DNA from: Verrucomicrobiota bacterium
GTDB taxonomy: Bacteria; Verrucomicrobiota; Verrucomicrobiia; Limisphaerales; PALSA-1396
Direction of reading: 5' to 3'
Assembly: GCA_016200005.1 (NCBI GenBank)
Contig: JACQFP010000036.1
Span: 62,001-126,000 of the forward strand
Length of the DNA stretch: 64,000 nt
Part shown: piece by piece, positions 1 to 64,000 of the stretch
Layout: every line of letters starts with the position of its first letter
How positions within the stretch are numbered: the first letter of the stretch is position 1
Position numbers and translations under genes: made by a program
Notes under the pieces: generated by a model
What the model was told of the DNA's origin: nothing
Databases searched by the model: none
What the model saw: the letters and a program-made list of their open reading frames with translations, nothing else

Positions 1-2
1 TT

Positions 3-806
3 CGCGCGCTCGGCTACAAGCACAACGTCTGGCCGATGCAGCGGCTGGCGGAATTGCGCCCACGCTGGGGGTCCCCAAAACTCTCGCCGCTCGCGCTGCA
101 AGCGCGCCTCTTTGGTCTCAGCGGTTTGTTGCCCGTCGATTTGTCGCGCGCACAGACGGCCAGCGACAGTTATCTCCGTCGCATCTGGGATCATTGGTGG
201 CGGGAACGCGATGAATGCAGCGATTGCATTTTACCGCGCGGATTGTGGCGTTTCCACGGGCTGCGTCCTGCCAACCATCCGCAACGCCGTCTGGCGCTCG
301 CGGCACATTGGCTGACCGAGGAGAATTTTCTAGCGAAATTGGAAAAATGGTTCACCACGGAATTACCTTCTGAGCCGACGAGGCTGGCGGATTCACTGCT
401 GAAAATCCTGCAAGTCGAGCGGGACGATTTCTGGTCGTGGCATTGGACATTCCGTTCCGCCCGGCTCAAGAAACCGCAACCGTTGCTCGGCGCGGCGCGG
501 GTGACCGACCTGGCGGTGAATGTGATCCTGCCTTGGTTCTGGGTGCGCGCGGCGGAAGGTAAAAATGAAAAACTTCAGCGAGTGGCCGAACATCGTTACC
601 TCGCCTGGCCGTCAGCGGAGGACAACGCGGTGTTGCGCCTGGCGCGTCAGCGATTGCTCGGCGGTGCGCCGGCGCGGGCCTTGCTCGGTGCGGCCGCGCA
701 GCAAGGACTCTTGCAAATCGTGCGGGACTTTTGCGATCACTCCAACGCCATCTGCGAGAACTGCCAGTTTCCGCAACTGGTGCGCGAATGGCATTCAGTG
801 GAATGA
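3..806 (+). CDS. DUF2851 family protein, 3' part only
   Basis: The reading frame is open from the left edge, so the true start lies outside the window and only the C-terminal 267 residues or so are visible. The product looks like the DUF2851 family, large cytoplasmic proteins of unknown function common in Bacteroidota and Verrucomicrobiota. Visible hallmarks are an LGYKHN..P..RLAELRP stretch at the very start, a WWRERDEC segment, and a C-terminal CENCQFP motif that could be half of a metal site. It converges on infC, with 34 bases between the two stops. Family assignment is from remembered sequence features; function is unknown. Confidence 0.75.
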   Translation, partial: RALGYKHNVWPMQRLAELRPRWGSPKLSPLALQARLFGLSGLLPVDLSRAQTASDSYLRRIWDHWWRERDECSDCILPRGLWRFHGLRPANHPQRRLALAAHWLTEENFLAKLEKWFTTELPSEPTRLADSLLKILQVERDDFWSWHWTFRSARLKKPQPLLGAARVTDLAVNVILPWFWVRAAEGKNEKLQRVAEHRYLAWPSAEDNAVLRLARQRLLGGAPARALLGAAAQQGLLQIVRDFCDHSNAICENCQFPQLVREWHSVE

Positions 807-840
807 CAGCGGGGCTGCGGCAGGCGCAGCGCGACAATGA

Positions 841-1539
841 TCAGGCATCGATCTTTGCAAACGGATTGTTGGTAAATCCGGTCGCTTGTTCAGAAGCAGG
901 CGGCAACGAAGCAGGTTCTTTCCGATTCGCGGTGATTTGCGAGTTGGGCGGACCCGGCTGGTCGTTTTCCTGGTGCGGATTTTTCGCCCGCTTGTTGCGC
1001 GGCAGTGGGCTGATCATGACGTTGATCGCCCGACCGACCAGCTTGGGCGTGAAATCGGGATGGCCATAGGCGGCCATTTCCTTGAGCGCCTTTTCAATCA
1101 CTTCAAAGCCGACTTCTGTGTGCGCCATTTCGCGACCGCGAAACTTCAACGCGACTTTCACCTTCATATCATCGCAAAGGAAATCGACAGCGTGGCTGAT
1201 TTTGACGCCGAGATCATGCGGATCAATCTTTGGGCTTAATTGAATCTCCTTCACCTTGTTGGCGTGCTGATGCTTTCTGGATTCGCGCTCCTTCTTGGCC
1301 TGTTCATAGCGGAACTTGCCGAAATCAACCAGCCGACACACGGGCGGAGTGGCATTGGGCGAAACCTCCACGAGATCCACCCCGTTGGCGCGCGCCTGGG
1401 TGAGGGCGTCGCCCAGGGTCAGGACGCCTAGTTGCTTGCCATCGACTCCGATGACCCGCACCTCGCGGGCACGGATTTTCCCATTGATCCTGACGAAAGC
1501 ACCAGTGGAGGAATTACGAGGCAGGAAAGGGCGGCTCAA
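841..1539 (-). CDS. infC: Translation initiation factor IF-3
   Basis: IF-3 binds the 30S subunit, keeps it free of 50S and checks initiator tRNA pairing. The two-domain core is plain: an N-terminal domain opening RINGKIRAREVRVIG, the linker helix rich in Lys/Arg/His (YEQAKKERESRKHQ), and a C-terminal domain with KEIQLSPKIDPHDLGVK and KFRGREMAHTEVG. The frame opens at a TTG at 1596, but I favour the TTG at 1539: a GGGGGTG lies just upstream and the protein then begins MSRPFLPR, as I recall for relatives. About 45 residues follow the core, rich in Asn, Pro and Lys, longer than in E. coli. The usual rpmI-rplT partners do not follow; the downstream neighbour is a convergent DUF2851 gene. Confidence 0.95.
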   Translation of the reverse strand: MSRPFLPRNSSTGAFVRINGKIRAREVRVIGVDGKQLGVLTLGDALTQARANGVDLVEVSPNATPPVCRLVDFGKFRYEQAKKERESRKHQHANKVKEIQLSPKIDPHDLGVKISHAVDFLCDDMKVKVALKFRGREMAHTEVGFEVIEKALKEMAAYGHPDFTPKLVGRAINVMISPLPRNKRAKNPHQENDQPGPPNSQITANRKEPASLPPASEQATGFTNNPFAKIDA

Positions 1540-1726
1540 GACACCCCCGTCGGTTGAAGCTTGTTCATGCGGCGATACTCGAACTGACTTTGGCAATTGG
1601 CCGGTAACTCATTCGACGGGAAACTAAGCCTGTCGCTCATGGTCTGCAAGCAAATAATTGCCCGAATTTTTTTGTGCAAACGAGGTTGCTTGTTCCGCCG
1701 GAATCAACCAATAAAGACGGCGCATC

Positions 1727-2050
1727 ATGGCATCGGAAATCTTCCAGGCCAGTCGTTGGACAAAGGGCAACTTCCTTTTTCCCACGCGCATTGAGGTCAC
1801 CGACAAGGCGGTGATCCGGCGCAAGCGTTCCTGGTTCAGCATTGATGAAATCAGCATCAGCATCCACAAGGTCGCTTCTGTCCACATCAAGACCGGCATC
1901 ATCTGGTCGGACATTCTGATCGAATCTTCCGGTGGGAGCGATCCGTTGAAAAGTCATGGGCATTCCAAAGGCGACGCGCGGCGTATCAAGGAACTGATTG
2001 AGAATTATCAGGCCGCACCCGAGAACCGGGCTGCGGCTGGGACGGACTAG
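1727..2050 (+). CDS. Small PH-domain-like protein
   Basis: A 107-residue protein with no signal peptide or membrane helix. The pattern of short beta strands (FPTRIEVTDKAVIRRKR, ISISIHKVASVHIKTGIIWSD, DILIESSGG) followed by one C-terminal helix (KGDARRIKELIENY) fits the bacterial PH-like fold, where such proteins often set membrane or ligand contacts. It lies between infC and recA and converges on recA with 22 bases between stops. No ligand-binding residues can be named, so the fold call is moderate and the function open. Confidence 0.65.
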   Translation: MASEIFQASRWTKGNFLFPTRIEVTDKAVIRRKRSWFSIDEISISIHKVASVHIKTGIIWSDILIESSGGSDPLKSHGHSKGDARRIKELIENYQAAPENRAAAGTD

Positions 2051-2072
2051 GCGCTCTATTCATTCATTCGCG

Positions 2073-3179
2073 TTAATCCTTGGCCGGGGCGAGCGCGTTC
2101 CGTTTGGCCATTATGGCCTCGACTATTTTTTTCGCCAGTTCCGGCTTTTCCGCGAGGGTCTTTTGCGCGGCGTCTTTGCCCTGACCAATCAGTTCGCCGT
2201 TGAATTGCAGCCACGCGCCTTTCTTGTCCACCGCGCCACATTCGATGCCCACGTCGAGAATGCAACCCTCCTTGTTGATCCCGTGGTTGTAGATGATGTC
2301 GAACTCGGCCTCGGCAAACGGCGGCGCGACTTTGTTCTTCACGATCTTCACTTTGACGTGGTTGCCAATGGCGTTGCCAGCGGCGTCTTTGAGCGTGTCT
2401 TTGCGGCGGATGTCCATGCGGACGCTCGCGTAAAACTTCAACGCCTTTCCGCCGGGCGTCGTCTCGGGATTGCCGAACATCACGCCGACCTTTTCGCGCA
2501 GTTGATTGGTGAAGATGCAGGTCGTCTTGGATTTGCCGAGAATCGCGGTCAGCTTGCGCAGCGCCTGGCTCATCAGACGCGCCTGCATTCCCATGGTCGC
2601 CATACCCATCTCGCCTTCGAGTTCAGCCTTCGGCACCAGCGCGGCGACGGAGTCAATGACGATCACGTCCAAGGCATTCGAGCGGGCCAGCGTTTCGCAA
2701 ATGGTCAGAGCCTCCTCGCCGCTGTCGGGTTGTGAGACGAGCAGGTCATCAAGATTCACGCCGAGCCTTTTCGCGTAACCGGGATCGAACGCGTGCTCGG
2801 CGTCAATGAAGGCAGCCAATCCGCCGGCCTTTTGCGCGTTGGCCACGACGTGGAGCATCAACGTGGTTTTGCCGGAAGACTCCGGTCCGAAAATTTCCAC
2901 GACGCGTCCGCGCGGCACGCCGCCCACGCCGAGCGCCAGATCCACCGCCAATGCGCCGGTGGGAATCACGTCAATCTTGACCTGGGCGCGGGCGTCGCCC
3001 AGGCGCATGATGCTGCCGTCGCCGTAGGCTTTGGTAATGGACGAGATGGCCGCATCGAGGTCGCGTTGCCGGGTGACGGTGGCTTTGGAGGTTTCAACGG
3101 GTGCAGTCTTTTCGGTGGTTTTAGGAGGCATAAAGTTTGAGTTTGGTTGATTTGGAAAACTTGGTTCGAAAATGCTCAC
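2073..3179 (-). CDS. recA: Recombinase RecA
   Basis: RecA forms the ATP-dependent filament for homologous strand exchange and activates LexA cleavage. Walker [10 protein letters not shown] lies at about residues 98-106, followed by the MAW-type segment [17 protein letters not shown], loop L2 around [18 protein letters not shown], and the C-terminal region ending in a Lys/Ala-rich tail. Coordinates run to the first in-frame GTG at 3179, but AGGAGGTGA overlaps that codon and so cannot serve it. The same Shine-Dalgarno is ideally placed for the in-frame ATT at 3173; the first ATG, at 3131, has no Shine-Dalgarno. The N-terminal extension before DLDAAISSI is about 40 residues and poorly conserved, so all three starts give a working core. 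Confidence 0.97.
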
Positions 3180-3803
3180 CTCCTAATAAAGATCCCCGCG
3201 CGCTTAGTCAATCGCAGGTTCAATGTTATTTCGAGGACGAACCAGTTTTGGGATAATCGGAAAAACAACCTCGCAAAAAGGGCGAGACCTCCGTCAGGAG
3301 CGACTTCTTTATGGAACGTTGCCGTTGAAGCATGCGACGCCTCAGCGGTGCGGCACCGAGGAGGCTAAAGCCTGAGATGCCGCTGCTGAAGGAGCTTGGA
3401 ACTGATCGAAATGGTCGATTACCACAAAGATGCCGCCCCCGACGGGGCTGAACGCGGCTCAGCATGATGCGTCGGTATTCTTCAAACTTCAAACCTCCGA
3501 CAAACTTCCGAATTGCTCCCGACCGCCGAAACCAAAGGCGTTACCCAAGTGGCGTCTGAGACGAATAAGGCCACGGGGTTGGCTCTCGCTAAAAAAGGTC
3601 AAGACCGCGCCCATGCTGAACTGAACATTAAACAGTTTGAGACGATGGGGGACTATCCGCTGCATAATACTCTTTGTCGGGCTGATTGACACTTGATGGC
3701 ATGGCCTTGGATTCAAGCGCCCGCAAACGATAACTGCAGTTGACAACCGGGGGCAAATTTCCGGGCTTTCATCTCACCGACCTTCTGCTAACGTCGTTGA
3801 TTG
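3180..3803. other. Gene-free region between recA and the kinase gene
   Basis: About 620 bases between two divergent genes. No convincing ORF is present. It holds a degenerate copy of the palindromic repeat seen intact near 46.2 kb (3288-3399) and a short run of two CTTCAAA heptamers around 3484-3497. The remainder shows nothing I can name. Promoters for recA and the kinase should lie here, but no clear boxes were identified. Confidence 0.6.
3288..3399. repeat. Degenerate palindromic repeat (copy of the 46.2 kb element)
   Basis: The left arm CCTCCGTCAGGAGCGAC (3288-3304) and right arm GATGCCGCT..GGAGCTTGG (3376-3399) match the inner arms of the intact element at 46232-46287, with substitutions and an extra GCTGAA. 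The interior differs. I read it as an old, eroded member of an interspersed palindrome family. Confidence 0.5.
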
Positions 3804-4478
3804 ATGCCGCAAAGTGATCCAGAAATGTTCCCGGCGAAGAGTGCGTCCGTCCCGCAACCCAGTACTCCATCAAACCAGCACTCCGTTCCTCCACCCGCCA
3901 TTCCCGACCACGAACTGCTGCGTCGCATCGGCGGCGGTAGTTACGGTGAAGTCTGGCTGGCGCGCAGCGTCATGGGCACTTATCGCGCGGTGAAGATCGT
4001 GCATCGACACAGTTTCGAGCACGACCGCCCCTTCGAGCGTGAGTTTGAAGGCATCCAAAAATTTGAACCCATCTCTCGTTCACACGAAGGCTTCGTGGAT
4101 TTGCTCCAGGTTGGCCGCAACGACGCCGAGGGTTATTTCTACTACGTCATGGAACTGGCGGATGATGCCGGGGAGAATCCAAAACTCGAAATCCGAAATC
4201 CGAAAGAAATCCGAAGTTCGAAATCCCAAACAGACGCAGAAGCTGCCCTCCTTCGGACTTCGGGTTTCGTGCTTCCTTCGGAATTCGGTCTTCGGAATTC
4301 GGATTTGTACGTCCCTCGCACCCTCCGCAGCTTGCTCCGCCCGGACACTCAACACTCAACTCCGATAATTCGCGAGCCGGCTCTCAACCCTCGACCAACC
4401 ACGAACCGCCTCCCACTGGACGAATGCATCCAACTGGGTCTCTCGCTTACCAGTGCTCTCGCGTATCTTCACAAATAG
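3804..4478 (+). CDS. Ser/Thr protein kinase/WD40 protein, N-terminal part up to an in-frame TAG
   Basis: This is the N-terminal lobe of a Hanks-type kinase: RRIGGGSYGEVWLAR is the glycine loop, and AVK in YRAVKIVHR carries the ATP-anchoring lysine. YYVMELADDAG is the hinge region. The frame ends at TAG (4476-4478) right after LAYLHK. The next codons in the same frame read GLVHRDIKPSN, so the catalytic loop lies beyond the stop. Between the hinge and DECIQLG the protein carries two repeat-derived inserts (4176-4307 and 4346-4362) encoding low-complexity sequence in place of the usual short linker. ATG 4804 is not used; the start chosen is ATG 3804, which has a weak ribosome site. Alone this fragment cannot be a working kinase. 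Confidence 0.75.
   Translation: MPQSDPEMFPAKSASVPQPSTPSNQHSVPPPAIPDHELLRRIGGGSYGEVWLARSVMGTYRAVKIVHRHSFEHDRPFEREFEGIQKFEPISRSHEGFVDLLQVGRNDAEGYFYYVMELADDAGENPKLEIRNPKEIRSSKSQTDAEAALLRTSGFVLPSEFGLRNSDLYVPRTLRSLLRPDTQHSTPIIREPALNPRPTTNRLPLDECIQLGLSLTSALAYLHK
4176..4307. repeat. Heptamer repeat (AATCCGA) and inverted counterpart inside the kinase gene
   Basis: The left half contains adjacent AATCCGA units (about 4190-4222). The right half contains reverse-complement versions such as CTTCGGAATTCGG (about 4250-4307), so the block can fold into an imperfect hairpin. It stays open in the kinase frame and encodes RNPKEIRSSKSQ and related sequence that has no counterpart in ordinary kinases. Confidence 0.7.
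4346..4362. repeat. Short heptamer repeat (ACACTCA)
   Basis: Two adjacent ACACTCA units plus a partial third lie within the kinase frame, just before RLPLDECIQLG. With the block at 4176-4307 this makes the second low-complexity insert in the same inter-lobe region. Confidence 0.6.
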
Positions 4479-4481
4479 GGA

Positions 4482-7439
4482 TTGGTGCACCGCGACATCA
4501 AGCCGTCGAACATCATCTTCGTCGGCGGCGTGCCCAAGCTGGCGGATGTGGGTTTGGTGGCTGGCATGAACGAAGCCCGCTCCTATGTCGGCACGGAAGG
4601 CTTCATTCCGCCGGAAGGTCCCGGCTCGCCGCAAGCGGATCTCTACAGTCTGGGCATTGTGCTCTACGAAATGAGCACGGGAAAGAGCCACCAGGATTTT
4701 CCAGAGCCGTTACCGGATTTGGCCGCGCAACTCGACCATGCCCGGTGGCTGGAATTCAACACGGTCATCCACAAGGCCTGCCGCGCGGAAGTACGACAAC
4801 GTTATCAAACTGCGGGAAAGATGCACGCCGATCTGGAACTACTCTGCGCTGGACATTCGGTGAAGCGTCTGCACTTGGTCGAGCGCCGGCTGGCGCTGCT
4901 GACCCGCATCGGCAAGCTGGTGGCTTTACTCGCGGTCGTTGCCGCCGGAGTCCTCTTCCAGATGAATCGCGAACGGAATCTCGCCACGCAGAATCTGGTC
5001 CGACTTCACGTTACCAACGGCACCCGCCTGATGAACGAAGGCGACCTATTCGGTTCGTTGTTGTCGTTCACAGAGGCATTGAGACTTGATCGTGGCGATG
5101 CCAAGCGCGAAGAATCGCATCGAATCCGCATTGCCTGCGTTTTGCGCCAATGTCCGAAGCTCGTTGGCGTTTTTGTGCACGAGACAAGGATCAACCAGGC
5201 CGCCTTCAGTCCGGACAGCCGCTCAGTAATCACGGCCAGTGACGACAACACCGCGCAGGTGTGGGATTTGGCGACGGGCACACGGCGACTTACTCTCCCC
5301 CATCGCGGACCGGTGCTCAGCGGCGCCTTCAGCCCGGATGCGAAACGAATTGCCACAACGGGTGCCGACAACACTGTTCACTTTTGGAACGCCGAGACGG
5401 GCAAATCACTCATCGGGCATCCGATTCACCACGTTGCTCGATATGATGGCCCATCCCCTCAGTTCAGTCTCGACAGCTTGCGAATCATCACCGTGGTTCA
5501 GCCAAAGAAATTGCAGATCTGGAACGTCGCCACAGGTGAAGCCATCGGACAACCGCTTAGCCATGATCGGGAAGTCACAGGTTTCACTTTCAGCCCGGAT
5601 GGCCGCCAGGTCTTCACTGTGGGCGGGGACAATCGGGTTCGATTGTGGGACGCCACCACCGGCAAACTGCTCCCGACCGATTTCGTGCATGACGGGCTCA
5701 AGGACGGCGCGTTCAGCCCAGATGGTCGAATTCTGGCGACCGGGGGCCACGACAACCTTGCGCGACTGTGGGATGTGATGGCGGGCAAAGAAATATTGCC
5801 GCCCTTGGAGCACCAGGATTGGGTCACGTCCGTTGCTTTCAGTCCCGAAAGCGACCGTCTCGTGACGGTCAGCCGCGACAACACGATCGAGGTCTGGGAC
5901 TTGGCCACGCAACCCTCACCACTCCGTCCGCTCCTGCAAGAGGTGAAAGTTTTCGATGCTCACTTTAGCCCCGATGGCAGACGGATTATTACTGCAAGCC
6001 AGGGCAACCTGGCCCGGATGTGGGACGCAGATTCGGCCGTGTTGTGCGCTCCCTTGCTCAAGCACGACACGGCGTTCGGACAAGTATTGTTCAGTTCTGA
6101 TGGCCACCTCGTGCTGACCCTGCAACGAGCCGAAGCCGTCCGCGTTTGGGACCTGGCCATATTGGAACCACCGCCGCTGCGGATTCCACCCACCGCCGTT
6201 TACCGCGAAGATTCTCTCAGTTCGAACGGACAATTTAAATCGACTATCAGCAGCAGCGACAATACAATCAGAACGTTCGAGGTGGGTTCGGGCAAATCTT
6301 TGACCCAACCCCTCACACAGAAGCTCCCCTTCAGACAGGCGTTCTTCGGCTCAGACAACGCCATCCTGGTTACGGAAAACGCGGACTCGCAGGCGAGGGT
6401 CTGGGACCTGGCGACAGGCGAGCCGCTGACCCCGTTGTTGAAAACCAGCTATGACCTTGACGCGCCCAAGCTCTCCAAAGCGGCCTTGGCGCGAAACGAC
6501 CTGCCGGCGGCGGATCTGGTGCTGCTCGCACAGTTGCTCTCCGGCAGCCAACTCGATGAGACTGGAGGAATTCGTCCGTTTGAGAGGGGCGATGTCAAAA
6601 GCGCCTGGGATAAGCTCAAGCGGAAATACCCTGAAATCCTCTCTGATTCCGCGCAAGCAGTGTTTGCATGGCACGATCAGGAAGCGCGGGCTTGCGAACA
6701 GGCGTGGGACTGGTGGCCCGCTCTCTTTCACCTAAAGTATTTGCTGGCGGCCAAGCCGAACGACCATACGCTGCAACAGCGTTATGACTATGCCCGGTTG
6801 GCGCTGGATTCCGCCCGCAAAAAGACCCGTGGCCACCGGGAACAGATGCGAGAAATCCCGCCGCGCGATCCTCTGGCCGCCTCCGAAACGGCGGATTTGT
6901 CAGACTACTACAATCTCTCACTTAAAACGGCCTCGAAAAATGATCTGGCCGATCTGCCGGCCGGGTTGCAAACCTTCGGCGGCAGGAGGTTCGATGTGCG
7001 CGGGATACTTCACCTTTCCAGCCAGATAGAACCGCCGTCTGCGAACAGTTATCCGCCCCGGATCAATGGGATCAAAATTGGCCGGAAGTGTAAGCGCCTG
7101 CATTTCCTCCATGCCACGAGCTTTGAGGCGATAGATGGCACGCGGGTTGGAAACTACCTTGTGCATTACGCGGACGATCAGACCACGAGCATCCCGATTG
7201 TGTACGGCAAGGACGTGCGAGACTGGTGGACCGTGCCGGGCGAACCGCTCGATACAAACCCCTCTGCTTTGATTTGGATGGGAACCAATCCGCACGCTCA
7301 ATCAATCAAGAGTAGGTCGCTGCGCTTGTTCAAAAGCTCTTGGGTGAATCTGCGTCCCGACATGAAAGTAGTCAGCATCGATCTTGTCTCCAGCAATGCC
7401 GACGCGGTGCCCTTCCTTGTGGCCGTCACCACCGAGTGA
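4482..7439 (+). CDS. Ser/Thr protein kinase/WD40 protein, C-terminal part after the TAG
   Basis: Same frame as the preceding fragment; no independent ribosome site is evident at the first possible start (TTG 4482). It opens with the catalytic loop VHRDIKPSN, has LADVG where DFG is usual, and GFIPPEG in the APE position. A membrane segment follows (VALLAVVAAGVLF, about residue 150), then roughly eight WD40 repeats (FSPDSRSVITASDDNTAQVWD and similar), then about 350 residues of unknown domains including DWWPALFHLKYLLAAKPND. The whole reading unit, 3804-7439, would be 1,211 codons. Domain order kinase-TM-WD40 puts the sensor outside the cytoplasm. Either this is a recent pseudogene or the TAG is read through at some level. 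Confidence 0.8.
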   Translation: MVHRDIKPSNIIFVGGVPKLADVGLVAGMNEARSYVGTEGFIPPEGPGSPQADLYSLGIVLYEMSTGKSHQDFPEPLPDLAAQLDHARWLEFNTVIHKACRAEVRQRYQTAGKMHADLELLCAGHSVKRLHLVERRLALLTRIGKLVALLAVVAAGVLFQMNRERNLATQNLVRLHVTNGTRLMNEGDLFGSLLSFTEALRLDRGDAKREESHRIRIACVLRQCPKLVGVFVHETRINQAAFSPDSRSVITASDDNTAQVWDLATGTRRLTLPHRGPVLSGAFSPDAKRIATTGADNTVHFWNAETGKSLIGHPIHHVARYDGPSPQFSLDSLRIITVVQPKKLQIWNVATGEAIGQPLSHDREVTGFTFSPDGRQVFTVGGDNRVRLWDATTGKLLPTDFVHDGLKDGAFSPDGRILATGGHDNLARLWDVMAGKEILPPLEHQDWVTSVAFSPESDRLVTVSRDNTIEVWDLATQPSPLRPLLQEVKVFDAHFSPDGRRIITASQGNLARMWDADSAVLCAPLLKHDTAFGQVLFSSDGHLVLTLQRAEAVRVWDLAILEPPPLRIPPTAVYREDSLSSNGQFKSTISSSDNTIRTFEVGSGKSLTQPLTQKLPFRQAFFGSDNAILVTENADSQARVWDLATGEPLTPLLKTSYDLDAPKLSKAALARNDLPAADLVLLAQLLSGSQLDETGGIRPFERGDVKSAWDKLKRKYPEILSDSAQAVFAWHDQEARACEQAWDWWPALFHLKYLLAAKPNDHTLQQRYDYARLALDSARKKTRGHREQMREIPPRDPLAASETADLSDYYNLSLKTASKNDLADLPAGLQTFGGRRFDVRGILHLSSQIEPPSANSYPPRINGIKIGRKCKRLHFLHATSFEAIDGTRVGNYLVHYADDQTTSIPIVYGKDVRDWWTVPGEPLDTNPSALIWMGTNPHAQSIKSRSLRLFKSSWVNLRPDMKVVSIDLVSSNADAVPFLVAVTTE

Positions 7440-7461
7440 TCCTGGACGGCCCCGCGAAGAA

Positions 7462-8301
7462 TTATTCCGGGATGCCTTTTTGCAGCCAACACAAATCCTG
7501 AAAGTCAGCCGCGTTGGCCACTTGCTGATCGCCGGCTCCCTTCTTGGGGAATAGCCATTTTCGGTGTTCCGTACGGCCATCAGCAAAAGAGAGATTGCAA
7601 CCTTGATTGTGACGGTCAGAGGGCCGATCCATCCAGTGCCCACCCTCGAACGCAGGAGTTGCTCCATGGCTGGCCTCCCAATGCTCTCCTGTGTCGCCCG
7701 GGGCATGAAGAAAAAAAACTCCATCGTCGATGGTAAGCTCATGCTCGTCCAGAAAAACGAAGGCCTTCGCCGGCACCCGAAGCTCGGTATATTTGCTCTT
7801 ATGCTGGTAGAGCGAACTGGTTTGGCCATTCATGTAGAAGCTCATGGAGTAGCTTCGCTTCCGCAATATCTTGCGGCCATCCACCTTTGACTGGTCCGCC
7901 GGACAATGATAGACTCCCACCTCGTTAAGGTAGGAAAATAAAACGCCATTCTTGATGCCCCAACCGTCTTGGTCCTTGGCGGTATTTCCCAAAACCCACG
8001 TTCCGGACACTGATGGAACGCCCGTCGGGCATCCATTATTCCAATTGACGTTCGCCCAATTGTTCGGCGGCAGGATATCGTGGTGGTCGTCTGCGTACAT
8101 CTGCCAAGCCAGTTGCAGTTGCCCCAAGTTGTTTTCGCAACTCATTGACTTTGTGGTGGACTTTGCCTTGGCCAAAGTCGGTAACAACATGCCGGCCAGA
8201 ATGGCGATGATGCCGATGACCACCAGCAATTCGATCAACGTGAAGCCCACTGTCGGGGACGGCGGGCGGCCGACGGGAACAGCCTTAATAGAAGTTTTCA
8301 T
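7462..8301 (-). CDS. Prepilin-type N-terminal cleavage/methylation protein
   Basis: The type IV prepilin/pseudopilin signature [19 protein letters not shown] starts at about residue 19, giving the peptidase cleavage site G|FTLIE and one hydrophobic helix. The soluble part has YADDHHDILPPNNWANVN, HCPADQSKV, and near the end NLSFADGRTEHRKW, the arrangement of the large family of secreted pseudopilin-like proteins expanded in Verrucomicrobiota and Planctomycetota. The role of these expanded families is not known; a type II secretion or surface fibre part is the usual guess. The gene lies 78 bases downstream of the giant gene on the same strand, with a small hairpin (8321-8340) between them. Confidence 0.9.
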   Translation of the reverse strand: MKTSIKAVPVGRPPSPTVGFTLIELLVVIGIIAILAGMLLPTLAKAKSTTKSMSCENNLGQLQLAWQMYADDHHDILPPNNWANVNWNNGCPTGVPSVSGTWVLGNTAKDQDGWGIKNGVLFSYLNEVGVYHCPADQSKVDGRKILRKRSYSMSFYMNGQTSSLYQHKSKYTELRVPAKAFVFLDEHELTIDDGVFFLHAPGDTGEHWEASHGATPAFEGGHWMDRPSDRHNQGCNLSFADGRTEHRKWLFPKKGAGDQQVANAADFQDLCWLQKGIPE

Positions 8302-8320
8302 TCGTTCACACTTTCTTTTG

Positions 8321-8340
8321 GCTCACTCGAAATGGTGAGC
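8321..8340 (-). other. Hairpin between the giant gene and the prepilin-like gene
   Basis: GCTCAC and GTGAGC form a perfect six-base stem around an eight-base loop, about 20 bases before the prepilin-like start on the minus strand. No T-run follows on the minus strand, so it is not a standard terminator. It may act as a processing or leader structure. Confidence 0.4.
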
Positions 8341-8379
8341 TGATAAGTTTTTAAAGCAAGCCTTATTTATAAGTTTCTA

Positions 8380-11300
8380 CTACGGACATGATGGGTATCG
8401 CGGCCCGTCATCCACACAGATGTGACCCGGCTTCTGGTCACGTGGCACACCGACCTGGATTTCGCCGGAGCACGTGCCTTCGGAGTTGGTCGCTGTGAAG
8501 TAGATGTGGTAAACGCGGCCGTTCCCCGTGCCCGCCCGTTCCGCCCGCAGCAGGAGACTGGCGCCGTCGGCGGCAATGATGGCATCGCACGGCGTATCGC
8601 CATCGCCCAAGCCATTCGACGGCTCATCCTGCCGGATTGAAGTGATGCGGATCGTGGTCGGCCGGTCGCCCGTGCCGACGTTGACGAGAGAAACGGGAAT
8701 CATCTTGTGATTGGGCGGCCAAAGTTCAGTGACGCTGGCCCGTGCGCCCGCACAGGTGGGCGGATCGCCGGCATTGTCCACGTGCACGGTGACGGTCTTG
8801 GTGTCGGTGCAGCCGAATTCATCATCCACGGTCAGGGCGAAGACCAGATTGGTACCACCAGCATTGACGAACGGCGCCTGGAAACTCGGGGAGGCGGTGT
8901 TGGGGTTGACCAGGGTAACGGGCGGACCATCGTTCTGTTTCCAGGCGTAGAGCAACGGATCGTTGTCGGGATCACTGCTGGCGCTGCCGTTGAGCGTGTA
9001 ACCGTTGCCCTCCGTCACCAGACCATCCCCACCAGGATTCGCCGTGGGACAATGGTCGAGGTTGTCCACGATGACCGTGACGTCGCTCGAAGTGGAGAGT
9101 TGGCCATCACCGACCGTGAGCCGGAAGGAATAGGATTCCGTCAAAGTGGTGTTCCCGCCACCACTGGTGATGAACGGCGCGTCGAAGCTGGCGTTGGCGG
9201 TGTTCGCCCCGGCCAGAGTGAGCGTTTGCGGACCTGAAATCTGCGTCCATTGATAGGAGACGATCGAATCCGCATCGGGATCAAAACTGGCTGCGCCATT
9301 GAGCGTCACCGCCGGTGAACCTTCGGCGACCGCGGTTGGCGCCGAGACGTGACATTCCGGCGGGTGGTTCGCATTTTTCACGGTGATGTTCACGAAGGCC
9401 TCCGGACTGTTCAACTCCCCGTCATTGGCCACGAGACTAAACGTGAGCACTTCCGAACTCCCGGACGGCAGCAAGGGAGCGCGGAAGGTTGGGTTGCACG
9501 CCGTCGCACTTGAAAGCACCACGGGAGTACCCGCGACCTGCTTCCACAGAAAGGACAAACTTCCGGGAACAACCGGCTTGCCGTCATCCGTGCTGCTGCA
9601 ACCGCTCAATTGGACGCTCGGAGTGGTTGATGTTTCCAGGACCGTTTCATCAGCGCCGGCGTTGGCCACCGGGGGCAGATTCGCCGCCACGACCGTCACG
9701 GTGAAGGTGCACGTATTCGAGAGGCCGTGGATGTCCGTGGCAACACACTTGACGACGTAATTTGAGCCGGGGTCAAGGACGGTGCCGGACGGTGGAGTGC
9801 ACACGACACTTTGCAGATCGCAATTGTCCACGGCGGTCGCTTCGGTGAAGACGACCGGCTCTCCGCGGTTGACGACCACCCGTTGGTCACCGGGGCAGGT
9901 GATCACCGGCTGATCAACGTCGGTCACGATCAAGGCGGTCTGGTGCTGGATGGTGTTGCCCCGGCCATCATCGGCGACGGACGTGACCACGCTCCTGCCT
10001 GCCGGGAATTGGCCCGTGAGTTGATCCCCGGCCGCCAGGCTCAGCGGAATGTTGGCTCCGGTTTCATCGAGCGCCGTGACCGTCACGCTCAAGGTGCTGG
10101 GGTCGCAGTTGTCCGTGGCCTTGGGGTTGGCGAAGGTGACAGTCGCGTAGCAATCGCCGGGATCATTGTTCCGTTGAATGGGGTGATCCAGATCAAACGG
10201 GGACAACACGGAACTGGAGAGCGGGATAAACGTCGGCGGTTCGTTGTCAAGGACTGTTATCGTGAAGATGCAGGAAGCGGTATTTCCCGAAGAGTCGGAG
10301 GCAGTGACCGTCACGTTATTTGTTCCAATCGGAAATGCCGAGCCTGAAGGGGGACTGGAACTGACATTGACCCCGGAACAATTGTCGGCCGCAGCCGCGT
10401 TGTAAGTGACCACGGCCGAGCACTGGCCGGGATCGGTGTTGGCGAAAATGTCTGCCGGGCAGGTGATGGTGGGCGGCTGCCGATCCAACACGGTGACATT
10501 CTGTGCCCCGGTGGCCGAGTTGCCGGAGGTGTCGGTCACACTCCACGCCACGACGGTGGTGCCCTTGGGGAAGATGGCCGGCGCATTGTTGCCGACATTG
10601 GCGACGCTGCAGTTGTCCGCCACGGCGGGCGTGCCCAAGGCGACGTTGCGAGCCGAGCACTGGCCGGGATCGGTGTTGACCGTGATGTTCGGCGGGCAAG
10701 TGATCGTCGGTCTTTCCGTGTCGTTGACGGTGATAGTGAAAGCGCACGTGCTGCTGTTGCCTGAAGAATCAGTAGCGGTGCAGGTCACGAGGTTTATTCC
10801 CTTCGGGAAAGCCGAACCGCGAGGTGGACTGCTGACCACAGTGACTCCCGGACAGTTGTCGCGGGCGATTGCCGGCGGGAAGACCACGATTACGGAGCAT
10901 TGGCCGGGATCGGTGCTCACGATCATATTTGTTGGGCAGGAGGAAATCGTCGGCTTTTCGGTGTCAAGGACTGTGATCGTGAACGAGCAGGCGTTGGTGT
11001 TGCCGCTGGCGTCCGTGGCGGTGCAGAGGACAGGGTTCGTTCCTTTCGAGAAAGTGGCGCCGCTGGCCGGATTACACGCGAGCGTCACGCCCGGGCAGTT
11101 GTCCTGGGCCACCGGCGGCAAATAATTCACCACTGCCGAGCACTGTCCCGGAGCGGTGCTGACGAGCATGTTCGTCGGGCATGAGGTCAGCGTGGGCTTT
11201 TCAGCGTCGACGACTGTCACGGTGAAGGAGCACGAAGCACTGTTGCCCGAAGCATCCGTTGCGGTGCAGTTGACCAGAGTCGTTCCTTTTTGGAAAACTG

Positions 11301-14300
11301 AGCCGCTGGGCGGAGTGCTGACCACGGTCACTCCCGGGCAATGATCGCTGGCCGCAGGCAGCGGATAATTCACTACCGCAGAACACTGTCCGGGATCGGT
11401 GCTGACAACAAGGTTTGCCGGGCAGGTGATCGCCGGCCTCTCGGTATCATTCACCGTGACGGTGAAGGAGGTGGCCACAGCACTGCCGGACAGGTTGATC
11501 CGGCGGATGCGATTATTACCAGCGTCCGTGTAATAAAGATGACCCAGTCGGTCCAACGTCAGGCCCCGGCCATAGTTGAGCATTGCGCTGGTGGCCAAGC
11601 CGCTGTCGCCGCTGAAGCCGTTGTCAGTCCCCGCCATTCTGGTGACTCGCCCGGTCTGACCATCAACGCGGAGGATTTTGCTGCCGCTGGCAAAGAAAAA
11701 GTTGTCGTTGGCGTCCAGAGCGATCCCCGGGTCCACCGAACCCAGGTTAAGATTGGTGGCCAGCGTTACGTTTGGCAAGATTTCCGACGTGGAAGTGGTA
11801 CCGCCCCCGGCCACCAGGATTATGATACCCGTGAGCGTGTCCACCTTGCGCACGCGATCAGCGTCTGTGATGTAAATGTTGTTGTGGCTGTCGAGGGCGA
11901 TGCTCGAGGGGACTTTGAAACTGGCATTGGTCGCCGGGCCGCCATCGCCGGCGGATCCAAACGTGCCATTACCCGCTACAGTCGTCATGATTTGAGTAAC
12001 GGCGTCCACTCGACGAATCCGGTAATTGCCCTGGTCATTGATGAAAAGATTCCCCGCGCCATCCATGGCAAGCCCCGAAGGCCCGGAAAGCCTGCCACCG
12101 TTAAAGCCGGGGGCTGTAGCCAGCACGCCATCACTGCCAAAGCCAGAAAGGCCATTCCCGGCCACCGTCGTAATGAGACCAGTGACAGCGTTCACATTGC
12201 GAATGCGGCTGTTTCCGGAGTCGGCAATAAGAAGATTGCCGGACTGGTCGAAGGCGACGGCTTTTGGCCGTAAGCTGGTCTGGGTAGCCGGCAGTCCATC
12301 GCCGTTAAAGCCAGATTGGCCGTTGCCGGCGACGGTTGAGATAATGCCTGTGGCGGCATCCACCTTCCGCACGCGAAGATTGCCCTCGTCCGCAAGGTAA
12401 AGATTGCCCGCCGCGTCGGTGGCCAAGCCGCCGGGAAAGTTCACAACAGATATCTGCGCCGCGCTGGCCAGCGCGCCGTCCCCGCTAAAACCTGCTGTGC
12501 CGGTGCCCACAACCGTCGAGATGATGCCGGTGGCGTAATTGCCGGTGGTGGGTGGAGTGCAATCGACCGTAATGGTTCCTTTCGCAAAGGAAGAGCCGGA
12601 GGGTGGAGTGCAGGCATAGCCGAAGTAATTGATGCCGTAATTCACCACGGCTGAGCACAGTCCCGGCGCGGTGCTGCTTGCCAGATTTGCCGGGGTGGCT
12701 GGAAAGAGCGGTTGCAAGCCGACCACCTTCACGAGGAAAGAAGTTGTGACGGTGTTGCCGGAGCTGTCAGTGGCAGTGCAGGTAACAGTGTTGGTTCCAC
12801 TGGAAAAAGACGAACCGGAAGGCGGCACGCAGCTCACGACAACGCCCGGACAATTATCGCTCGCGATGGGCGTTGGGAAAGTCACGGGCACGGAAGTTGT
12901 CCCCGGCGGCAGGGATACCGTGATATCGTTTGGGAGAGTACTCTTGCCATTGAGATAAATGGTCGCTCCGGAGTTGGCTTCGCTGGCCACGTCCAAACGT
13001 CCATCATGGTTGAAGTCAGCCACTGCCAGGGAGTAAAACGCGCTGCCAGGCGAATTCGCCAGGAAGCTGAAACCACCCTGACCATTGCCAAGCAGAATGG
13101 AAACCCCGCTGTTATTCTCCGCCACAGCCAGGTCGAGATGCCCGTCGTTATTGAAGTCACCGACAGCAACGGCAGTGGGTCGGTTGAAGTCAATGTAGTT
13201 CAGCTCAGGTCCGAAGCTCCCGTCGCCGTGGCCAATGCTGACATTGATCGAACCGGCCGGTATGGCGGGTTGTCCGAAGTCGCCGACGTAACCTTGGACG
13301 GTGACAACATCCAGCCTGCCATCTTCGTTAAAGTCACCCACGGCCATTGACATCCCGCTGGCGTTGCCGAACGTCACCGGGGAAGACATCGCCGCGCTGA
13401 AATTCCCAGCGCCATTCCCCAGCCAGACATTGATTCCGCAAGTCGTCGAACCGCCGCCCAACGCCAAACCCGCGCTGTTCGGAATCGCCAGGTCCAGCTT
13501 GCCATCCGCGTTGAAGTCCCCAACGGTCAACTCTTCCATCGCGACGCTGTCAGCGAGGCTGATGGTGGGATTGCCAGTAGGAGGAGGACACCAGAACAGA
13601 TTCGTCGCCACCGCAAAACCGCCATGCGCGTCGCCGAGCAGCACGGTTACACGCTGCTTCGGTGCTTTTGTCTCATCCCAGTTCGCCACGGCCAGGTCCA
13701 TTTTGCCATCACCATTGAAGTCGCCGGCCACCACCTTGTAACAGAACCCCAGATGGATGTTGACGGGCTGGCCAAAGCCGCCCGCGCCGTCGCCGAACAA
13801 CAAGCTGACGTTGCCTCTCACTGGAAAAGTGCTGTCGTCCCCGTTGGCCACGGCCATGTCCATTTTGCCGTCTCCGTTGAAATCCCCGACCGCAACCGAG
13901 TGGCAGGAAAAGGGAACGGAGAACACCCGCCCAGGAGCAAAATTGCCAGCGCCATCTCCCAACATCACGGCAACATCATTAGTCCCCCGTTCGGCGAAAT
14001 AACCAACGGAGACGGCTACGACATCCACATTGCCGTCGCCGTTAAAGTCGCCGGTGGTCACAAATTCAGAATTGATGAACGGGTTACCGCCGATGGTCTT
14101 GGTTTGAAAGGCGCCAGTCAAAGTGAAACTCGGCGACTCGGGGTCGCTGACGGTTACGCTGAAGGAGCAAATGGCGCTATTGCCCGAGGGGTCGGTGGCG
14201 GTGCAGTTGACAATCGTCGTGCCTTTCGGGAAAGCCGAACCGGCGGGCGGGGAGCAGGTGACATTGGCATTCCCGGAGTTGTCGGTCGCAGTGACGCTGT

Positions 14301-17300
14301 AGTTCACGACCGCGGCGCACTGGCCGGGGTCGGTGCGCGTGACAATATCAGCGGGACAGGTAATTACCGGCAGCGTGCGATCCACGGCGACGGCAAAGGG
14401 CGTTCCGGTCAACTCGCTGACTCTGGGCGTGCTGGTGTTGTCAAAGACGACCGAGAAACGGCCACCGAAAGTGACGCCGCTCAGAGAAAGGTCCATAGTG
14501 TCTTTTAGCGGAGCCGCGCCACCGCTGCCAAAGACGCGCTGCCAACTGTTATCGCTGGCCAGGTAGAGCAGTACCAGATTCACCTCGGCGGCGCCGGTAA
14601 TTGAGGCGGCATAGTAAAAATCCGCAGTCAAGACGCTGTCAGCGCCCGCCCCGGTGACCTTGATATCCACGAAACCGCCGCCGGCGTCAAAGACGGTGCC
14701 CGCGCCGGGGTTGCCGGAATAATTTGCGGCGGTGACGGTCACGGGCTGGCTGCCGGATGAATTCGCAAGCTGGGCCGAGACGCCCGCCTGGTTCGCCGCC
14801 GCCGGCACGGTCGAGGCGGCGGCAATCGCGCCTGCGATGGCAAGCTGCGTTTCGGCAACGGTCACATTGTCGCCGACGAAAGTGAAAGGCTGCGGATTGG
14901 AAGGGAGGCCGTTGGCATTGACCACCGTAACGATGGCCACACCGATGTTCTCGTTGTTCAGCGCAATATCGCTCGCGGGGATCACAGCCGTTAACTGGGT
15001 CTGGCTGACGAAAGTGGTCGGCCGGGGAACGCCGTTCCAAAGCACCGTGGGGCTGGAAATGAAGTTCGTGCCGTTCACCGTCAGGGTGAAGTCGGGTCCG
15101 CCGGCGAAAATCAAAGCGGGTTCGAGTGAAGCAATCAGCGGCACGGCCTGCACCGTTACGGTGAAGGTACAGCTCGCGGTGTTCCCCATCGCGGCGCCGG
15201 CAAAGCTGGCGCGGCGAATACGGAAGTTGAACGTGTCTGAAAAGTAGAGGTTCCCAGCGGTGTCCAACGCCAGCCCGCCGGTGGTATTGATTTGCACCTG
15301 GTCGGCAGGAGCGCCATCGCCATTGAAGCCAATGCCGCCATTGTAAGACCCGACCACCGGCGTCACGATGCCGGAAACGGCGTCCACCCGGAAAATTTGC
15401 GAGTCATGGACAAAGAAGAAATTTCCGGCTGCATCTACAGCGAGATTTCCGTGTGGTGAAATAATGAACAGATTTGTCGCTCGAATGCCACCCGTTTGGT
15501 CGCACTCATTAAATCCATAACCTTTACCCGCGACCGTCGTGATGATGCCGGATTGAGCATCCACGCGGCGGATGCGGAAGTTGCCCGAGTCATTGATGAA
15601 GATATTGCCGGCGGGATCAACCGCAAGGCCCTCGGGGTCGAGCAAGCTGGCGTTCGTGGCCGCGCCACCATCTCCACTAAAGCCCCTGATGCCATTGCCC
15701 GCTACCGTCGAAATGATTCCTGTCTGGGCATTGATCTTGCGGACCACGCCGTTGAATACATCAACGAGCAATAGGCTGTCGGTACCATCCAGCGCCAAAC
15801 CCATCACTTGGCCAATGCTGGCATTGATAGCCAGCCCGCCGTCGCCGTTGTAGTTCAGGCTGCCGTTTCCCGCGAACACGCTGATCGTTCCGGCGGCCAC
15901 GTCCACGCGCAGAATTCGTCCACGGATGGAAATGAACAGGTTTCCCGAATTGTCCACTGCGACCGCCGCGGGAAAAGGAACTCCGGCGCTCGTCGCTGCG
16001 CCGCCCAGTCCGCTCAAACTGGCACCGCCATTGCCCGCCACGGTGGTGATCACGCCGGAAGCCGCATCCACTCGCCGCACCCGGTTATTCTCCGAGTCCG
16101 CGATGAAAACGTTTCCCGCAACGTCCACCGCAACCGGATTATATGCCAAACTGAAGCTGGCGTTGGTGGCGAGTCCGCCGTCTCCGCCATAGGCGCGCAG
16201 GCCGTTGCCGGCAATCGTCGTGACTATGCCGCCTGCGGTGTCCACTGCGGTGGCGGTGACGGTTGTGGTTCCAACGGGGAACACTGAACCGGGCGGCGGT
16301 GTGCAGGTGACAATCACATTGGAGCCATTATCCGTGGCAGTGGGCAGCGGGTACTGGACGACGGCCGAAGGTTGGCCGGGGGCCGCCGCGACCGCCACAT
16401 CGGACGGACAAATAATGCTGGGCGGTTCCGTGTCTCTGACGATCACCTTGAACGAGCAACTCGAACTGTAAGGGACAGGGAGGTCCACCCGGCGAATGCG
16501 GTGGTTCGATTGATCCGCAATGAAAAGATTGCCGCTGCTGTTCAACGCGACCCCGTACGCACCGTTGAACAAGGCACTGCTGGCCGGGCCGCCATCGCCG
16601 CGGAAGCCAAACCCTGCATCGCTGATTGCGCCCGCCACCGTGCTGATGATCCCGGTGGCCGCCTCGACGCGGCGGATAAGGTGATTTCCGCTGTCTGCGG
16701 AGAACAGGTTGCCGGCGGCATCCATCGCCAGGCCGTTCGGAAAAGAAAGGCTGGCATTGATGGCCGGCCCACCATCGCCGCCATAGGTGTCTATCCCGTT
16801 GCCAGCGACTGTCGTGATGATGCCTGTTGTGCCATCCACCCGGCGAATCCGGTTGTTCCGCGAGTCACAAAAGAAGAGGTTTCCGGCGCTGTCCAGCATC
16901 AGGTCGGCAGCCACGTTCAACGTGGCGCTCGTAGCCGGGCCACCGTCCCCACCGAAACCGCCCCACCCGTTAACACCGGCTATTGTGCTGATGATTCCCG
17001 TGGCCGCATCAACACGGCGGATGAGGCTGAAGCCATAGCCGCAACTGAAGAAAAGATTGTCGTTGCTGTCCAGAGCAACTCCAACCGGCGGATAAATCCG
17101 TGCGCTCGTGGCCGGCCCGCCATCGCCGCTAAAGCCAGCGCTGCCTCCCATGCCTGCGAAGGTAGTGATGGTCCCACTTGCTGCCTCCACCTTGCGAATG
17201 CAAGAGTTCTGCTGGTCGGCGATGTAAACGTTGCCGTGGCTGTCCACGGCCACACTGTAAGGGTGGTAGAGTTGGGCGCTCGTGGCTGGCCCGCCGTCCC

Positions 17301-17823
17301 CGCTGAAACCTGCGGTTCCATTCCCGGCCACGGTGGAGAGGGTGCCGCTGGCCGCCTCCCATCGCCGGATGCGATTATTACTGAGATCAGCGATGAAAAC
17401 ATTGCCGGCGCTGTCCGTGGCCAGTCCGCGAGGGTAATTGAAACTGGCGCTGGCCGCCGGGCCGCCATCTCCGCCGAATCCCGCCGTCCCGTTACCCGCA
17501 ATGGTCGTGATAATGCCCGGGGAGGTCTTGGTAGCCACGCAAGTAACGGTGTTGGCGCCTTTGGCGAAAATATAGGGTGCCACGCTGGGTGAGAATGTTT
17601 CACTGGCCCACCTGCAATCCGGCAAGGTGGCATTGGGCGTGGCGCAATTGATGGCAACCCCGGTGTCGCTAGAGGACACCAACGAAACGTAGTTGAAGTA
17701 GGCGTACGGCTGGCCTGGCTCCGTCGGCACCACGATGTCGCCGGGGCAATTAATTGTGGGCAGCAGATCGGCCGCCGTGGTCACCTGCAGAACAGACATG
17801 AGAAGCAAGATTGGTATTTTCAT
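8380..17823 (-). CDS. Giant secreted NHL/HYR/FG-GAP/Ig-like repeat protein
   Basis: A 3,147-residue protein. The frame opens at 17853, but ATG 17823 gives a proper Sec signal (MKIPILLLMSVLQVTTAADL). Order of parts by approximate residue: HYR-like 20-95; NHL repeats 95-450 (IITTIAGNGTAGFGGDGG type); HYR; NHL 525-880; an IPT/TIG-like domain 880-985; HYR; seven FG-GAP/VCBS-like repeats 1235-1625 with GDFNGDGKMD calcium loops; HYR; NHL 1760-2110; an array of HYR domains 2120-2700 marked by STDPGQCSAVVNY and GNSASCSFTVTV; four Ig/PKD-like domains 2700-3020; and a terminal WPPNHKM domain. Such proteins are extracellular adhesins or matrix components in related families. No C-terminal sorting signal or anchor is seen. 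Neighbours are a MauG-like protein, a small secreted protein and an ECF sigma factor. Confidence 0.9.
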   Translation of the reverse strand: MKIPILLLMSVLQVTTAADLLPTINCPGDIVVPTEPGQPYAYFNYVSLVSSSDTGVAINCATPNATLPDCRWASETFSPSVAPYIFAKGANTVTCVATKTSPGIITTIAGNGTAGFGGDGGPAASASFNYPRGLATDSAGNVFIADLSNNRIRRWEAASGTLSTVAGNGTAGFSGDGGPATSAQLYHPYSVAVDSHGNVYIADQQNSCIRKVEAASGTITTFAGMGGSAGFSGDGGPATSARIYPPVGVALDSNDNLFFSCGYGFSLIRRVDAATGIISTIAGVNGWGGFGGDGGPATSATLNVAADLMLDSAGNLFFCDSRNNRIRRVDGTTGIITTVAGNGIDTYGGDGGPAINASLSFPNGLAMDAAGNLFSADSGNHLIRRVEAATGIISTVAGAISDAGFGFRGDGGPASSALFNGAYGVALNSSGNLFIADQSNHRIRRVDLPVPYSSSCSFKVIVRDTEPPSIICPSDVAVAAAPGQPSAVVQYPLPTATDNGSNVIVTCTPPPGSVFPVGTTTVTATAVDTAGGIVTTIAGNGLRAYGGDGGLATNASFSLAYNPVAVDVAGNVFIADSENNRVRRVDAASGVITTVAGNGGASLSGLGGAATSAGVPFPAAVAVDNSGNLFISIRGRILRVDVAAGTISVFAGNGSLNYNGDGGLAINASIGQVMGLALDGTDSLLLVDVFNGVVRKINAQTGIISTVAGNGIRGFSGDGGAATNASLLDPEGLAVDPAGNIFINDSGNFRIRRVDAQSGIITTVAGKGYGFNECDQTGGIRATNLFIISPHGNLAVDAAGNFFFVHDSQIFRVDAVSGIVTPVVGSYNGGIGFNGDGAPADQVQINTTGGLALDTAGNLYFSDTFNFRIRRASFAGAAMGNTASCTFTVTVQAVPLIASLEPALIFAGGPDFTLTVNGTNFISSPTVLWNGVPRPTTFVSQTQLTAVIPASDIALNNENIGVAIVTVVNANGLPSNPQPFTFVGDNVTVAETQLAIAGAIAAASTVPAAANQAGVSAQLANSSGSQPVTVTAANYSGNPGAGTVFDAGGGFVDIKVTGAGADSVLTADFYYAASITGAAEVNLVLLYLASDNSWQRVFGSGGAAPLKDTMDLSLSGVTFGGRFSVVFDNTSTPRVSELTGTPFAVAVDRTLPVITCPADIVTRTDPGQCAAVVNYSVTATDNSGNANVTCSPPAGSAFPKGTTIVNCTATDPSGNSAICSFSVTVSDPESPSFTLTGAFQTKTIGGNPFINSEFVTTGDFNGDGNVDVVAVSVGYFAERGTNDVAVMLGDGAGNFAPGRVFSVPFSCHSVAVGDFNGDGKMDMAVANGDDSTFPVRGNVSLLFGDGAGGFGQPVNIHLGFCYKVVAGDFNGDGKMDLAVANWDETKAPKQRVTVLLGDAHGGFAVATNLFWCPPPTGNPTISLADSVAMEELTVGDFNADGKLDLAIPNSAGLALGGGSTTCGINVWLGNGAGNFSAAMSSPVTFGNASGMSMAVGDFNEDGRLDVVTVQGYVGDFGQPAIPAGSINVSIGHGDGSFGPELNYIDFNRPTAVAVGDFNNDGHLDLAVAENNSGVSILLGNGQGGFSFLANSPGSAFYSLAVADFNHDGRLDVASEANSGATIYLNGKSTLPNDITVSLPPGTTSVPVTFPTPIASDNCPGVVVSCVPPSGSSFSSGTNTVTCTATDSSGNTVTTSFLVKVVGLQPLFPATPANLASSTAPGLCSAVVNYGINYFGYACTPPSGSSFAKGTITVDCTPPTTGNYATGIISTVVGTGTAGFSGDGALASAAQISVVNFPGGLATDAAGNLYLADEGNLRVRKVDAATGIISTVAGNGQSGFNGDGLPATQTSLRPKAVAFDQSGNLLIADSGNSRIRNVNAVTGLITTVAGNGLSGFGSDGVLATAPGFNGGRLSGPSGLAMDGAGNLFINDQGNYRIRRVDAVTQIMTTVAGNGTFGSAGDGGPATNASFKVPSSIALDSHNNIYITDADRVRKVDTLTGIIILVAGGGTTSTSEILPNVTLATNLNLGSVDPGIALDANDNFFFASGSKILRVDGQTGRVTRMAGTDNGFSGDSGLATSAMLNYGRGLTLDRLGHLYYTDAGNNRIRRINLSGSAVATSFTVTVNDTERPAITCPANLVVSTDPGQCSAVVNYPLPAASDHCPGVTVVSTPPSGSVFQKGTTLVNCTATDASGNSASCSFTVTVVDAEKPTLTSCPTNMLVSTAPGQCSAVVNYLPPVAQDNCPGVTLACNPASGATFSKGTNPVLCTATDASGNTNACSFTITVLDTEKPTISSCPTNMIVSTDPGQCSVIVVFPPAIARDNCPGVTVVSSPPRGSAFPKGINLVTCTATDSSGNSSTCAFTITVNDTERPTITCPPNITVNTDPGQCSARNVALGTPAVADNCSVANVGNNAPAIFPKGTTVVAWSVTDTSGNSATGAQNVTVLDRQPPTITCPADIFANTDPGQCSAVVTYNAAAADNCSGVNVSSSPPSGSAFPIGTNNVTVTASDSSGNTASCIFTITVLDNEPPTFIPLSSSVLSPFDLDHPIQRNNDPGDCYATVTFANPKATDNCDPSTLSVTVTALDETGANIPLSLAAGDQLTGQFPAGRSVVTSVADDGRGNTIQHQTALIVTDVDQPVITCPGDQRVVVNRGEPVVFTEATAVDNCDLQSVVCTPPSGTVLDPGSNYVVKCVATDIHGLSNTCTFTVTVVAANLPPVANAGADETVLETSTTPSVQLSGCSSTDDGKPVVPGSLSFLWKQVAGTPVVLSSATACNPTFRAPLLPSGSSEVLTFSLVANDGELNSPEAFVNITVKNANHPPECHVSAPTAVAEGSPAVTLNGAASFDPDADSIVSYQWTQISGPQTLTLAGANTANASFDAPFITSGGGNTTLTESYSFRLTVGDGQLSTSSDVTVIVDNLDHCPTANPGGDGLVTEGNGYTLNGSASSDPDNDPLLYAWKQNDGPPVTLVNPNTASPSFQAPFVNAGGTNLVFALTVDDEFGCTDTKTVTVHVDNAGDPPTCAGARASVTELWPPNHKMIPVSLVNVGTGDRPTTIRITSIRQDEPSNGLGDGDTPCDAIIAADGASLLLRAERAGTGNGRVYHIYFTATNSEGTCSGEIQVGVPRDQKPGHICVDDGPRYPSCP

Positions 17824-17894
17824 CTTTTTATTTCTTTCTGTTTCACGTGGCATACACCTGAACTTTGGTTCGTGTCGCTCTCATGGCTTGCTGG

Positions 17895-18135
17895 CGCTTA
17901 AACGACGCGGTTGCAGAAACCTTACAGGAAAGATTCCGACGGCCAGATTCATGCCTGTGTACGAAATCGCCCGATCCGGGGCAAAGGCGTCGCTGAATTG
18001 ACACTGCTTTCATGATCCTTCCGTTTGGGCTTCCACAGATGAACCGGGCCGAGGAAGGCGGGTCTTTCAGAAAAGTGAAATTATTTGAGAAAGCAGAAGC
18101 CGGAGGTAGAAGATCTTGGATCAGAGGTCGGCAGC
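17895..18135. repeat. Direct repeat copy A, upstream of the giant gene
   Basis: About 240 bases that align through most of their length with 20643-20876 in the same orientation. Shared blocks include CTTAAACGA, GCTGAATTGAC, TTCATGATC, GATGAACCGGG, GGTCTTTCAGAAAAGTG and GAAGCCGGAGGT. By eye the identity is about 70-75%. Its near edge is 72 bases upstream of the giant gene's start codon. It is a candidate shared control region. Confidence 0.75.
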
Positions 18136-18204
18136 CGCTTGGTGGTGTTCACCATTCTTTTGAAAACTCTTCTGGCCTTTGAGTTTGTTTAATTTCTTCC
18201 GCAT

Positions 18205-18240
18205 TTGGTGACGGGTGCGCTATTCCGCGCACCTCACCAA
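18205..18240. repeat. Strong inverted repeat downstream of the MauG-like gene
   Basis: TTGGTGACGGGTGCGC pairs with GCGCACCTCACCAA across a five- to six-base loop. It lies 40 bases past the stop of the MauG-like gene. On the minus strand no T-run follows, so it fits an RNA 3' end stabiliser or an interspersed palindrome better than a classic terminator. Confidence 0.5.
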
Positions 18241-18280
18241 GCAAAGCTCTCAAGCGGTCAAGCAATCGCGAGCGTCATGA

Positions 18281-19708
18281 TCATTTCGTCTCGGCGTGAT
18301 TCTCAAACTCGAAGAGCAAAGTCGGCCGTCCGCTGGGCACGGTTTTAGGAACGAGGTGGCGGAAGAGCTCGGGTTGCGCGCGCTGGTCCAGCAGTCCCTC
18401 ACGCACAAAATCGACGAGCCAGCCAAACTCGTCATCCCTCAACGAAATCGGCGTAGCCAGCAGCGGATCAACTCGCGCCAGGACTGGTTCGATCGGTCCG
18501 CGCAACACCGTCAGGTCGGCAGCGACACCGGCGCGGACCGGATCGTAATTGCGGGCCGATGCAAACACGTCCAAATGATGGCGCACGGCATCCTCCAGAC
18601 GCGTGAAGCAGCCGTTGTGGAAAAAGGCCGGTTGCAAGGCGGCATTGCGCAGCGGCGAGGTGCGAAACATGTACCGATCGTTGGGGTCACCGGTGATCTG
18701 TTCCAGGCCAAAGTCTTCATCCTGACCGGGCCCGTCAAAAGTCAGGTTGCCGAGGAGGGGCGCGATTTGCGGCACACCGATCACGTGCCGGTTGAAGTCA
18801 CTGAACATCTCGTTGGAAGGTCCGGACACGGCATGGCATTCCACACAGCGGCCCTTGCCAAAGAAAATTAGTGCGCCTTTCTTTTGCCCCGCCTTGAGCG
18901 CGCCTCTGATGCCGCGCGCGTATTGATCAATGGGAGCGTCGGCCCGAATCAGCGTAAACTCAAACTCCGCAATCACCTGCCCAAACATATCAAAGGTAAT
19001 GGGCGCGCCTTGGGCAACTTCCGGGAAGAGTTCACCGAAGAACTGGCGGTACGCCGCCGTGTCGTTGAGTCTCCGCAATACCTCCGCGCGGATGGCGTAG
19101 TTGTCTCCGGGAAAGTCAAACCCGGCCACTTCGATTCGTTCGGTCGGCGGAATGAACGCTTGGGCGACGAGCAGGTGCGGCAGGTAGGAAAGAGTCAATC
19201 CTTCCGGCGGCGGAAACTGGAATCCGGCGCTGTTGTCAAACGGATCGTCCGCGAGCGAGGCAAAGCGCGAGTTCCACATCAGGTTCGGATACAAGGCTGT
19301 GTTGATGGCCATCGGGGTGCGGCGTTGATTACGGGGTCCGGTGCGATCAGGTCCCACAATCCCATTATTATCGATGCCGATGGCGATGGATTGGGTATCA
19401 CCAAATCCCCGCGTGGGCGAATGGCAGCCGCCACACGTGTTGTCGTTGTTCAGACCGCCGATGGTGTCGAACCAAAGCAACCGGCCCAGGTTGGCACGCG
19501 CGGGATCCACGGCGCGACCGAGACGCTGCTCGAAAGTGGAATCAACCTTTCCGGTAAAGCCCAGTTGTTTTAGCCGGGCGATTAGTTGGCGGTCCAGTTG
19601 GTCTTCATCCCGGGCAAGCGCGGACGATGATTGGAGCAACAACGCGCCGGCCAGGAGGACCGTGAAGAACAGACCACAGGGTTTGGCTAATCTAGTGGGA
19701 ATAATCAT
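18281..19708 (-). CDS. MauG/cytochrome c peroxidase-like dihaem protein
   Basis: A 475-residue exported protein with an N-terminal signal (FFTVLLAGALLLQSSSALA). Two c-type haem sites are visible, CGGCH at 92-96 and CVECH at 288-292, in the spacing of the dihaem cytochrome c peroxidase/MauG superfamily. The segment between contains RRTPMAINTALYPNLMWNSR, typical of the MauG-like branch. It should act in the periplasm, reducing peroxide or oxidising a protein or small substrate; the substrate cannot be told. It is followed on the same strand by the giant secreted protein, which raises the idea of an oxidative modification partner, but this is inference only. Confidence 0.9.
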   Translation of the reverse strand: MIIPTRLAKPCGLFFTVLLAGALLLQSSSALARDEDQLDRQLIARLKQLGFTGKVDSTFEQRLGRAVDPARANLGRLLWFDTIGGLNNDNTCGGCHSPTRGFGDTQSIAIGIDNNGIVGPDRTGPRNQRRTPMAINTALYPNLMWNSRFASLADDPFDNSAGFQFPPPEGLTLSYLPHLLVAQAFIPPTERIEVAGFDFPGDNYAIRAEVLRRLNDTAAYRQFFGELFPEVAQGAPITFDMFGQVIAEFEFTLIRADAPIDQYARGIRGALKAGQKKGALIFFGKGRCVECHAVSGPSNEMFSDFNRHVIGVPQIAPLLGNLTFDGPGQDEDFGLEQITGDPNDRYMFRTSPLRNAALQPAFFHNGCFTRLEDAVRHHLDVFASARNYDPVRAGVAADLTVLRGPIEPVLARVDPLLATPISLRDDEFGWLVDFVREGLLDQRAQPELFRHLVPKTVPSGRPTLLFEFENHAETK

Positions 19709-19781
19709 AATAGGTTAGGGAATTGATTGAGGCGCCCCGCTGGCGCGTGTGTCAACGAGGCGGCCGCAATCGGTTGATATG

Positions 19782-20339
19782 TCAGGGAACTGGCGGGAAG
19801 AACGGTTCGTCATCGTCATCGTTCTCACTGAACTTCACACCCCCGCCTGAACCGCCCGGCGGCACAATGTATGGTTCACCGGCGACGATGGGACCTTGGA
19901 TGCCGTATCGTAGCAAGGTGATCTCACCTGGGCCATTCGGATTCGCCAGGGGATCGCTTGACTCGAATTTGATCGTCAGCATGCTGGATTTACCGGCCTC
20001 CAACCAACCCACGAATGTGCTGGAGTGCCACGTGGCGTGGATGACGGGACCATTGGGGTGATCAAACGCGTTATACAGGGTGTAAGTCCCGCACGCAGAG
20101 ACGACACCCAGCACGGGATCAAATGTCCCGCTACCGGTTATGCGGATGGACTCGAATTTGGGACTATTCTTGTTCAACGCAATGGGCGCGTTCACGATCC
20201 TGAAGCTCCAGGTCTGTGCCTGAGCCGCGGCCAGCGGACCGAGCAGGGCTGCGAGCAGCACCATACGCGAGAAGATGCCCAGGCACTTGCCTTTCGAGCG
20301 CATCAGTTCTCCAGTTTTGTTTGTGGTAGGATTTTTCAT
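19782..20339 (-). CDS. Small secreted protein, unknown function
   Basis: 185 residues with a signal peptide (MVLLAALLGPLAAAQAQ) after a longish basic N-terminus. AAAGGA lies six bases before ATG 20339, which decides the start. The mature part looks all-beta (TWSFRIVNAPIALNKNSPKF, RITGSGTFDPVLGVVSACGTYTLYNAFD) and ends in an acidic, proline-rich tail, ENDDDDEPFFPPVP. I do not recognise the family. The gene is 73 bases upstream of the MauG-like gene on the same strand and carries repeat copy B about 300 bases upstream, so it may be the first gene of a unit with the MauG-like and giant proteins. Confidence 0.7.
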   Translation of the reverse strand: MKNPTTNKTGELMRSKGKCLGIFSRMVLLAALLGPLAAAQAQTWSFRIVNAPIALNKNSPKFESIRITGSGTFDPVLGVVSACGTYTLYNAFDHPNGPVIHATWHSSTFVGWLEAGKSSMLTIKFESSDPLANPNGPGEITLLRYGIQGPIVAGEPYIVPPGGSGGGVKFSENDDDDEPFFPPVP

Positions 20340-21018
20340 GATGTTCCTTTCTTTTTGTGCCAGGTGACAGGCACCCGGCTTTTCTGTTTTGGTTTTTTGT
20401 TTTACTTCCAGTTGGGCATCGCCTTCAGCTTAAGACCCGACTGCTCGGCGGGTTCGGGCCATGACTAGCCACTGTCCAAACCCGCCTTCCCGCACACTCG
20501 GGCGGAAATCTTCGTTTGCCGTTTTTACAGAATTGGCTTTGCAATTTTTTGATCCATAGCTGGAAAGCGTTCGATCCAGTAGTTCATCCGCTCAGTCAGC
20601 CCAACTTCGCGAGCGAGACCCAAATGGGTTAATTGCCTTATGACTCTTAAACGAACCGCTTGAAGAATCCTTACGGAAAAGATTGCCGCCGGGCTTGAGA
20701 CAGTGAGCTAAATCACCCGATCTGAGGCAAGTGTGCTGAATTGACGGTGCATTCATGATCATTTCATTTTGGCTTCTGGAGATGAACCGGGTCGGAAGAC
20801 GAAGGTCTTTCAGAAAAGTGGAATTATTTTAGAAGACGAAAGCCGGAGGTCGGAAGTCAGAGATCAGAGGTCAGAAGATTGTTGAAAGAAATGGCACGGG
20901 TCTGGCGGTTAATCGGTAAATGACCGCGCAGCGAAGCGATCAGGTGGATAAGTCCAGTCGCAAAGAGCAATGACAAAAACATCCGTGCCGATCCGTGTCA
21001 TCCGTGATTAACTCAATT
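20340..21018. other. Divergent intergenic region with repeat copy B
   Basis: About 680 bases between the small secreted-protein gene and the ECF sigma factor. Contents: repeat copy B (20643-20876), an array with a seven-base period at its right end (about 20850-20877), and a triplicated ATCCGTG word (20972-21002) just before the sigma gene. No ORF is credible here. Confidence 0.7.
20643..20876. repeat. Direct repeat copy B, upstream of the small secreted-protein gene
   Basis: Second copy of the block at 17895-18135, same orientation. It ends in heptamer-like units TCGGAAG, TCAGAGA, TCAGAGG, TCAGAAG, which are only partly kept in copy A. Its near edge is 304 bases from the start codon at 20339. 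Confidence 0.75.
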
Positions 21019-21654
21019 ATGCCGCGTGACGAATTGATTCCGACGCGCGCCAGCTTGCTGGAGCGCCTGAAGGATTTGGGCGATCAAACGAGTTGGAACG
21101 AGTTTTACCAGACTTACCGCGAACTCATCTACAGCGTGGCGCGCAAGGCTGGGTTGAACGAGACCGAAGCGGATGAAGTCGTCCAGGAGACGCTCATCTC
21201 GGTGGCGAAGAAAATGCCGGGGTTCGTTTACGATCCGGCGAAGGATTCCTTTAAGGGCTGGTTGCTGACAGTCACGCGCTGGCGTATTCTTGATCAACTG
21301 CAGAAACGGCGGGGGATGGGAGTTCAGAGCCTCCTTACGTCGGCTGCTACGCAGGAGCAAGGCACCCGCACGGCCACGATTGAACGCGTTCCGGACCCCG
21401 CGGGCCTCGACCTGACGGCCGTTTGGAACGCTGAATGGGAAAAGAATCTTCTACAGGCGGCATTGGCCCGCATCAAACGCCAGGTGCATCCGCAACATTA
21501 CGAGATTTATCATCTGCACGTCGTTCTGGGAAAGGCGGTGCGGGAAGTCGCTCAAACGCTCGGCGTGAATTCCGCGCAGGTTTACCTGGCCAAACATCGC
21601 GTCGGAAGGCTGCTCAACAAGGAGATCAAGAAGTTGGAGAAGCAGTTTGTCTGA
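21019..21654 (+). CDS. ECF-type RNA polymerase sigma factor
   Basis: 211 residues. Region 2 is clear: WNEFYQTYRELIYSVARKAG, then EADEVVQETLISVAKK and FKGWLLTVTRWRILDQLQKR. Region 4 ends in VREVAQTLGVNSAQVYLAKHRVGRLL. ATG 21019 is chosen over the upstream GTG 20995 because the protein then begins MPRDELIPTRASLLERL, directly before region 2. The linker between regions 2 and 4 contains one arm of a palindromic repeat (21321-21350, encoding VQSLLTSAATQ). No anti-sigma gene is adjacent; the next gene is a FmdB-like zinc ribbon. It is divergent from the secreted-protein genes, a position that suits a local regulator. Confidence 0.88.
   Translation: MPRDELIPTRASLLERLKDLGDQTSWNEFYQTYRELIYSVARKAGLNETEADEVVQETLISVAKKMPGFVYDPAKDSFKGWLLTVTRWRILDQLQKRRGMGVQSLLTSAATQEQGTRTATIERVPDPAGLDLTAVWNAEWEKNLLQAALARIKRQVHPQHYEIYHLHVVLGKAVREVAQTLGVNSAQVYLAKHRVGRLLNKEIKKLEKQFV
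21321..21350. repeat. Single arm of a palindromic repeat inside the sigma factor gene
   Basis: AGTTCAGAGCCTCCTTACGT and the bases after it match the right arm of the palindrome in the pseudouridine synthase gene (54725-54752) with few differences. The second arm is absent. It lies in the linker between sigma regions 2 and 4. Confidence 0.6.
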
Positions 21655-21787
21655 CTTGAACTCCTCCCGGTCTGGGTCGGCTGTTCGTAAGGTCGCCCAC
21701 TCGTCTTCATTGGACCAAGCCGCATTCCTCTCTTTTCTCGGCTTCGGTTTTCTGGTATTCGTCCAGCAAAACGAGAAAGACGCGACT

Positions 21788-22294
21788 ATGCCCATTTACG
21801 AATTTGCCTGTCCCAAATGCCGGGTCATCTTCAACTTCCTGTCGAAGCGGACCAATCCCGAGCGCTCCCCGGCCTGTCCCAAGTGCGGCCACAAGAAGCT
21901 GGCCAAACAAATGAGCCGCTTCGCCGCGCCGCGCCGCGCCAAAGAACCGGCGGCCAAAGGCGACATTGACGACGGCAACGAACCGCCGATGCCCGATTTC
22001 GATGACCCGCGAATCGCCCGCGCCATGAGCGAGATGGAACGCGACATGGAGAGTCTCGATGAAAACAATCCCAGGCACATGGCGCACATGATGCGCAAAA
22101 TGAAGGACCTTATGCCGGCTGGCACGATGCCCAAGGAAATGGACATCGCCATCAAGCGCCTCGAAGCGGGCGAAGATCCGGAAAAGATCGAAGCGGACAT
22201 GGGCGACTTGCTTGGCGATTTGATGGGCGGCGAAGCAGGTGGAGCGGGCACGGGCGCCGGTTACACACACGACAGCGGACTGTATGATTATTGA
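21788..22294 (+). CDS. FmdB-family zinc ribbon protein
   Basis: The true start is ATG 21788 (MPIYEFACPKC), the canonical FmdB opening; the frame runs further upstream without meaning. Two CxxC pairs (CPKC, CPKC) form a zinc ribbon over the first 40 residues. The remainder is an acidic, Met-rich region (MSEMERDMESLDENNPRHMA, ADMGDLLGDLMGGE) ending in a Gly-rich tail, unlike the short E. coli-type members. FmdB-like domains are regulatory or structural in several families and the exact role is unknown. GAGAAAG precedes the start. Confidence 0.85.
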   Translation: MPIYEFACPKCRVIFNFLSKRTNPERSPACPKCGHKKLAKQMSRFAAPRRAKEPAAKGDIDDGNEPPMPDFDDPRIARAMSEMERDMESLDENNPRHMAHMMRKMKDLMPAGTMPKEMDIAIKRLEAGEDPEKIEADMGDLLGDLMGGEAGGAGTGAGYTHDSGLYDY

Positions 22295-22361
22295 AACAGC
22301 CTCACGTTTCAGAGAACATCAACAACACTCCACCAGTTGAGCGCGTCGAATTCAGCCGAGG

Positions 22362-22760
22362 CTACCTGTTCAACTCCGTGCGCGGCTTGGTCATGGTGTC
22401 GCCGAGTGCATAGCGGATGATGGCCAGCAATTCCTCAGGATCGTAGGGCTTGTCGAACAGGCCGGCCGCGCGCAGGTTCATGGCGACTTCCCGCAACTGC
22501 GGGTCCTTGTCGGCGGTGACGAAGATAATTGGCGTGTGCCGCGTCTCCGGACGGCTGAACAATTTTTTGGCCAACGCCAGCCCGCTGCCTTCCGGCAACG
22601 AAATATCCAACAGAATCAGGGCCGGGTTGTTTTCGATGACCATGAAAGCGCCGTTGACGGCGTCACGCGCAATCAACACTTCATAATCGTTGGCTTCGAG
22701 GCGGGTGACCAGTGAAGCCGTGCTCTTCGGATCGTCTTCGATGATGATGATCGTTTTCAT
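22362..22760 (-). CDS. Single-domain response regulator
   Basis: A CheY-like receiver of 132 residues and nothing else. Acidic pocket EDD at 8-10, phosphoacceptor Asp52 in LLDIS, Thr82 in VTAD and Lys104 in FDKPYD are all present, so it should accept phosphate. The start is ATG 22760 (MKTIIIIEDD); the frame continues upstream for 29 codons with no relation to the family. No histidine kinase or output gene is adjacent, so its partners lie elsewhere. Confidence 0.92.
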   Translation of the reverse strand: MKTIIIIEDDPKSTASLVTRLEANDYEVLIARDAVNGAFMVIENNPALILLDISLPEGSGLALAKKLFSRPETRHTPIIFVTADKDPQLREVAMNLRAAGLFDKPYDPEELLAIIRYALGDTMTKPRTELNR

Positions 22761-22995
22761 GGCTGAGTTTCCGTTTGAAGGTTTTTGGCGTTCGGCTGTC
22801 GGGCTCCCAAGTCGATTGGCAAAACATGAACCTGTCGCGACGGTCAACCAATCATCCCACAGAACAGCCCGGATTTGTTATGTGCCGGCAAGATTTCTGA
22901 TTTCTCGATTATCAGCAACTATTCGTTTTACTGAATTGGATATTGAACCCTTTGCTGGAAAAGGCAAGCCCAATGGCGATTTGCGTTTGCAGCTC

Positions 22996-23847
22996 TCAAG
23001 AACTGGCGCTGGTGTAGTGCCGGACGGAAAACCGCCAGCCCATTTCCGACACCGCGAAGCACACCGCGCTCATGGTCACCAACAACAGCATGTCCACCGG
23101 CGAACTCAATCGCTGCACCAGCAACTTCACCGGCACATTCGAGACGAGCAGCATCGGAATAACGAACGTGAACACCGCCTTGAACCAGCCGCGAAACGCC
23201 GCGTCTGGCATCCGCGCGATGTTGAACAGACTGTAGTAGCCCCAGACGATACCCTGCGCGCGCACCGTCCAGAAGCTCACACTGGACAGCAAAAACATCA
23301 GCGAGTAGTGAATGAGAATGCCCGCGCCCGTCAGCAAAACAAATCCGCCGATCTGCCAGACGCCGGGAACCAAATGGAGTTGCCGGAGCGCATACACCAT
23401 GACCGTCAACGCCGTCCCCGCGTTCACAATCCCGCCCAGGTCCACCTGCCGCAGCGAGATGATGAACCGCGAGTTGATTGGCAGCAACAGCATGAAATCG
23501 AGCTTGCCGACGCGGATCAGTTCGGAAAGCTGGGTGCAGTTGGTGAGAAAAAAAGTCTGAAAGATTTGCTGGATGAAATGACTTGCGCCGACCAGAAGCA
23601 CCACCTCCCACTTGGTCCAGTCACCGATGTTCTCGGTATGCTGATAGATCACCACAATGAAGGAAACCTGCAAGGCAAACCAGAGCAACTCGACCACGAT
23701 CCACATCAGGAAGTTGCTTTTGAAACCCATCTCCCGCGCCACGGAATTTTTCAGGAGCGCAGCGTAGATGGAGAGGTAACGCGTGAAACGTGAAGCGTGA
23801 TGGGCGGTGTACGTTTCGGATTTCGGATTTCGGTTTTCAGATTTCAT
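22996..23847 (-). CDS. ABC-2 family transporter permease
   Basis: About 284 residues with six predicted membrane segments (for example FLMWIVVELLWFALQVSFIVV and IGGFVLLTGAGILIHYSLMF). It resembles the paired ABC-2 permeases of the DUF990 type. The start is ATG 23847, supported by GGGAGG eight bases upstream and lying just past the stop of the preceding permease gene. The first 20 or so residues (MKSENRNPKSETYTAHHASR) come from short tandem repeats and do not look like permease sequence. It forms a translationally close pair with the gene upstream. The ATP-binding subunit is not in the window. Confidence 0.88.
   Translation of the reverse strand: MKSENRNPKSETYTAHHASRFTRYLSIYAALLKNSVAREMGFKSNFLMWIVVELLWFALQVSFIVVIYQHTENIGDWTKWEVVLLVGASHFIQQIFQTFFLTNCTQLSELIRVGKLDFMLLLPINSRFIISLRQVDLGGIVNAGTALTVMVYALRQLHLVPGVWQIGGFVLLTGAGILIHYSLMFLLSSVSFWTVRAQGIVWGYYSLFNIARMPDAAFRGWFKAVFTFVIPMLLVSNVPVKLLVQRLSSPVDMLLLVTMSAVCFAVSEMGWRFSVRHYTSASS
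23782..23845. repeat. Heptamer repeats at the permease N-terminus
   Basis: Two arrays: CGTGAAA, CGTGAAG, CGTGATG at 23782-23802, and TTTCGGA, TTTCGGA, TTTCGGT, TTTCAGA at 23814-23841. Both are translated as the first codons of the permease. TTTCGGA is the reverse complement of a rotation of the AATCCGA unit in the kinase gene. Confidence 0.75.
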
Positions 23848-23851
23848 CGAC

Positions 23852-24658
23852 TCAGCCTCCCACCGCGCTGTATTTTGTGATGCCACGGCGCCAGACAAAC
23901 CGTGCCAACAGATAAGCCGCCGCAACCCAGCACGCCTGCAGGCACAATCCTTGATACAGCGCGTCCCCCGCGGTGCGACCCAGGTAAATGTTCACCGGCA
24001 AAAACAGTTGGTAGGGAAAAGGCGTGAAATAAAGGACCTTCAACAGCGCCGGAGGCAAAATATCCAGCGGGAACAAATGTCCGCCCGCGATGTATTCAAA
24101 GGCGAACACCATGATGATGAAGCTCGAAACCTCCAACACCCAGAACGCCAGCAACGCCAGCGTGTAGGAAAGAAAGAATTGAATCAACGCCGCCATCAAA
24201 ATCGAAAGCAGAAACCAGCCCCACACCGCGCCGTCGGCCGGCAGCACAAAATTGGTTCGCTGAATCAGGATAAACAACGTCACCGGCACGAACGCCACCG
24301 CCGTATAGATCAAACGCCCCGCCCCGAACAAACAAAGTCGATACGTCAGATAATCAATCGGCTTCAATAAAAACTGGCTGATGTTGCCGTCCTTGATATC
24401 CGCCGCGATCTGCCAGTCGTCTTCGCTCACAGCCGTCAGGGCATCCACGATGGTGACGACCAGGTAATATGAAATCATCGGCGCGAGACTGTAGCCGGCG
24501 ACGGTCGAACTCTTGCCCTCGAAAATGGCGCGCCACAGGGAAATCGTCGCGAAAAGCGGGATCAATCCAAACAAACTGCGGAACAGGAAATTCACCCGAT
24601 ACGTCAGCGTGTTCTGAATGCCGATGTTGACGACGTGCCAATATTTTTTCATGACCAC
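23852..24658 (-). CDS. ABC-2 family transporter permease
   Basis: 268 residues, six membrane segments, opening MVMKKYWHVVNIGIQNTLTYRVNFLFRSL and containing ADIKDGNISQFLLKPIDY, a typical motif of the DUF990-like ABC-2 permeases. It is the first gene of a two-permease unit with the downstream gene (start 23847). The two should form a heterodimeric channel needing a separate ATPase, and the substrate is unknown. The divergent neighbour is the phosphorylase gene. Confidence 0.88.
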   Translation of the reverse strand: MVMKKYWHVVNIGIQNTLTYRVNFLFRSLFGLIPLFATISLWRAIFEGKSSTVAGYSLAPMISYYLVVTIVDALTAVSEDDWQIAADIKDGNISQFLLKPIDYLTYRLCLFGAGRLIYTAVAFVPVTLFILIQRTNFVLPADGAVWGWFLLSILMAALIQFFLSYTLALLAFWVLEVSSFIIMVFAFEYIAGGHLFPLDILPPALLKVLYFTPFPYQLFLPVNIYLGRTAGDALYQGLCLQACWVAAAYLLARFVWRRGITKYSAVGG

Positions 24659-24834
24659 CGCTTGAGGATCATCTTAAGCCGGCAGTCCGGAAAAACACCA
24701 GACCTGGATTTCCAATTCGCAAACAAACGGCGGCGGCGTGCGGGCGCTGATTTTATTTGCGGTGGGGCTCCAGCGTAACTAACGTTTATCCACGAAATGA
24801 AGATTGAACCAGGATTCGTCAAAGCGCGAACGTT

Positions 24835-27039
24835 ATGAGCAAACCACCACTCAGCGCGACAGAACTGACCGACCTGACGGTGGGATTAAACCGCCTGGCC
24901 CGCAATCTCTGGTGGACGTGGAACCAGGAGGCGCAGGAAGTCTTTCAGGAACTTTCCGCGCGCGGCTGGCAGAATCTCTATCACAACGCCGTCGCCATCC
25001 TGCATGAGGTGTCTGATTACGAACTGCGCGTGCGGTTTCAGGACCCGGAATTTGCGCATCGCGTTCGCGACGTGCTCCAGGCTTTTGACGCCTATTTGAA
25101 CGAAAAAGAAACCTGGGGCGGCCAACACGCGCCGGCACTGCGACAGAATCCCGTGGCCTACTTCAGCATGGAGTTTGGTTTCCATGAAACCTTGCCCATC
25201 GCCGCCGGGGGTCTTGGCATTCTCGCCGGCGACCATGCCAAATCCGCCAGCGATCTGGGCATCGGCTTTGTCGGCATCAGTCTGTTTTATCGCGAAGGTT
25301 ATTTTCAACAAGCCTTCAACCAGGACAACTGGCAGACCGAATACTACACCCTGCTCAACCCGAAGAACCTGCCCATGGAACCGGTGCTCAACGCCAGGGG
25401 CGAACCCGTGGTATGCTCCATCCGCATCGCGATGAGCGAGGTTTATTTTCAGGCGTGGCGCGTCAACGTGGGGCGAAACGCGGTGTATCTGCTGGACTCC
25501 GACCGGCCGGAAAACGAGCAGCATTATCGCGACCTGACCTTGCGCGTTTACGGTGGCGACAGCTCCACGCGCATCATGCAGGAAATGTTGCTCGGCGTTG
25601 GTGGCGTCCGGCTTCTGCGCACGCTGGGCGTGCAACCCTCCGTCTTCCACATGAACGAGGGTCATGCGGCTTTCCTGACGCTGGAGTTGATGCGCGAAAA
25701 AATCGCCGCGGGCAGGAGTTTCGGCGAGGCGATGGCAGCGACCAAGGCCGAATGCCTTTTCACAACGCACACCCCGGTGGAAGCCGGCCACGACCGGTTC
25801 TCACTCGACCTGATGAATTACGTTGCGAACAAATCTGAATCGCAACTCAAACTTTCGCTCGAAGAATTGATGGCCCTTGGGCGGGTCCATCCCCAGGACA
25901 AGAACGAAGCCTTTTGCATGACGGTGCTGGCCTTGAAGATGTCGCGCGCGGCCAACGGCGTGAGCGAACTGCACGGTCGCGTCAGCCGGCAGATGTGGCA
26001 CGCGCTTTTTCCGGACATGAAAGTGGAAGAAGTGCCCATCGGTCACATCACCAACGGCGTTCATTTGTTGGGTTGGATGAAGGGCACCGTGCGCCGTTTT
26101 TGGCGGCGCAAACTTAATTTCCTTTCAAGTCCCGACGAACCGCACTCTGCCAGCGGAGACACCACGACCCTTCTGCGCCACAAACCCGCCGTGCCGTGGG
26201 ACGCCATGATTAACTCTCCGGAGTTCTGGGCCAAGATGGCCGACCCGAATTTTATTTCCGACGAGGAACTCTGGGCGTTGCGCTACAAACTACGCCGCGA
26301 GTTGATCGAATTCACCCGCCGCCGTTTGCTGCTGCAGGGCCAGCGCCTGACGCAGCGCGACTTCATCGCGTTCGATCAATTGCTGAATCCCGATGCGCTG
26401 ACGATTGGTTTCGCCCGCCGTTTCGCCACCTACAAGCGCGCGCCCCTGATCTTCCAGCAATTCTCCAACATCGTGAAGCTCGTCCACGACAAACAGCAGC
26501 CCGTGCAATTCATTTACGCCGGCAAGGCCCATCCGCGGGACGACGACGGCAAGCGTTACATCCAACACATTGTTCATCTCTCCAAGCACAGCGAACTGGA
26601 AGACAGACTGGTGTTCATCGAGAACTATGACGTCCACGTTGGCCGGCAGATGATTTCCGGTTGCGATGTCTGGCTGAACAATCCGCGGCGGCCATTGGAA
26701 GCCTCCGGCACCAGCGGCATGAAGGCCGGCTGCCACGGTTGTCTGAACCTGAGCATTCTTGACGGTTGGTGGCGCGAGGGCTACGACGGCACGAACGGAT
26801 TCGCCATCGGGGATGATTCCCACCCCGATTCCGTCGAGGAACAAGACCGTCGTGACAGCGAAAACCTCTACCGCGTGCTGACTGAAGAAGTGATTCCCAC
26901 GTTTTACAACCGCGATGCCACCGGCATTCCGCGTCAATGGATTCAGAAAATCCGCCGCGCGATGGTGACGCTCGTTCCCCAATTCAACACCTGGCGCATG
27001 GTCCAGGAATACACCCAGAAGTATTACCTGCCGAAGTAG
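24835..27039 (+). CDS. glgP: Alpha-glucan (glycogen/maltodextrin) phosphorylase
   Basis: A GT35 enzyme releasing glucose 1-phosphate from alpha-1,4-glucans with PLP. 734 residues, the shorter type with the DUF3417-like N-terminus ([15 protein letters not shown]). The active-site region [20 protein letters not shown] and the PLP lysine in [17 protein letters not shown] are present; the latter reads GCHG where AANG is usual. ATG 24835 follows a weak AACGTT leader. It stands alone: no other glycogen gene is adjacent. rlmN follows 98 bases later in the same direction, past a hexamer-repeat dyad. Confidence 0.96.
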
Positions 27040-27050
27040 CTTTCCCTCTC

Positions 27051-27123
27051 ACTCTTAATCGTAATCTTAATCTTGTCCACTGACAGAAATGCCGGAGAGA
27101 TTAAGATTAAGAGAAAGATTAAG
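27051..27123. repeat. Hexamer-repeat dyad between glgP and rlmN
   Basis: CTTAATC/TAATCTT-type repeats at 27051-27074 face AGATTAAG-type repeats at 27097-27123, giving an imperfect inverted repeat with a 22-base loop. There is no T-run after it. It fills nearly all of the glgP-rlmN gap and sits just before the GTG start of rlmN. Confidence 0.6.
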
Positions 27124-27137
27124 AACAAGAATCCAAC

Positions 27138-28286
27138 GTGACTGCCGACATCAAATCGCAAACCCGCGAGGAACTGGAAGCACGGTTCAAAGCGTGGGGC
27201 CAACCCGCTTACCGCGTCGATCAAGTGCTGGAATGGCTCTACTGCCATCGCGTGACGAGTTGGGACGAGATGACCAATCTGCCCAAAGCTTTGCGCGATC
27301 AACTTCAGAAGGAATTCTCCTTTCACACACTCGAATTGACGCGCAAACAAGGTTCGCGCGACACCACGCAAAAATTTCTCTGGCAACTGCATAACCATTC
27401 GCTGGTCGAAAGCGTTTTGATCCCGGCCAACCCCGCGCTTTACGGAGACGCCAGTGACCGCCACACGCTCTGCGTCTCCACGCAAGTCGGCTGCGCCTAC
27501 GGTTGCAAGTTCTGCGCGAGCGGACTCGACGGCTGGAAGCGTAATCTGGGCGTCGAGGAAATTGTCGATCAGGTGTTGGCGGTTGAGCGGTGGAACGCGG
27601 CGGAAATGCAAAATGCAAAATGCAAAATGCAAAATGAACAACCTGACATGCAACACGCAATTCCCATCACGCATCACGCATCACGCATCATCGACAACCT
27701 CGTCATCATGGGCATGGGCGAACCGCTGGCCAATTACGACAATCTCCTGAAGGCCCTGAAGATTCTGAACGCGCCGTGGGGCGGTGGAATTGGCGCTCGG
27801 AAAATTACGGTTTCCACCAGCGGCCTTGCGCCTCAAATCCGCAAGCTGGCCGACGAGCCATTGCAATTTCGGCTGGCCGTCTCCTTGCACGGCGCCACCG
27901 ATGAAACGCGCAACAAAATCATGCCGGTCAATCGCAAATATCCATTGAGCGAACTAACTGCGGCTTGCGAGTTTTATCAGCAGAAAAAAGGGCGGATGAT
28001 CACGCTGGAATATATCCTAATCGCCGGTGTGAACGACGGCTTGGATGAGGTCAGACCCCTGGCGCGACTTGCCCATCGCCTCAACGCCAAGGTCAATTTG
28101 ATTCCTTACAACAAGGTCGAAGGTCTGCCGTGGGAGCGCCCGAGCGAACCGGTGCAGGAAGCCTTTCTTGCTGCGTTGGAGAAGCAAAAAGTCACCGCCA
28201 CCTTGCGGCGCGAAAAAGGCCACGACATTGACGCGGCGTGCGGGCAATTGCGGCTGCAGACCGAGCGGGAACTGGCTTCGGCGTAG
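27138..28286 (+). CDS. rlmN: 23S rRNA (adenine2503-C2)-methyltransferase RlmN
   Basis: Radical SAM methyltransferase for A2503 of 23S rRNA and A37 of some tRNAs. The cluster motif GCAYGCKFC, GMGEPL, and the C-terminal catalytic cysteine in GHDIDAACGQL are all present. The start is GTG 27138. Between DQVLAVERWNAAE and IDNLVIMGMGEP there is an insertion of about 30 residues (QNAKCKMQNEQPDMQHAIP and on), encoded by two heptamer arrays (27604-27634, 27666-27691). The normal enzyme has only a few residues here. The insert keeps the frame, so a full-length 382-residue protein is expected. Confidence 0.96.
   Translation: MTADIKSQTREELEARFKAWGQPAYRVDQVLEWLYCHRVTSWDEMTNLPKALRDQLQKEFSFHTLELTRKQGSRDTTQKFLWQLHNHSLVESVLIPANPALYGDASDRHTLCVSTQVGCAYGCKFCASGLDGWKRNLGVEEIVDQVLAVERWNAAEMQNAKCKMQNEQPDMQHAIPITHHASRIIDNLVIMGMGEPLANYDNLLKALKILNAPWGGGIGARKITVSTSGLAPQIRKLADEPLQFRLAVSLHGATDETRNKIMPVNRKYPLSELTAACEFYQQKKGRMITLEYILIAGVNDGLDEVRPLARLAHRLNAKVNLIPYNKVEGLPWERPSEPVQEAFLAALEKQKVTATLRREKGHDIDAACGQLRLQTERELASA
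27604..27691. repeat. Two heptamer arrays inside rlmN
   Basis: AAATGCA repeated four times plus a partial unit (27604-27636), then ATCACGC three times plus a partial (27666-27691). The 29-base spacer is unique. The second unit is the same heptamer, on the opposite strand and rotated, as GTGATGC in the heptosyltransferase gene at 55730-55757. Confidence 0.9.
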
Positions 28287-28400
28287 GACCGACGTGGCGC
28301 CTGTCTCCAGCTTCCAGAACTTCGCTCAGAATTTAGTGACGCCCGTTGGAGGTTGGAAACGGCGCGACCCACGCTGAGACTCAAGCATAGCCGTCCCCGA

Positions 28401-29144
28401 TTACGGCTCCTCGGACGGCCCGGTGTAGCCACACACACCGGTACGGGGGGTGTTGAGGACCGGCAGCAACATTTCGTCCCCACATTCATGCTCCTTTGCG
28501 CACCTTTCGCAGAGCGCCCCGTCGCCTTCACATTCACATTGACCGCAGATTTGCGTGGCGGGTTTCTGGCAACGGGCACAGAGGATCTCGGGCGGTTCGT
28601 TGCGCGCCAGGAGGTGGATGCCGGCCTTGGGAAACGCGCTGGGGCGTTCGCCCAGCACGCGGAGTGAAAGTTCGGTGGTGGTGCCGAAATCGTATTCGTA
28701 GCTGAACTTCACCCCGGGCGCGAGCCGGGTCCCGACAGGTTCGCGCATGAGTTGTTCATCGTCTTCAATGTCGTCCCCAAAACCGCCTTGCATCAGGGCG
28801 GCGAACACTTGAGCAACGTTGCCCGAAGCGGGTAGGCAGACGCGCTTCCGCGGGAAATTGAAGGCGCTCATGTGACCGCAACACTCCAGCCAGATGGCGC
28901 GCAACACGCCGTCCAATTTGCCGAACGTGGCTTTGGCTGGCACCTCCAGGTGCAGCCAGTACTGCCGCGAGTAAGTCGCCTCGACGAAAACATGAAAACA
29001 AGGCGCCGGTTTGCGGGCCGCGGAGGGTGGGGTGGCGCGTTTGGCACAGTGCTTGAGATGCGTGCTCATCCGCGCCTTGTCGAGCAGCTCGCCGCTGAGC
29101 CGGCATTTTCCGGGTGAAGTGGTTTGAGGCATGATCGTTTTCAT
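28401..29144 (-). CDS. pRiA4b ORF-3-like protein with cysteine-rich C-terminus
   Basis: 247 residues. The central part (YWLHLEVPAKATFGKLDGVL, IWLECCGHMSAFNF, KFSYEYDFGTTTELSLRVLG) matches what I remember of the plasmid pRiA4b ORF-3-like family, whose function is unknown. The C-terminal 60 residues carry CARC, CGQC and CERC pairs, a likely zinc-binding module. It starts 13 bases after the preceding gene's stop, so the two are likely co-transcribed. Confidence 0.65.
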   Translation of the reverse strand: MKTIMPQTTSPGKCRLSGELLDKARMSTHLKHCAKRATPPSAARKPAPCFHVFVEATYSRQYWLHLEVPAKATFGKLDGVLRAIWLECCGHMSAFNFPRKRVCLPASGNVAQVFAALMQGGFGDDIEDDEQLMREPVGTRLAPGVKFSYEYDFGTTTELSLRVLGERPSAFPKAGIHLLARNEPPEILCARCQKPATQICGQCECEGDGALCERCAKEHECGDEMLLPVLNTPRTGVCGYTGPSEEP

Positions 29145-29157
29145 GTTGATGGTTTCT

Positions 29158-29859
29158 TTACCTGTGGTGACTGGCTGAATTCAAATCCGCTGGCGGCACC
29201 GGAACTTTCTGTCGGATAGTGAATCCCTGGCGTTCCAGTTCCCGAGTCTCGGTCGCGCTTCCAACGGCGAGAAAATCAAAGTTATCATTCCCGCAGCGAG
29301 CGCGGAGTTGGTTCAAGGCGCGAAGGCAGGTTTCAAAGGAATCGAATCTGCCCTGCACGTAGAACGGCTTGCCGTTCTTGCCGAAGGTGAAGGTGGCCGC
29401 AGAATCGGCGGCGCTGGTGCCGCCCAGCACGCGACACGCCTGCGCGTAATCCGGATGCGGCGCGAAGCCCAGATTCCGGGCATAAGCCACCGCCCCTTCC
29501 ACCAACTTGCGGGCCGCTGGGGGATCGAGTGGTCTTCGGGTGTCGGGTTTCAGTATCCGGTCCAAAGTCGTGCGGCGGTATTCGACCTCGCTGCTTCGGG
29601 TGTAGAAGGCGTCTTTGACGCCGCGGCAATATACGTCTAACATGAATACGCCCGATTCGGCGTCGCCCGCTCGAAACCGGGTGAACAGCACGTACCCCAG
29701 ACCGACTTCAAATAGGTTCTCGCTGACGAACGCTTCCGTGACCAGCTTCATAACGCGGCCCATCCTTGCGCAAGCCCGGCGGCAAGTCACGTCCGAATCA
29801 TTTCCTGCGCGTTGAAGCAGTAGAAAGTCGTCTGTACGCTCCGCCGCGAAAAAGGTCAC
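29158..29859 (-). CDS. Conserved hypothetical protein, partner of the pRiA4b-like gene
   Basis: 233 residues, soluble, from a GTG at 29859. Conserved-looking stretches are AFVSENLFEVGLGYVLFTRF, VFMLDVYCRGVKDAFYTR, KLVEGAVAYARNLGFAPHPDY and FTFGKNGKPFYVQG. I have a recollection of this pattern as a widespread hypothetical family near pRiA4b-like or SEC-C proteins but cannot assign a function. It is first in a two-gene unit with 28401-29144. Confidence 0.7.
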   Translation of the reverse strand: MTFFAAERTDDFLLLQRAGNDSDVTCRRACARMGRVMKLVTEAFVSENLFEVGLGYVLFTRFRAGDAESGVFMLDVYCRGVKDAFYTRSSEVEYRRTTLDRILKPDTRRPLDPPAARKLVEGAVAYARNLGFAPHPDYAQACRVLGGTSAADSAATFTFGKNGKPFYVQGRFDSFETCLRALNQLRARCGNDNFDFLAVGSATETRELERQGFTIRQKVPVPPADLNSASHHR

Positions 29860-29937
29860 GACCTGGATGCCGCCTGCGGCCAGTTGCGGTTAAAAACAGA
29901 GCGTGAATTGTCCGGCATCATCTGATACAGTCACACC

Positions 29938-30153
29938 ATGAAACGACGCCTGCCAGTGCAGCCTTTGCCGGTGCGCGCCGCTCGCATGCTCGCGCGGCTC
30001 AAATCGGTGCGTGGTTTGACGGACGCCGACAAATCAGTCAATGCGCTTGGCCTCGCCGCCACACTTGAAGAACGATGGAAACTCGCCGAAAACTTCATCC
30101 GGTCGCTCGGTTACTGGAAACCCTCGAAGCGGAAGAGATCCGGTTCATGCTGA
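29938..30153 (+). CDS. Small basic hypothetical protein
   Basis: 71 residues with 15 Arg/Lys, opening MKRRLPVQPLPVRAARMLAR and containing VNALGLAATLEERWKLAENF. The length, clear ATG and codon pattern make it a plausible gene, but no ribosome site is seen and I do not recognise it. It converges on the sigma-factor fusion gene with 13 bases between stops. Confidence 0.45.
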   Translation: MKRRLPVQPLPVRAARMLARLKSVRGLTDADKSVNALGLAATLEERWKLAENFIRSLGYWKPSKRKRSGSC

Positions 30154-30166
30154 TCGGTTCATCCGG

Positions 30167-33079
30167 TCATTGGGCGTGATTGCCGGCCGTGTTCGGCACA
30201 GCATTTGTATTGAACGTTGCCTGAACGGTCTGGCCGGAGAGCACTTCGATTTCCAGTTTACGGCCATGGCTCCAACCATTTTTGAAGGGAATCAATTCCT
30301 GAACGCCGTGCCGACCCGGTGGCACCATCGGCAACACAAAGTGTCCGGTGGAATCCGGTTTGACGCGGAAGCCAGAAAAGGGGTCCACCCAGATTCCATC
30401 CTCGGGCGCGTGCGTGCCATGAAAGCTAAACGTCACTTCGTTCTGCGTGGACTGGTTGTTAATACCCGGCAGGTCGCCCTCAATCCGGCCCCAAGGCTGC
30501 AACTGTACGGTGGCACCGTCGGCCAATCCTTCAATGCTCACATCCGCATAGCCGGCTGAACTGGCAATGACCACCCGCCGAATCGGTTCGCTCGCGGGGA
30601 CTTTAAATCGGCCTTGTTGGTCGGTCTTCTGCCGCGCACCGTCCGTGCGATTGTAGCTGACGTCGAAGCCACCCGGCACCAGGAGCAACGAATTGTTTTT
30701 GGCGAGTTCCGGCAATCCCACGTCGGCCCACGACGCCGGAGTGCCATCTGGATTGACCACGATGAGCTGTCGTGATTCCGCCGGTTGAAGCGCGATCTCC
30801 AATTGAACGGAGCGTTCGTCCGGTGCGATCAATCGGGAGACGTATGGCGCGTAACCGTCGGCCTCGAACTTCAGCAGGTAGCCGGAATTGGTCGCTTCGC
30901 ACACGACGGCCTCGTCATATACGTGTCGAAAGGTGCCGCCTTCGAAAGTCGGATGGAACCGGTCGATGGTGCTCCAATAAGGTCCGCGCATCTCAGGCCG
31001 GCCGGTGACGATTTGGAACTTCGGAACCAGCTTGCCCGTGGTCGCGTCCCGGACCGTGCCGCTCACGGTCAGCACGGGAGGGAGTGTTACTTGCAGCTCC
31101 CGTTCGTCGGGCGGGACGTTCATGCCGCAAACGTTCATGTATCCATCTGCCCAGACCCCAAGATTCAGATCCATATCTGGCACATGCGGCATCAACACCT
31201 TTCCGTCAGCATCCGTTTTCGTGTCTAAGGCAAACTGGGGAACTCGGTCCCGCCTCGAACCGGAACGTTCGAGGGCCGGACTCACCCCTACACCAGCACC
31301 GGCTACGGGTAAACCTTCGCGATCAATCACTTTCACGAGGAGAGATTTGCCCCGGCTCAACACGATGCGGACAGGCTCGGCGGCATCAACGTCCGCTTCG
31401 GCTCCGGTGGCAGCGAAGCCATTGGCTTCAACAGTTATTATCGCCTTGCCGCGCGCGCAACCTCGCACCTCGAAGGAGCCATCCGCCGCAGTCTCGAGCT
31501 TTTTCGAGTCGCTATAGTAGAGCTTCCCGATGAGGACCTTGGCTTTGTTCACCGGGTTTCCATCAGGATCAACCACCAAACCCCGGACAGTGCCGGCCGC
31601 GCCCAAATGCAAGACCAAGGTGCCTTCGCGCATTTGACGCTCGGTCTCCGCGTCAGTCGCGACGCGGATTGCCAGTGACTCCGCATGGTCAGGATGACTG
31701 GCAAACACACGCAACTGGCGAACTAATTCGGGAGCGACACGTTCAGTGTGCCAGCGGCCGCCGGCATCGGTGCTGACCTTTACCCAAGCGGTGTGAGTTT
31801 CTGGACGCGGTGCATCGATCGGATTGTCGGCCCAGTGCATTGTGACTTGCGCGCCACTGACGGGCCACCCTTCTGCGTCCACCACCGAGCCGCCAAGCGA
31901 AACCGGTGCGGTCAACCGAAGGACATATTCCCGCGGAATCACTTCCCCGCGGTCTGTCCGCCACGCGAGCCGCGTATCGGCAAAACCTTCGCTCGTGATA
32001 CGAATTTCAAGGCTCATCGTGTTAGTCGGCAGCACGATTTGGACGGAGCCGTTTCGATCCGAGCGGAATTTCGTGTTGTTGGAATCTTTGCCCACTAAAA
32101 CGTCACAGGATACATCAACGCCCGATACCGGCTGGCCACCGCCTGCGGCGACGATCAAGAGATGAAGTTTGTTTTGGTCCAGGGGCGGTGCTGGCTCAAG
32201 TTCACCCGTTGCGCCAGAAACCGAATCGTTGCTTGAAAGTTGGGACGCCAGCACAGTGTCGCTGGTTCCATTTTCATCCGGTGATGAGGGTATGCCGGGC
32301 TTCGGTTCGGCAAACTGCCACCACACCAGGGCACACACCAGGAGCATCGCAACGCCAGCGCCGACGGCCAGTTTGATTTTCATTGAGGCCCATAACGCAG
32401 CGCGCCAAGCGACGACTCCGCCGACTTCGGCAGCAGCGGTTACGGCCAGGCAAACGCGTTGAGCCAGGTCTGCTGGTGTCGAAGCGACGGCTTGGTTGAC
32501 GAGCATTGTGGCCAGGGCAGCGCCCGTTGAATTTACGCCGCGTTTAATCAGCGCCGCGCGCAATTTGTCGAGAGCCCGCTCGACCCTCATTCGCGCCGCA
32601 TTTTCTTTTAGGCCAAGTTGCAGGCCGATTTCCGCGAACGGTCGCCGCTCGAAGTAACGCCAGAGAACCGCTTCCCGGTCGGTTTCATTCAGTTCGTGCA
32701 TCGCGTCATCCAGGATCGGATGCAGGGCCGACCAATCAGGTTCGGCTTCGTCGGCACGTTGGAGTTCGTTCATGGTGTGGGCGGTTAGCTCGCGAACGAG
32801 ACGGCGCTGCGCGGCGCGGCGGGCATTGGCGGTAAGGTAGCGCGTGCTGGTGTAGAGCCAGCCGCTGAGGGACGAGTGCCGGGTCAATCGTGCCGCCTTT
32901 CTGGCCAGATCGAGGAACACGGCCTGCGCGACATCCTGGGCCGCATGAACGTCGCCGTTTATCTGTCGCAGAGCGGACGAATAAACCAGATCAAGGTGCC
33001 TCCGCACAAGTTCTGCGAAGGCGGCTTCGGACCGGTCGCGCACGTAACGCCGGAGCAGTTCGCTATCATTAGGTGTCAT
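30167..33079 (-). CDS. ECF sigma factor fused to membrane segment and carboxypeptidase-regulatory-like domains
   Basis: 970 residues from ATG 33079. Residues 1-175 are a sigma-70 region 2/region 4 pair (VRRHLDLVYSSALRQINGDV, AQDVAQAVFLDLARKA, PFAEIGLQLGLKENAARMRV). A membrane helix follows at about residue 240 (LAVGAGVAMLLVCALVWWQF). The remaining 700 residues are repeats of a carboxypeptidase-D regulatory/beta-sandwich type (VVDAEGWPVSGAQVTMHW, VVDPDGNPVNKAKVLIGK, VIDREGLPVAGAGVGVSP). Topology puts the sigma domain inside and the beta domains outside. Membrane-tethered sigma fusions occur in Verrucomicrobiota; how the sigma part is released is not known, and proteolysis is a reasonable guess. 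Confidence 0.9.
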   Translation of the reverse strand: MTPNDSELLRRYVRDRSEAAFAELVRRHLDLVYSSALRQINGDVHAAQDVAQAVFLDLARKAARLTRHSSLSGWLYTSTRYLTANARRAAQRRLVRELTAHTMNELQRADEAEPDWSALHPILDDAMHELNETDREAVLWRYFERRPFAEIGLQLGLKENAARMRVERALDKLRAALIKRGVNSTGAALATMLVNQAVASTPADLAQRVCLAVTAAAEVGGVVAWRAALWASMKIKLAVGAGVAMLLVCALVWWQFAEPKPGIPSSPDENGTSDTVLASQLSSNDSVSGATGELEPAPPLDQNKLHLLIVAAGGGQPVSGVDVSCDVLVGKDSNNTKFRSDRNGSVQIVLPTNTMSLEIRITSEGFADTRLAWRTDRGEVIPREYVLRLTAPVSLGGSVVDAEGWPVSGAQVTMHWADNPIDAPRPETHTAWVKVSTDAGGRWHTERVAPELVRQLRVFASHPDHAESLAIRVATDAETERQMREGTLVLHLGAAGTVRGLVVDPDGNPVNKAKVLIGKLYYSDSKKLETAADGSFEVRGCARGKAIITVEANGFAATGAEADVDAAEPVRIVLSRGKSLLVKVIDREGLPVAGAGVGVSPALERSGSRRDRVPQFALDTKTDADGKVLMPHVPDMDLNLGVWADGYMNVCGMNVPPDERELQVTLPPVLTVSGTVRDATTGKLVPKFQIVTGRPEMRGPYWSTIDRFHPTFEGGTFRHVYDEAVVCEATNSGYLLKFEADGYAPYVSRLIAPDERSVQLEIALQPAESRQLIVVNPDGTPASWADVGLPELAKNNSLLLVPGGFDVSYNRTDGARQKTDQQGRFKVPASEPIRRVVIASSAGYADVSIEGLADGATVQLQPWGRIEGDLPGINNQSTQNEVTFSFHGTHAPEDGIWVDPFSGFRVKPDSTGHFVLPMVPPGRHGVQELIPFKNGWSHGRKLEIEVLSGQTVQATFNTNAVPNTAGNHAQ

Positions 33080-33267
33080 CTCATTGTATAACAACCACCC
33101 ACGGACAAATCGCACAAGGTTGGTCTCAAATTGCCTTTGGCCACCCCTGAGCCAAAACCGAATCTACCGTGCGCCAAGTTCACTACAAGTCGCCAATTCG
33201 GGCCGTAGACAACCACGCTGAGTATTTCGTGGTTTCTTGTTTTGCATTTTTAATTCTTAATGGTCAT

Positions 33268-33885
33268 GTGATCGCCCTGATTGATTACGGTTCCGGCAAC
33301 TTGCGGAGCGCGCAAAAGGCCCTCTTGAAAGTGGGCGCGAACGTGCGCGTCGTCCGGCAACCGGCGGAAATGGCGGACGCCCGCGCCGTCGTCTTGCCCG
33401 GCGTCGGGGCGTTTGATGATTGCGTAAACGCCTTGCAAAAGCAGGGCTTGCTGGAAGGCGTGCGAAAATTCATCCAGACTGGACGACCCTTCCTCGGCAT
33501 CTGCGTCGGTTATCAGGCGTTGTTCGAGCGCAGCGAGGAGTTCAACAGTTGCGCCGCCGGGTTGGGGATTTTCCAAGGCAAAGTCGTTCGCTTTGCCGAA
33601 AAGCCAGGCTTGAAGATTCCGCAGATTGGCTGGAATCAAATTGAACTCGTGCAATCGAACTGTCCACTCTTTCGCAACATTCCGAGCGGCAGTTACGTTT
33701 ACTTCGTTCACAGTTTCTTCCCGCTGCCGGCTGATCCCTCCATCGTCGCAAGCCGGACAACCTATGGCGAGACGTTCGCCTCCGCCATCTGGCGTGACAA
33801 TATATTCGCCACGCAGTTTCACCCGGAGAAAAGTCAGAAAGTGGGATTGCAGTTGCTGAAGAATTTTGTGGAGCTGGCGGCTTGA
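33268..33885 (+). CDS. hisH: Imidazole glycerol phosphate synthase glutaminase subunit HisH
   Basis: The glutaminase half of the HisF-HisH enzyme of histidine synthesis. The start is GTG 33268 (VIALIDYGSGNLRSAQKAL); the frame upstream is repeat-like (TTTTGCATTTTTAATTCT) and unrelated. Cys79 in GICVGYQ is the nucleophile, with His and Glu in FHPEKSQK completing the triad; VHSFFPLP is the usual conserved stretch. 205 residues, normal for the family. hisG is 6 kb away and hisF is absent, so histidine genes are scattered in this genome. Confidence 0.95.
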   Translation: MIALIDYGSGNLRSAQKALLKVGANVRVVRQPAEMADARAVVLPGVGAFDDCVNALQKQGLLEGVRKFIQTGRPFLGICVGYQALFERSEEFNSCAAGLGIFQGKVVRFAEKPGLKIPQIGWNQIELVQSNCPLFRNIPSGSYVYFVHSFFPLPADPSIVASRTTYGETFASAIWRDNIFATQFHPEKSQKVGLQLLKNFVELAA

Positions 33886-33945
33886 TCGAACCCCGTGGAC
33901 GCTGCACTGCCGGCAGAATCTCACAACCGGCACTTGTGCCCCGGT

Positions 33946-34023
33946 GGTTGGTTTGTTAATTTCTTGCCGTCACTTGAAGGCATGACAGAATCGTTCATCG
34001 ACAATTGAAATTAACAAACAACC
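33946..34023 (+). promoter_or_regulatory. Inverted repeat in the sod leader
   Basis: GGTTGGTTTGTTAATTTC (33946-33963) pairs with GAAATTAACAAACAACC (34007-34023) with a single-base bulge and a 43-base loop. The right arm ends 18 bases before the sod ATG, next to AAGGA. The dyad could be a leader hairpin or two half-sites for a regulator. It is not followed by a T-run. Confidence 0.6.
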
Positions 34024-34040
34024 GTTAACCAAGGAAAATT

Positions 34041-34655
34041 ATGGCACACGAACTACCTCCTCTTCCCTATCCCAAAGACGCACTCGAACCACACATTGAT
34101 GCCGCGACGATGGAAATCCACCACGGAAAACATCACAACGCCTACGTCACCAATCTCAACAAAGCCATCGCCGGCAACGCTGCGCTCGAAGCCAAGTCGG
34201 TTGACGCGCTCATCCGCGACCTGGCGTCAGTTCCCGACAACATCCGCGGTCCGGTGCGCAACAACGGCGGCGGACATTACAATCACTCAATGTTCTGGAA
34301 ACTCATGGGGCCAAAAGCCGGCGGTGCGCCCAGCGGCAAACTCGCCGAGGACATCAAAGCCACGTTCGGAAGTTTCGACGTGTTCAAGGAAAAATTTGAA
34401 GGAGCGGGCGTGGGCCGTTTCGGTAGCGGCTGGGTCTGGCTCGTGGTGAATGGCGGCAAGCTGGAAATTGTTTCCACCGCCAACCAGGACAATCCCATCA
34501 TGGGCAAGGCCATCGCCGGTTGTGAAGGCAAGCCGATTCTCGGCTGCGATGTTTGGGAGCACGCCTACTACCTCAAATACCAGAACCGCCGGCCCGATTA
34601 CCTGAAAGCCTGGTGGAACGTGGTCAACTGGGCCGAAGTGGCGAAGAATTACTAA
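34041..34655 (+). CDS. sodA: Superoxide dismutase, Mn/Fe family (probably Mn)
   Basis: 204 residues, no signal peptide, so cytoplasmic. Metal ligands are His27 (MEIHHGKHH), the His of NHSMFW, and Asp and His of [34 protein letters not shown] and the Gln of TANQDNPIM point to the Mn-type of the family rather than Fe, though metal use cannot be settled from sequence. AAGGAAAATT gives a clear ribosome site. The leader carries a strong inverted repeat and the gene ends in a terminator. Confidence 0.96.
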
Positions 34656-34692
34656 GCGACGCAAGAACAAGTCGTCCGCGACTGAATCGAAC

Positions 34693-34725
34693 AAGCACGC
34701 CGATAGTTTGGGCGTGCTTTTTTTT
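34693..34725 (+). terminator. Rho-independent terminator after sod
   Basis: AAGCACGCC pairs perfectly with GGCGTGCTT around a nine-base loop and is followed by a run of eight or more T (CTTTTTTTT). It lies 38 bases after the sod stop. Confidence 0.9.
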
Positions 34726-34754
34726 GGTGGCTCAAGGCGCGAAAGCAAAGCAGG

Positions 34755-35870
34755 TCACGGTTTTGCCTTGCCGCTGAATTTGATTTTCAAAAACTGCGGC
34801 CAATAAATGCGTGCGTCGTTTGCCAGCTCCCAAAAATCTGTTGAGCCGGTGGCGTAGGTCACGATCAACTCGTCAGGCGATGTTGCAAGCTCCGGATGCG
34901 CTTTGGCCGCGTAACAAATAATTTTGCCGCCCCAACCCGCCTCCGGACATTGATAGACCGTGACTGGATCGCCCCACGGCCCAAACGGTTTGTCGGACAA
35001 TCGGGCCAGAATCGTTGGCGAGAGGCCGTTCTCGGTGTAGATCAAAATGTATTTCCCCAAACTCGGCTGATAGGAGACGGAGTATTCGTTGGCGATGCCC
35101 GGACAAAGCAGAGCGGCTTTGGTGTGGCCCGCCACCCAATTCGTACCGTCAAAAAACCTCCATTGAGCGAACTCGTCCACGTTGTCCGTCGGCACGCGTG
35201 CCAGAATCATCGACTTGCCTTTGCCCTTCGGTTCAGCAGTTCCATAGATATAAGCGAACCCACCGTCCTGAAACACCGCCGAGCCGAACAATCGCGTCTC
35301 CTCTGCCGAAAAGGTTTCGTGCGGAATGCGCTTTTGGGTGATGCGCCATTTCGCCGGTGTGTCGAAGGGATTGACCACGTGCCCGAGCCACGTGCCGATG
35401 TGCGTGAAATCAAAAACTGAATTTCCACCGGATCGTTCGATTTGCATCAGGAATAGAAACAGGCCGCGTTTAGTAAGCACCCCGTCGTACAGCCAGAACC
35501 ACCCGTGACCATCGACCGGCGTGATCAACGCCGCGGGTTTGTCGTCAACCGACTTTCCGTAGAAGAACTGGACCGTGGCTCGCGCGGGGTCTTTGCCGTG
35601 TTGCAACGCTACCGAATTATTGATCATTCGCGCGTTGACCCGTATTCCATCGCGCACTTCGCCAATGAAGGTGTCACTGAAAAGCCAGAGGGTGGTGTCA
35701 TTGGTCAGCGCCACGGAATAATCGCCGTCCGCGCCAATCCAACCGCTTCGTGTGTGAAAAAGTTTGTTGAATGGGGCGAAGGGTGTAACCGACCAATCTG
35801 CCGCGAACAATCCGGTCGAACGGAAAGTCAGGGCAGCAATAACTCCGAAGAAACACATTCGCCTGATCAT
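34755..35870 (-). CDS. Secreted beta-propeller-like protein (DUF4185-like)
   Basis: 371 residues from ATG 35870, which starts a signal peptide (MCFFGVIAALTFRSTGLFA); the frame runs further upstream without purpose. The mature part has GYSVAL-like blades: WIGADGDYSVALTNDTTLWL, FSDTFIGEVRDG, GHGWFWLYDGV, LFGSAVFQDGGFAYIYG, and WGGKIICYAAKAHPEL. This resembles the DUF4185/GH43-like five-bladed fold of extracellular proteins acting on glycans. Catalytic residues cannot be assigned. The gene follows the Ada-type gene by 28 bases on the same strand. Confidence 0.75.
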   Translation of the reverse strand: MIRRMCFFGVIAALTFRSTGLFAADWSVTPFAPFNKLFHTRSGWIGADGDYSVALTNDTTLWLFSDTFIGEVRDGIRVNARMINNSVALQHGKDPARATVQFFYGKSVDDKPAALITPVDGHGWFWLYDGVLTKRGLFLFLMQIERSGGNSVFDFTHIGTWLGHVVNPFDTPAKWRITQKRIPHETFSAEETRLFGSAVFQDGGFAYIYGTAEPKGKGKSMILARVPTDNVDEFAQWRFFDGTNWVAGHTKAALLCPGIANEYSVSYQPSLGKYILIYTENGLSPTILARLSDKPFGPWGDPVTVYQCPEAGWGGKIICYAAKAHPELATSPDELIVTYATGSTDFWELANDARIYWPQFLKIKFSGKAKP

Positions 35871-35898
35871 CACGCGAAAGCCTCGGACAAATTTCCTT

Positions 35899-36801
35899 TC
35901 AGCGCGACAACAAATGCGAACTCGAAAATCTCCGTGCCGCTTCCCATCCTTGCATTGCCTGCTTACGCGTTTCGCCCCAACGGTAGCCACCAAGCAAACC
36001 GCTCTTGCGGATGACTCGGTGACACGGGATGAGATAAGCGATGGGATTGCTCCCAACCGCGCTGCCAATCGCCCGCGAGGACTGTCTCGCCCCGATAAAT
36101 CCGCCAATCCTTTCATACGAGATCAGCGCACCGGCAGGAATTTTCAACAGCGCCTGCCAGACCTTGATTTGAAAATTTGTGCCCAGCAGCAGCAAGCTGA
36201 ACGGTGATTGTTTCCCGTCTTCCAAGCCCGAGAATATTTTCCTGGCCACCGATTCCGTAAGATCAGGACGCCGCGCAAAGGTCGCGCCCGCCCAATGCCG
36301 CTTCATTTCGATGATCGCTTCCGCGCTTGAATTGCCACAAACAAAACCGAGCCAGCACACACCGCGTTCCGTGACGCCCAGCAGGCAGTCCCCGAAGTGA
36401 GTCGCGTGCAGGCCAAAGTTGATGCGGATGCCGTCGCCGCGCGACTTGAATTCGCCGGGCGTGACGGCTTCCACCGAGACAAACAAATCATGCAATCGGC
36501 CCGGACTCGAGAGGCCGGAGTCAAATGTCGCTTCCAGCACTGGCTTTGATTCCGCGAGTTGCTGCTTGGCGTGTTCAACCGTCAGGAATTGGAGAAAGCG
36601 TTTGGGACTGATCCCGGCCCAACGCGTAAAGAGCCGTTGAAAATGGAATTCGCTCAGGTGCGCTGCGCGGGCGACGGCGGCCAGGTCAGGCTGTTCCAGA
36701 TAGTGAACTTGCAAATAGGCAATCGCCTTTTCTATTCGGTGGTAATCCAGCGATTGTTGTTTCGCTGGTTCAGATTCAATCGTTATCAACGATGTATTCA
36801 T
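35899..36801 (-). CDS. ada: Methylated-DNA-[protein]-cysteine methyltransferase with AraC-type domain
   Basis: 300 residues. Residues 20-110 are an AraC-family HTH (YLEQPDLAAVARAAHLSEFHF..LFTRWAG). The C-terminal half is an O6-methylguanine-DNA methyltransferase with acceptor Cys in IPCHRVIRKSG and the helix-turn-helix LLKIPAGALISYERIGGFIG. It lacks the N-terminal zinc domain that takes methyl groups from phosphotriesters in E. coli Ada, so it is the shorter Ada-like architecture. It should repair O6-alkylguanine and may regulate its own gene. Confidence 0.93.
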   Translation of the reverse strand: MNTSLITIESEPAKQQSLDYHRIEKAIAYLQVHYLEQPDLAAVARAAHLSEFHFQRLFTRWAGISPKRFLQFLTVEHAKQQLAESKPVLEATFDSGLSSPGRLHDLFVSVEAVTPGEFKSRGDGIRINFGLHATHFGDCLLGVTERGVCWLGFVCGNSSAEAIIEMKRHWAGATFARRPDLTESVARKIFSGLEDGKQSPFSLLLLGTNFQIKVWQALLKIPAGALISYERIGGFIGARQSSRAIGSAVGSNPIAYLIPCHRVIRKSGLLGGYRWGETRKQAMQGWEAARRFSSSHLLSR

Positions 36802-36986
36802 GCGAGCAAAATACTTCTCGAATCAGTTCTCGCCCACCCGATTCTTGCTGAGTTGGTGTAAGTAAGCGAAACCGCTGTTACGTTTAGAAATGTCAACGTT
36901 TGCGAATGGGTGGTCATCGGCGTCAGAAAGCACTGCCGCGCTCGAACTGGCAGTCGAGCAGATTTATGCACTTGAGATGTGCAAAG

Positions 36987-37397
36987 TTACGGTGGTGGAT
37001 CTTTGCGCAACAATGCCTCGAAACCGGCTTGCTCAAAGTGGATGTCATAAGCCAAAGCCCGGCTGATGCCGCGCTCCTGCATGACCTGGAAGGAAATGCA
37101 GTCGGTCAACGACCATTCCTTGTCGGGCCGGCTGCTGTGAAATTGCATGCCGGCTTGAAAAAGGGTGGGGCTGGCGTTCGCCAACGTGTAACCTGGATCG
37201 CTCATCACCATTTCCGCAATCCGACGCGCCCGCGGCCGATCGGGGCGTTTGGAGAGGCTGTTGATGACTTCGCAGAGGATGTATTCCGTGACGAGTAGCG
37301 GTTCGGACAACTGCTGCGCCCAGGCAGCAGCCCGTCTGTGCAGTGCATCGGTGGGCTGGGCCAACGCTAAAAGAAATCCGCTATCGACAAGGATCAT
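36987..37397 (-). CDS. vapC: PIN-domain toxin (VapC-like)
   Basis: 136 residues of a PIN ribonuclease: Asp5 in MILVDSGFLL, Glu in ILCEVINSLSK, and the acidic SLTDCISFQVMQERGI supply the catalytic acidic set, followed by AYDIHFEQAGFEAL. Such toxins cleave RNA, often tRNA, unless bound by their antitoxin. The start overlaps the antitoxin stop by four bases (ATGA), typical of translational coupling in toxin-antitoxin pairs. Confidence 0.88.
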   Translation of the reverse strand: MILVDSGFLLALAQPTDALHRRAAAWAQQLSEPLLVTEYILCEVINSLSKRPDRPRARRIAEMVMSDPGYTLANASPTLFQAGMQFHSSRPDKEWSLTDCISFQVMQERGISRALAYDIHFEQAGFEALLRKDPPP

Positions 37398-37633
37398 GAC
37401 CGCTTGGGCAGACCGTAAAGATAATGGTCGTGTTGCTGCGCACCGTCGGAGGGCCAGGTTGAATTCTCCGGCAATTCTTCAAGCGCATGGAGAAGCTTCA
37501 CGAGAGGTTTTTCCTGGCTTGACATTCCCTTCAGCGGTTGGACCCGCACTTCCAAGGCACAGTTAAGCGGCAGGTTCACTGGCTCGTCAGGAACCAATAC
37601 CTTGCCGTCGAAGTGAGCCTTCAGCTTTGTCAT
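37394..37633 (-). CDS. Antitoxin of a VapC-type pair
   Basis: 79 residues from ATG 37633. The start KLKAHFDGKVLVPDEPVNLP is the AF2212-like/DUF104 antitoxin pattern; the C-terminal half (KLLHALEELPENSTWPSD, HDHYLYGLPK) should fold on binding the PIN toxin. First gene of a two-gene unit with the toxin. Not the AbrB-type antitoxin seen at 46561. Confidence 0.85.
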   Translation of the reverse strand: MTKLKAHFDGKVLVPDEPVNLPLNCALEVRVQPLKGMSSQEKPLVKLLHALEELPENSTWPSDGAQQHDHYLYGLPKRS

Positions 37634-37827
37634 CACTGGATGACTCTAGCCATCAGAAACGAGTTTGGCGAATCATATTTGTAAATTGGTTATCGCCGCA
37701 GCTTTCCTGCGCCCAACTCTGAATCGAACGCCAAGACGCGACTGAAACGAAGTTCACAAGAATGTTTCTTTACTTACGAGCAGTTCTTTTCATCGTCCTC
37801 GAGTCGGCCAAATTGCGAGGCTAAACG

Positions 37828-39276
37828 CTACTTGGGCTTCAACTGCGGAAACAAAATCACATCACGGATGCTTTCCTGGCCGAGCAACATCATGCAAAGA
37901 CGGTCGATTCCCATGCCCATGCCGCCGGCGGGCGGCATCCCGTGTTCCAACGCCACCAGAAAGTCTTCGTCGAGTTTTTGCCGTTCGCCGCCGGCCTGGT
38001 GTTCGAGTCGCTCGCGTTGCTCGATGGGATCGTTTTGCTCCGTGTACGCTGGCGCAATCTCCTGCCCGTTGATGCAGCACTCGAAGACCTCAACCGTGCT
38101 CGGATCTTCCGGCGAAACTTTTGCCAGCGGGATCAATTCCTTCGGCGCATGAGTGACAAATGTGGGATTGATGAGCGTCGGCTCGATGAGTTTCTCGAAC
38201 ACCGCCTGGGTGACCTCGAAGTCCTCATATTCCTTGCCGATCTCCGCGCCCAGTTTGATGGCGCGTTCGCGTCGTTCTTCCGGGGGAATCAGAAACCAAT
38301 CCGCCTCCGCGAATTCACAAACGATGTCTTTGTATTTCACGCGACGCCACGGCGGGGTGAGGTCGATGGTCTTGATGACCTTTCCGTCCGCGTTCTTGTG
38401 GTCGATGATGAGCGTGTCAAGGACGGATTCCGCCACGTGACAGATCAATCCCTGCACCAGCTCCATCATGCTCTCATAATCGCCGTAGGCCTGGTAAAGC
38501 TCAAGCATCGTGAACTCGGGATTATGTTTGCGGGAAAGCCCTTCGTTGCGGAAGTTGCGGCCAATTTCAAACACTTTGTCCAGGCCGCCGACGAGCAGTC
38601 GCTTCAAGTAGAGTTCCAACGCGATGCGAAGATAAAAGTCGCAGCCAAGCGCGTGGTGATGCGTCTTGAACGGTTGCGCCGCCGCACCGCCGGGAATTGC
38701 CTGCATCATCGGCGTCTCGACTTCCACGTAACAACGCGCATGCAAAAAGCTGCGGATCTCGTGAATGATCTGGCTGCGCATCAGGAACACCTGTTTCACA
38801 TCGTCGTTGGCCATCAGGTCGAGGTAGCGCTGGCGATAGCGGATTTCAGTGTCGGCCAGGCCGTGCCATTTCTCCGGCGGTGGACGCAGCGCCTTGGCCA
38901 GAACGACGAATGAAGTCAGCTTCACGGAAATCTCACCGGTCTTGGTGGTGAACATCGTCCCGCGCGCGCCGATGAAATCACCCAGGTCAAGTTGTTTGAA
39001 GATATCGAACTGCTCGTCGCCGAGCGCCTGTTTCTGCGCGTAAATCTGGATGCGGCCGCTCTGGTCTTTGAGGTCGATGAACTGGCTCTTGCCCATGTCG
39101 CGATTGGCCGTGATGCGTCCGGCGAGGGCAACCTCGCGGCCTTCAACATAGTGAGCACGGGCGTCGGCGCAGGTTTCGGTAGGAGAAAATTTATTGGCGA
39201 ACGGGTTGACGCCCTTGGCACGCATCGCGGCAAGTTTGGCCTTGCGCTGCTCGATCAATGAGTTGGTTTCGTCCAT
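37828..39276 (-). CDS. lysS: Lysyl-tRNA synthetase, class II
   Basis: 482 residues. The N-terminal OB-fold anticodon domain runs to about residue 140. The class II core follows with motif 1 region [18 protein letters not shown], motif 2 [20 protein letters not shown] and motif 3 [22 protein letters not shown] is the usual end. It charges tRNA-Lys with lysine. No neighbour is functionally linked: purN is divergent. Confidence 0.97.
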
Positions 39277-39411
39277 AAACGTTATCTACGCACAGATGAA
39301 ACATGGATGGAACAGAGATGTCCAAGGTTTTGCGCAGAGTTCCGTGTTCAATTTGCAGCGGGGCAAACCAAATGCTTGCCGGTTCGTCGCTTCTGCTTGT
39401 ATGAAAGGCGG

Positions 39412-40050
39412 GTGAATCGTGACAGACAACTCCGACTGGGCGTGCTGGGTTCGGGCAAAGGCTCGAACTTCGTGGCCATTGCCGACGCCTGCGCCGCGGG
39501 GAGAATTCCCGCAGCGGTCGCGGTTGTATTGAGCGACGTCGCGGATGCGGGGATTCTGGAACGCGCCCGGGAACGGAAAATGCCCGCGCAATACATTCCA
39601 CCTGGAAAATTTCGCACGAAGCTGGATGAGATCGCCGAACGAGCCTACGTCACAGCGTTGCAAGAAGCGGGAGCGGATTTGATCGTTCTCGCGGGCTTCA
39701 TGCGTGTGCTCAAAGGCGATTTCCTGCGCGCGTTCGAGGGGCGCATCGTGAACATTCATCCGTCGTTGCTGCCATCGTTTCCCGGATTGGAAGCTTGGAA
39801 GCAGGCGCTGGATCACGGCGTGAAGGTGACCGGCTGCACGGTGCATCTCGTGGATGCCGGTGTGGATTGCGGACCGATCATCGCCCAGCAAACCGTGCCC
39901 GTGCTCGACGACGACACGCCGGAGACATTGCTTGAGCGGATCCACGGCGCGGAGCATGAGCTTTATCCCGCGGTCGTGGGTGGATTTGCGCGTGGGGAAA
40001 TCGGAGTGCGAGACCGACGTGTGACCTGGCGCAAGAACCTCGGCGCGTGA
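39412..40050 (+). CDS. purN: Phosphoribosylglycinamide formyltransferase PurN
   Basis: The 10-formyl-THF-dependent GAR transformylase of purine synthesis. GTG 39412 is chosen as start: GAAAGGCGGG lies upstream and the protein then begins shortly before [13 protein letters not shown], the substrate loop. The catalytic Asn and His lie in [14 protein letters not shown] and the Asp in [13 protein letters not shown]. 212 residues, normal length. Its stop overlaps the start of the small basic-protein gene by GTGA, so the two are translationally coupled, and hisG overlaps the end of that gene in turn. Confidence 0.95.
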
Positions 40051-40187
40051 AATCCAAAAAGAAAAAAGTCGCTTTGCCGCGTCGTAAATGGCAAATCAAT
40101 CCGGCTACGCGGGTGAAGGATTCAGCGAAGAAGTATTCCCGCCCGCGCGCCAAAAGCTCGGAGCGCAGTTTGCTTTATGAAGAGTAA
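40047..40187 (+). CDS. 46-residue highly basic protein between purN and hisG
   Basis: GTG 40047 overlaps the purN stop (GTGA) and the TAA at 40185-40187 lies 11 bases inside hisG, so the gene is tightly packed between two coupled genes. The product is [20 protein letters not shown]... ending [11 protein letters not shown]; 16 of 46 residues are Lys or Arg. RRKWQINP and [12 protein letters not shown] look like a conserved small basic protein and suggest RNA or ribosome binding. I cannot name the family. Confidence 0.7.
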
Positions 40188-41058
40188 GTCCATTTTACGT
40201 TTTGGCTTGCCGAAAGGCAGCTTGCAAGAGGCCACCGTCGAAAAGATGGCCAAGGCGGGGTTCAACATCCATGTCAGCAGCCGTTCCTACGTTCCGTATG
40301 TCGATGATGACGAGTTGGAAATCCGGTTGATTCGCGCCCAGGAAATCAGCCGCTACGTGGAGCACGGTTATCTCGATTGCGGCATCACGGGCCACGATTG
40401 GATTGTGGAGAACAATTCCAAGGTGCACGAGGTCGGCGAGTTCCTGTTCAGTAAAGCAACACGGCAGCCGGCGCGCTGGGTCCTGGCCGTCCCGGAAAAG
40501 TCACGGATCAAATCGGTCAAGGATTTGAAAGGCAAACGCATCGCCACCGAAGTCGTCAACGTGACCCGGAAATATCTCCGCAAACACGGCGTCAAAGCCG
40601 AAGTGGAGTTCTCCTGGGGCGCGACCGAAATCAAGGCGCACGAATTGGTGGATGCGATCGTCGAGTTGACCGAGACCGGATCATCGCTGCGCGCCAACAA
40701 TCTGCGGATTGTTGATACTCTGTTGACGTCCACGCCGCGACTGATTGCCAACCATGACGCTTGGAAAAATAAATGGAAGCGGCAGAAGATCGAAACCATG
40801 GCGCTCCTGCTCAAAGGTGCGTTGGAAGCCGAGGCGAAGGTTGGTCTGAAGATGAACATCGCGGAAAAGAATCTGACCAAGCTGTTGCAAGCACTCCCCG
40901 CGCTGCGGAATCCGACGGTGTCGCGGCTGAGTCAATCGAACTGGGTCGCCGTGGAGACGATCATCGACGAGCACATTGTGCGCGAGATCATCCCTCGCCT
41001 CAAGGCAGCGGGCGCCGAAGGAATCATTGAATATCCGTTGAACAAGGTGGTATATTAA
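40177..41058 (+). CDS. hisG: ATP phosphoribosyltransferase, long form
   Basis: First enzyme of histidine synthesis, joining ATP and PRPP. 293 residues, the long form with a C-terminal regulatory domain (feedback by histidine in characterised members). [22 protein letters not shown] opens the protein; [13 protein letters not shown] and [16 protein letters not shown] are catalytic-domain motifs, and the PRPP loop is near [21 protein letters not shown]. It starts inside the upstream small basic-protein gene. The bS22-like gene follows by 15 bases. Confidence 0.96.
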
Positions 41059-41073
41059 ACGGCAACAAAAACT

Positions 41074-41175
41074 ATGGGATCACTCAAAAAACGCCGGAAG
41101 GCAAAGATCAACAAACATAAACGGCGCAAGAAGCTGCGTGCCAATCGGCACAAGAAGCGCACCTGGCAGCAGTAA
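41074..41175 (+). CDS. 33-residue AURKAIP1/COX24-domain protein (bS22-like)
   Basis: A 33-codon gene, 15 bases after hisG. The product opens [20 protein letters not shown] and ends [13 protein letters not shown], over half Lys/Arg/His. This matches the small AURKAIP1/COX24-domain proteins that I recall being identified as ribosomal protein bS22 in mycobacteria, related to mitochondrial mS38. It should sit on the 30S subunit near the decoding region. The near-identical style of start (MGS..KKRR) supports the call. Confidence 0.85.
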
Positions 41176-41206
41176 ACGCCTGCCCTGGCACACCTTGGTT
41201 CATACG

Positions 41207-41240
41207 CACCCGCCGATGCCGCTATCGGTTTGCGCGGGTG
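41207..41240 (+). terminator. Possible terminator after the hisG-bS22 genes
   Basis: CACCCGC pairs with GCGGGTG around an inner CGAT/ATCG pairing, followed by ACGTTGTTTGTT, which is T-rich but not a clean run. It lies 31 bases after the small gene's stop and just before the TPR lipoprotein gene. Weak evidence. Confidence 0.4.
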
Positions 41241-41253
41241 ACGTTGTTTGTTA

Positions 41254-42972
41254 ATGTACCCCATGTTGCAATGTCGTAAGTCATTGATCACGCTTCTCGC
41301 CATCGGCCAGACGCTATTGGCGGGATGTGGCACGGCCACGCATTCACCAAAAACTTCCACCCAGCCAGAAAACCGCGACAGACCATTCACACGAAAGAAT
41401 GTCGCCGCATCTGGTGACCGCTCCACCCGCAATCTCGCGGAAGCCCACGCGCACTACGCGGCTGGCGTCATACACGATATCAATGATGAACCGGACCAGG
41501 CACTGGAGGAGTTTTACAAAGCAGCCATGGCCGATGTGGGCGATGAACGATTGGTGCTCGACCTTTCCCGCCGACTTCTGCAAGCCAAGAAGACGGACAA
41601 AGCACTGGAAGTTTTGACCAAGGCCACGGCGTTGCCCGGCGCTTCCGGAACCCTGTTCGCCCGCCTCGGCCTTGTTTATGCGCAACTCGACAAGAATGAA
41701 GCAGCCATCAGCGCCAATCAGGCCGCCATCAAGAAATCCCCGCGCGCCCTGGCCGGATACCAAAACCTTTTTGATGTGCAGATGAAAAGCGGCCAACACG
41801 CCGAGGCGCTGAAGACACTCGAACGCGCGGCGAAACAACCCGATACCGATGCCGTGTTTCTCCTCGGGCTGGTCGAGCTTTGCAACGGCTTTGGCCGCGC
41901 CGTGCCGGAAAAGAAGGACACCCTCAAGCCGCTCGAACTCGAGGTCTTGAACCGCGCCGCCAAACTCAACCCCGCCAACCCAAATCTGAGTTTGAAACTC
42001 GCGGATGGATTGAATCTGATGGGCGAGATTCGCAAAGCGACGGAGATTTATTTGCAGTTGCTGTCCAAGTACGGTGATTTCCCTCCGGTGCGCGACGAAA
42101 TCCGCGCCAAGTTGACGGACATTTACCTGCGCGGGAGCAACCGCGAGCGGGCCGTCGAACAACTCGAAGCGATGGTGCGCGACGACCCCGCCAACGCGCA
42201 GGCCTACTATCATTTGGGAGGTCTGGCCTATGAGGAAAAGAAATTCGATCAGGCGGCCGAATACTTTGAGAAGACACTGCTCTTTCGCCCGGATATTCAA
42301 CAGGCGTATTACGATCTGGCCGGCGTTCAAATCAATCTTAACAAGACCCAGGACGCGCTGGCGACCTTGGACAAGGCCCGGACCAAGTTTCCGGAGAATT
42401 TCGTGACCGAATTCTTGTCCGGCTTGGCTTACAACCGGCGGAAGGATTACGCTACGGCCATCAAGCATTTCACCGCGGCGGAAGTGATCGCTCGCGTCAC
42501 CGACCCCAAACGATTGAACCAGGCTTTCTATTTCCAACTCGGCGCGGTGTACGAACGCAATGGCGATTACCAACAGGCCGAGACCTATTTTCAAAAATGC
42601 CTGGAGATGTCCCCCAACTTTGCCGAGGCGCTGAATTATCTCGGCTACATGTGGGCCGACCGGGGTGTCAAACTGGAGAAAGCCCATGAGCTGATTGAAA
42701 AGGCGGTCAAACTCGAACCCAAGAATGCCGCGTTCCTCGACAGCCTCGGTTGGGTGCTCTTCAAGTTGAACCAGCCGCAGCCCGCGCTTGAACAAATCCT
42801 CAAAGCCGTCGAGTTCGCGGAAGAGCCCGATGCCACGCTCTACGATCATCTGGGCGATATTTACACCGCGCTCAAGCAGCCGGAAAAGGCACGCGAAGCC
42901 TGGCACAAATCGCTCGCCATCGAGCCGAACGATCAAATCCAGAAGAAACTGGGACCGCCCGCCGCCAGATAA
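41254..42972 (+). CDS. TPR-repeat lipoprotein
   Basis: 572 residues from ATG 41254 (ATG 41263 is also possible). The signal SLITLLAIGQTLLAGC ends in a good lipobox (LAGC), so it is a lipid-anchored envelope protein. After a linker come at least ten TPR units (for example DIQQAYYDLAGVQINLNKTQ and NFAEALNYLGYMWADRG..A). Such proteins act as scaffolds for secretion, outer-membrane assembly or cell-envelope enzymes; the partner is unknown. DUF2203 follows by 43 bases. Confidence 0.9.
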   Translation: MYPMLQCRKSLITLLAIGQTLLAGCGTATHSPKTSTQPENRDRPFTRKNVAASGDRSTRNLAEAHAHYAAGVIHDINDEPDQALEEFYKAAMADVGDERLVLDLSRRLLQAKKTDKALEVLTKATALPGASGTLFARLGLVYAQLDKNEAAISANQAAIKKSPRALAGYQNLFDVQMKSGQHAEALKTLERAAKQPDTDAVFLLGLVELCNGFGRAVPEKKDTLKPLELEVLNRAAKLNPANPNLSLKLADGLNLMGEIRKATEIYLQLLSKYGDFPPVRDEIRAKLTDIYLRGSNRERAVEQLEAMVRDDPANAQAYYHLGGLAYEEKKFDQAAEYFEKTLLFRPDIQQAYYDLAGVQINLNKTQDALATLDKARTKFPENFVTEFLSGLAYNRRKDYATAIKHFTAAEVIARVTDPKRLNQAFYFQLGAVYERNGDYQQAETYFQKCLEMSPNFAEALNYLGYMWADRGVKLEKAHELIEKAVKLEPKNAAFLDSLGWVLFKLNQPQPALEQILKAVEFAEEPDATLYDHLGDIYTALKQPEKAREAWHKSLAIEPNDQIQKKLGPPAAR

Positions 42973-43015
42973 GACTACGCCCAGAGCACATTTGGCGACA
43001 ATCCTCCCTTCCCTC

Positions 43016-43399
43016 ATGGCCCTCCGATTTCAAAAACATTACACCCGCGAAGAAGCGCGCGAACTGTTGCCGAAGATTCGCCAGTGGCTGCAGCAGATCA
43101 ATCATCTCCGCAAAAAACTGGATAAGTTTAGTCAACGCCTCGCCGGCATGGCGACCGAGGGTCAGGATTTGGGCGGCGAAACGGTCAACGAATCCATCCG
43201 GACCGCCACGGAAATCAGGGAGCTGTTGCTGGAATTTCAGAGACGCGAAATCATGATCAAGGACCTCGAGCGCGGGTTGATTGATTTCCCGTCGCTCATC
43301 GGCGGGCGCGAAGTTTTTCTGTGCTGGGAACAGGACGAAGAGGACATTGAATTCTGGCACGAAATCGATTCCGGCTACGCCGGGCGCGAGCGCTTGTAG
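43016..43399 (+). CDS. DUF2203 family protein
   Basis: 127 residues from ATG 43016 (MALRFQKHYTREEARELLPK); the frame upstream overlaps the TPR gene and is not part of it. The sequence has a helical N-terminal part and the terminal motif GLIDFPSLIGGREVFLCWEQ..EEDIEFWHEIDSGYAGR, the DUF2203 signature. Function is unknown; cytoplasmic. It converges on the C39-like lipoprotein gene with 18 bases between stops. Confidence 0.88.
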   Translation: MALRFQKHYTREEARELLPKIRQWLQQINHLRKKLDKFSQRLAGMATEGQDLGGETVNESIRTATEIRELLLEFQRREIMIKDLERGLIDFPSLIGGREVFLCWEQDEEDIEFWHEIDSGYAGRERL

Positions 43400-43417
43400 C
43401 CAATTCAACGCGGCGCG

Positions 43418-44269
43418 TCAGTAACGCCAGTTGCGATAAACCTCATAAATGTCCACGCGGCCGCCGATGAAATAATCGTTCGCTGGCAGGTCGAATGTCC
43501 GCTTTGCGCGATCGTATGTCAGTGTTGTGGGCTTCTCCGGCTTGTTGGGATCATAAACTGCGAAGTGGATTTCGGTTTCCGTTTCCGTCGCATCGAACAC
43601 CAGCAGGGCGTGATTGATGGTCAATTGCGGAAAGCGGACGATGTGGACGACCGGCGGACGGTTCTGTTTCAGCGCCTCCACCAACGCCTGCGCTGTCTTC
43701 GCCTGGTGCGCGCGGCTGAAGGGAAACACCATCCGCCAATGGCCGCGCTGAAAATAACTTTCCCACGCGCCGCCACATTCCGCCTTGAGCAATTTCTCCT
43801 GGGCCTGGCTGAACTCGCGCAAGTTTGCGTAGCCGGGAATCACCACCTTCTCGCTCTCTGTTGAATACCGGCGCGGGCTTTCTGAAATTACTCGGCGAAT
43901 CAATCTTCGATACGTTGCTTCATCGGCTACGGGTTGCGCCGGATCGAAGCGCGCGTGTTGAAAGAATTGTCGTGCGGAACGGGCAACGACAAAACAGTGA
44001 TGCGTGTAATCCGGCTTTGGTTCGCGCGGTTTGCTTCGCCACTTGCCGTTCGGATCGAAATAATATTCCCAGACCAGTTGATTGGCGTAGGCCAGCGTGT
44101 CCTGTTGAAAAACAAATGGCTTGTTGGTGACGGCTGAGGACGGGCGCGAGGAAGCGCAACCGCTCAACAGCGTCACCGATAACACCGATAGGGCTAAAGC
44201 TGGCAACAACAACCGCCGTCGTTGGGCCGCAGTCACTCTGTACTCCGCACTCCGCACTCCACACTTCAT
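43418..44269 (-). CDS. Lipoprotein with papain/C39-like features
   Basis: 283 residues if ATG 44269 is used, but that codon lies in a heptamer array. GTG 44236, with GGAG six bases upstream, is an alternative that skips the array. The signal LLLPALALSVLSVTLLSGC ends in a lipobox. In the mature part, Cys in HHCFVVARSARQFFQ, His in INHALLVFDATE and Asp in FAVYDPNKPEKP are spaced like the Cys-His-Asp set of C39/papain-like folds, so a peptidase or acyltransferase-like role is possible. This is inferred from pattern only. It is divergent from the AMP-ligase. Confidence 0.65.
   Translation of the reverse strand: MKCGVRSAEYRVTAAQRRRLLLPALALSVLSVTLLSGCASSRPSSAVTNKPFVFQQDTLAYANQLVWEYYFDPNGKWRSKPREPKPDYTHHCFVVARSARQFFQHARFDPAQPVADEATYRRLIRRVISESPRRYSTESEKVVIPGYANLREFSQAQEKLLKAECGGAWESYFQRGHWRMVFPFSRAHQAKTAQALVEALKQNRPPVVHIVRFPQLTINHALLVFDATETETEIHFAVYDPNKPEKPTTLTYDRAKRTFDLPANDYFIGGRVDIYEVYRNWRY
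44234..44268. repeat. Five heptamers at the start of the C39-like lipoprotein gene
   Basis: CACTCTG, TACTCCG, CACTCCG, CACTCCA, CACTTCA: exactly five seven-base units. Read on the minus strand, they give GGAGTG-rich sequence that resembles a Shine-Dalgarno site and supplies the first codons of the lipoprotein if ATG 44269 is used. Confidence 0.85.
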
Positions 44270-44315
44270 ATATCCTGCTTGCCGTCGAAGCTATCGCTGC
44301 GTTACCAAACTGACA

Positions 44316-45581
44316 ATGCTTTACGAACGCTGGCGACAAATCGCGCAGAAACACAGCAACGAACTCGCGTTGCACGACACCACCTCCAATCGCCGCTGGA
44401 CTTTTACTCAACTCGCCGCCGAGGCGGAGCGTTGGAGTTCAAGCTTTAGCTTGTCCGGAGGCACGCTGAAGCGTGAACTCCAACCATCCGTCCAATTCCC
44501 GCAGGGTAACACCGCTGAATTCATCCTCGCCGTTCTGCGCGCCTGGCGTGAAAACAAAATTATCTGCCCACTCGACCTGGATCAGTCCGCCCCATCACTC
44601 GCAAGTCCTCCACCCGGCGGCGTCCATCTCAAAACCACTTCGGCTACGACCGGAGCGCCGCGCTTGATCGCTTTCACCGGCGAACAACTGGCAGCCGACG
44701 CGGACAACATCGTGGCCACGATGGGCCTTCGCGCCGACTGGCCCAATCTCGGCGTGATATCACTGGCGCATTCCTACGGCTTTTCCAATCTCGTTTTGCC
44801 GCTGTTGTTGCACGGCATTCCACTCATTCTGACCGACGGCGCAATGCCGGAAACCGTCCGGCGCGCGGCGAAAGATTTTGAATCCATAACGCTGGCGGCG
44901 GTTCCTGCACTTTGGCGGGCGTGGCATGATGCCAAGGCGATTCCGTCCAATGTCCGGCTGGCCATTTCCGCCGGCGCTCCGTTGCCGTTGCCGCTCGAAC
45001 AGGCAGTGTTCGAGGTTGGCGAATTAAAAATCCACAACTTTTACGGCTCCAGTGAATGTGGCGGCATTGCCTATGATGCCACCAACATCCCGCGCACTGA
45101 CGGCGCTTGCACCGGTGCGCCGATGCAAAACGTGCAACTGTCCGTTGGCGATGACGGCTGTCTCCAGGTACGCAGTGAAGCCGTTGGGCAGACCTACTGG
45201 CCGGAGCCGAACGCCGATCTGGCCAACGGTTGTTTCCGCACCAGCGACCTCGCGGAGATTTCCGGCGGACTCGTTTATCTGCGCGGACGCGCGGGCGACC
45301 AGATCAACGTTGCCGGTCGAAAAGTTTCGCCGGAGACAATTGAGCGGGCCTTGCTCAAGCACCCGCAGATTCTGGAATGCGTGGTATTCGGTGTGCCGAG
45401 CCGCAACGCGCAGCGGACGGAGGAAATCGTGGCGGTCATCGTGAGCCGGGAACGCGAGGAAAACCTGCGCCAGTTTGCATTGGAAACGCTGCCAGCCTGG
45501 CAAGCACCGCGTCAGTGGTGGTTTGTCGAAGCGGTGCAGACCAACCCGCGCGGCAAAGTGTCCCGCGCCGACTGGCGTTAG
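44316..45581 (+). CDS. AMP-dependent acyl/aryl-CoA (or ACP) ligase
   Basis: 421 residues from ATG 44316 (MLYERWRQIAQKHSNELA). Adenylation-enzyme motifs are TSATTGAPRLIAFTGEQL (core A3, usually TSGTTG), NFYGSSECGG (A5), RTSDLAEISGGLVYLRGR (A7/A8) and the C-terminal Lys of NPRGKVSRADW (A10). It is short for the family, like ligases of aryl-polyene and related lipid clusters. A 54-base palindrome (44431-44484) is inserted in frame in the N-terminal part. Substrate unknown. Neighbours: the C39-like lipoprotein (divergent) and, further on, a FabZ-like dehydratase. Confidence 0.87.
   Translation: MLYERWRQIAQKHSNELALHDTTSNRRWTFTQLAAEAERWSSSFSLSGGTLKRELQPSVQFPQGNTAEFILAVLRAWRENKIICPLDLDQSAPSLASPPPGGVHLKTTSATTGAPRLIAFTGEQLAADADNIVATMGLRADWPNLGVISLAHSYGFSNLVLPLLLHGIPLILTDGAMPETVRRAAKDFESITLAAVPALWRAWHDAKAIPSNVRLAISAGAPLPLPLEQAVFEVGELKIHNFYGSSECGGIAYDATNIPRTDGACTGAPMQNVQLSVGDDGCLQVRSEAVGQTYWPEPNADLANGCFRTSDLAEISGGLVYLRGRAGDQINVAGRKVSPETIERALLKHPQILECVVFGVPSRNAQRTEEIVAVIVSREREENLRQFALETLPAWQAPRQWWFVEAVQTNPRGKVSRADWR
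44431..44484. repeat. 54-base palindromic repeat inserted in frame in the AMP-ligase gene
   Basis: GTTGGAGTTCAAGCTTTAGCTTG (44431-44453, given here with 44462-44484 as its partner) matches the reverse complement of the right arm at 20 of 23 positions, around an eight-base loop. The element is 18 codons long, open in the gene's frame, and encodes SSSFSLSGGTLKRELQP-like sequence. Confidence 0.8.
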
Positions 45582-45645
45582 CGGTGGCTGGGAAAAATTG
45601 AATGAAACAACTGAAAACGATCAAATACAGAGTTGGCCGAACTGA

Positions 45646-46077
45646 TCATCTTTGAAATCCTCTTGAAACCAACCCCAATCCGAGACCAAGAACTAAACAA
45701 ACAAGGCCAAAGCCGACGTATCCTAGAAAAGTGACAACGATGACCCTTAACCAAGACCACGGCGCTCGACTGCGACGAGACCAAAACGCGACCACGCCGA
45801 TGGCAACAACACAGGCAAGCAGAACGCTGGCAAGCATGATAAAAATCACCAAAATCCATCGGCCCTGTGCAATAGCTAGAATTCTGAGAATTCCTAGGAT
45901 GAGAATGACTCCAGAAACTATAGAGGCTCGCACGACAGGGCTCTTCTGCTGAACAGTTGGGGATTCTCCCAGTGGCGGACGCACAGGGAGTCTCACCTCT
46001 GACAGTTCTTTTCCGTCAATTGTGCATGCTGTCGCTTCATCGGGGTAATCCTTCCCACACCAAGTGCACTTTTTCAT
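45646..46077 (-). CDS. Small membrane protein with N-terminal zinc-ribbon-like motif
   Basis: 143 residues. It opens MKKCTWCGKDYPDEATACTI, a CxxC-x12-C pattern resembling half a zinc ribbon, then a Pro-rich linker, then three membrane segments (ASIVSGVILILGILRILAIA, ILVIFIMLASVLLACVVAIG, VVTFLGYVGFGLVCLVLGLG). Unknown function. It lies between the AMP-ligase (convergent) and the repeat-rich region at 46.1-46.5 kb. Confidence 0.7.
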   Translation of the reverse strand: MKKCTWCGKDYPDEATACTIDGKELSEVRLPVRPPLGESPTVQQKSPVVRASIVSGVILILGILRILAIAQGRWILVIFIMLASVLLACVVAIGVVAFWSRRSRAPWSWLRVIVVTFLGYVGFGLVCLVLGLGLGLVSRGFQR

Positions 46078-46187
46078 AAGTCGGCCACGATATTACCTAA
46101 TTAATTAGTGAACGGCGGATTTACAATCACGGGTTACAGATTCGACTCTGCGCTTGGGAAAATTCGCTGTCCAGAAAAAGTTGGCAA

Positions 46188-46331
46188 CGCCGGAGGCGCG
46201 AAATCTTTGTAGAACCACGCAGCACAAATCACAAGCTCCGTAGGAGCGACATATTTCCGGATGATGCCGCTCCTACTACGGAGCTTGGTTTCCGGGGGCG
46301 TCATGGCTACAAAGATTCCGCGCCTACGGCG
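46188..46331. repeat. Large nested palindrome (interspersed repeat element)
   Basis: Outer arms: CGCCGGAGGCGCGAAATCTT and on to 46212, facing 46307-46331 (CTACAAAGATTCCGCGCCTA and on). Inner arms: CAAGCTCCGTAGGAGCG (46232-46248) facing CGCTCCTACTACGGAGCTTG (46268-46287), with a three-base insertion. Together they can fold into one long branched hairpin. No ORF or transposase is inside. A degenerate copy lies at 3288-3399. Confidence 0.85.
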
Positions 46332-46380
46332 CTCTGTTTGACTTCATTCTCGTGAATTCGCCACATTCGCGGAGGATTTC

Positions 46381-46510
46381 TTTTCGTCGCCACCCAAAAC
46401 CAGTTTCGCCTCCAACACGGTCTGGCTCTTCACGCACGCGGTGCCGTGCGCCTGGACCAAATTGGCGAGCTGTCCCACGACTCAGGCTTCGAGGCGGATG
46501 ATTTCGCTGC
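46381..46510 (-). pseudogene. Remnant of the 3' end of fabZ
   Basis: Aligns with 47341-47470, the last 40 or so codons of the fabZ-like gene, at about 80% identity by eye. Minus-strand translation reads IIRLEA, stop, VVGQLANLVQAHGTACVK..VLEAKLVLGG, against TIRLEARVVGRLANLVQAQA in the intact gene: the Arg codon has become TGA. The 5' two thirds of the gene are missing. Confidence 0.85.
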
Positions 46511-46560
46511 CATCCCGTTCAAAAATTGACAATGGAAAGGTGGAGTGGGACAATCCCACC

Positions 46561-46791
46561 ATGACAGTTACAGCGGATACCAAGAAGCGCGTGGTGTTGC
46601 CCACGGTGAATCCAGGAGACCGGTTTGACGTAAAGGTGAGAGGCCACGGCGGACTGTTACTCACGCGCCTTGAACCGGCGCGACCACGGGTGCGCGTGGT
46701 GCGGGAGCGGGGCACGGGCTTGCTGCTGGGAGTCAGTGAGCGCCAGATCACCTGGGCGGAAACGCGCAAGGCGATGGATGAATTTCCATGA
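46561..46791 (+). CDS. AbrB/SpoVT-type antitoxin
   Basis: 76 residues from ATG 46561 (MTVTADTKKRVVLPTVNPGD). The N-terminal swapped-hairpin DNA-binding motif TKKRVVLP..PGDRFDVKV is typical of VapB/MazE-like antitoxins. The C-terminal LGVSERQITWAETRKAMDEF is the toxin-binding part found in such antitoxins from this phylum. Its stop overlaps the start of a truncated toxin gene (ATGA), so it is now an orphan. The upstream frame to 46441 is antisense fabZ remnant, not gene. Confidence 0.85.
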   Translation: MTVTADTKKRVVLPTVNPGDRFDVKVRGHGGLLLTRLEPARPRVRVVRERGTGLLLGVSERQITWAETRKAMDEFP

Positions 46792-46847
46792 GCTATCTCC
46801 TGGATGTTTCGGCGTTGGTGGCGCGGATTAGGTCGCGTCGATTTTAA
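46788..46847 (+). pseudogene. Truncated VapC-like toxin
   Basis: ATG 46788 overlaps the antitoxin stop. The first residues MSYLLDVSALVARI are the standard PIN-domain opening with its catalytic Asp, then RSRRF and TAA at 46845-46847. The rest of the toxin is lost. The sequence from 46826 on is the 3' end of a minus-strand membrane-protein gene, so the toxin was cut by a deletion or insertion joining that gene. Confidence 0.85.
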
Positions 46848-47238
46848 TTCTCTTCTCTTGTCTGGCGACCAAGACTCCGAACAGAAAAACGCAAATCCAG
46901 ATAATCGCACCGATGGCATCCTTAATCCTCCAATCAGCGAAAAACCAGAAGACTTGGACGATGCTTCCGCAAAGGCCGAAAAGGATCCAACCAGAACTAA
47001 GTGAAACAATGCCCTTTGGAATGCAGCGCCATGCTTGGATCGCGGCCAGAATAAACATCAGTGGCACAATCGCAAAGAGAGCGTAAACGCCAAGCTCCTT
47101 GTAGAACCGTGGCGCACTTGCATGGTAGACCAGAAGGTCAGAAGCCAGCCATACGATGAAAGTGAGCCCCGATAGAGCAAGCAATCCACTGATCACCGCT
47201 GCTATCTTGACGATAATTTGCGGACGACGGAGTTGCAT
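46828..47238 (-). CDS. Small membrane protein, four helices
   Basis: 136 residues with four hydrophobic segments (IIVKIAAVISGLLALSGLTF, LGVYALFAIVPLMFILAAIQ, GWILFGLCGSIVQVFWFFAD, AIGAIIWICVFLFGVLVA) and a basic tail, EKRIKIDAT. Unknown function. Its last codons overlap the truncated vapC reading frame on the other strand, marking a recent junction. Confidence 0.65.
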   Translation of the reverse strand: MQLRRPQIIVKIAAVISGLLALSGLTFIVWLASDLLVYHASAPRFYKELGVYALFAIVPLMFILAAIQAWRCIPKGIVSLSSGWILFGLCGSIVQVFWFFADWRIKDAIGAIIWICVFLFGVLVARQEKRIKIDAT

Positions 47239-47297
47239 CTTACAAAGTGAGACTCTTAACTTAGTGTTGAACTGTAACTCAGCAGTCTCTTCTAGAT

Positions 47298-47470
47298 CAC
47301 AGATTCGACTTTGCCCTTTGGAAAATTTGCTGTCTAGCGATTTTCAGCCGCCGCTCAAAACCAAATCCGCCTGCAACACGGTCTGACCGTTCACGATTGC
47401 AGTAGCTTGCGCCTGGACCAAATTGGCGAGCCGTCCCACGACGCGGGCTTCGAGGCGGATGGTTTCGCCG
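47298..47470. repeat. Intact copy of the segment duplicated at 46135-46510
   Basis: 47298-47337 matches 46135-46174 and 47341-47470 matches 46381-46510. Here the two parts are joined without the roughly 206-base insertion found in the other copy. The right part is the 3' end of the fabZ-like gene. Confidence 0.8.
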
Positions 47471-47763
47471 GGGCGCGCGCTGCCGAGGATTTTCACGTTG
47501 CGGAGCGCGGTGAGTTTAAGCCCGGGCATCGCTGGAATTTGCGGATCGCTTTGCGCCACCGTGCCGGCGAGTTGCGCGGCGGCTTCCACCAGCAGCACGC
47601 CGGGGAACAGCGGTTGGCCGGGGAAATGTCCGCGCAGAAACGGCTCGTCGCCGCGCACCGTGTATTCACCAACACCCGACTTGCCTGGTTCAAATTCAAG
47701 CAAACGATCGACGAAGCGAAATTCCGGTCCGTGCGGCAGTGAGTCAAGCGGATCAGTCATCAC
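47344..47763 (-). CDS. fabZ: 3-hydroxyacyl-ACP dehydratase, FabZ-like
   Basis: 139 residues with a hot-dog fold signature: RFVDRLLEFEPGKSGVGEYT, then GHFPGQPLFPGVLLVEAAAQ containing the active-site His and Glu. It dehydrates beta-hydroxyacyl-ACP. The context (cyclase upstream, AMP-ligase nearby, none of the usual lpxA/lpxD/fab neighbours) suggests a specialised lipid or polyene pathway rather than the housekeeping enzyme, but that is inference. A broken copy of its 3' end lies 0.9 kb downstream. Confidence 0.88.
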   Translation of the reverse strand: MMTDPLDSLPHGPEFRFVDRLLEFEPGKSGVGEYTVRGDEPFLRGHFPGQPLFPGVLLVEAAAQLAGTVAQSDPQIPAMPGLKLTALRNVKILGSARPGETIRLEARVVGRLANLVQAQATAIVNGQTVLQADLVLSGG

Positions 47764-47801
47764 AGCCTCCAGTTAAGTTGGAATCGCCTGCGCTCAAAGT
47801 T

Positions 47802-49769
47802 TTATCTTGGAGGTTCGCACCCTTGCGTCTGACCAAACGCCGCAGCGACGCGATTCAATGCTGCCACGGTAAAAATCATCGGATACAGTCGCTCGTAGTA
47901 CCACAGCTTGGCGAAGTAGAATCCAATCGGTGACGCATTCAACCATTGTCCCGAGTCCACCCGCTCGATCAGCCAATCGACGCCGGAAACCACAGCGCAT
48001 CTGACTTGTTCGACCGGAATCGTCAGGTTGAGTTGTGGCAAGTTCAAAAACCCGCACAGCGTTTCGACCGCCAGCGCCGTCTCCTCAACCGACGACGAAA
48101 CACCCGCGCCTCCGCCCCATCCGCCGTCCTGGTTTTGCGCTTTCAGCAACCATTGCGCACCTTTGGTTGTGGCGTCGAAGGGAATGGTGCGGTTGCTCGC
48201 AGCCAGTTCCTGCAACGCCATCAGCACGCGCGACGTTCCGTAGGTTGGATTCTCATCATGCGGCAGTTGCTGATTGCCGAACCAAAGCGGCGACCAGGAG
48301 CCGTCCGCGCGTTGCGATTTGCCCAGGTATTTGACCGCCGAATCGATGGCTGCGTGGGTGCGTTTTTGAGTTTCATCCGGTAGTTGGTTGAGCCACACAA
48401 GCCACGCGCGCACCGCGTGCGCCGTCAAATCGGGACTGCTGCGATCAAACGGCAGCGCGCCCCAGCCGCGACAGAAGGTCGGGATTCCGCCGTCGCGATT
48501 CTGCAGGTTCAGCAGCCACGTCACACCGGCGACGGCGGCGGAACGAACGGCGGCGTCCGCTTCTCCCAATCGATGCAACGCCAGCAGTACGCCTGCGGTG
48601 TCGTCCGCGTCCGGCACACCGCCCGGCAAATCCGTCCACGCCCAGCCTCCCGGGGCGGCGTCGGTGTAGGGATGTTTGTATTGAAATTGTTGGGCCAGCA
48701 GCCAGTCGCGGATTTTTTTTTGTTCGCCGGCGGAAAGCTGGTTCGCTTGCTGGCCGAGCGCTTTCACGGAAAGGGTCGTGACCCATGTCGCCAGATTGGT
48801 GTCGATGGGCCAACTGCCGTCACGCCGCATTGACCGCGAGAGAAACTGAATTCCTTTGCGCGCCACCGGATGATTGATCTGACCCATCGCCGCGAGACTC
48901 ATGGTGACGAAGCCCGTGAGGGGCGTGGCTTCGAGAAAACCGCCGTTGCCGGGTTGGAGATGAGTCAGCGCATTCAACGTTCGCTTGCGCGCCCGATCTC
49001 GCACAAGTCGAATGAGAGGATTGCGCGTCGGGTGATGGTGATGCCGGACTTGCCCGATGGCGATCAGCGCGGGCAAGGCGTAACTGACGACGGGCAGTTG
49101 CAACGCGCCGAACCAGCGGCGTGGTAGCGCCGCCAACTCGAAGGGCAATGATTTGACCCAACGCCATCCCTCCGCACCGCCCAATCGTCCGGCCAACGTG
49201 CACATCATCAGAATCGGCACGGAGAAAGTCCGGTCCTTGCCGTAACGCTTTTCGATGGCCGGCACGAGCGATGATGGTTCGAGGCTGCCCACCGTTTTTT
49301 TCAACCAGCCTTCGGCTTGGGCCACGACGGTGCGGAATTTTTCATCCGCGCCCGGCACCGAGCCAAACGCCGCCCAGCCCAAAGCGGTCGTGCTTAGATT
49401 GCTGAGGCTGCGGTCGGTGTCGCCCCAGCCGCCATCGGGATTGATGTGGCCGGCCAGCCACGTCAGCCCGCCGTCGATCAACCGCCTGTTCTTTGCTTCA
49501 TCCTCCGGTGACTGCCGGCTGACAATCGAGAGCGCACAAACCGCGACAGCGGTGGACAAGGCGCTGCCGGACAGGTCGCCCACCCAATGTCCGCCCGGTC
49601 CGCGCGCGAGGAGCAACTTGTCGATTGCCTGCTTCAATGTCGCCTGCAATCGCGATTGAAAGTCGGAAGGACGGGCGTCCGCAGAGCTTTGTTCGGACGC
49701 GCCATCCCGCCTTGAACCTTTCAGGGATGGATTATGCGATTGTGCCGCCGCTTGAGCGCCCGGATTCAT
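47802..49769 (-). CDS. Squalene-hopene cyclase-family protein
   Basis: 655 residues of alpha/alpha barrels with QW-type motifs (PDGGWGD, GNGGFLEA, RDGSWPI, RDGGIPTF, ADGSWSPLW, QDGGWGGG). The acid DADDTA at 387-392 matches the catalytic DxDDTA of squalene-hopene cyclases, so protonation-initiated triterpene cyclisation is possible. The first 38 residues are poorly ordered, and no membrane channel can be judged. It is 38 bases upstream of the FabZ-like gene on the same strand. Substrate may be squalene or another polyprenyl chain; no squalene synthase genes are near. Confidence 0.87.
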   Translation of the reverse strand: MNPGAQAAAQSHNPSLKGSRRDGASEQSSADARPSDFQSRLQATLKQAIDKLLLARGPGGHWVGDLSGSALSTAVAVCALSIVSRQSPEDEAKNRRLIDGGLTWLAGHINPDGGWGDTDRSLSNLSTTALGWAAFGSVPGADEKFRTVVAQAEGWLKKTVGSLEPSSLVPAIEKRYGKDRTFSVPILMMCTLAGRLGGAEGWRWVKSLPFELAALPRRWFGALQLPVVSYALPALIAIGQVRHHHHPTRNPLIRLVRDRARKRTLNALTHLQPGNGGFLEATPLTGFVTMSLAAMGQINHPVARKGIQFLSRSMRRDGSWPIDTNLATWVTTLSVKALGQQANQLSAGEQKKIRDWLLAQQFQYKHPYTDAAPGGWAWTDLPGGVPDADDTAGVLLALHRLGEADAAVRSAAVAGVTWLLNLQNRDGGIPTFCRGWGALPFDRSSPDLTAHAVRAWLVWLNQLPDETQKRTHAAIDSAVKYLGKSQRADGSWSPLWFGNQQLPHDENPTYGTSRVLMALQELAASNRTIPFDATTKGAQWLLKAQNQDGGWGGGAGVSSSVEETALAVETLCGFLNLPQLNLTIPVEQVRCAVVSGVDWLIERVDSGQWLNASPIGFYFAKLWYYERLYPMIFTVAALNRVAAAFGQTQGCEPPR

Positions 49770-49838
49770 AAATCTTCAGTGCGGCGAGTTTATAAGGCTT
49801 GACCGCCGGTCGTCAAACCCGACTCTTTTAAGACGCGT

Positions 49839-50051
49839 ATGGACACACAAATGGGCATCAATCAAATCCGCAAGGCGTGCAACACCATCTCCGTCGAGTT
49901 GATGAACATTCATCCCGCCGTTCCGTCGTTGGGCGAGAAGGAAACGCAGGACGAAATCTATAAGGCACTCTTTCAGTTGACCAAGGAAGTTGAAACGATC
50001 AAGAAACGCATCGCCAGGTTGGAAAAGAAGGACGACAGCACGCAGTTGTGA
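49839..50051 (+). CDS. Small coiled-coil hypothetical protein
   Basis: 70 residues, helical, with a heptad-rich C-terminus (LFQLTKEVETIKKRIARLEK) that should form a coiled coil. It opens MDTQMGINQIRKACNTISVE. No signal or membrane segment. The gene is divergent from the cyclase. I do not recognise it; the amino-acid pattern looks genuinely coding. Confidence 0.6.
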   Translation: MDTQMGINQIRKACNTISVELMNIHPAVPSLGEKETQDEIYKALFQLTKEVETIKKRIARLEKKDDSTQL

Positions 50052-50092
50052 AAACATGGTCGCGCGCAGAACAATGCAGTTGGGGAGCGCGA

Positions 50093-50192
50093 CAGGAGCG
50101 CGGAATTTATTCCGCTTCAACTTGATCGCGGCCAACTGGCGTCAAATACCAAACCGTGAACCACATCGAAGCGGACTGAAGTCCGCGCTCCC
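50093..50192. repeat. Palindromic repeat element downstream of the coiled-coil gene
   Basis: GGAGCGCGGAATTTATTCCG(CTTC), 50095-50118, faces GAAGCGGACTGAAGTCCGCG(CTCC), 50168-50191. Each arm also contains its own small palindrome (GCGGAATTTATTCCGC, GCGGACTGAAGTCCGC). It is intergenic and of a sequence unlike the 46.2 kb element. Confidence 0.75.
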
Positions 50193-50324
50193 TTAAGCCG
50201 CGTCCCCTGTGCCTCTCCATTGAAATCAGCGCGCGTACACCTGCATCGTTGGCTTAGAACTTGCCCTCCGACAACGGGTGCGTATCGTAGCTGCCAAATT
50301 CACGAACCAAGCATCACAAGCGGC

Positions 50325-51053
50325 ATGAGTCACACATGTTCCACCTCGATTCCTTCCCCTTGCCGACGCTGCCGGGCGTTTACCCTGATTGAATTGCTCG
50401 TGGTCATTGCCATCATCGCCATTCTCGCGGCCCTGCTTTTGCCCGCGTTGGCGAAGGCCAAGGAACGCGCACACCGCATCGGCTGCCTGAACAACCTCAA
50501 GCAAATGAGCCTGGGCAGTGTGTTGTATGCTGACGAAGACAAGAAGGGAGCATTATCGGACACAGAGTCGATTGGTGATGACGATTTGAACTGGCTTTAC
50601 CCCAACTACATTTCGACTCTAAAAACCTTCATCTGTCCCAGCACCCAGCATTTCATTCGGACGAATCGTTTGTCTCCTGCAAAGCTGCTTGATCTGGCCG
50701 ACAACGCCAAAGGCAAGAAGTTGCCTGGAACAAGCTACGAGGTGTTCGGCTATTTTCGAGGCGCAAAACCCACGCTCATCCAAAAAACGCAGAACTCTGT
50801 GCGAACCTATGCGCACTTGAACAATGCTTTCAGCCTGCGCGGTGTGATCGCCGGCCCCTCACGCGTCTGGTTGATTCTGGATGCCGACGATACCGCTTCA
50901 GGGGGAATTGGCAATTACCCGGAGCGAGGTGACAATCACGGCACGCTCGGCGGCAACGTCGCGTTTTGCGACGGCCACGCGGAGTTGGTGCGGCAACGGA
51001 ATTACGTTTACAGCTTTGAAGTGTCTGAGGACAACAACCGCACCCAGCCGTGA
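50325..51053 (+). CDS. Prepilin-type N-terminal cleavage/methylation protein
   Basis: 242 residues from ATG 50325 ([16 protein letters not shown]), with the prepilin signal [20 protein letters not shown] at about residue 18. The head has [20 protein letters not shown] and ends with [20 protein letters not shown], the same plan as at 7462 and 59667. The Cys in FICPSTQ and the FCDGHAE motif are family features. Envelope or extracellular; role unknown. The frame extends 35 codons upstream through an unlikely sequence. Confidence 0.9.
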
Positions 51054-51217
51054 ACGCGGCGGCGAGCGCTACCCAACATCGTCGAGCCTCGAGCGACCCC
51101 GAGAGACTCAACGAGCCTTGGTTGACACACAGCAAGTCGTGAAATACAAAACGGTCAGGACAACCATGCGAGACCGCAGATTGCGGCCTAGTTAACAGTA
51201 CTAGACGCAGTCACGCC

Positions 51218-51541
51218 ATGATGCCAATACTGATCACATCGTTAATCACAGCACCGATTCTTGCGATCGGGACTTGGCTTCACCTGCGGCGGCGCAAGCT
51301 TTCGCCTCGAATCCGCATCTTGTTCATGTCGATCCTGTTTCTCTTCGTGTTAATTGCGGGTCCAGCCACTCTCCTGATGTGGCATCTCGAGCGAACCACG
51401 GAAGAAATCTTGTCCACGGGTAGCGGGGGTCGGCGGTTTTTCGGCCAGTTCCCTCTTTTGTGGTTGATAGCCGTAGTTTCGATTGGGACTCAGTGGCTTC
51501 GTCTTTGCCGGAAAGGAGGAAAGCTTGATAAAGACGGCTGA
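51218..51541 (+). CDS. Small membrane protein of unknown function
   Basis: 107 residues with three hydrophobic segments (ILITSLITAPILAIGTWLHL, ILFMSILFLFVLIAGPATLL, PLLWLIAVVSIGTQWLRL) and basic loops. The 3' end contains the GGAGG used by the downstream sulfatase-modifying-factor-like gene, which overlaps it by 17 bases. No family recognised. Confidence 0.6.
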   Translation: MMPILITSLITAPILAIGTWLHLRRRKLSPRIRILFMSILFLFVLIAGPATLLMWHLERTTEEILSTGSGGRRFFGQFPLLWLIAVVSIGTQWLRLCRKGGKLDKDG

Positions 51542-52487
51542 CCAATCCATCCAATGCCACTGCTACCCGATCACGTGTGAGACGTGTTCCCTCATCACGC
51601 TTCTGATCAGTGTGGCGATTGTTTCCAGTTGCACCGCTGCGCCGCCGCGTGACCCACCAATTGCCAGCCAACCTCCAGCACGGGCGGACGCCTTCGCCGG
51701 TTCAAAAGCTGGCGAGGAGCGGGAGGTCAACAACATCAAGCTTTGCTGGTGTCCACCGGGGCGGTTTAGGATGGGCAGTCCTCGCGGCGAACTCGAGCGG
51801 CGTCCCGACGAAAACCAGGTTGACGTGACGCTGTCCAAAGGTTTTTGGATGAGCAAGTACGAGGTGACCCAAGGCCAGTGGAAGCGGGTCATTGGTAAGT
51901 TGCCCGGCCCACTCACCGCGGAGTTGCCGGAGGGGGACGATTTTCCAGTCGGCAATGTCAACTTTGCCGAGACGGAGGCGTTCTGCGGAAAATTGACTGA
52001 ACTCGGCCATGCGTCCGGTGAGTTGCCGAAGAACTGGGGGTTTCGGTTGCCGACGGAGGCGCAATGGGAATACGCCTGCCGGGCTGGAACGACGACCGCC
52101 ACTTCGTTCGGCGACAAGCTCAGCAGCAAACAGGCGAACTTCAAAGGCAAGCCGTACAACGGCGGCGAGCCGGGGCCATCGCTCGGTCGGGCGGCGAGAG
52201 TCGGCAGTTACCCTGCCAATGCCTGGGGGCTGCACGACATGCACGGCAACATTTACGAGTGGTGCCGGGATTGGTATCACAGGAGATTGCCGGGCGGGAC
52301 GGACCCCGACTTGTATTCGGCGAAGTCCACGGCGACCAAGAGCGAACACGGCGATATTTCCCGGGTGCGCCGCGGCGGTTGCTGGGCCGACGAGGGTTGG
52401 CCGTGCCGGTCGGCTTTCCGGTTGCGATTCGAACCGGAGCGGCGCTACGACCACATCGGTTTTCGCGTCGTAGTTGTCCGGCGATGA
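51525..52487 (+). CDS. Formylglycine-generating-enzyme-like (SUMF1 domain) lipoprotein
   Basis: 320 residues from TTG 51525, which has GGAGG a few bases upstream; the upstream TTG at 51483 has none. The signal LITLLISVAIVSSC suggests a lipid anchor. The FGE-sulfatase fold is plain: WCPPGRFRMGS, FWMSKYEVTQGQWKRVIG, RLPTEAQWEYACRAGT, GLHDMHGNIYEWCRDWY, RVRRGGCWADEGWPCRSA, HIGFRVV. The cysteine pair of true formylglycine generators cannot be matched with confidence, so this may be a non-catalytic or differently acting member, as is common for these expanded families. The next gene, a secreted protein, follows 61 bases later. Confidence 0.85.
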   Translation: MIKTADQSIQCHCYPITCETCSLITLLISVAIVSSCTAAPPRDPPIASQPPARADAFAGSKAGEEREVNNIKLCWCPPGRFRMGSPRGELERRPDENQVDVTLSKGFWMSKYEVTQGQWKRVIGKLPGPLTAELPEGDDFPVGNVNFAETEAFCGKLTELGHASGELPKNWGFRLPTEAQWEYACRAGTTTATSFGDKLSSKQANFKGKPYNGGEPGPSLGRAARVGSYPANAWGLHDMHGNIYEWCRDWYHRRLPGGTDPDLYSAKSTATKSEHGDISRVRRGGCWADEGWPCRSAFRLRFEPERRYDHIGFRVVVVRR

Positions 52488-52548
52488 TGTGGTTTCGAAG
52501 GGTCGGCTTGACTTGGCACGTTTGCTGGCTTATTTAGAAAGCAAGCGA

Positions 52549-54222
52549 ATGACGTTTTTCAGAAGAAGCCTCCCTCTTGTTACCCCGATCCTCGCGTTCT
52601 GCGGATCCGTTTGGTTCAGTGCTGCGCAACCCGCAGTGCCGGTAACCATCGGACAGAATTTCACCGGCACGACCGAGGACTCCAATAATCCAATTTTCCC
52701 TCCGGATTGCAGCGGTGCGATCGGGCCGCAATATTTCGTGGAGTTTATCAATGGCTCGTTCACCGTTTACAACAGGACCAACGGCCTGAGTGTGAAAAGA
52801 ATTACGGACGTGAAATTCTGGTCGGATGCGGGAATCAACGCATCAGGCTATCCGGCGGTGAGCGACCCACGAGTCATTTATGATCCGATCTCCCAACGAT
52901 GGTTTGCTACGCAGGTGAACGCCAATGCCAACGCCACCGATCCGACAATTTACGCCAATGACTTTTTGCTCGCCGTCTCTGCCAGCACCGACCCGAAAGG
53001 AGTCTGGTACGGCTTCCTGTTTCAGGCCGATCCGGACAACGGATATTTTGCCGACTTCCCGACACTCGGCGTGGACAGCAACGCCGTTTACGTCGCCGGC
53101 GATTTCTTCCACGGCGATACCAACGCCGTCGGGCCGGGGCTGGTGTCGATTCCCAAGGCGGATTTGCTCGCCGCCACCCCGACCATCGCCAACCGCACCT
53201 GGTTCGGTGTCATGGACTACGCCACGCGCGGCCAGGTGTTGCAACCGGCGATTTGCTTTGACGGCAGCGGCGGTGGCCGCGTGCTGGCGATGGGCGACAT
53301 CGGCTCGGACAGCGACCTGCACTCGAACCTCGTCACCTTCGCCGTGCAAAACGCCGCGACGACAAACGCGACGCTGACGGCGTCCACCAGCATCACCGTC
53401 AGTCCGTATGTCGTGCCGTTCAACTACGACCTGGGGTACCCGCTGTTTAATCCAACGCAACCCGACGGTACTACTACATTGCAGGCCAACGATGCGCGGT
53501 TGAGCGCGAAGGTTTACGGTGTGAATGGTGTCCTTTTCGCTGTGCATAACACCGAACTCAACGACCGTATTGCCATTCGTTGGTATCGCATTAACGCCAC
53601 CACGGGTGCGTTGCTGGAATCGGGCACGCTCGCCGACCCGGACCTGGATCTGTTCTTTCCGTCGATCGCCGCAAACTCAAGCGGCACGGTTGTCATCGCG
53701 TATAACGGATCGAGCGCGGGCACCTATGTCAGTTGTTACGCAAGCGCCGGCCAAACGATCAATGGTGTGACCACATTTGGTAATCGCATATTGCTCCAAT
53801 CCGGCTTGGACAACTACCATGACCTCTTGGATATCTTTGCCCAATTGTTTGGGGAAGTGGTTGACAGCCGTTGGGGAGATTACAGCACGCTTTCGGTTGA
53901 TCCCAACGACCCAAATCGCTTCTGGTCCATTCAAATGTATCCCCAGTCTTCAGATCCCGACACCGGCGCTGGCATCTGGTCCACGCAGATCACGGAACTG
54001 ATTACGACGCCATTGGTTTCGCTGGCCATCGCGCCGTCAGGAACGAACATGACGGTCTCCTGGTCCACCGGATTCGCCGACTATCAGCTTCAGTCCGCGA
54101 CCAATCTCTCGCCGCCGATCGCCTGGTCGGATGTGGCGCAGGCCCGACAGACCAATGGCAGTCAGTTGGTCGTCTTGCTGCCGGCTTCTGCTGGAAACCA
54201 ATTTTTCCGTCTCAAGAAATAA
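52549..54222 (+). CDS. Large secreted protein, unknown function
   Basis: 557 residues from ATG 52549 with a signal peptide (SLPLVTPILAFCGSVWFSAA). The mature part is rich in Asn, Thr and Gly with beta-propeller-like blocks: DPRVIYDPISQRWFATQVNA, DFPTLGVDSNAVYVAGDFF, FFPSIAANSSGTVVIAYNG, RWGDYSTLSVDPNDPNRFW. It ends with a YQLQSATNLSPPIAWSDVAQ..FFRLKK domain of about 65 residues, which I recall as a frequent C-terminal domain of secreted Verrucomicrobiota proteins. Likely extracellular; no enzyme motif found. Confidence 0.75.
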   Translation: MTFFRRSLPLVTPILAFCGSVWFSAAQPAVPVTIGQNFTGTTEDSNNPIFPPDCSGAIGPQYFVEFINGSFTVYNRTNGLSVKRITDVKFWSDAGINASGYPAVSDPRVIYDPISQRWFATQVNANANATDPTIYANDFLLAVSASTDPKGVWYGFLFQADPDNGYFADFPTLGVDSNAVYVAGDFFHGDTNAVGPGLVSIPKADLLAATPTIANRTWFGVMDYATRGQVLQPAICFDGSGGGRVLAMGDIGSDSDLHSNLVTFAVQNAATTNATLTASTSITVSPYVVPFNYDLGYPLFNPTQPDGTTTLQANDARLSAKVYGVNGVLFAVHNTELNDRIAIRWYRINATTGALLESGTLADPDLDLFFPSIAANSSGTVVIAYNGSSAGTYVSCYASAGQTINGVTTFGNRILLQSGLDNYHDLLDIFAQLFGEVVDSRWGDYSTLSVDPNDPNRFWSIQMYPQSSDPDTGAGIWSTQITELITTPLVSLAIAPSGTNMTVSWSTGFADYQLQSATNLSPPIAWSDVAQARQTNGSQLVVLLPASAGNQFFRLKK

Positions 54223-54346
54223 AGGCGAAGGCTCTCCATGCAAAGTGTTGAGTTGCTGAATAACGGCAACTTCGAGCGTGCCGTGAGCCGCCAGTCCGGG
54301 CGCGGCACCCCAGCGCTCCATCACTCCCAAACTCCATTCCCGTTCC

Positions 54347-55015
54347 ATGCTGATCGCGTTTAACAAACCTTACGGAGTCATTTCCCAATTCACGCGGGAC
54401 GGCTCGACCAACCGCACGCTGGCCGAGTTTGGTTTTCCAGAAAATGTTTATCCCATTGGCCGGCTGGATGCGGATTCGGAAGGGTTGCTGTTGTTGAGTG
54501 ACGAGTCGGAATTGAACGAGCGGCTCTTGCATCCGCGCCACGCCCACGAACGCGAGTACTGGGCGCAAGTCGAGCGCATTCCAACGCCGGAGGCTTTGCA
54601 GATGCTTCAGAAGGGAGTTGTGATTCAAGGCCGAAAGGCGTTGCCCTGCCGTGCGTGGCTGATCGACCCGCAGCCAATAGTGGTAGGAGACGACGTAAGG
54701 AGACTCAAACATGCCGAAGAGAAGTCAGAGCCTCCTCACGTCGTCTCCTACCATTCGGAGGAAGAAGCCATGCCGGCAAGACTCCCGCCTCGTGACCCGC
54801 CCATCCGCTTTCGCAAAAATGTGCCGACGTGCTGGATCGGATTGGAATTGATCGAGGGGAAGAATCGTCAGGTGCGCCGCATGACGGCGGTCATCGGCCA
54901 TCCGACGTTGCGACTCGTGCGCGTGAGAATTGGCGGCTTGGGCTTGGAAAATCTGCCGGTGGGGGAATGGAAGATTCTCAAAGCTGATGAACGGACACTC
55001 GCGGAAGCGGAATGA
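54347..55015 (+). CDS. rluE: Pseudouridine synthase, RluE/RsuA family
   Basis: 222 residues. The catalytic loop GRLDADSEGLLLLSDE carries the essential Asp. The end LELIEGKNRQVRRMTAVIGH and LVRVRIGGLGLENLPVGEW are typical of the RluE-like branch that modifies 23S rRNA, though RsuA/RluB-type targets cannot be excluded. There is no S4 domain. A palindrome of about 73 bases (54681-54753) is inserted in frame between DPQPIV and RFRKNVPTCWIGLELIEG, adding VGDDVRRLKHAEEKSEPPHV and further residues to a loop. Confidence 0.92.
   Translation: MLIAFNKPYGVISQFTRDGSTNRTLAEFGFPENVYPIGRLDADSEGLLLLSDESELNERLLHPRHAHEREYWAQVERIPTPEALQMLQKGVVIQGRKALPCRAWLIDPQPIVVGDDVRRLKHAEEKSEPPHVVSYHSEEEAMPARLPPRDPPIRFRKNVPTCWIGLELIEGKNRQVRRMTAVIGHPTLRLVRVRIGGLGLENLPVGEWKILKADERTLAEAE
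54681..54753. repeat. Palindromic repeat inserted in frame in the pseudouridine synthase gene
   Basis: TGGTAGGAGACGACGTAAGG and six more bases (54681-54706) match the reverse complement of 54728-54753 at 24 of 26 positions around a 21-base loop. The right arm is the same family as the single arm in the ECF sigma gene (21321-21350). Confidence 0.85.
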
Positions 55016-55063
55016 ATTCGCACACCGGAAGCGCGGCGGCACGTTCCCAACTCCATCGTTCCG

Positions 55064-56200
55064 CTAAGACAATCGGGGCGGGGCAACTTGCAAAACCGCC
55101 TCGACGACTTGCGCCACGTTGATGCCGTTCATGCAACGGAAGTCGATGGGGCACGAGCGCCGATAGCAAGGAGAACAAGGAACGTGGGCGGAGAGCAAAT
55201 GATGTCGCGGGTCGCCGGGCAAGCCCGGACCAGTCAATTCCGGCGAGGTGCTGCCGAAGGTCACCACCACTGGAGTCCCCAACGCGGCGGCGACGTGCAT
55301 TGGGCCGCTGTCGTTGGTGAGGAGGACCCGGCAAGTCTTCAGCAGCGCCATCAACTCGCCCAAAGAGGTTTTGCCGGCCAGGTTCAGTGCCGGCGTGAGG
55401 CGTGAGGCGCGAGGCGTGATTTCGGCGGCGATCTGGCCGGCAAGTTCCACATCGGCGTTGCCGCCGAAAATCAACCAGCGGCAATTCGTGCGCCGCTGAA
55501 TTTCACGCGCGGCGGTGACGAAACGTTCGCGCGGCCAGCGTTTGGCCGGGCCGTATTCGGCACCCGGACTCAAGCCAAACGCTGGTTGTGCAATTTCAGC
55601 GAGTCCACATTTTTTCCGCGCGGCTGCGACTTCTTCCGGCGCGACGAACAATTGCGGTGTGAGTGGCTCCGGGTTCGCACCAAGCGCGGCGGCGAGATGA
55701 AGATACTGGTGGAGATGATGAGCCGGATCGTGATGCGTGATGCGTGATGCGTGATGGTCACTGGCGGAGGTGGAGTTGATCAATTGTTTAATTTCGCTTG
55801 GAGAACGCTTCTGCATTGGCACAGCGCCGGGACGCGGAGGAATGGGTTGGGTCAACAGCCAGCTTCGCCAATTGGCTGCGTAGCCGACACGGTTGGGAAT
55901 GCCAGCGAGCCAGACTTCCAGCGCGGAACGCGGCGAGTTTGGCAGCACGAGAGCCATGTCGAAATTCCCTGCGCGAAGCTTGCGGCTCACGGAAAACAAA
56001 CTCTCGCCCGCCCCAAAAGAATTGACTTCGTTGATGGCCGGATGTTGTCGCCAGAGATCGCGCAGTTTCGCCGGCGTCAGCAGCGTGATGTGCGTTTGGG
56101 GGAACCGCTCGCGCAATCGCAGCAGCGCCGGTGTCGTCATCACCGCGTCGCCCAGCCAGTTGACGCCGCGCACGAGCAACCGTTCGGGACGCGAAGTCAT
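55064..56200 (-). CDS. waaF: ADP-heptose:LPS heptosyltransferase (GT9)
   Basis: 378 residues from ATG 56200. GT9 hallmarks are LVRGVNWLGDAVMTTPALLR at the start, FGLSPGAEYGPAKRWPRERF in the middle, and NDSGPMHVAAALGTPVVVTF near the end. It adds heptose to the LPS inner core at the inner membrane. The start overlaps the lpxL-like stop by four bases. Two heptamer-encoded inserts, DHHASRITHHDPAHHLHQ (55730-55757) and TPRASRLTPA (55394-55420), sit in the interdomain linker and a C-terminal loop, leaving motifs intact. Confidence 0.92.
   Translation of the reverse strand: MTSRPERLLVRGVNWLGDAVMTTPALLRLRERFPQTHITLLTPAKLRDLWRQHPAINEVNSFGAGESLFSVSRKLRAGNFDMALVLPNSPRSALEVWLAGIPNRVGYAANWRSWLLTQPIPPRPGAVPMQKRSPSEIKQLINSTSASDHHASRITHHDPAHHLHQYLHLAAALGANPEPLTPQLFVAPEEVAAARKKCGLAEIAQPAFGLSPGAEYGPAKRWPRERFVTAAREIQRRTNCRWLIFGGNADVELAGQIAAEITPRASRLTPALNLAGKTSLGELMALLKTCRVLLTNDSGPMHVAAALGTPVVVTFGSTSPELTGPGLPGDPRHHLLSAHVPCSPCYRRSCPIDFRCMNGINVAQVVEAVLQVAPPRLS
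55394..55420. repeat. Heptamer array (GCGTGAG) inside waaF
   Basis: GCGTGAG, GCGTGAG, GCGCGAG, GCGTGAT: four units with two changes. Translated as part of EITPRASRLTPALN in the C-terminal domain. Confidence 0.85.
55730..55757. repeat. Heptamer array (GTGATGC) inside waaF
   Basis: GTGATGC three times and GTGATGG: four units. The unit is the reverse complement (rotated) of the ATCACGC unit in rlmN. Translated as DHHASRITHH. Confidence 0.9.
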
Positions 56201-57144
56201 GGCAGATCGCGTTGCGACAGGATGACGGTTTCGCCGGTGGCGTCCATCTCGGTCCTGGCGAGGCCGGGTTTGTCCGCCTTCCAACGATTGTGTACCCAGA
56301 ACCAGTTGGCCGGGTCACGACGGACGGCAACCTCGAACGCACGATTGACATCCGCCATGATCGCGTCGAGCGAACGGGGTTGGCCGTTTTCGCGCGTGGG
56401 GATTTCTTCGCCGAATTCAATCCGCCAGCGCGCGAGACCGGTGCGAAAACAAATTCCGGGGTGCAGCGGCAGGCGATAGCGCAGGGCAAAGATCGCCGGT
56501 GCGGTGGAGGTGGAGCACTCGTGACCGAGGAACGGCAACCGCACGCCGCGTTTCCCGGTGCTTTGGTCGGACAACAGACCGAGCACGAGATTGTTCTTGC
56601 TGAAAGCGGCGCGCAAGGCCGGACCGTCCACGCGCCGTTCAAAGAAAAGGCAACCGGAGCGTTCGCGCAACGAGGTCAACAAGCGGTTCAATGAAGGCTG
56701 CCGCAAGGCGCGATAGGTGGTGGCAAACTGGCAGCCGGGAAAAAATTTGCCCATGTGCGCGTAGAGTTCGAAGTTGCCAAAGTGCCCGATGGCGACGATG
56801 CAAGAGTAAGGGCATCGGCCATCGGTTCGGGCCACTGTTTTTCCAGCATCCACAAACTCGAACCGCGACTGCAACGCCTCGGACGTCATGGCCGCCGTTT
56901 TCACCCCGCAGGCAAAGTTTTCGCCGATGCGACGGAAATTCTCGCGCGCCACCGCGTTGATCTCCGCTGCGGGCTTCTCACCAAAGCACATGGTCAGGTT
57001 ACGCGTCGCCACGCGCCGATGGCGTCCGTCCAGCCAGTACACCAGCGTGCCGCCGGCCCGCCCCAACCGCGCGACGGCAGTCAGCGAAAGCGATTGCAAC
57101 AGTCCAATCACACCGCGCGCCAGAATGTAGAGCAACTTTTCCAT
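56197..57144 (-). CDS. lpxL: Lipid A biosynthesis lauroyl-type acyltransferase
   Basis: 315 residues of the LpxL/HtrB/MsbB family. An N-terminal hydrophobic segment (LLYILARGVIGLLQSLSL) anchors it to the inner membrane. The catalytic His121 and Glu126 form the HX4E motif in IGHFGNFELY, and LVLGLLSDQSTGKRGVRLPF is the usual second block. It adds a secondary acyl chain to a lipid A precursor or Kdo-lipid A. It lies between lpxK (3 bases upstream) and waaF (overlap of 4), so the three are one operon. Confidence 0.93.
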   Translation of the reverse strand: MEKLLYILARGVIGLLQSLSLTAVARLGRAGGTLVYWLDGRHRRVATRNLTMCFGEKPAAEINAVARENFRRIGENFACGVKTAAMTSEALQSRFEFVDAGKTVARTDGRCPYSCIVAIGHFGNFELYAHMGKFFPGCQFATTYRALRQPSLNRLLTSLRERSGCLFFERRVDGPALRAAFSKNNLVLGLLSDQSTGKRGVRLPFLGHECSTSTAPAIFALRYRLPLHPGICFRTGLARWRIEFGEEIPTRENGQPRSLDAIMADVNRAFEVAVRRDPANWFWVHNRWKADKPGLARTEMDATGETVILSQRDLP

Positions 57145-57147
57145 GGT

Positions 57148-58320
57148 TTAGCGGAAGCAGATTTTGTCCACGCAATCGCGAAAACCGTCGGCGCCGCTCA
57201 GGATTTTGATTTCCACTCGCATGAAGTATATGGGCAGGTCGCGCCGGTCGATCTTGGGAAAGCGCACGGCGTCCTTTTGCGTGGTGATGATGGCGGCGGC
57301 CTGACGTTTCTTGCTGCGATTGATGGCGTTGAGCACTTCCTGTTGCGTGAAGCGATGGTGGTCGGCAAAGCGCTTCGAGTAAACCAATTCGCCACCCAAC
57401 GTCACCAGACTTTTCTCGAAGCTTTCCGGCTGGGCGATTCCGCTGAGCGAAGCCACTTTCCGCCCTTTGAGAAAGTCTAACTTCACCTGTTCTCCGGAAA
57501 AAACATCTTCCAGATAGAGCGGATGATGGGTGCATTCGATGATGCCGGCGGTCGGATTGAATTCTTCGATTCGCCGGCGCAGCGCGTGCGTGTTCCCGTC
57601 GCTCTTGGTGATGAAAATCGTGTTGGCGCGGGCCAGGTGCGACGGCGGTTCACGCAATGTGCCGCGCGGCAGCAACCGCTCATTGCCAAAGGGCTGCTGG
57701 CAATCCACCAACACCACGTCGTGCCGCCGACCGCGCAATTTCCAGTATTGAAATCCGTCGTCGAGCAGCAACGTGTCGCAGCCGAATTTCTCGATGGCGT
57801 AACGGCCGCTTTTGACGCGGTCTTTGTCCACCAGCACCACCACGTCCCTCAGATTGGACGCCAGCATGTACGGCTCGTCCCCGGCGGTCTCGGAATTGAG
57901 CAGCAACGATTTGCCGTCCGAGACGACGCGCGGCGGTGTGCTTTCTTCGCGGAACAGAAATTTGTCGAGCAGCCGTTTGCTCAGCGGCGGAGGCTTGGAA
58001 CGGTAACCGCGCGAGAGAATGGCCACGGTGCGCCCGGCGTCCTTGAGTTCGCGCGCGAATTTTTCCACGACGGGCGTTTTGCCGGTGCCGCCGACGGTGA
58101 GATTGCCAATGGCGATGACCTGCACGCCGAGCGTGGAGTCGCGCAGGATACGGACGTTGTAAAGAAACCGGCGGGCTTTGACGGCGAGTTGAAACAGCTT
58201 GGACAAGCCGAGCAGACACGTGCGCAGGATCGCCGCGCGCTTGCCGCGCCGCTCTTCCAGGATGACTTCGAGAACAAACGTCTCGGTGGCTTCCGTCCAC
58301 GCCCGAAATGATTCGCGCAT
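57148..58320 (-). CDS. lpxK: Tetraacyldisaccharide 4'-kinase LpxK
   Basis: 390 residues from ATG 58320. It phosphorylates the lipid A precursor at the 4' position. The P-loop AIGNLTVGGTGKTPVVEKFA, then SRGYRSK, DEPYMLA and LLLDDGFQYWKLRGR are standard. An N-terminal extension of about 55 residues before VRILRDSTLGVQV is longer than in E. coli. First gene of the lpxK-lpxL-waaF unit. Their presence indicates a Gram-negative envelope with lipid A and heptose. Confidence 0.95.
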   Translation of the reverse strand: MRESFRAWTEATETFVLEVILEERRGKRAAILRTCLLGLSKLFQLAVKARRFLYNVRILRDSTLGVQVIAIGNLTVGGTGKTPVVEKFARELKDAGRTVAILSRGYRSKPPPLSKRLLDKFLFREESTPPRVVSDGKSLLLNSETAGDEPYMLASNLRDVVVLVDKDRVKSGRYAIEKFGCDTLLLDDGFQYWKLRGRRHDVVLVDCQQPFGNERLLPRGTLREPPSHLARANTIFITKSDGNTHALRRRIEEFNPTAGIIECTHHPLYLEDVFSGEQVKLDFLKGRKVASLSGIAQPESFEKSLVTLGGELVYSKRFADHHRFTQQEVLNAINRSKKRQAAAIITTQKDAVRFPKIDRRDLPIYFMRVEIKILSGADGFRDCVDKICFR

Positions 58321-58396
58321 TGCCGCGCAGTCTGCCAAGTCGCTCCGGCCAGAGCAAGTTGAAGCGTCAAGGGCAGCCCGCACTTGCGCCGGTTTT

Positions 58397-58424
58397 ACGA
58401 ATCACCAATCACACATCACCGATG
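58397..58424. repeat. Heptamer-like repeat between lpxK and the deoxyhypusine-synthase-like gene
   Basis: AATCACC, AATCACA, CATCACC in tandem (core 58400-58420), intergenic, in the divergent gap of 157 bases. Degenerate relative of the ATCACGC unit. Confidence 0.65.
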
Positions 58425-58477
58425 GCGCCTCTCGTTTTCCGTTTGCCTTTACCATTGATTTCGCAACACTCGCGCGC

Positions 58478-59644
58478 ATGAGTAAAAGACGTTCCACCAG
58501 GTTTGCGGCGTATCCAAGATTGAATCCCCTGGGCGTCGGAAAAAACGTTTCCGCCGCCGACCTGATCGACCAGACGTTCCTTGCATACAACGGCGGGCGC
58601 GTGCGTGAAGCGGCCAGGTTGCTCACTGAAAAAATGCTGCCAAAGGATGGCTTCATCGGCATGAGTTTGACCGGGGCGCTCACTCCCGCAGGCCTTGGTA
58701 AATCGTGTTTGATTCCCCTGATGAAGGCCGGCTTCATTGATTGGATCGTCTCCACCGGCGCGAATCTTTATCACGATCTGCACTACGGTCTCGACATGAA
58801 ACTCTATGCGGGCTCGCCGTTCCTGGACGACGTGGAACTGCATCGCGACGGCGTCATTCGCATCTACGACGTGCTCTTCGACTATCATGTGTTGCTCGAC
58901 ACCGACGCGTTTGTCCGCGAAGTCATCCAGGGCGCGGAGTTCCAACGCCCAATGGGAACGGATGAATTTCACTATCTGCTCGGCAAATATGTTTGCGAAC
59001 GCGGCAAGAAACTGAGGCTCAATGACAGTTCCGTCCTCGCCACGGCTTACGAATCCGGCATCCCCATCTTCACCAGCAGTCCGGGTGACAGTTCCATCGG
59101 CATGAATGTCGCCGCGATGGCGCTCCGCGATTCCAAGTTGCAGTTCGACGTGAACCGCGACGTGAACCAGACCGCGGCAATCGTGTATGATGCGAAATCG
59201 ACCGGCCACAAATCGAGCGTGTTCATCCTGGGCGGGGGTTCACCAAAGAACTTCATGCTCCAGACCGAGCCGCAAATCCAGGAAGTGATGGGCATCCCCG
59301 AAAAAGGGCATGACTATTTTCTCCAGTGCACGGACGCTCGTCCCGACACCGGCGGGCTGAGCGGAGCGACGCCTGCGGAAGCCGTGAGCTGGGGCAAGGT
59401 CGATCCCGACACGCTGCCGGATTGCGTCGTCGCCTACGTCGATTCCACCATCTCGCTGCCATTGCTCACCGCTTACTGTCTGAGCCGCGTCAAGCCTCGC
59501 AGATTGAAAAGGCTTTATGATCGACGGGACGAGTTATTGGACCGGGTCAGATCGCTCTACTTGAAAATGGGAACGGTGAGCAAAATCAAGACGAGCCGGA
59601 AGATTGCGAAGCGCGCCAGCAGTGCGGGTCTGAAGAAGCGTTAG
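58478..59644 (+). CDS. Deoxyhypusine synthase-family protein
   Basis: 388 residues from ATG 58478 (MSKRRSTRFAAYPRLNPLGV). Similar to deoxyhypusine synthase: FIGMSLTGALTPAGLGKSCL, LIKAGF-type helix, STGANLYHDLHYGL, TSSPGDSSIGMNVAAM, and ILGGGSPKNFMLQTEP with a candidate catalytic Lys. In eukaryotes and archaea the enzyme modifies eIF5A, which bacteria lack; bacterial members have been linked to homospermidine or related polyamine chemistry. Which applies here is unknown. The C-terminus is a basic tail, KTSRKIAKRASSAGLKKR. Divergent from lpxK. Confidence 0.88.
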   Translation: MSKRRSTRFAAYPRLNPLGVGKNVSAADLIDQTFLAYNGGRVREAARLLTEKMLPKDGFIGMSLTGALTPAGLGKSCLIPLMKAGFIDWIVSTGANLYHDLHYGLDMKLYAGSPFLDDVELHRDGVIRIYDVLFDYHVLLDTDAFVREVIQGAEFQRPMGTDEFHYLLGKYVCERGKKLRLNDSSVLATAYESGIPIFTSSPGDSSIGMNVAAMALRDSKLQFDVNRDVNQTAAIVYDAKSTGHKSSVFILGGGSPKNFMLQTEPQIQEVMGIPEKGHDYFLQCTDARPDTGGLSGATPAEAVSWGKVDPDTLPDCVVAYVDSTISLPLLTAYCLSRVKPRRLKRLYDRRDELLDRVRSLYLKMGTVSKIKTSRKIAKRASSAGLKKR

Positions 59645-59666
59645 CAGGATTTGCTGAACGAGTGAC

Positions 59667-60557
59667 ATGAGGATTCGCACATTTCACTCTACGATGCCCA
59701 CCAAAACCAGCGCCGGGCGGAACGCTGAACCGCGTAGAGCATCGCGGTTTTTGGCTTTCGCATTCACCTTGATCGAGTTGCTGGTTGTCATTGCCATCAT
59801 CGCTATTCTTGCTGGACTTCTGCTGCCGGTGTTGTCCAAGGCCAAGGAAAAGGCGAGAGGTCTCCAGTGTCTCAGCAACATGAAACAACTGACTCTCGCC
59901 TGGATCATGTATGCCGACGACCATGGCGGGAACCTTGTGACGAACGATTTAACGGCTACCGGTTCCGGCTGGGTCAGAGGAATTCTCGATTACAACGGCG
60001 GAAATCCCGACAACACCAACACGGTTTTCCTCACCGACCCGCAATACGCAAAGCTCGCGCCCTACACGGCGAAAACTGCCGGGATCTACAAATGCCCTTC
60101 GGACAAGAGCACCGTCACCATCAAAGGCGTGAGATATCCGCGCGTGCGCAGCATCTCGATGAGCCAGGCAATGAATTCACGCGACGACTGGATGAGTTAT
60201 CTCACCGGCGCCAAATACCGCGTCTTCCGCAAACTCACTGACATCGACAAGATGGGTCATGCCAAGGCCTACGTGTTGATTGATGAGCATCCGGACAGCA
60301 TTAACTTCGGTGACTTCGCGGTTGCAATGAACGACGGAGTCCCGGACGCACGGATTTACATGATCGATGTTCCGGCCAGCTATCATAACGGAGCGGGCGG
60401 GCTGGGTTTTGCCGATGGCCACGCCGAAATCCACAAGTGGCTGGACGCTCGAACCAAACAGCGGATCACCGGAATTTTCATGTCTTCCTCCGTGCAACCG
60501 ACGCCGGGAAACGTGGACATGCGTTACCTGTCCGAGCACACGTCCATCCGTGAATGA
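59667..60557 (+). CDS. Prepilin-type N-terminal cleavage/methylation protein
   Basis: 296 residues. The prepilin signal [20 protein letters not shown] begins at about residue 32 after a basic leader. The head has [60 protein letters not shown] and [20 protein letters not shown], the common plan of the family. It follows the deoxyhypusine-synthase-like gene by 22 bases. An alternative start at ATG 59694 would shorten the leader. Confidence 0.9.
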
Positions 60558-60625
60558 CGGTTTGTTGGCTCGCGTTCTACAGCCCCCAAAACCTAGCCGC
60601 AAAGGCGGCCCGAAGATGCCGTGAC

Positions 60626-61390
60626 CTACTTGGCGACACCATTGGCTGCGGCTTCAGGGTCGATCTTTTTCAGCGCCTCTGCGCAGAACACGCGAACATT
60701 ACCATCGCCATCTTTCAAGCCATCGATAAGCGAACCAACCAGAACTGAAGCATTCGACGATGTGATTGACCAGGGTGCAAACGATATAACCATTGCGGTT
60801 CTGGAACGCACCCACGCGTTTGAGTTTCTCAGTCCGGTAACCAAAGCTGGCACTGCTTTAGGACCAATAGCCGCAAGTGCGCTCGCAGCGTAATATGCAG
60901 TGTCTTCCCCATTTAAAAGTTGCGTCAATTCAGGGATGGCTGGTTCAGCAATCGGTCCAAGTGCGTTGAAGCCAGAGACTGCAAGAACGCGGCACTCTTC
61001 ACCGGGCGGGTAAGCATATTCGATAGTCCCTCTGATTTGTCTTTTGTCCCACTCCCGACGCAATCTCGTCCAAGATTGTCTCCAAGATGGGTCTTTGTCT
61101 TGGACCATTCGCAACAGAGCTGGCAACGAATTCGTTCCGAGTCCACGAATAACATTAGCTGCTGAGGGATTGCCGCTTCGGACTTCAGTTAGCCACACTC
61201 TCAGGGGCCTCCCTTGGAAACGAGGCTCTGATTTATACCAAGACAGAATTACTCCGCTAATCGCCAATACGACAAAGACCCAGAGTGCAAGGCGCCGACG
61301 GTTCATAAATAAAAAGGTTGACCCAATCAAATCCATCCGCGGCGGCGGGGCGAGTTGCTTGAGTTTGTCGCGGTATTGCTGGCGGCGCAT
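60626..61390 (-). CDS. HEAT-repeat membrane-anchored protein
   Basis: 254 residues if ATG 61390 is used. That ATG overlaps the stop of the preceding gene (TGATG), suggesting coupling; ATG 61306 (MNRRRLALWVF) is an alternative giving 226. A membrane helix (LALWVFVVLAISGVILSWY) is followed by a PLRVWLTEVRSG segment and HEAT-like pairs (LGPIAEPAIPELTQLLNGED, AASALAAIGPKAVPALVTGL, VGSLIDGLKDGDGNVRVFCA). The N-terminal 30 residues (RDKLKQLAPPPRMDLIGS) come from direct repeat D. Role unknown; probably a protein-binding scaffold outside the inner membrane. Confidence 0.78.
   Translation of the reverse strand: MRRQQYRDKLKQLAPPPRMDLIGSTFLFMNRRRLALWVFVVLAISGVILSWYKSEPRFQGRPLRVWLTEVRSGNPSAANVIRGLGTNSLPALLRMVQDKDPSWRQSWTRLRREWDKRQIRGTIEYAYPPGEECRVLAVSGFNALGPIAEPAIPELTQLLNGEDTAYYAASALAAIGPKAVPALVTGLRNSNAWVRSRTAMVISFAPWSITSSNASVLVGSLIDGLKDGDGNVRVFCAEALKKIDPEAAANGVAK
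61319..61388. repeat. Direct repeat D flanking a two-gene cassette
   Basis: GACCCAATCAAATCC and GAGTTGCTTGAGTTTGTCGC within this stretch match 62096-62165 in the same orientation, about 70% overall. It lies immediately downstream of the small gene 61390-61617 on the minus strand. Confidence 0.7.
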
Positions 61391-61617
61391 CAGGGTTTCT
61401 TTTGCGGCGGTTTGGGAAGTCTCTCCTGCTTCACCCAATCACCAAAATCCCGCGCCACTGCGGCCTCCAATGCGGGACCGGAAAAACCGGAACGTCGGGA
61501 AGCTGTCTCGAGCGCGACCTTGTATCGGCGCAGCATTTCCGGTTTCTCAGAACCGGAGCAAAACCGTAGATCATATTTTGCGCCGTGGAGATTGGCGATG
61601 TAATCAGGCCTTGGCAC
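61390..61617 (-). CDS. Small hypothetical protein, second gene of a cassette
   Basis: 75 residues from GTG 61617, overlapping the preceding gene by 14 bases. It opens MPRPDYIANLHGAKYDLRFC and ends ERLPKPPQKKP. Basic, no signal. Not recognised. The tight overlap with 61604-62035 indicates co-translation, as in toxin-antitoxin or small two-component modules, but no toxin motif is seen. Confidence 0.6.
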   Translation of the reverse strand: MPRPDYIANLHGAKYDLRFCSGSEKPEMLRRYKVALETASRRSGFSGPALEAAVARDFGDWVKQERLPKPPQKKP

Positions 61618-62035
61618 CGAATACGGCCTCCCGAACCTTTATCAACTCATCCTCAGTGAAGCCGTGATGCCATTCGCGAAGACTCTGCTCCAACTCCTCC
61701 ACATAAGCTTCAATCTCTTCGTGCTTGATCTTGAATCTCGCGAGGTCGTCCGGCTTGAACCGTCTTGAATCGATTATCAAAGCGCGTCCGATGGCGAGGA
61801 GTCCATGAAGGCAAAGGGCGTGAAATTGCAGATCGATTGGCTTCGGGGTGCCGAGGATGATGCGCTTGTTCTCGATTTTTCGGAATTGTTTGACGGCCAG
61901 GTCCCACTGGAAAAGTTTCTGGGCGAAGAGATCACTTTCCGCTTCGCGGGCGACATCCTTGATCAAATCCTCAACCCATGCCCATTCTTCCCGCGTGATG
62001 CTGTCTTCATCGAACCGTTGTTGGAGCGGAGCCAT
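61604..62035 (-). CDS. Hypothetical helical protein, first gene of a cassette
   Basis: 143 residues from ATG 62035 (MAPLQQRFDEDSITREEWAW); TTG 62056 is possible. Predicted all-helical and charged: EEWAWVEDLIKDVAREAESD, WDLAVKQFRKIENKRI, DLQFHALCLHGLLAIGRALI, HEEIEAYVEELEQSLREW. No family recognised. It and the next gene sit between direct repeats U and D. Confidence 0.65.
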   Translation of the reverse strand: MAPLQQRFDEDSITREEWAWVEDLIKDVAREAESDLFAQKLFQWDLAVKQFRKIENKRIILGTPKPIDLQFHALCLHGLLAIGRALIIDSRRFKPDDLARFKIKHEEIEAYVEELEQSLREWHHGFTEDELIKVREAVFGAKA

Positions 62036-62095
62036 GGCAAAAGTTATGTCTGCCAACGTAAGCCGTCAAGCACCACAAAAGCCCTGAAGTAGCCC

Positions 62096-62165
62096 GATTC
62101 AATCAAGTCCACATGCAGTAACGGAGTGAGTTGCTTGAGCTTGTCGCGGTTTTGCAGACCGCGCG
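62096..62165. repeat. Direct repeat U flanking a two-gene cassette
   Basis: Partner of 61319-61388. On the minus strand both encode a similar peptide: [19 protein letters not shown] here, RDKLKQLAPPPRMDLIGST in D. It lies between ruvB (divergent) and gene 61604-62035. Confidence 0.7.
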
Positions 62166-62243
62166 TTTCACAAGCGTTGCCGCCGCGCCGTGTTTCGCGT
62201 TTCCCCTTGCCGCCCTTTCGCCCTTTCCGCATTCTGTCGCGCG

Positions 62244-63260
62244 ATGGCTGAGCGACCGGTTTCTACTTTGAACAAACCCGACGTTGCGTTGGAGATGACG
62301 CTGCGCCCTTCCCTCTTTTCCGAATTCACCGGCCAGGCCAAGGTCAAGGAGCGACTGGAAATCGCCGTCGCCGCCGCCCGGCAACGCGGCGAAGCACTCG
62401 ACCATATCCTGCTCAACGGCCCGCCCGGCTTGGGCAAAACCACGCTCGCCAATATCCTCGCCAAGGCGATGGGCGCAAATCTCAAAAGCACCAGCGGCCC
62501 GACCATCGAAAAGGCGGGCGACCTTGCCGGCTTGCTCACCAATCTCGAAGAGGGTGACGTGCTGTTCATCGACGAAATCCATCGGTTGCAAAAAACCATC
62601 GAGGAATATCTTTATCCGGCGATGGAAGATTTCAAGTTGGACATCATCATCGATCAAGGCCCGAACGCCCGAAGTGTGCGGCTCAACCTGCCGCGCTTCA
62701 CGCTCATTGGCGCAACGACGCGCAGCGGATTGCTCACCGCGCCGTTGCTGACGCGCTTTGCCGTGCGCGAGCGGCTCGATTATTACCACGCCGATCAATT
62801 GCAAACGATCATCGTCCGCTCGGCGCGCCTGTTGAACGTCGAGGTTGAAGACGCCGGTGCGCACGAAATCGCCCGGCGCAGTCGCGGCACGCCGCGCATC
62901 GCGAACAACCTGCTTCGTCGCGTCCGCGATTATGCCCAGGTCAAACACGATGGCCGCATCACCGCCGACGTCGCGGACAAGGCGCTCGCGATGCTTGAAA
63001 TCGATCAGAATGGTCTCGATGAAATGGACAAGCGCATCCTCGAAACCATTATCGTGAAATTTGGTGGCGGACCGGTGGGTGTTGGTTCGCTCTCGGTTGC
63101 AGTTGGCGAAGAGCCGGACACACTCGAAGAAGTCTATGAGCCGTATCTCATCATGGAGGGTTATCTGAATCGCACGCCGCAAGGCCGTGTCGCCACGGAA
63201 TTGAGTTACAAGAAACTCGGCTTGAAAGCGCTGAAAGGAAACCAGCAGGGCTTGCTCTGA
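62244..63260 (+). CDS. ruvB: Holliday junction branch-migration ATPase RuvB
   Basis: 338 residues from ATG 62244 ([20 protein letters not shown]); the frame upstream is not part of it. Walker [15 protein letters not shown], Walker [11 protein letters not shown], sensor 1 [10 protein letters not shown] and the arginine finger region in [11 protein letters not shown] are present, followed by the winged helix [17 protein letters not shown]. It drives branch migration with RuvA, whose gene is not in the window. The stop is 7 bases from the convergent prepilin-like gene. Confidence 0.97.
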
Positions 63261-63267
63261 TCGCGGT

Positions 63268-64000
63268 TCAGAAGATCGGCACCTTCTCGGGCACGGCTCT
63301 GAACAGACGACCGAGGTCACGGTCGCCGTTGTTGGCGGCCGGTTGCAGCACGGTCCAGGTGTTCAAACCGGAGATCCGCATCGTGTTGGGTTCCATCCAG
63401 TGCCAGGCCTCGGCATGACCGTCGGCAAACGTGAACGTGCCGCCGTTATTATGCCGCGTGGCGGGGAAGCTGATCCAGGTCCAGAGCGTCGTTCCAAAGA
63501 GCCACCACTGATCCGGCGCGTTGATGCCGAACGCGCTCTGCTGGATGCTCTTTTCGTTTTCGTCGATGAAAACGATGGCCTTGGTGGGGCCAGGGTTGCG
63601 AATCTGCGCCAGCTTGTGCCAGCACCTTTTGAAGTCAGAGTCCGTCGGATCCCCGCGCACGTTCATGTACATGTTCATGGACACACTGCGAGTGCGCGGA
63701 ATCTGGCCCTGGTCGCGAACGGTGGAGCGATCGGTCGGGCACTTGTAGATGTTGACGGATTGGTTGTAATTGAACATCACACCCCGTTGGATGTTCGTCA
63801 GTGTGGTGTCGGTCCAGGCGTTGCCCTGCAACCAGGAGTTGGCTCCCACACTCAAGCCTGCGCGCGCCGAGGTCACGAGCGCTTCATTGGCGGGGAGCGC
63901 GTCACCGTGATCGTCGCAGTACATCTGCCAGCAGAGTTGGAGCTGGCGGTAGTTGTTGAGACACCCGATCTGCTGCGCCTTGGCTTTGGCCTTCCCCAGA
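63268..64000 (-). CDS. Prepilin-type protein, 5' end outside the window
   Basis: The frame is open to the right edge, so the prepilin signal itself is not visible. The visible part starts LGKAKAKAQQIGCLNNYRQL, matching the stretch just after the signal helix in the other three members here. It continues QMYCDDHGDALPAN, YKCPTDRSTVRDQGQIPRTR, IVFIDENEKSIQQSAFGINA and FTFADGHAEAWHWMEPNTM. About 243 residues are present. Same family as 7462, 50325 and 59667. Confidence 0.9.
   Translation of the reverse strand, partial: LGKAKAKAQQIGCLNNYRQLQLCWQMYCDDHGDALPANEALVTSARAGLSVGANSWLQGNAWTDTTLTNIQRGVMFNYNQSVNIYKCPTDRSTVRDQGQIPRTRSVSMNMYMNVRGDPTDSDFKRCWHKLAQIRNPGPTKAIVFIDENEKSIQQSAFGINAPDQWWLFGTTLWTWISFPATRHNNGGTFTFADGHAEAWHWMEPNTMRISGLNTWTVLQPAANNGDRDLGRLFRAVPEKVPIF

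Follow-up and report, generated by a model that had tools for sequence, protein, structure and literature searches.

The window, a stretch of 64,000 nt from a Verrucomicrobiota bacterium, carries a gene for an AMP-binding (adenylation) enzyme that runs from an ATG at 44316 to position 45581, and a palindrome lies inside it, open in the reading frame of the gene (Table 1). Re-reading the sequence confirmed the palindrome at 44431–44484 and its arms matching at 20 of 23 positions, both as given in a preliminary description; the arms 44431–44453 and 44462–44484 differ solely at arm positions 12, 17 and 21. The 54 bases had also been equated with 18 open codons, of which the open frame holds but not the count, as the bases touch 19 codons (RWSSSFSLSGGTLKRELQP). 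Positions 12 and 21 pair with each other in the arm hairpin, as A-T in one arm and as C-G in the other, so that these two mismatches amount to a single compensatory change; position 17 lies in the loop. The predicted RNA fold of 44421–44494 has an energy of −45.6 kcal/mol (z −7.8), which was equalled by none of 200 shuffles. Bases outside the palindrome also pair in this fold, which hinted at inverted complementarity of the flanks, but no excess of it over shuffles was found. Immediately upstream of the gene a short run of CTCCGCACTC-type repeats is found at 44230–44270, within an opposite-strand ORF (43418–44269).

Table 1. Features of the window gene and Y1 transposase loci. Locations with L numbers refer to individual loci, all others to the window; arms are named according to the REP reading favoured in the text.
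Feature	Location	Strand	Evidence
AMP-binding (adenylation) enzyme, 421 aa	44316–45581	+	Pfam PF00501 and PF13193; orthologues; residues 39–57 derive from the putative REP dimer
Whole head-to-head REP dimer (putative), 54 bp, in frame	44431–44484	+	255 arms genome-wide against 0 in the control; absent from 21 orthologues
Left REP arm, AG.CT stem type, GTTGGAGTTCAAGCTTTAGCTTG	44431–44453	+	Within-arm covariation
Left arm, unpaired tag GTTGGAGTT	44431–44439	+	Nearly all tag columns at least 90% conserved in 73 arms
Left arm, hairpin CAAGC, loop TTTA, GCTTG	44440–44453	+	Covariation counts
Spacer TCCGGAGG separating the arms	44454–44461		Spacer of 6 to ~47 nt among dimers
Right REP arm, CG.CG stem type, GTTGGAGTTCACGCTTCAGCGTG on the − strand	44462–44484	−	
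Right arm, hairpin CACGC, loop TTCA, GCGTG on the − strand	44462–44475	−	Covariation counts of short-dimer arm hairpins
Right arm, unpaired tag	44476–44484	−	Tag-column conservation
Three Y1 transposase ORFs, ~305–336 aa	L080:6887–7917, L081:138–1205, L082:5799–6823		Distinct inverted repeats around each
RAYT-like Y1 gene, 293-aa ORF	L083:6968–8973 (genome contig C43)		Among copies of a second palindromic repeat, CGGAGCGCGGCTGTGTC...
IS200-like gene locus	L248:1–1000 (G462)		Imperfect inverted repeats in several blocks, >150 bp per side; REP arms near the outer ends

All 21 orthologous proteins that we compared from related genomes (48–74% identity to the window protein) are without the segment. 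The expectation that orthologues would lack 18 codons was borne out for the segment but not for its length, as most of them are 12 codons shorter; with an insert of 54 nt, about 18 nt of linker must thus have been lost or replaced too. From this distribution we infer an insertion as opposed to an old inheritance with loss, and the insertion does not look clean, host bases being missing beside the element. A structure model of the enzyme has a mean pLDDT of 89 overall and values below 50 at residues 43–54, in the loop between helix 30–39 and the next strand, and the insert (residues 39–57) is predicted to form an exposed, unordered loop.

The palindrome stretch matched about 40 places when searched against its own genome, and the arm pattern TTGGAGTTCANNCTTYAGNNTG, with up to two mismatches, occurred 255 times in the 6.54-Mb genome against 0 occurrences of a reversed-pattern control. 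It is therefore a dispersed repeat, which bears out the initial comparison with a palindromic element. We read 178 of the approximately 255 arms, which were brought in by the searches and are not a random sample, their copies sharing descent; they form 66 inward (head-to-head) and 16 outward pairs, with 11 arms left unpaired. An arm of 23 nt consists of the unpaired tag GTT-GGAG-TT and the 5-bp hairpin CAnnC-TTYA-GnnTG, and both variable stem pairs are Watson–Crick in 154 of 164 dimer arms, the stem types being AG.CT, CG.CG, AC.GT, GC.GC, GG.CC, AA.TT and others. With a short hairpin, a conserved unpaired tag at one end and many dispersed copies the family matches the definition of REPs, and the head-to-head and tail-to-tail dimers and heterodimers expected of REPs are found as well. 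Arms of different stem types are combined in 31/33 short inward dimers and in 16/33 long ones (p = 8e-5, to be taken as a guide only since copies are related by descent). Heterodimers have been suggested to escape clearance by SbcCD-type enzymes (PMC3733652), and the excess in short dimers is in line with this idea, though no proof of it. No target-site motif was found around the dimers (at most 0.23 bits at every position).

The closest known system are the GTAG-tagged REPs (Di Nocera et al. 2013, PMC3733652), which share the unpaired tag, a short hairpin whose stem variants are complementary, dimers of both orientations (head-to-head and tail-to-tail) and heterodimers, and also dimers inside ORFs that encode about 20–30 residues, a member from the Verrucomicrobia included. 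They are described with two extra unpaired bases, a short tail and degenerate tags, and with dimers inside ORFs above all in Opitutus terrae (PMC3733652). In contrast, the host tag is GGAG (GTTGGAGTT), even if relatives carry TTGTAGTTC, the stem has 5 bp, and no RAYT gene flanked by the repeat, as in the GTAG superfamily, was found in the host. Judged by its architecture and its tag, the family appears to stand beside the GTAG REPs, and in the literature PMC3733652 was the only report directly relevant to this repeat family in Verrucomicrobia. Two inverted REPs with a short spacer in many dispersed copies also recall the REPINs (Bertels and Rainey 2011, PMC3116915), as do spacers that look conserved in the relatives G036 and G120; in the host, however, spacers are mostly unique and no resident RAYT partner was found.

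At least 18 of the 66 inward dimers read sit within conserved genes, namely the window gene and at least 17 others, without breaking the reading frame; a dimer was called in-gene if Pfam domains or orthologues were present on both sides of it. Most inward dimers read fall outside confirmed genes, and short dimers (52–62 nt) are in-gene more often than long ones (68–93 nt), with 14/33 against 4/33 (p = 0.012). Besides the window enzyme the genes hit encode SelA, an M19 peptidase, a squalene/phytoene synthase, a DUF58 protein, two aminotransferase-fold enzymes, CysS, MnmE, Mfd, HI0933, MmgE/PrpD, FabD, RhaT, a sigma-70 factor, a RumA-like methyltransferase, a DUF1592 protein and a UPF0261 protein. 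The two aminotransferase-fold genes are adjacent (PF00155, then PF00202, at L048:1694-4664), with a REP dimer in each.

How a frame can pass through the element follows from the arms. A left arm with the loop TTCA is open in all three frames (VGVQASAC, RWSSSFSL or LEFKLQL) and one with the loop TTTA is readable in two, because TAG closes the third, whereas the right arm normally leaves one open frame (LKRELQ or LKLELQ), the others being stopped by TRA and TGA. According to our reading of the RumA-like gene, a changed tag (GGACTCC replacing GAACTCC) abolishes the stop there and a second frame is used. Alignments to the congener G001 and to G006, a second genome of the order, showed that the in-gene copies occupy loops whose length varies. 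In the window gene, Aminotran_3, FabD, RumA-like and DUF1592, which give the five cleanest comparisons, the net gains over element lengths were 36/54, 42/54, 48/58, 66/71 and 60/72 nt, always a multiple of three and 5–18 nt below the length of the element. An in-gene insertion would survive if it falls into a loop and changes the net length by a multiple of three with the frame reading through the right arm, and such read-through would yield a short and probably unstructured peptide.

Allowing one mismatch, the arm is present in 43 of 245 genomes of the order and in 22 of 338 drawn from the phylum, with very uneven counts such as 216 in the window genome, 17 in its congener, 273 in G370 and 168 in G474. 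The tag is GGAG in the host and TTGTAGTTC, i.e. GTAG, in G462, G058, G561 and G373 (also given as TTGTAGTTCA). Relatives have in-gene copies as well, for example in Mfd of G186 and in an AnmK gene of G227. G227 and G233, which represent two genera of one family, share a dimer position to the codon in an FtsK/SpoIIIE-like gene (81% identical over the aligned part), with an identity of 89% for the element against 76–81% for the flanks. Likewise, the Mfd dimer occupies the homologous codon in the same orientation in the window genome and in G186 from another family (element 93%, flanks 63–65% identical), and it is absent from Mfd of the congener G001 and of G006, which belongs to another family. 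As repeat copies are alike anyway, the element identity cannot separate old inheritance from two insertions at one site, and the same-site copies suggest either long retention or repeated targeting. A tentative idea, which we rather doubt, is that a given loop of a given gene regains or retains its REP dimer across large evolutionary distances; if true, in-gene REPs would repeatedly or durably supply new loop segments, and would do so with a site preference.

In the 5-bp stem of 73 aligned arms (39 distinct) we counted 30 two-sided changes against 7.6 in shuffles (0/500), and the two arm hairpins on 21 short dimers gave 21 against 7.2. The pairing of the long palindrome in the same 21 dimers showed no covariation (3 against 11.6 in shuffles), two of its pairs being broken in 18 and 20 of them. 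Thus, the structure that is kept is the hairpin of each arm. Stem covariation, the strong predicted RNA fold and the same-site copy retained in the FtsK-like gene of two genera would also suit a conserved regulatory RNA hairpin that acts on mRNA stability or translation pausing and is kept by selection in the genes hit. We consider this improbable, as those genes are unrelated and have orthologues without the hairpin, most copies read are outside confirmed genes, an Rfam search of 44000–45000 gave zero matches, and covariation is equally expected of DNA hairpins recognised by a Y1 transposase.

The preliminary description had compared the palindrome with the Rickettsia palindromic elements (RPE), noting a different sequence and host. 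Dispersal and absence from orthologues support this comparison, which overlooked that the palindrome is built from two REP arms, each with a hairpin of its own, in head-to-head arrangement. Like RPEs the element is palindromic and tolerated in frame in many unrelated genes; it differs in its host and in its unit, RPEs being compared here by their description. As RPE-4 and RPE-6 have been filed as CGTC-type REPs (PMC3733652), the two kinds overlap. A Rickettsia-type element in the strict sense, that is a long palindrome moving as one unit by an unknown mechanism and with no link to REPs, would account for the in-frame copies and for the fact that no transposase is tied to the repeat in the host. 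It is hardly likely given that the covariation lies in the arm hairpins and not in the long-palindrome pairing, and that arms also occur as outward pairs, as apparently single units and with other spacings.

We consider it very improbable that the dimers are miniature inverted-repeat transposons (MITEs) mobilised by a DDE transposase. Outward arm pairs do lie within an element of ~140–150 bp with terminal inverted repeats of ~25 bp and apparent direct repeats of 8–9 bp, but the inward dimers, the window copy included, are not clearly flanked by the direct repeats of a target-site duplication (short dimers: mean match 3.45, shuffles 3.51, p = 0.68; long dimers: p = 0.054), and in-gene elements take all three length values modulo 3, which is incompatible with a fixed target duplication without later indels. 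The MITE-like element itself (ends TTGGGCTATGCACTTGATTCCCCTT, AT-rich direct repeats, two outward REP arms) was seen at L097, L102, L107, L112 and L114 and has 28 termini genome-wide; it most plausibly represents another element in which REPs are nested or which carries them along.

We therefore read the window feature as a head-to-head dimer, more precisely a heterodimer, of GGAG-tagged REP units, with a probability of about 0.8. This reading is supported by the copy number against the control, the dimer architecture, the within-arm covariation, the loop position, the patchy bursts across order and phylum, the in-gene copies with Pfam domains or orthologues on both sides, net gains smaller than the element, and inverted arms around an IS200-like gene of G462. 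Counting against it are the mostly unconserved host spacers, unlike those of classical REPINs, a host without an arm-flanked Y1 gene, a single Y1 locus with inverted arms on both sides among the 64 examined, and the host bases missing beside the element. As such, the feature is a real, mobile-looking in-gene REP dimer whose tag variant is new, in-gene REPs as such being already known. Palindromes that enter genes and leave their frames intact are a rarely studied route to new protein segments, and this family offers many copies together with close and distant relatives with and without them. In addition, it offers a rule for in-gene copies, comprising normally one open right-arm frame, loop sites and a net length that is a multiple of three. 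What in-gene insertions cost, how old they are and what mobilises them thereby become directly testable beyond Rickettsia, and the number of genes entered as well as the sites shared in Mfd and FtsK add to the interest.

Concerning the mobiliser, the window arm is absent near all four Y1_Tnp genes of the host, three of which are flanked on both sides by their own inverted repeats. The presence of Y1_Tnp as such (198 of 245 genomes) is too common to discriminate. Among 64 Y1 loci examined in the host and in repeat-rich relatives, inverted arms on both sides were found at just one, L248 of the class-level relative G462, where an IS200-like gene (NCBIfam NF033573) lies between long inverted repeats that include the arms GTTGTACGGAGTACAGGCTTCAGCCTG. 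These have the same hairpin design as the host arms, which would link the family to the Y1 transposases of IS200/IS605 and RAYT type, even if it is a single case with the tag variant GTTGTACGGAGTACA. With 64 such arms spread over the 8.6 Mb of G462, chance is unlikely to have placed two inverted copies on either side of a gene of this kind. L241 was discounted as a second such locus, since both of its arms lie on one side and its genome has the highest density. We infer that the units spread as single-strand hairpins copied in trans by an IS200/RAYT-like Y1 (HUH) transposase, and of the mechanisms considered Y1 mobilisation in trans appears the likeliest, with slightly better than even odds. 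The fourth Y1_Tnp gene of the host, the RAYT-like one, lies among copies of another palindromic repeat, CGGAGCGCGGCTGTGTC..., which may form a REP-like family of its own in this genome.
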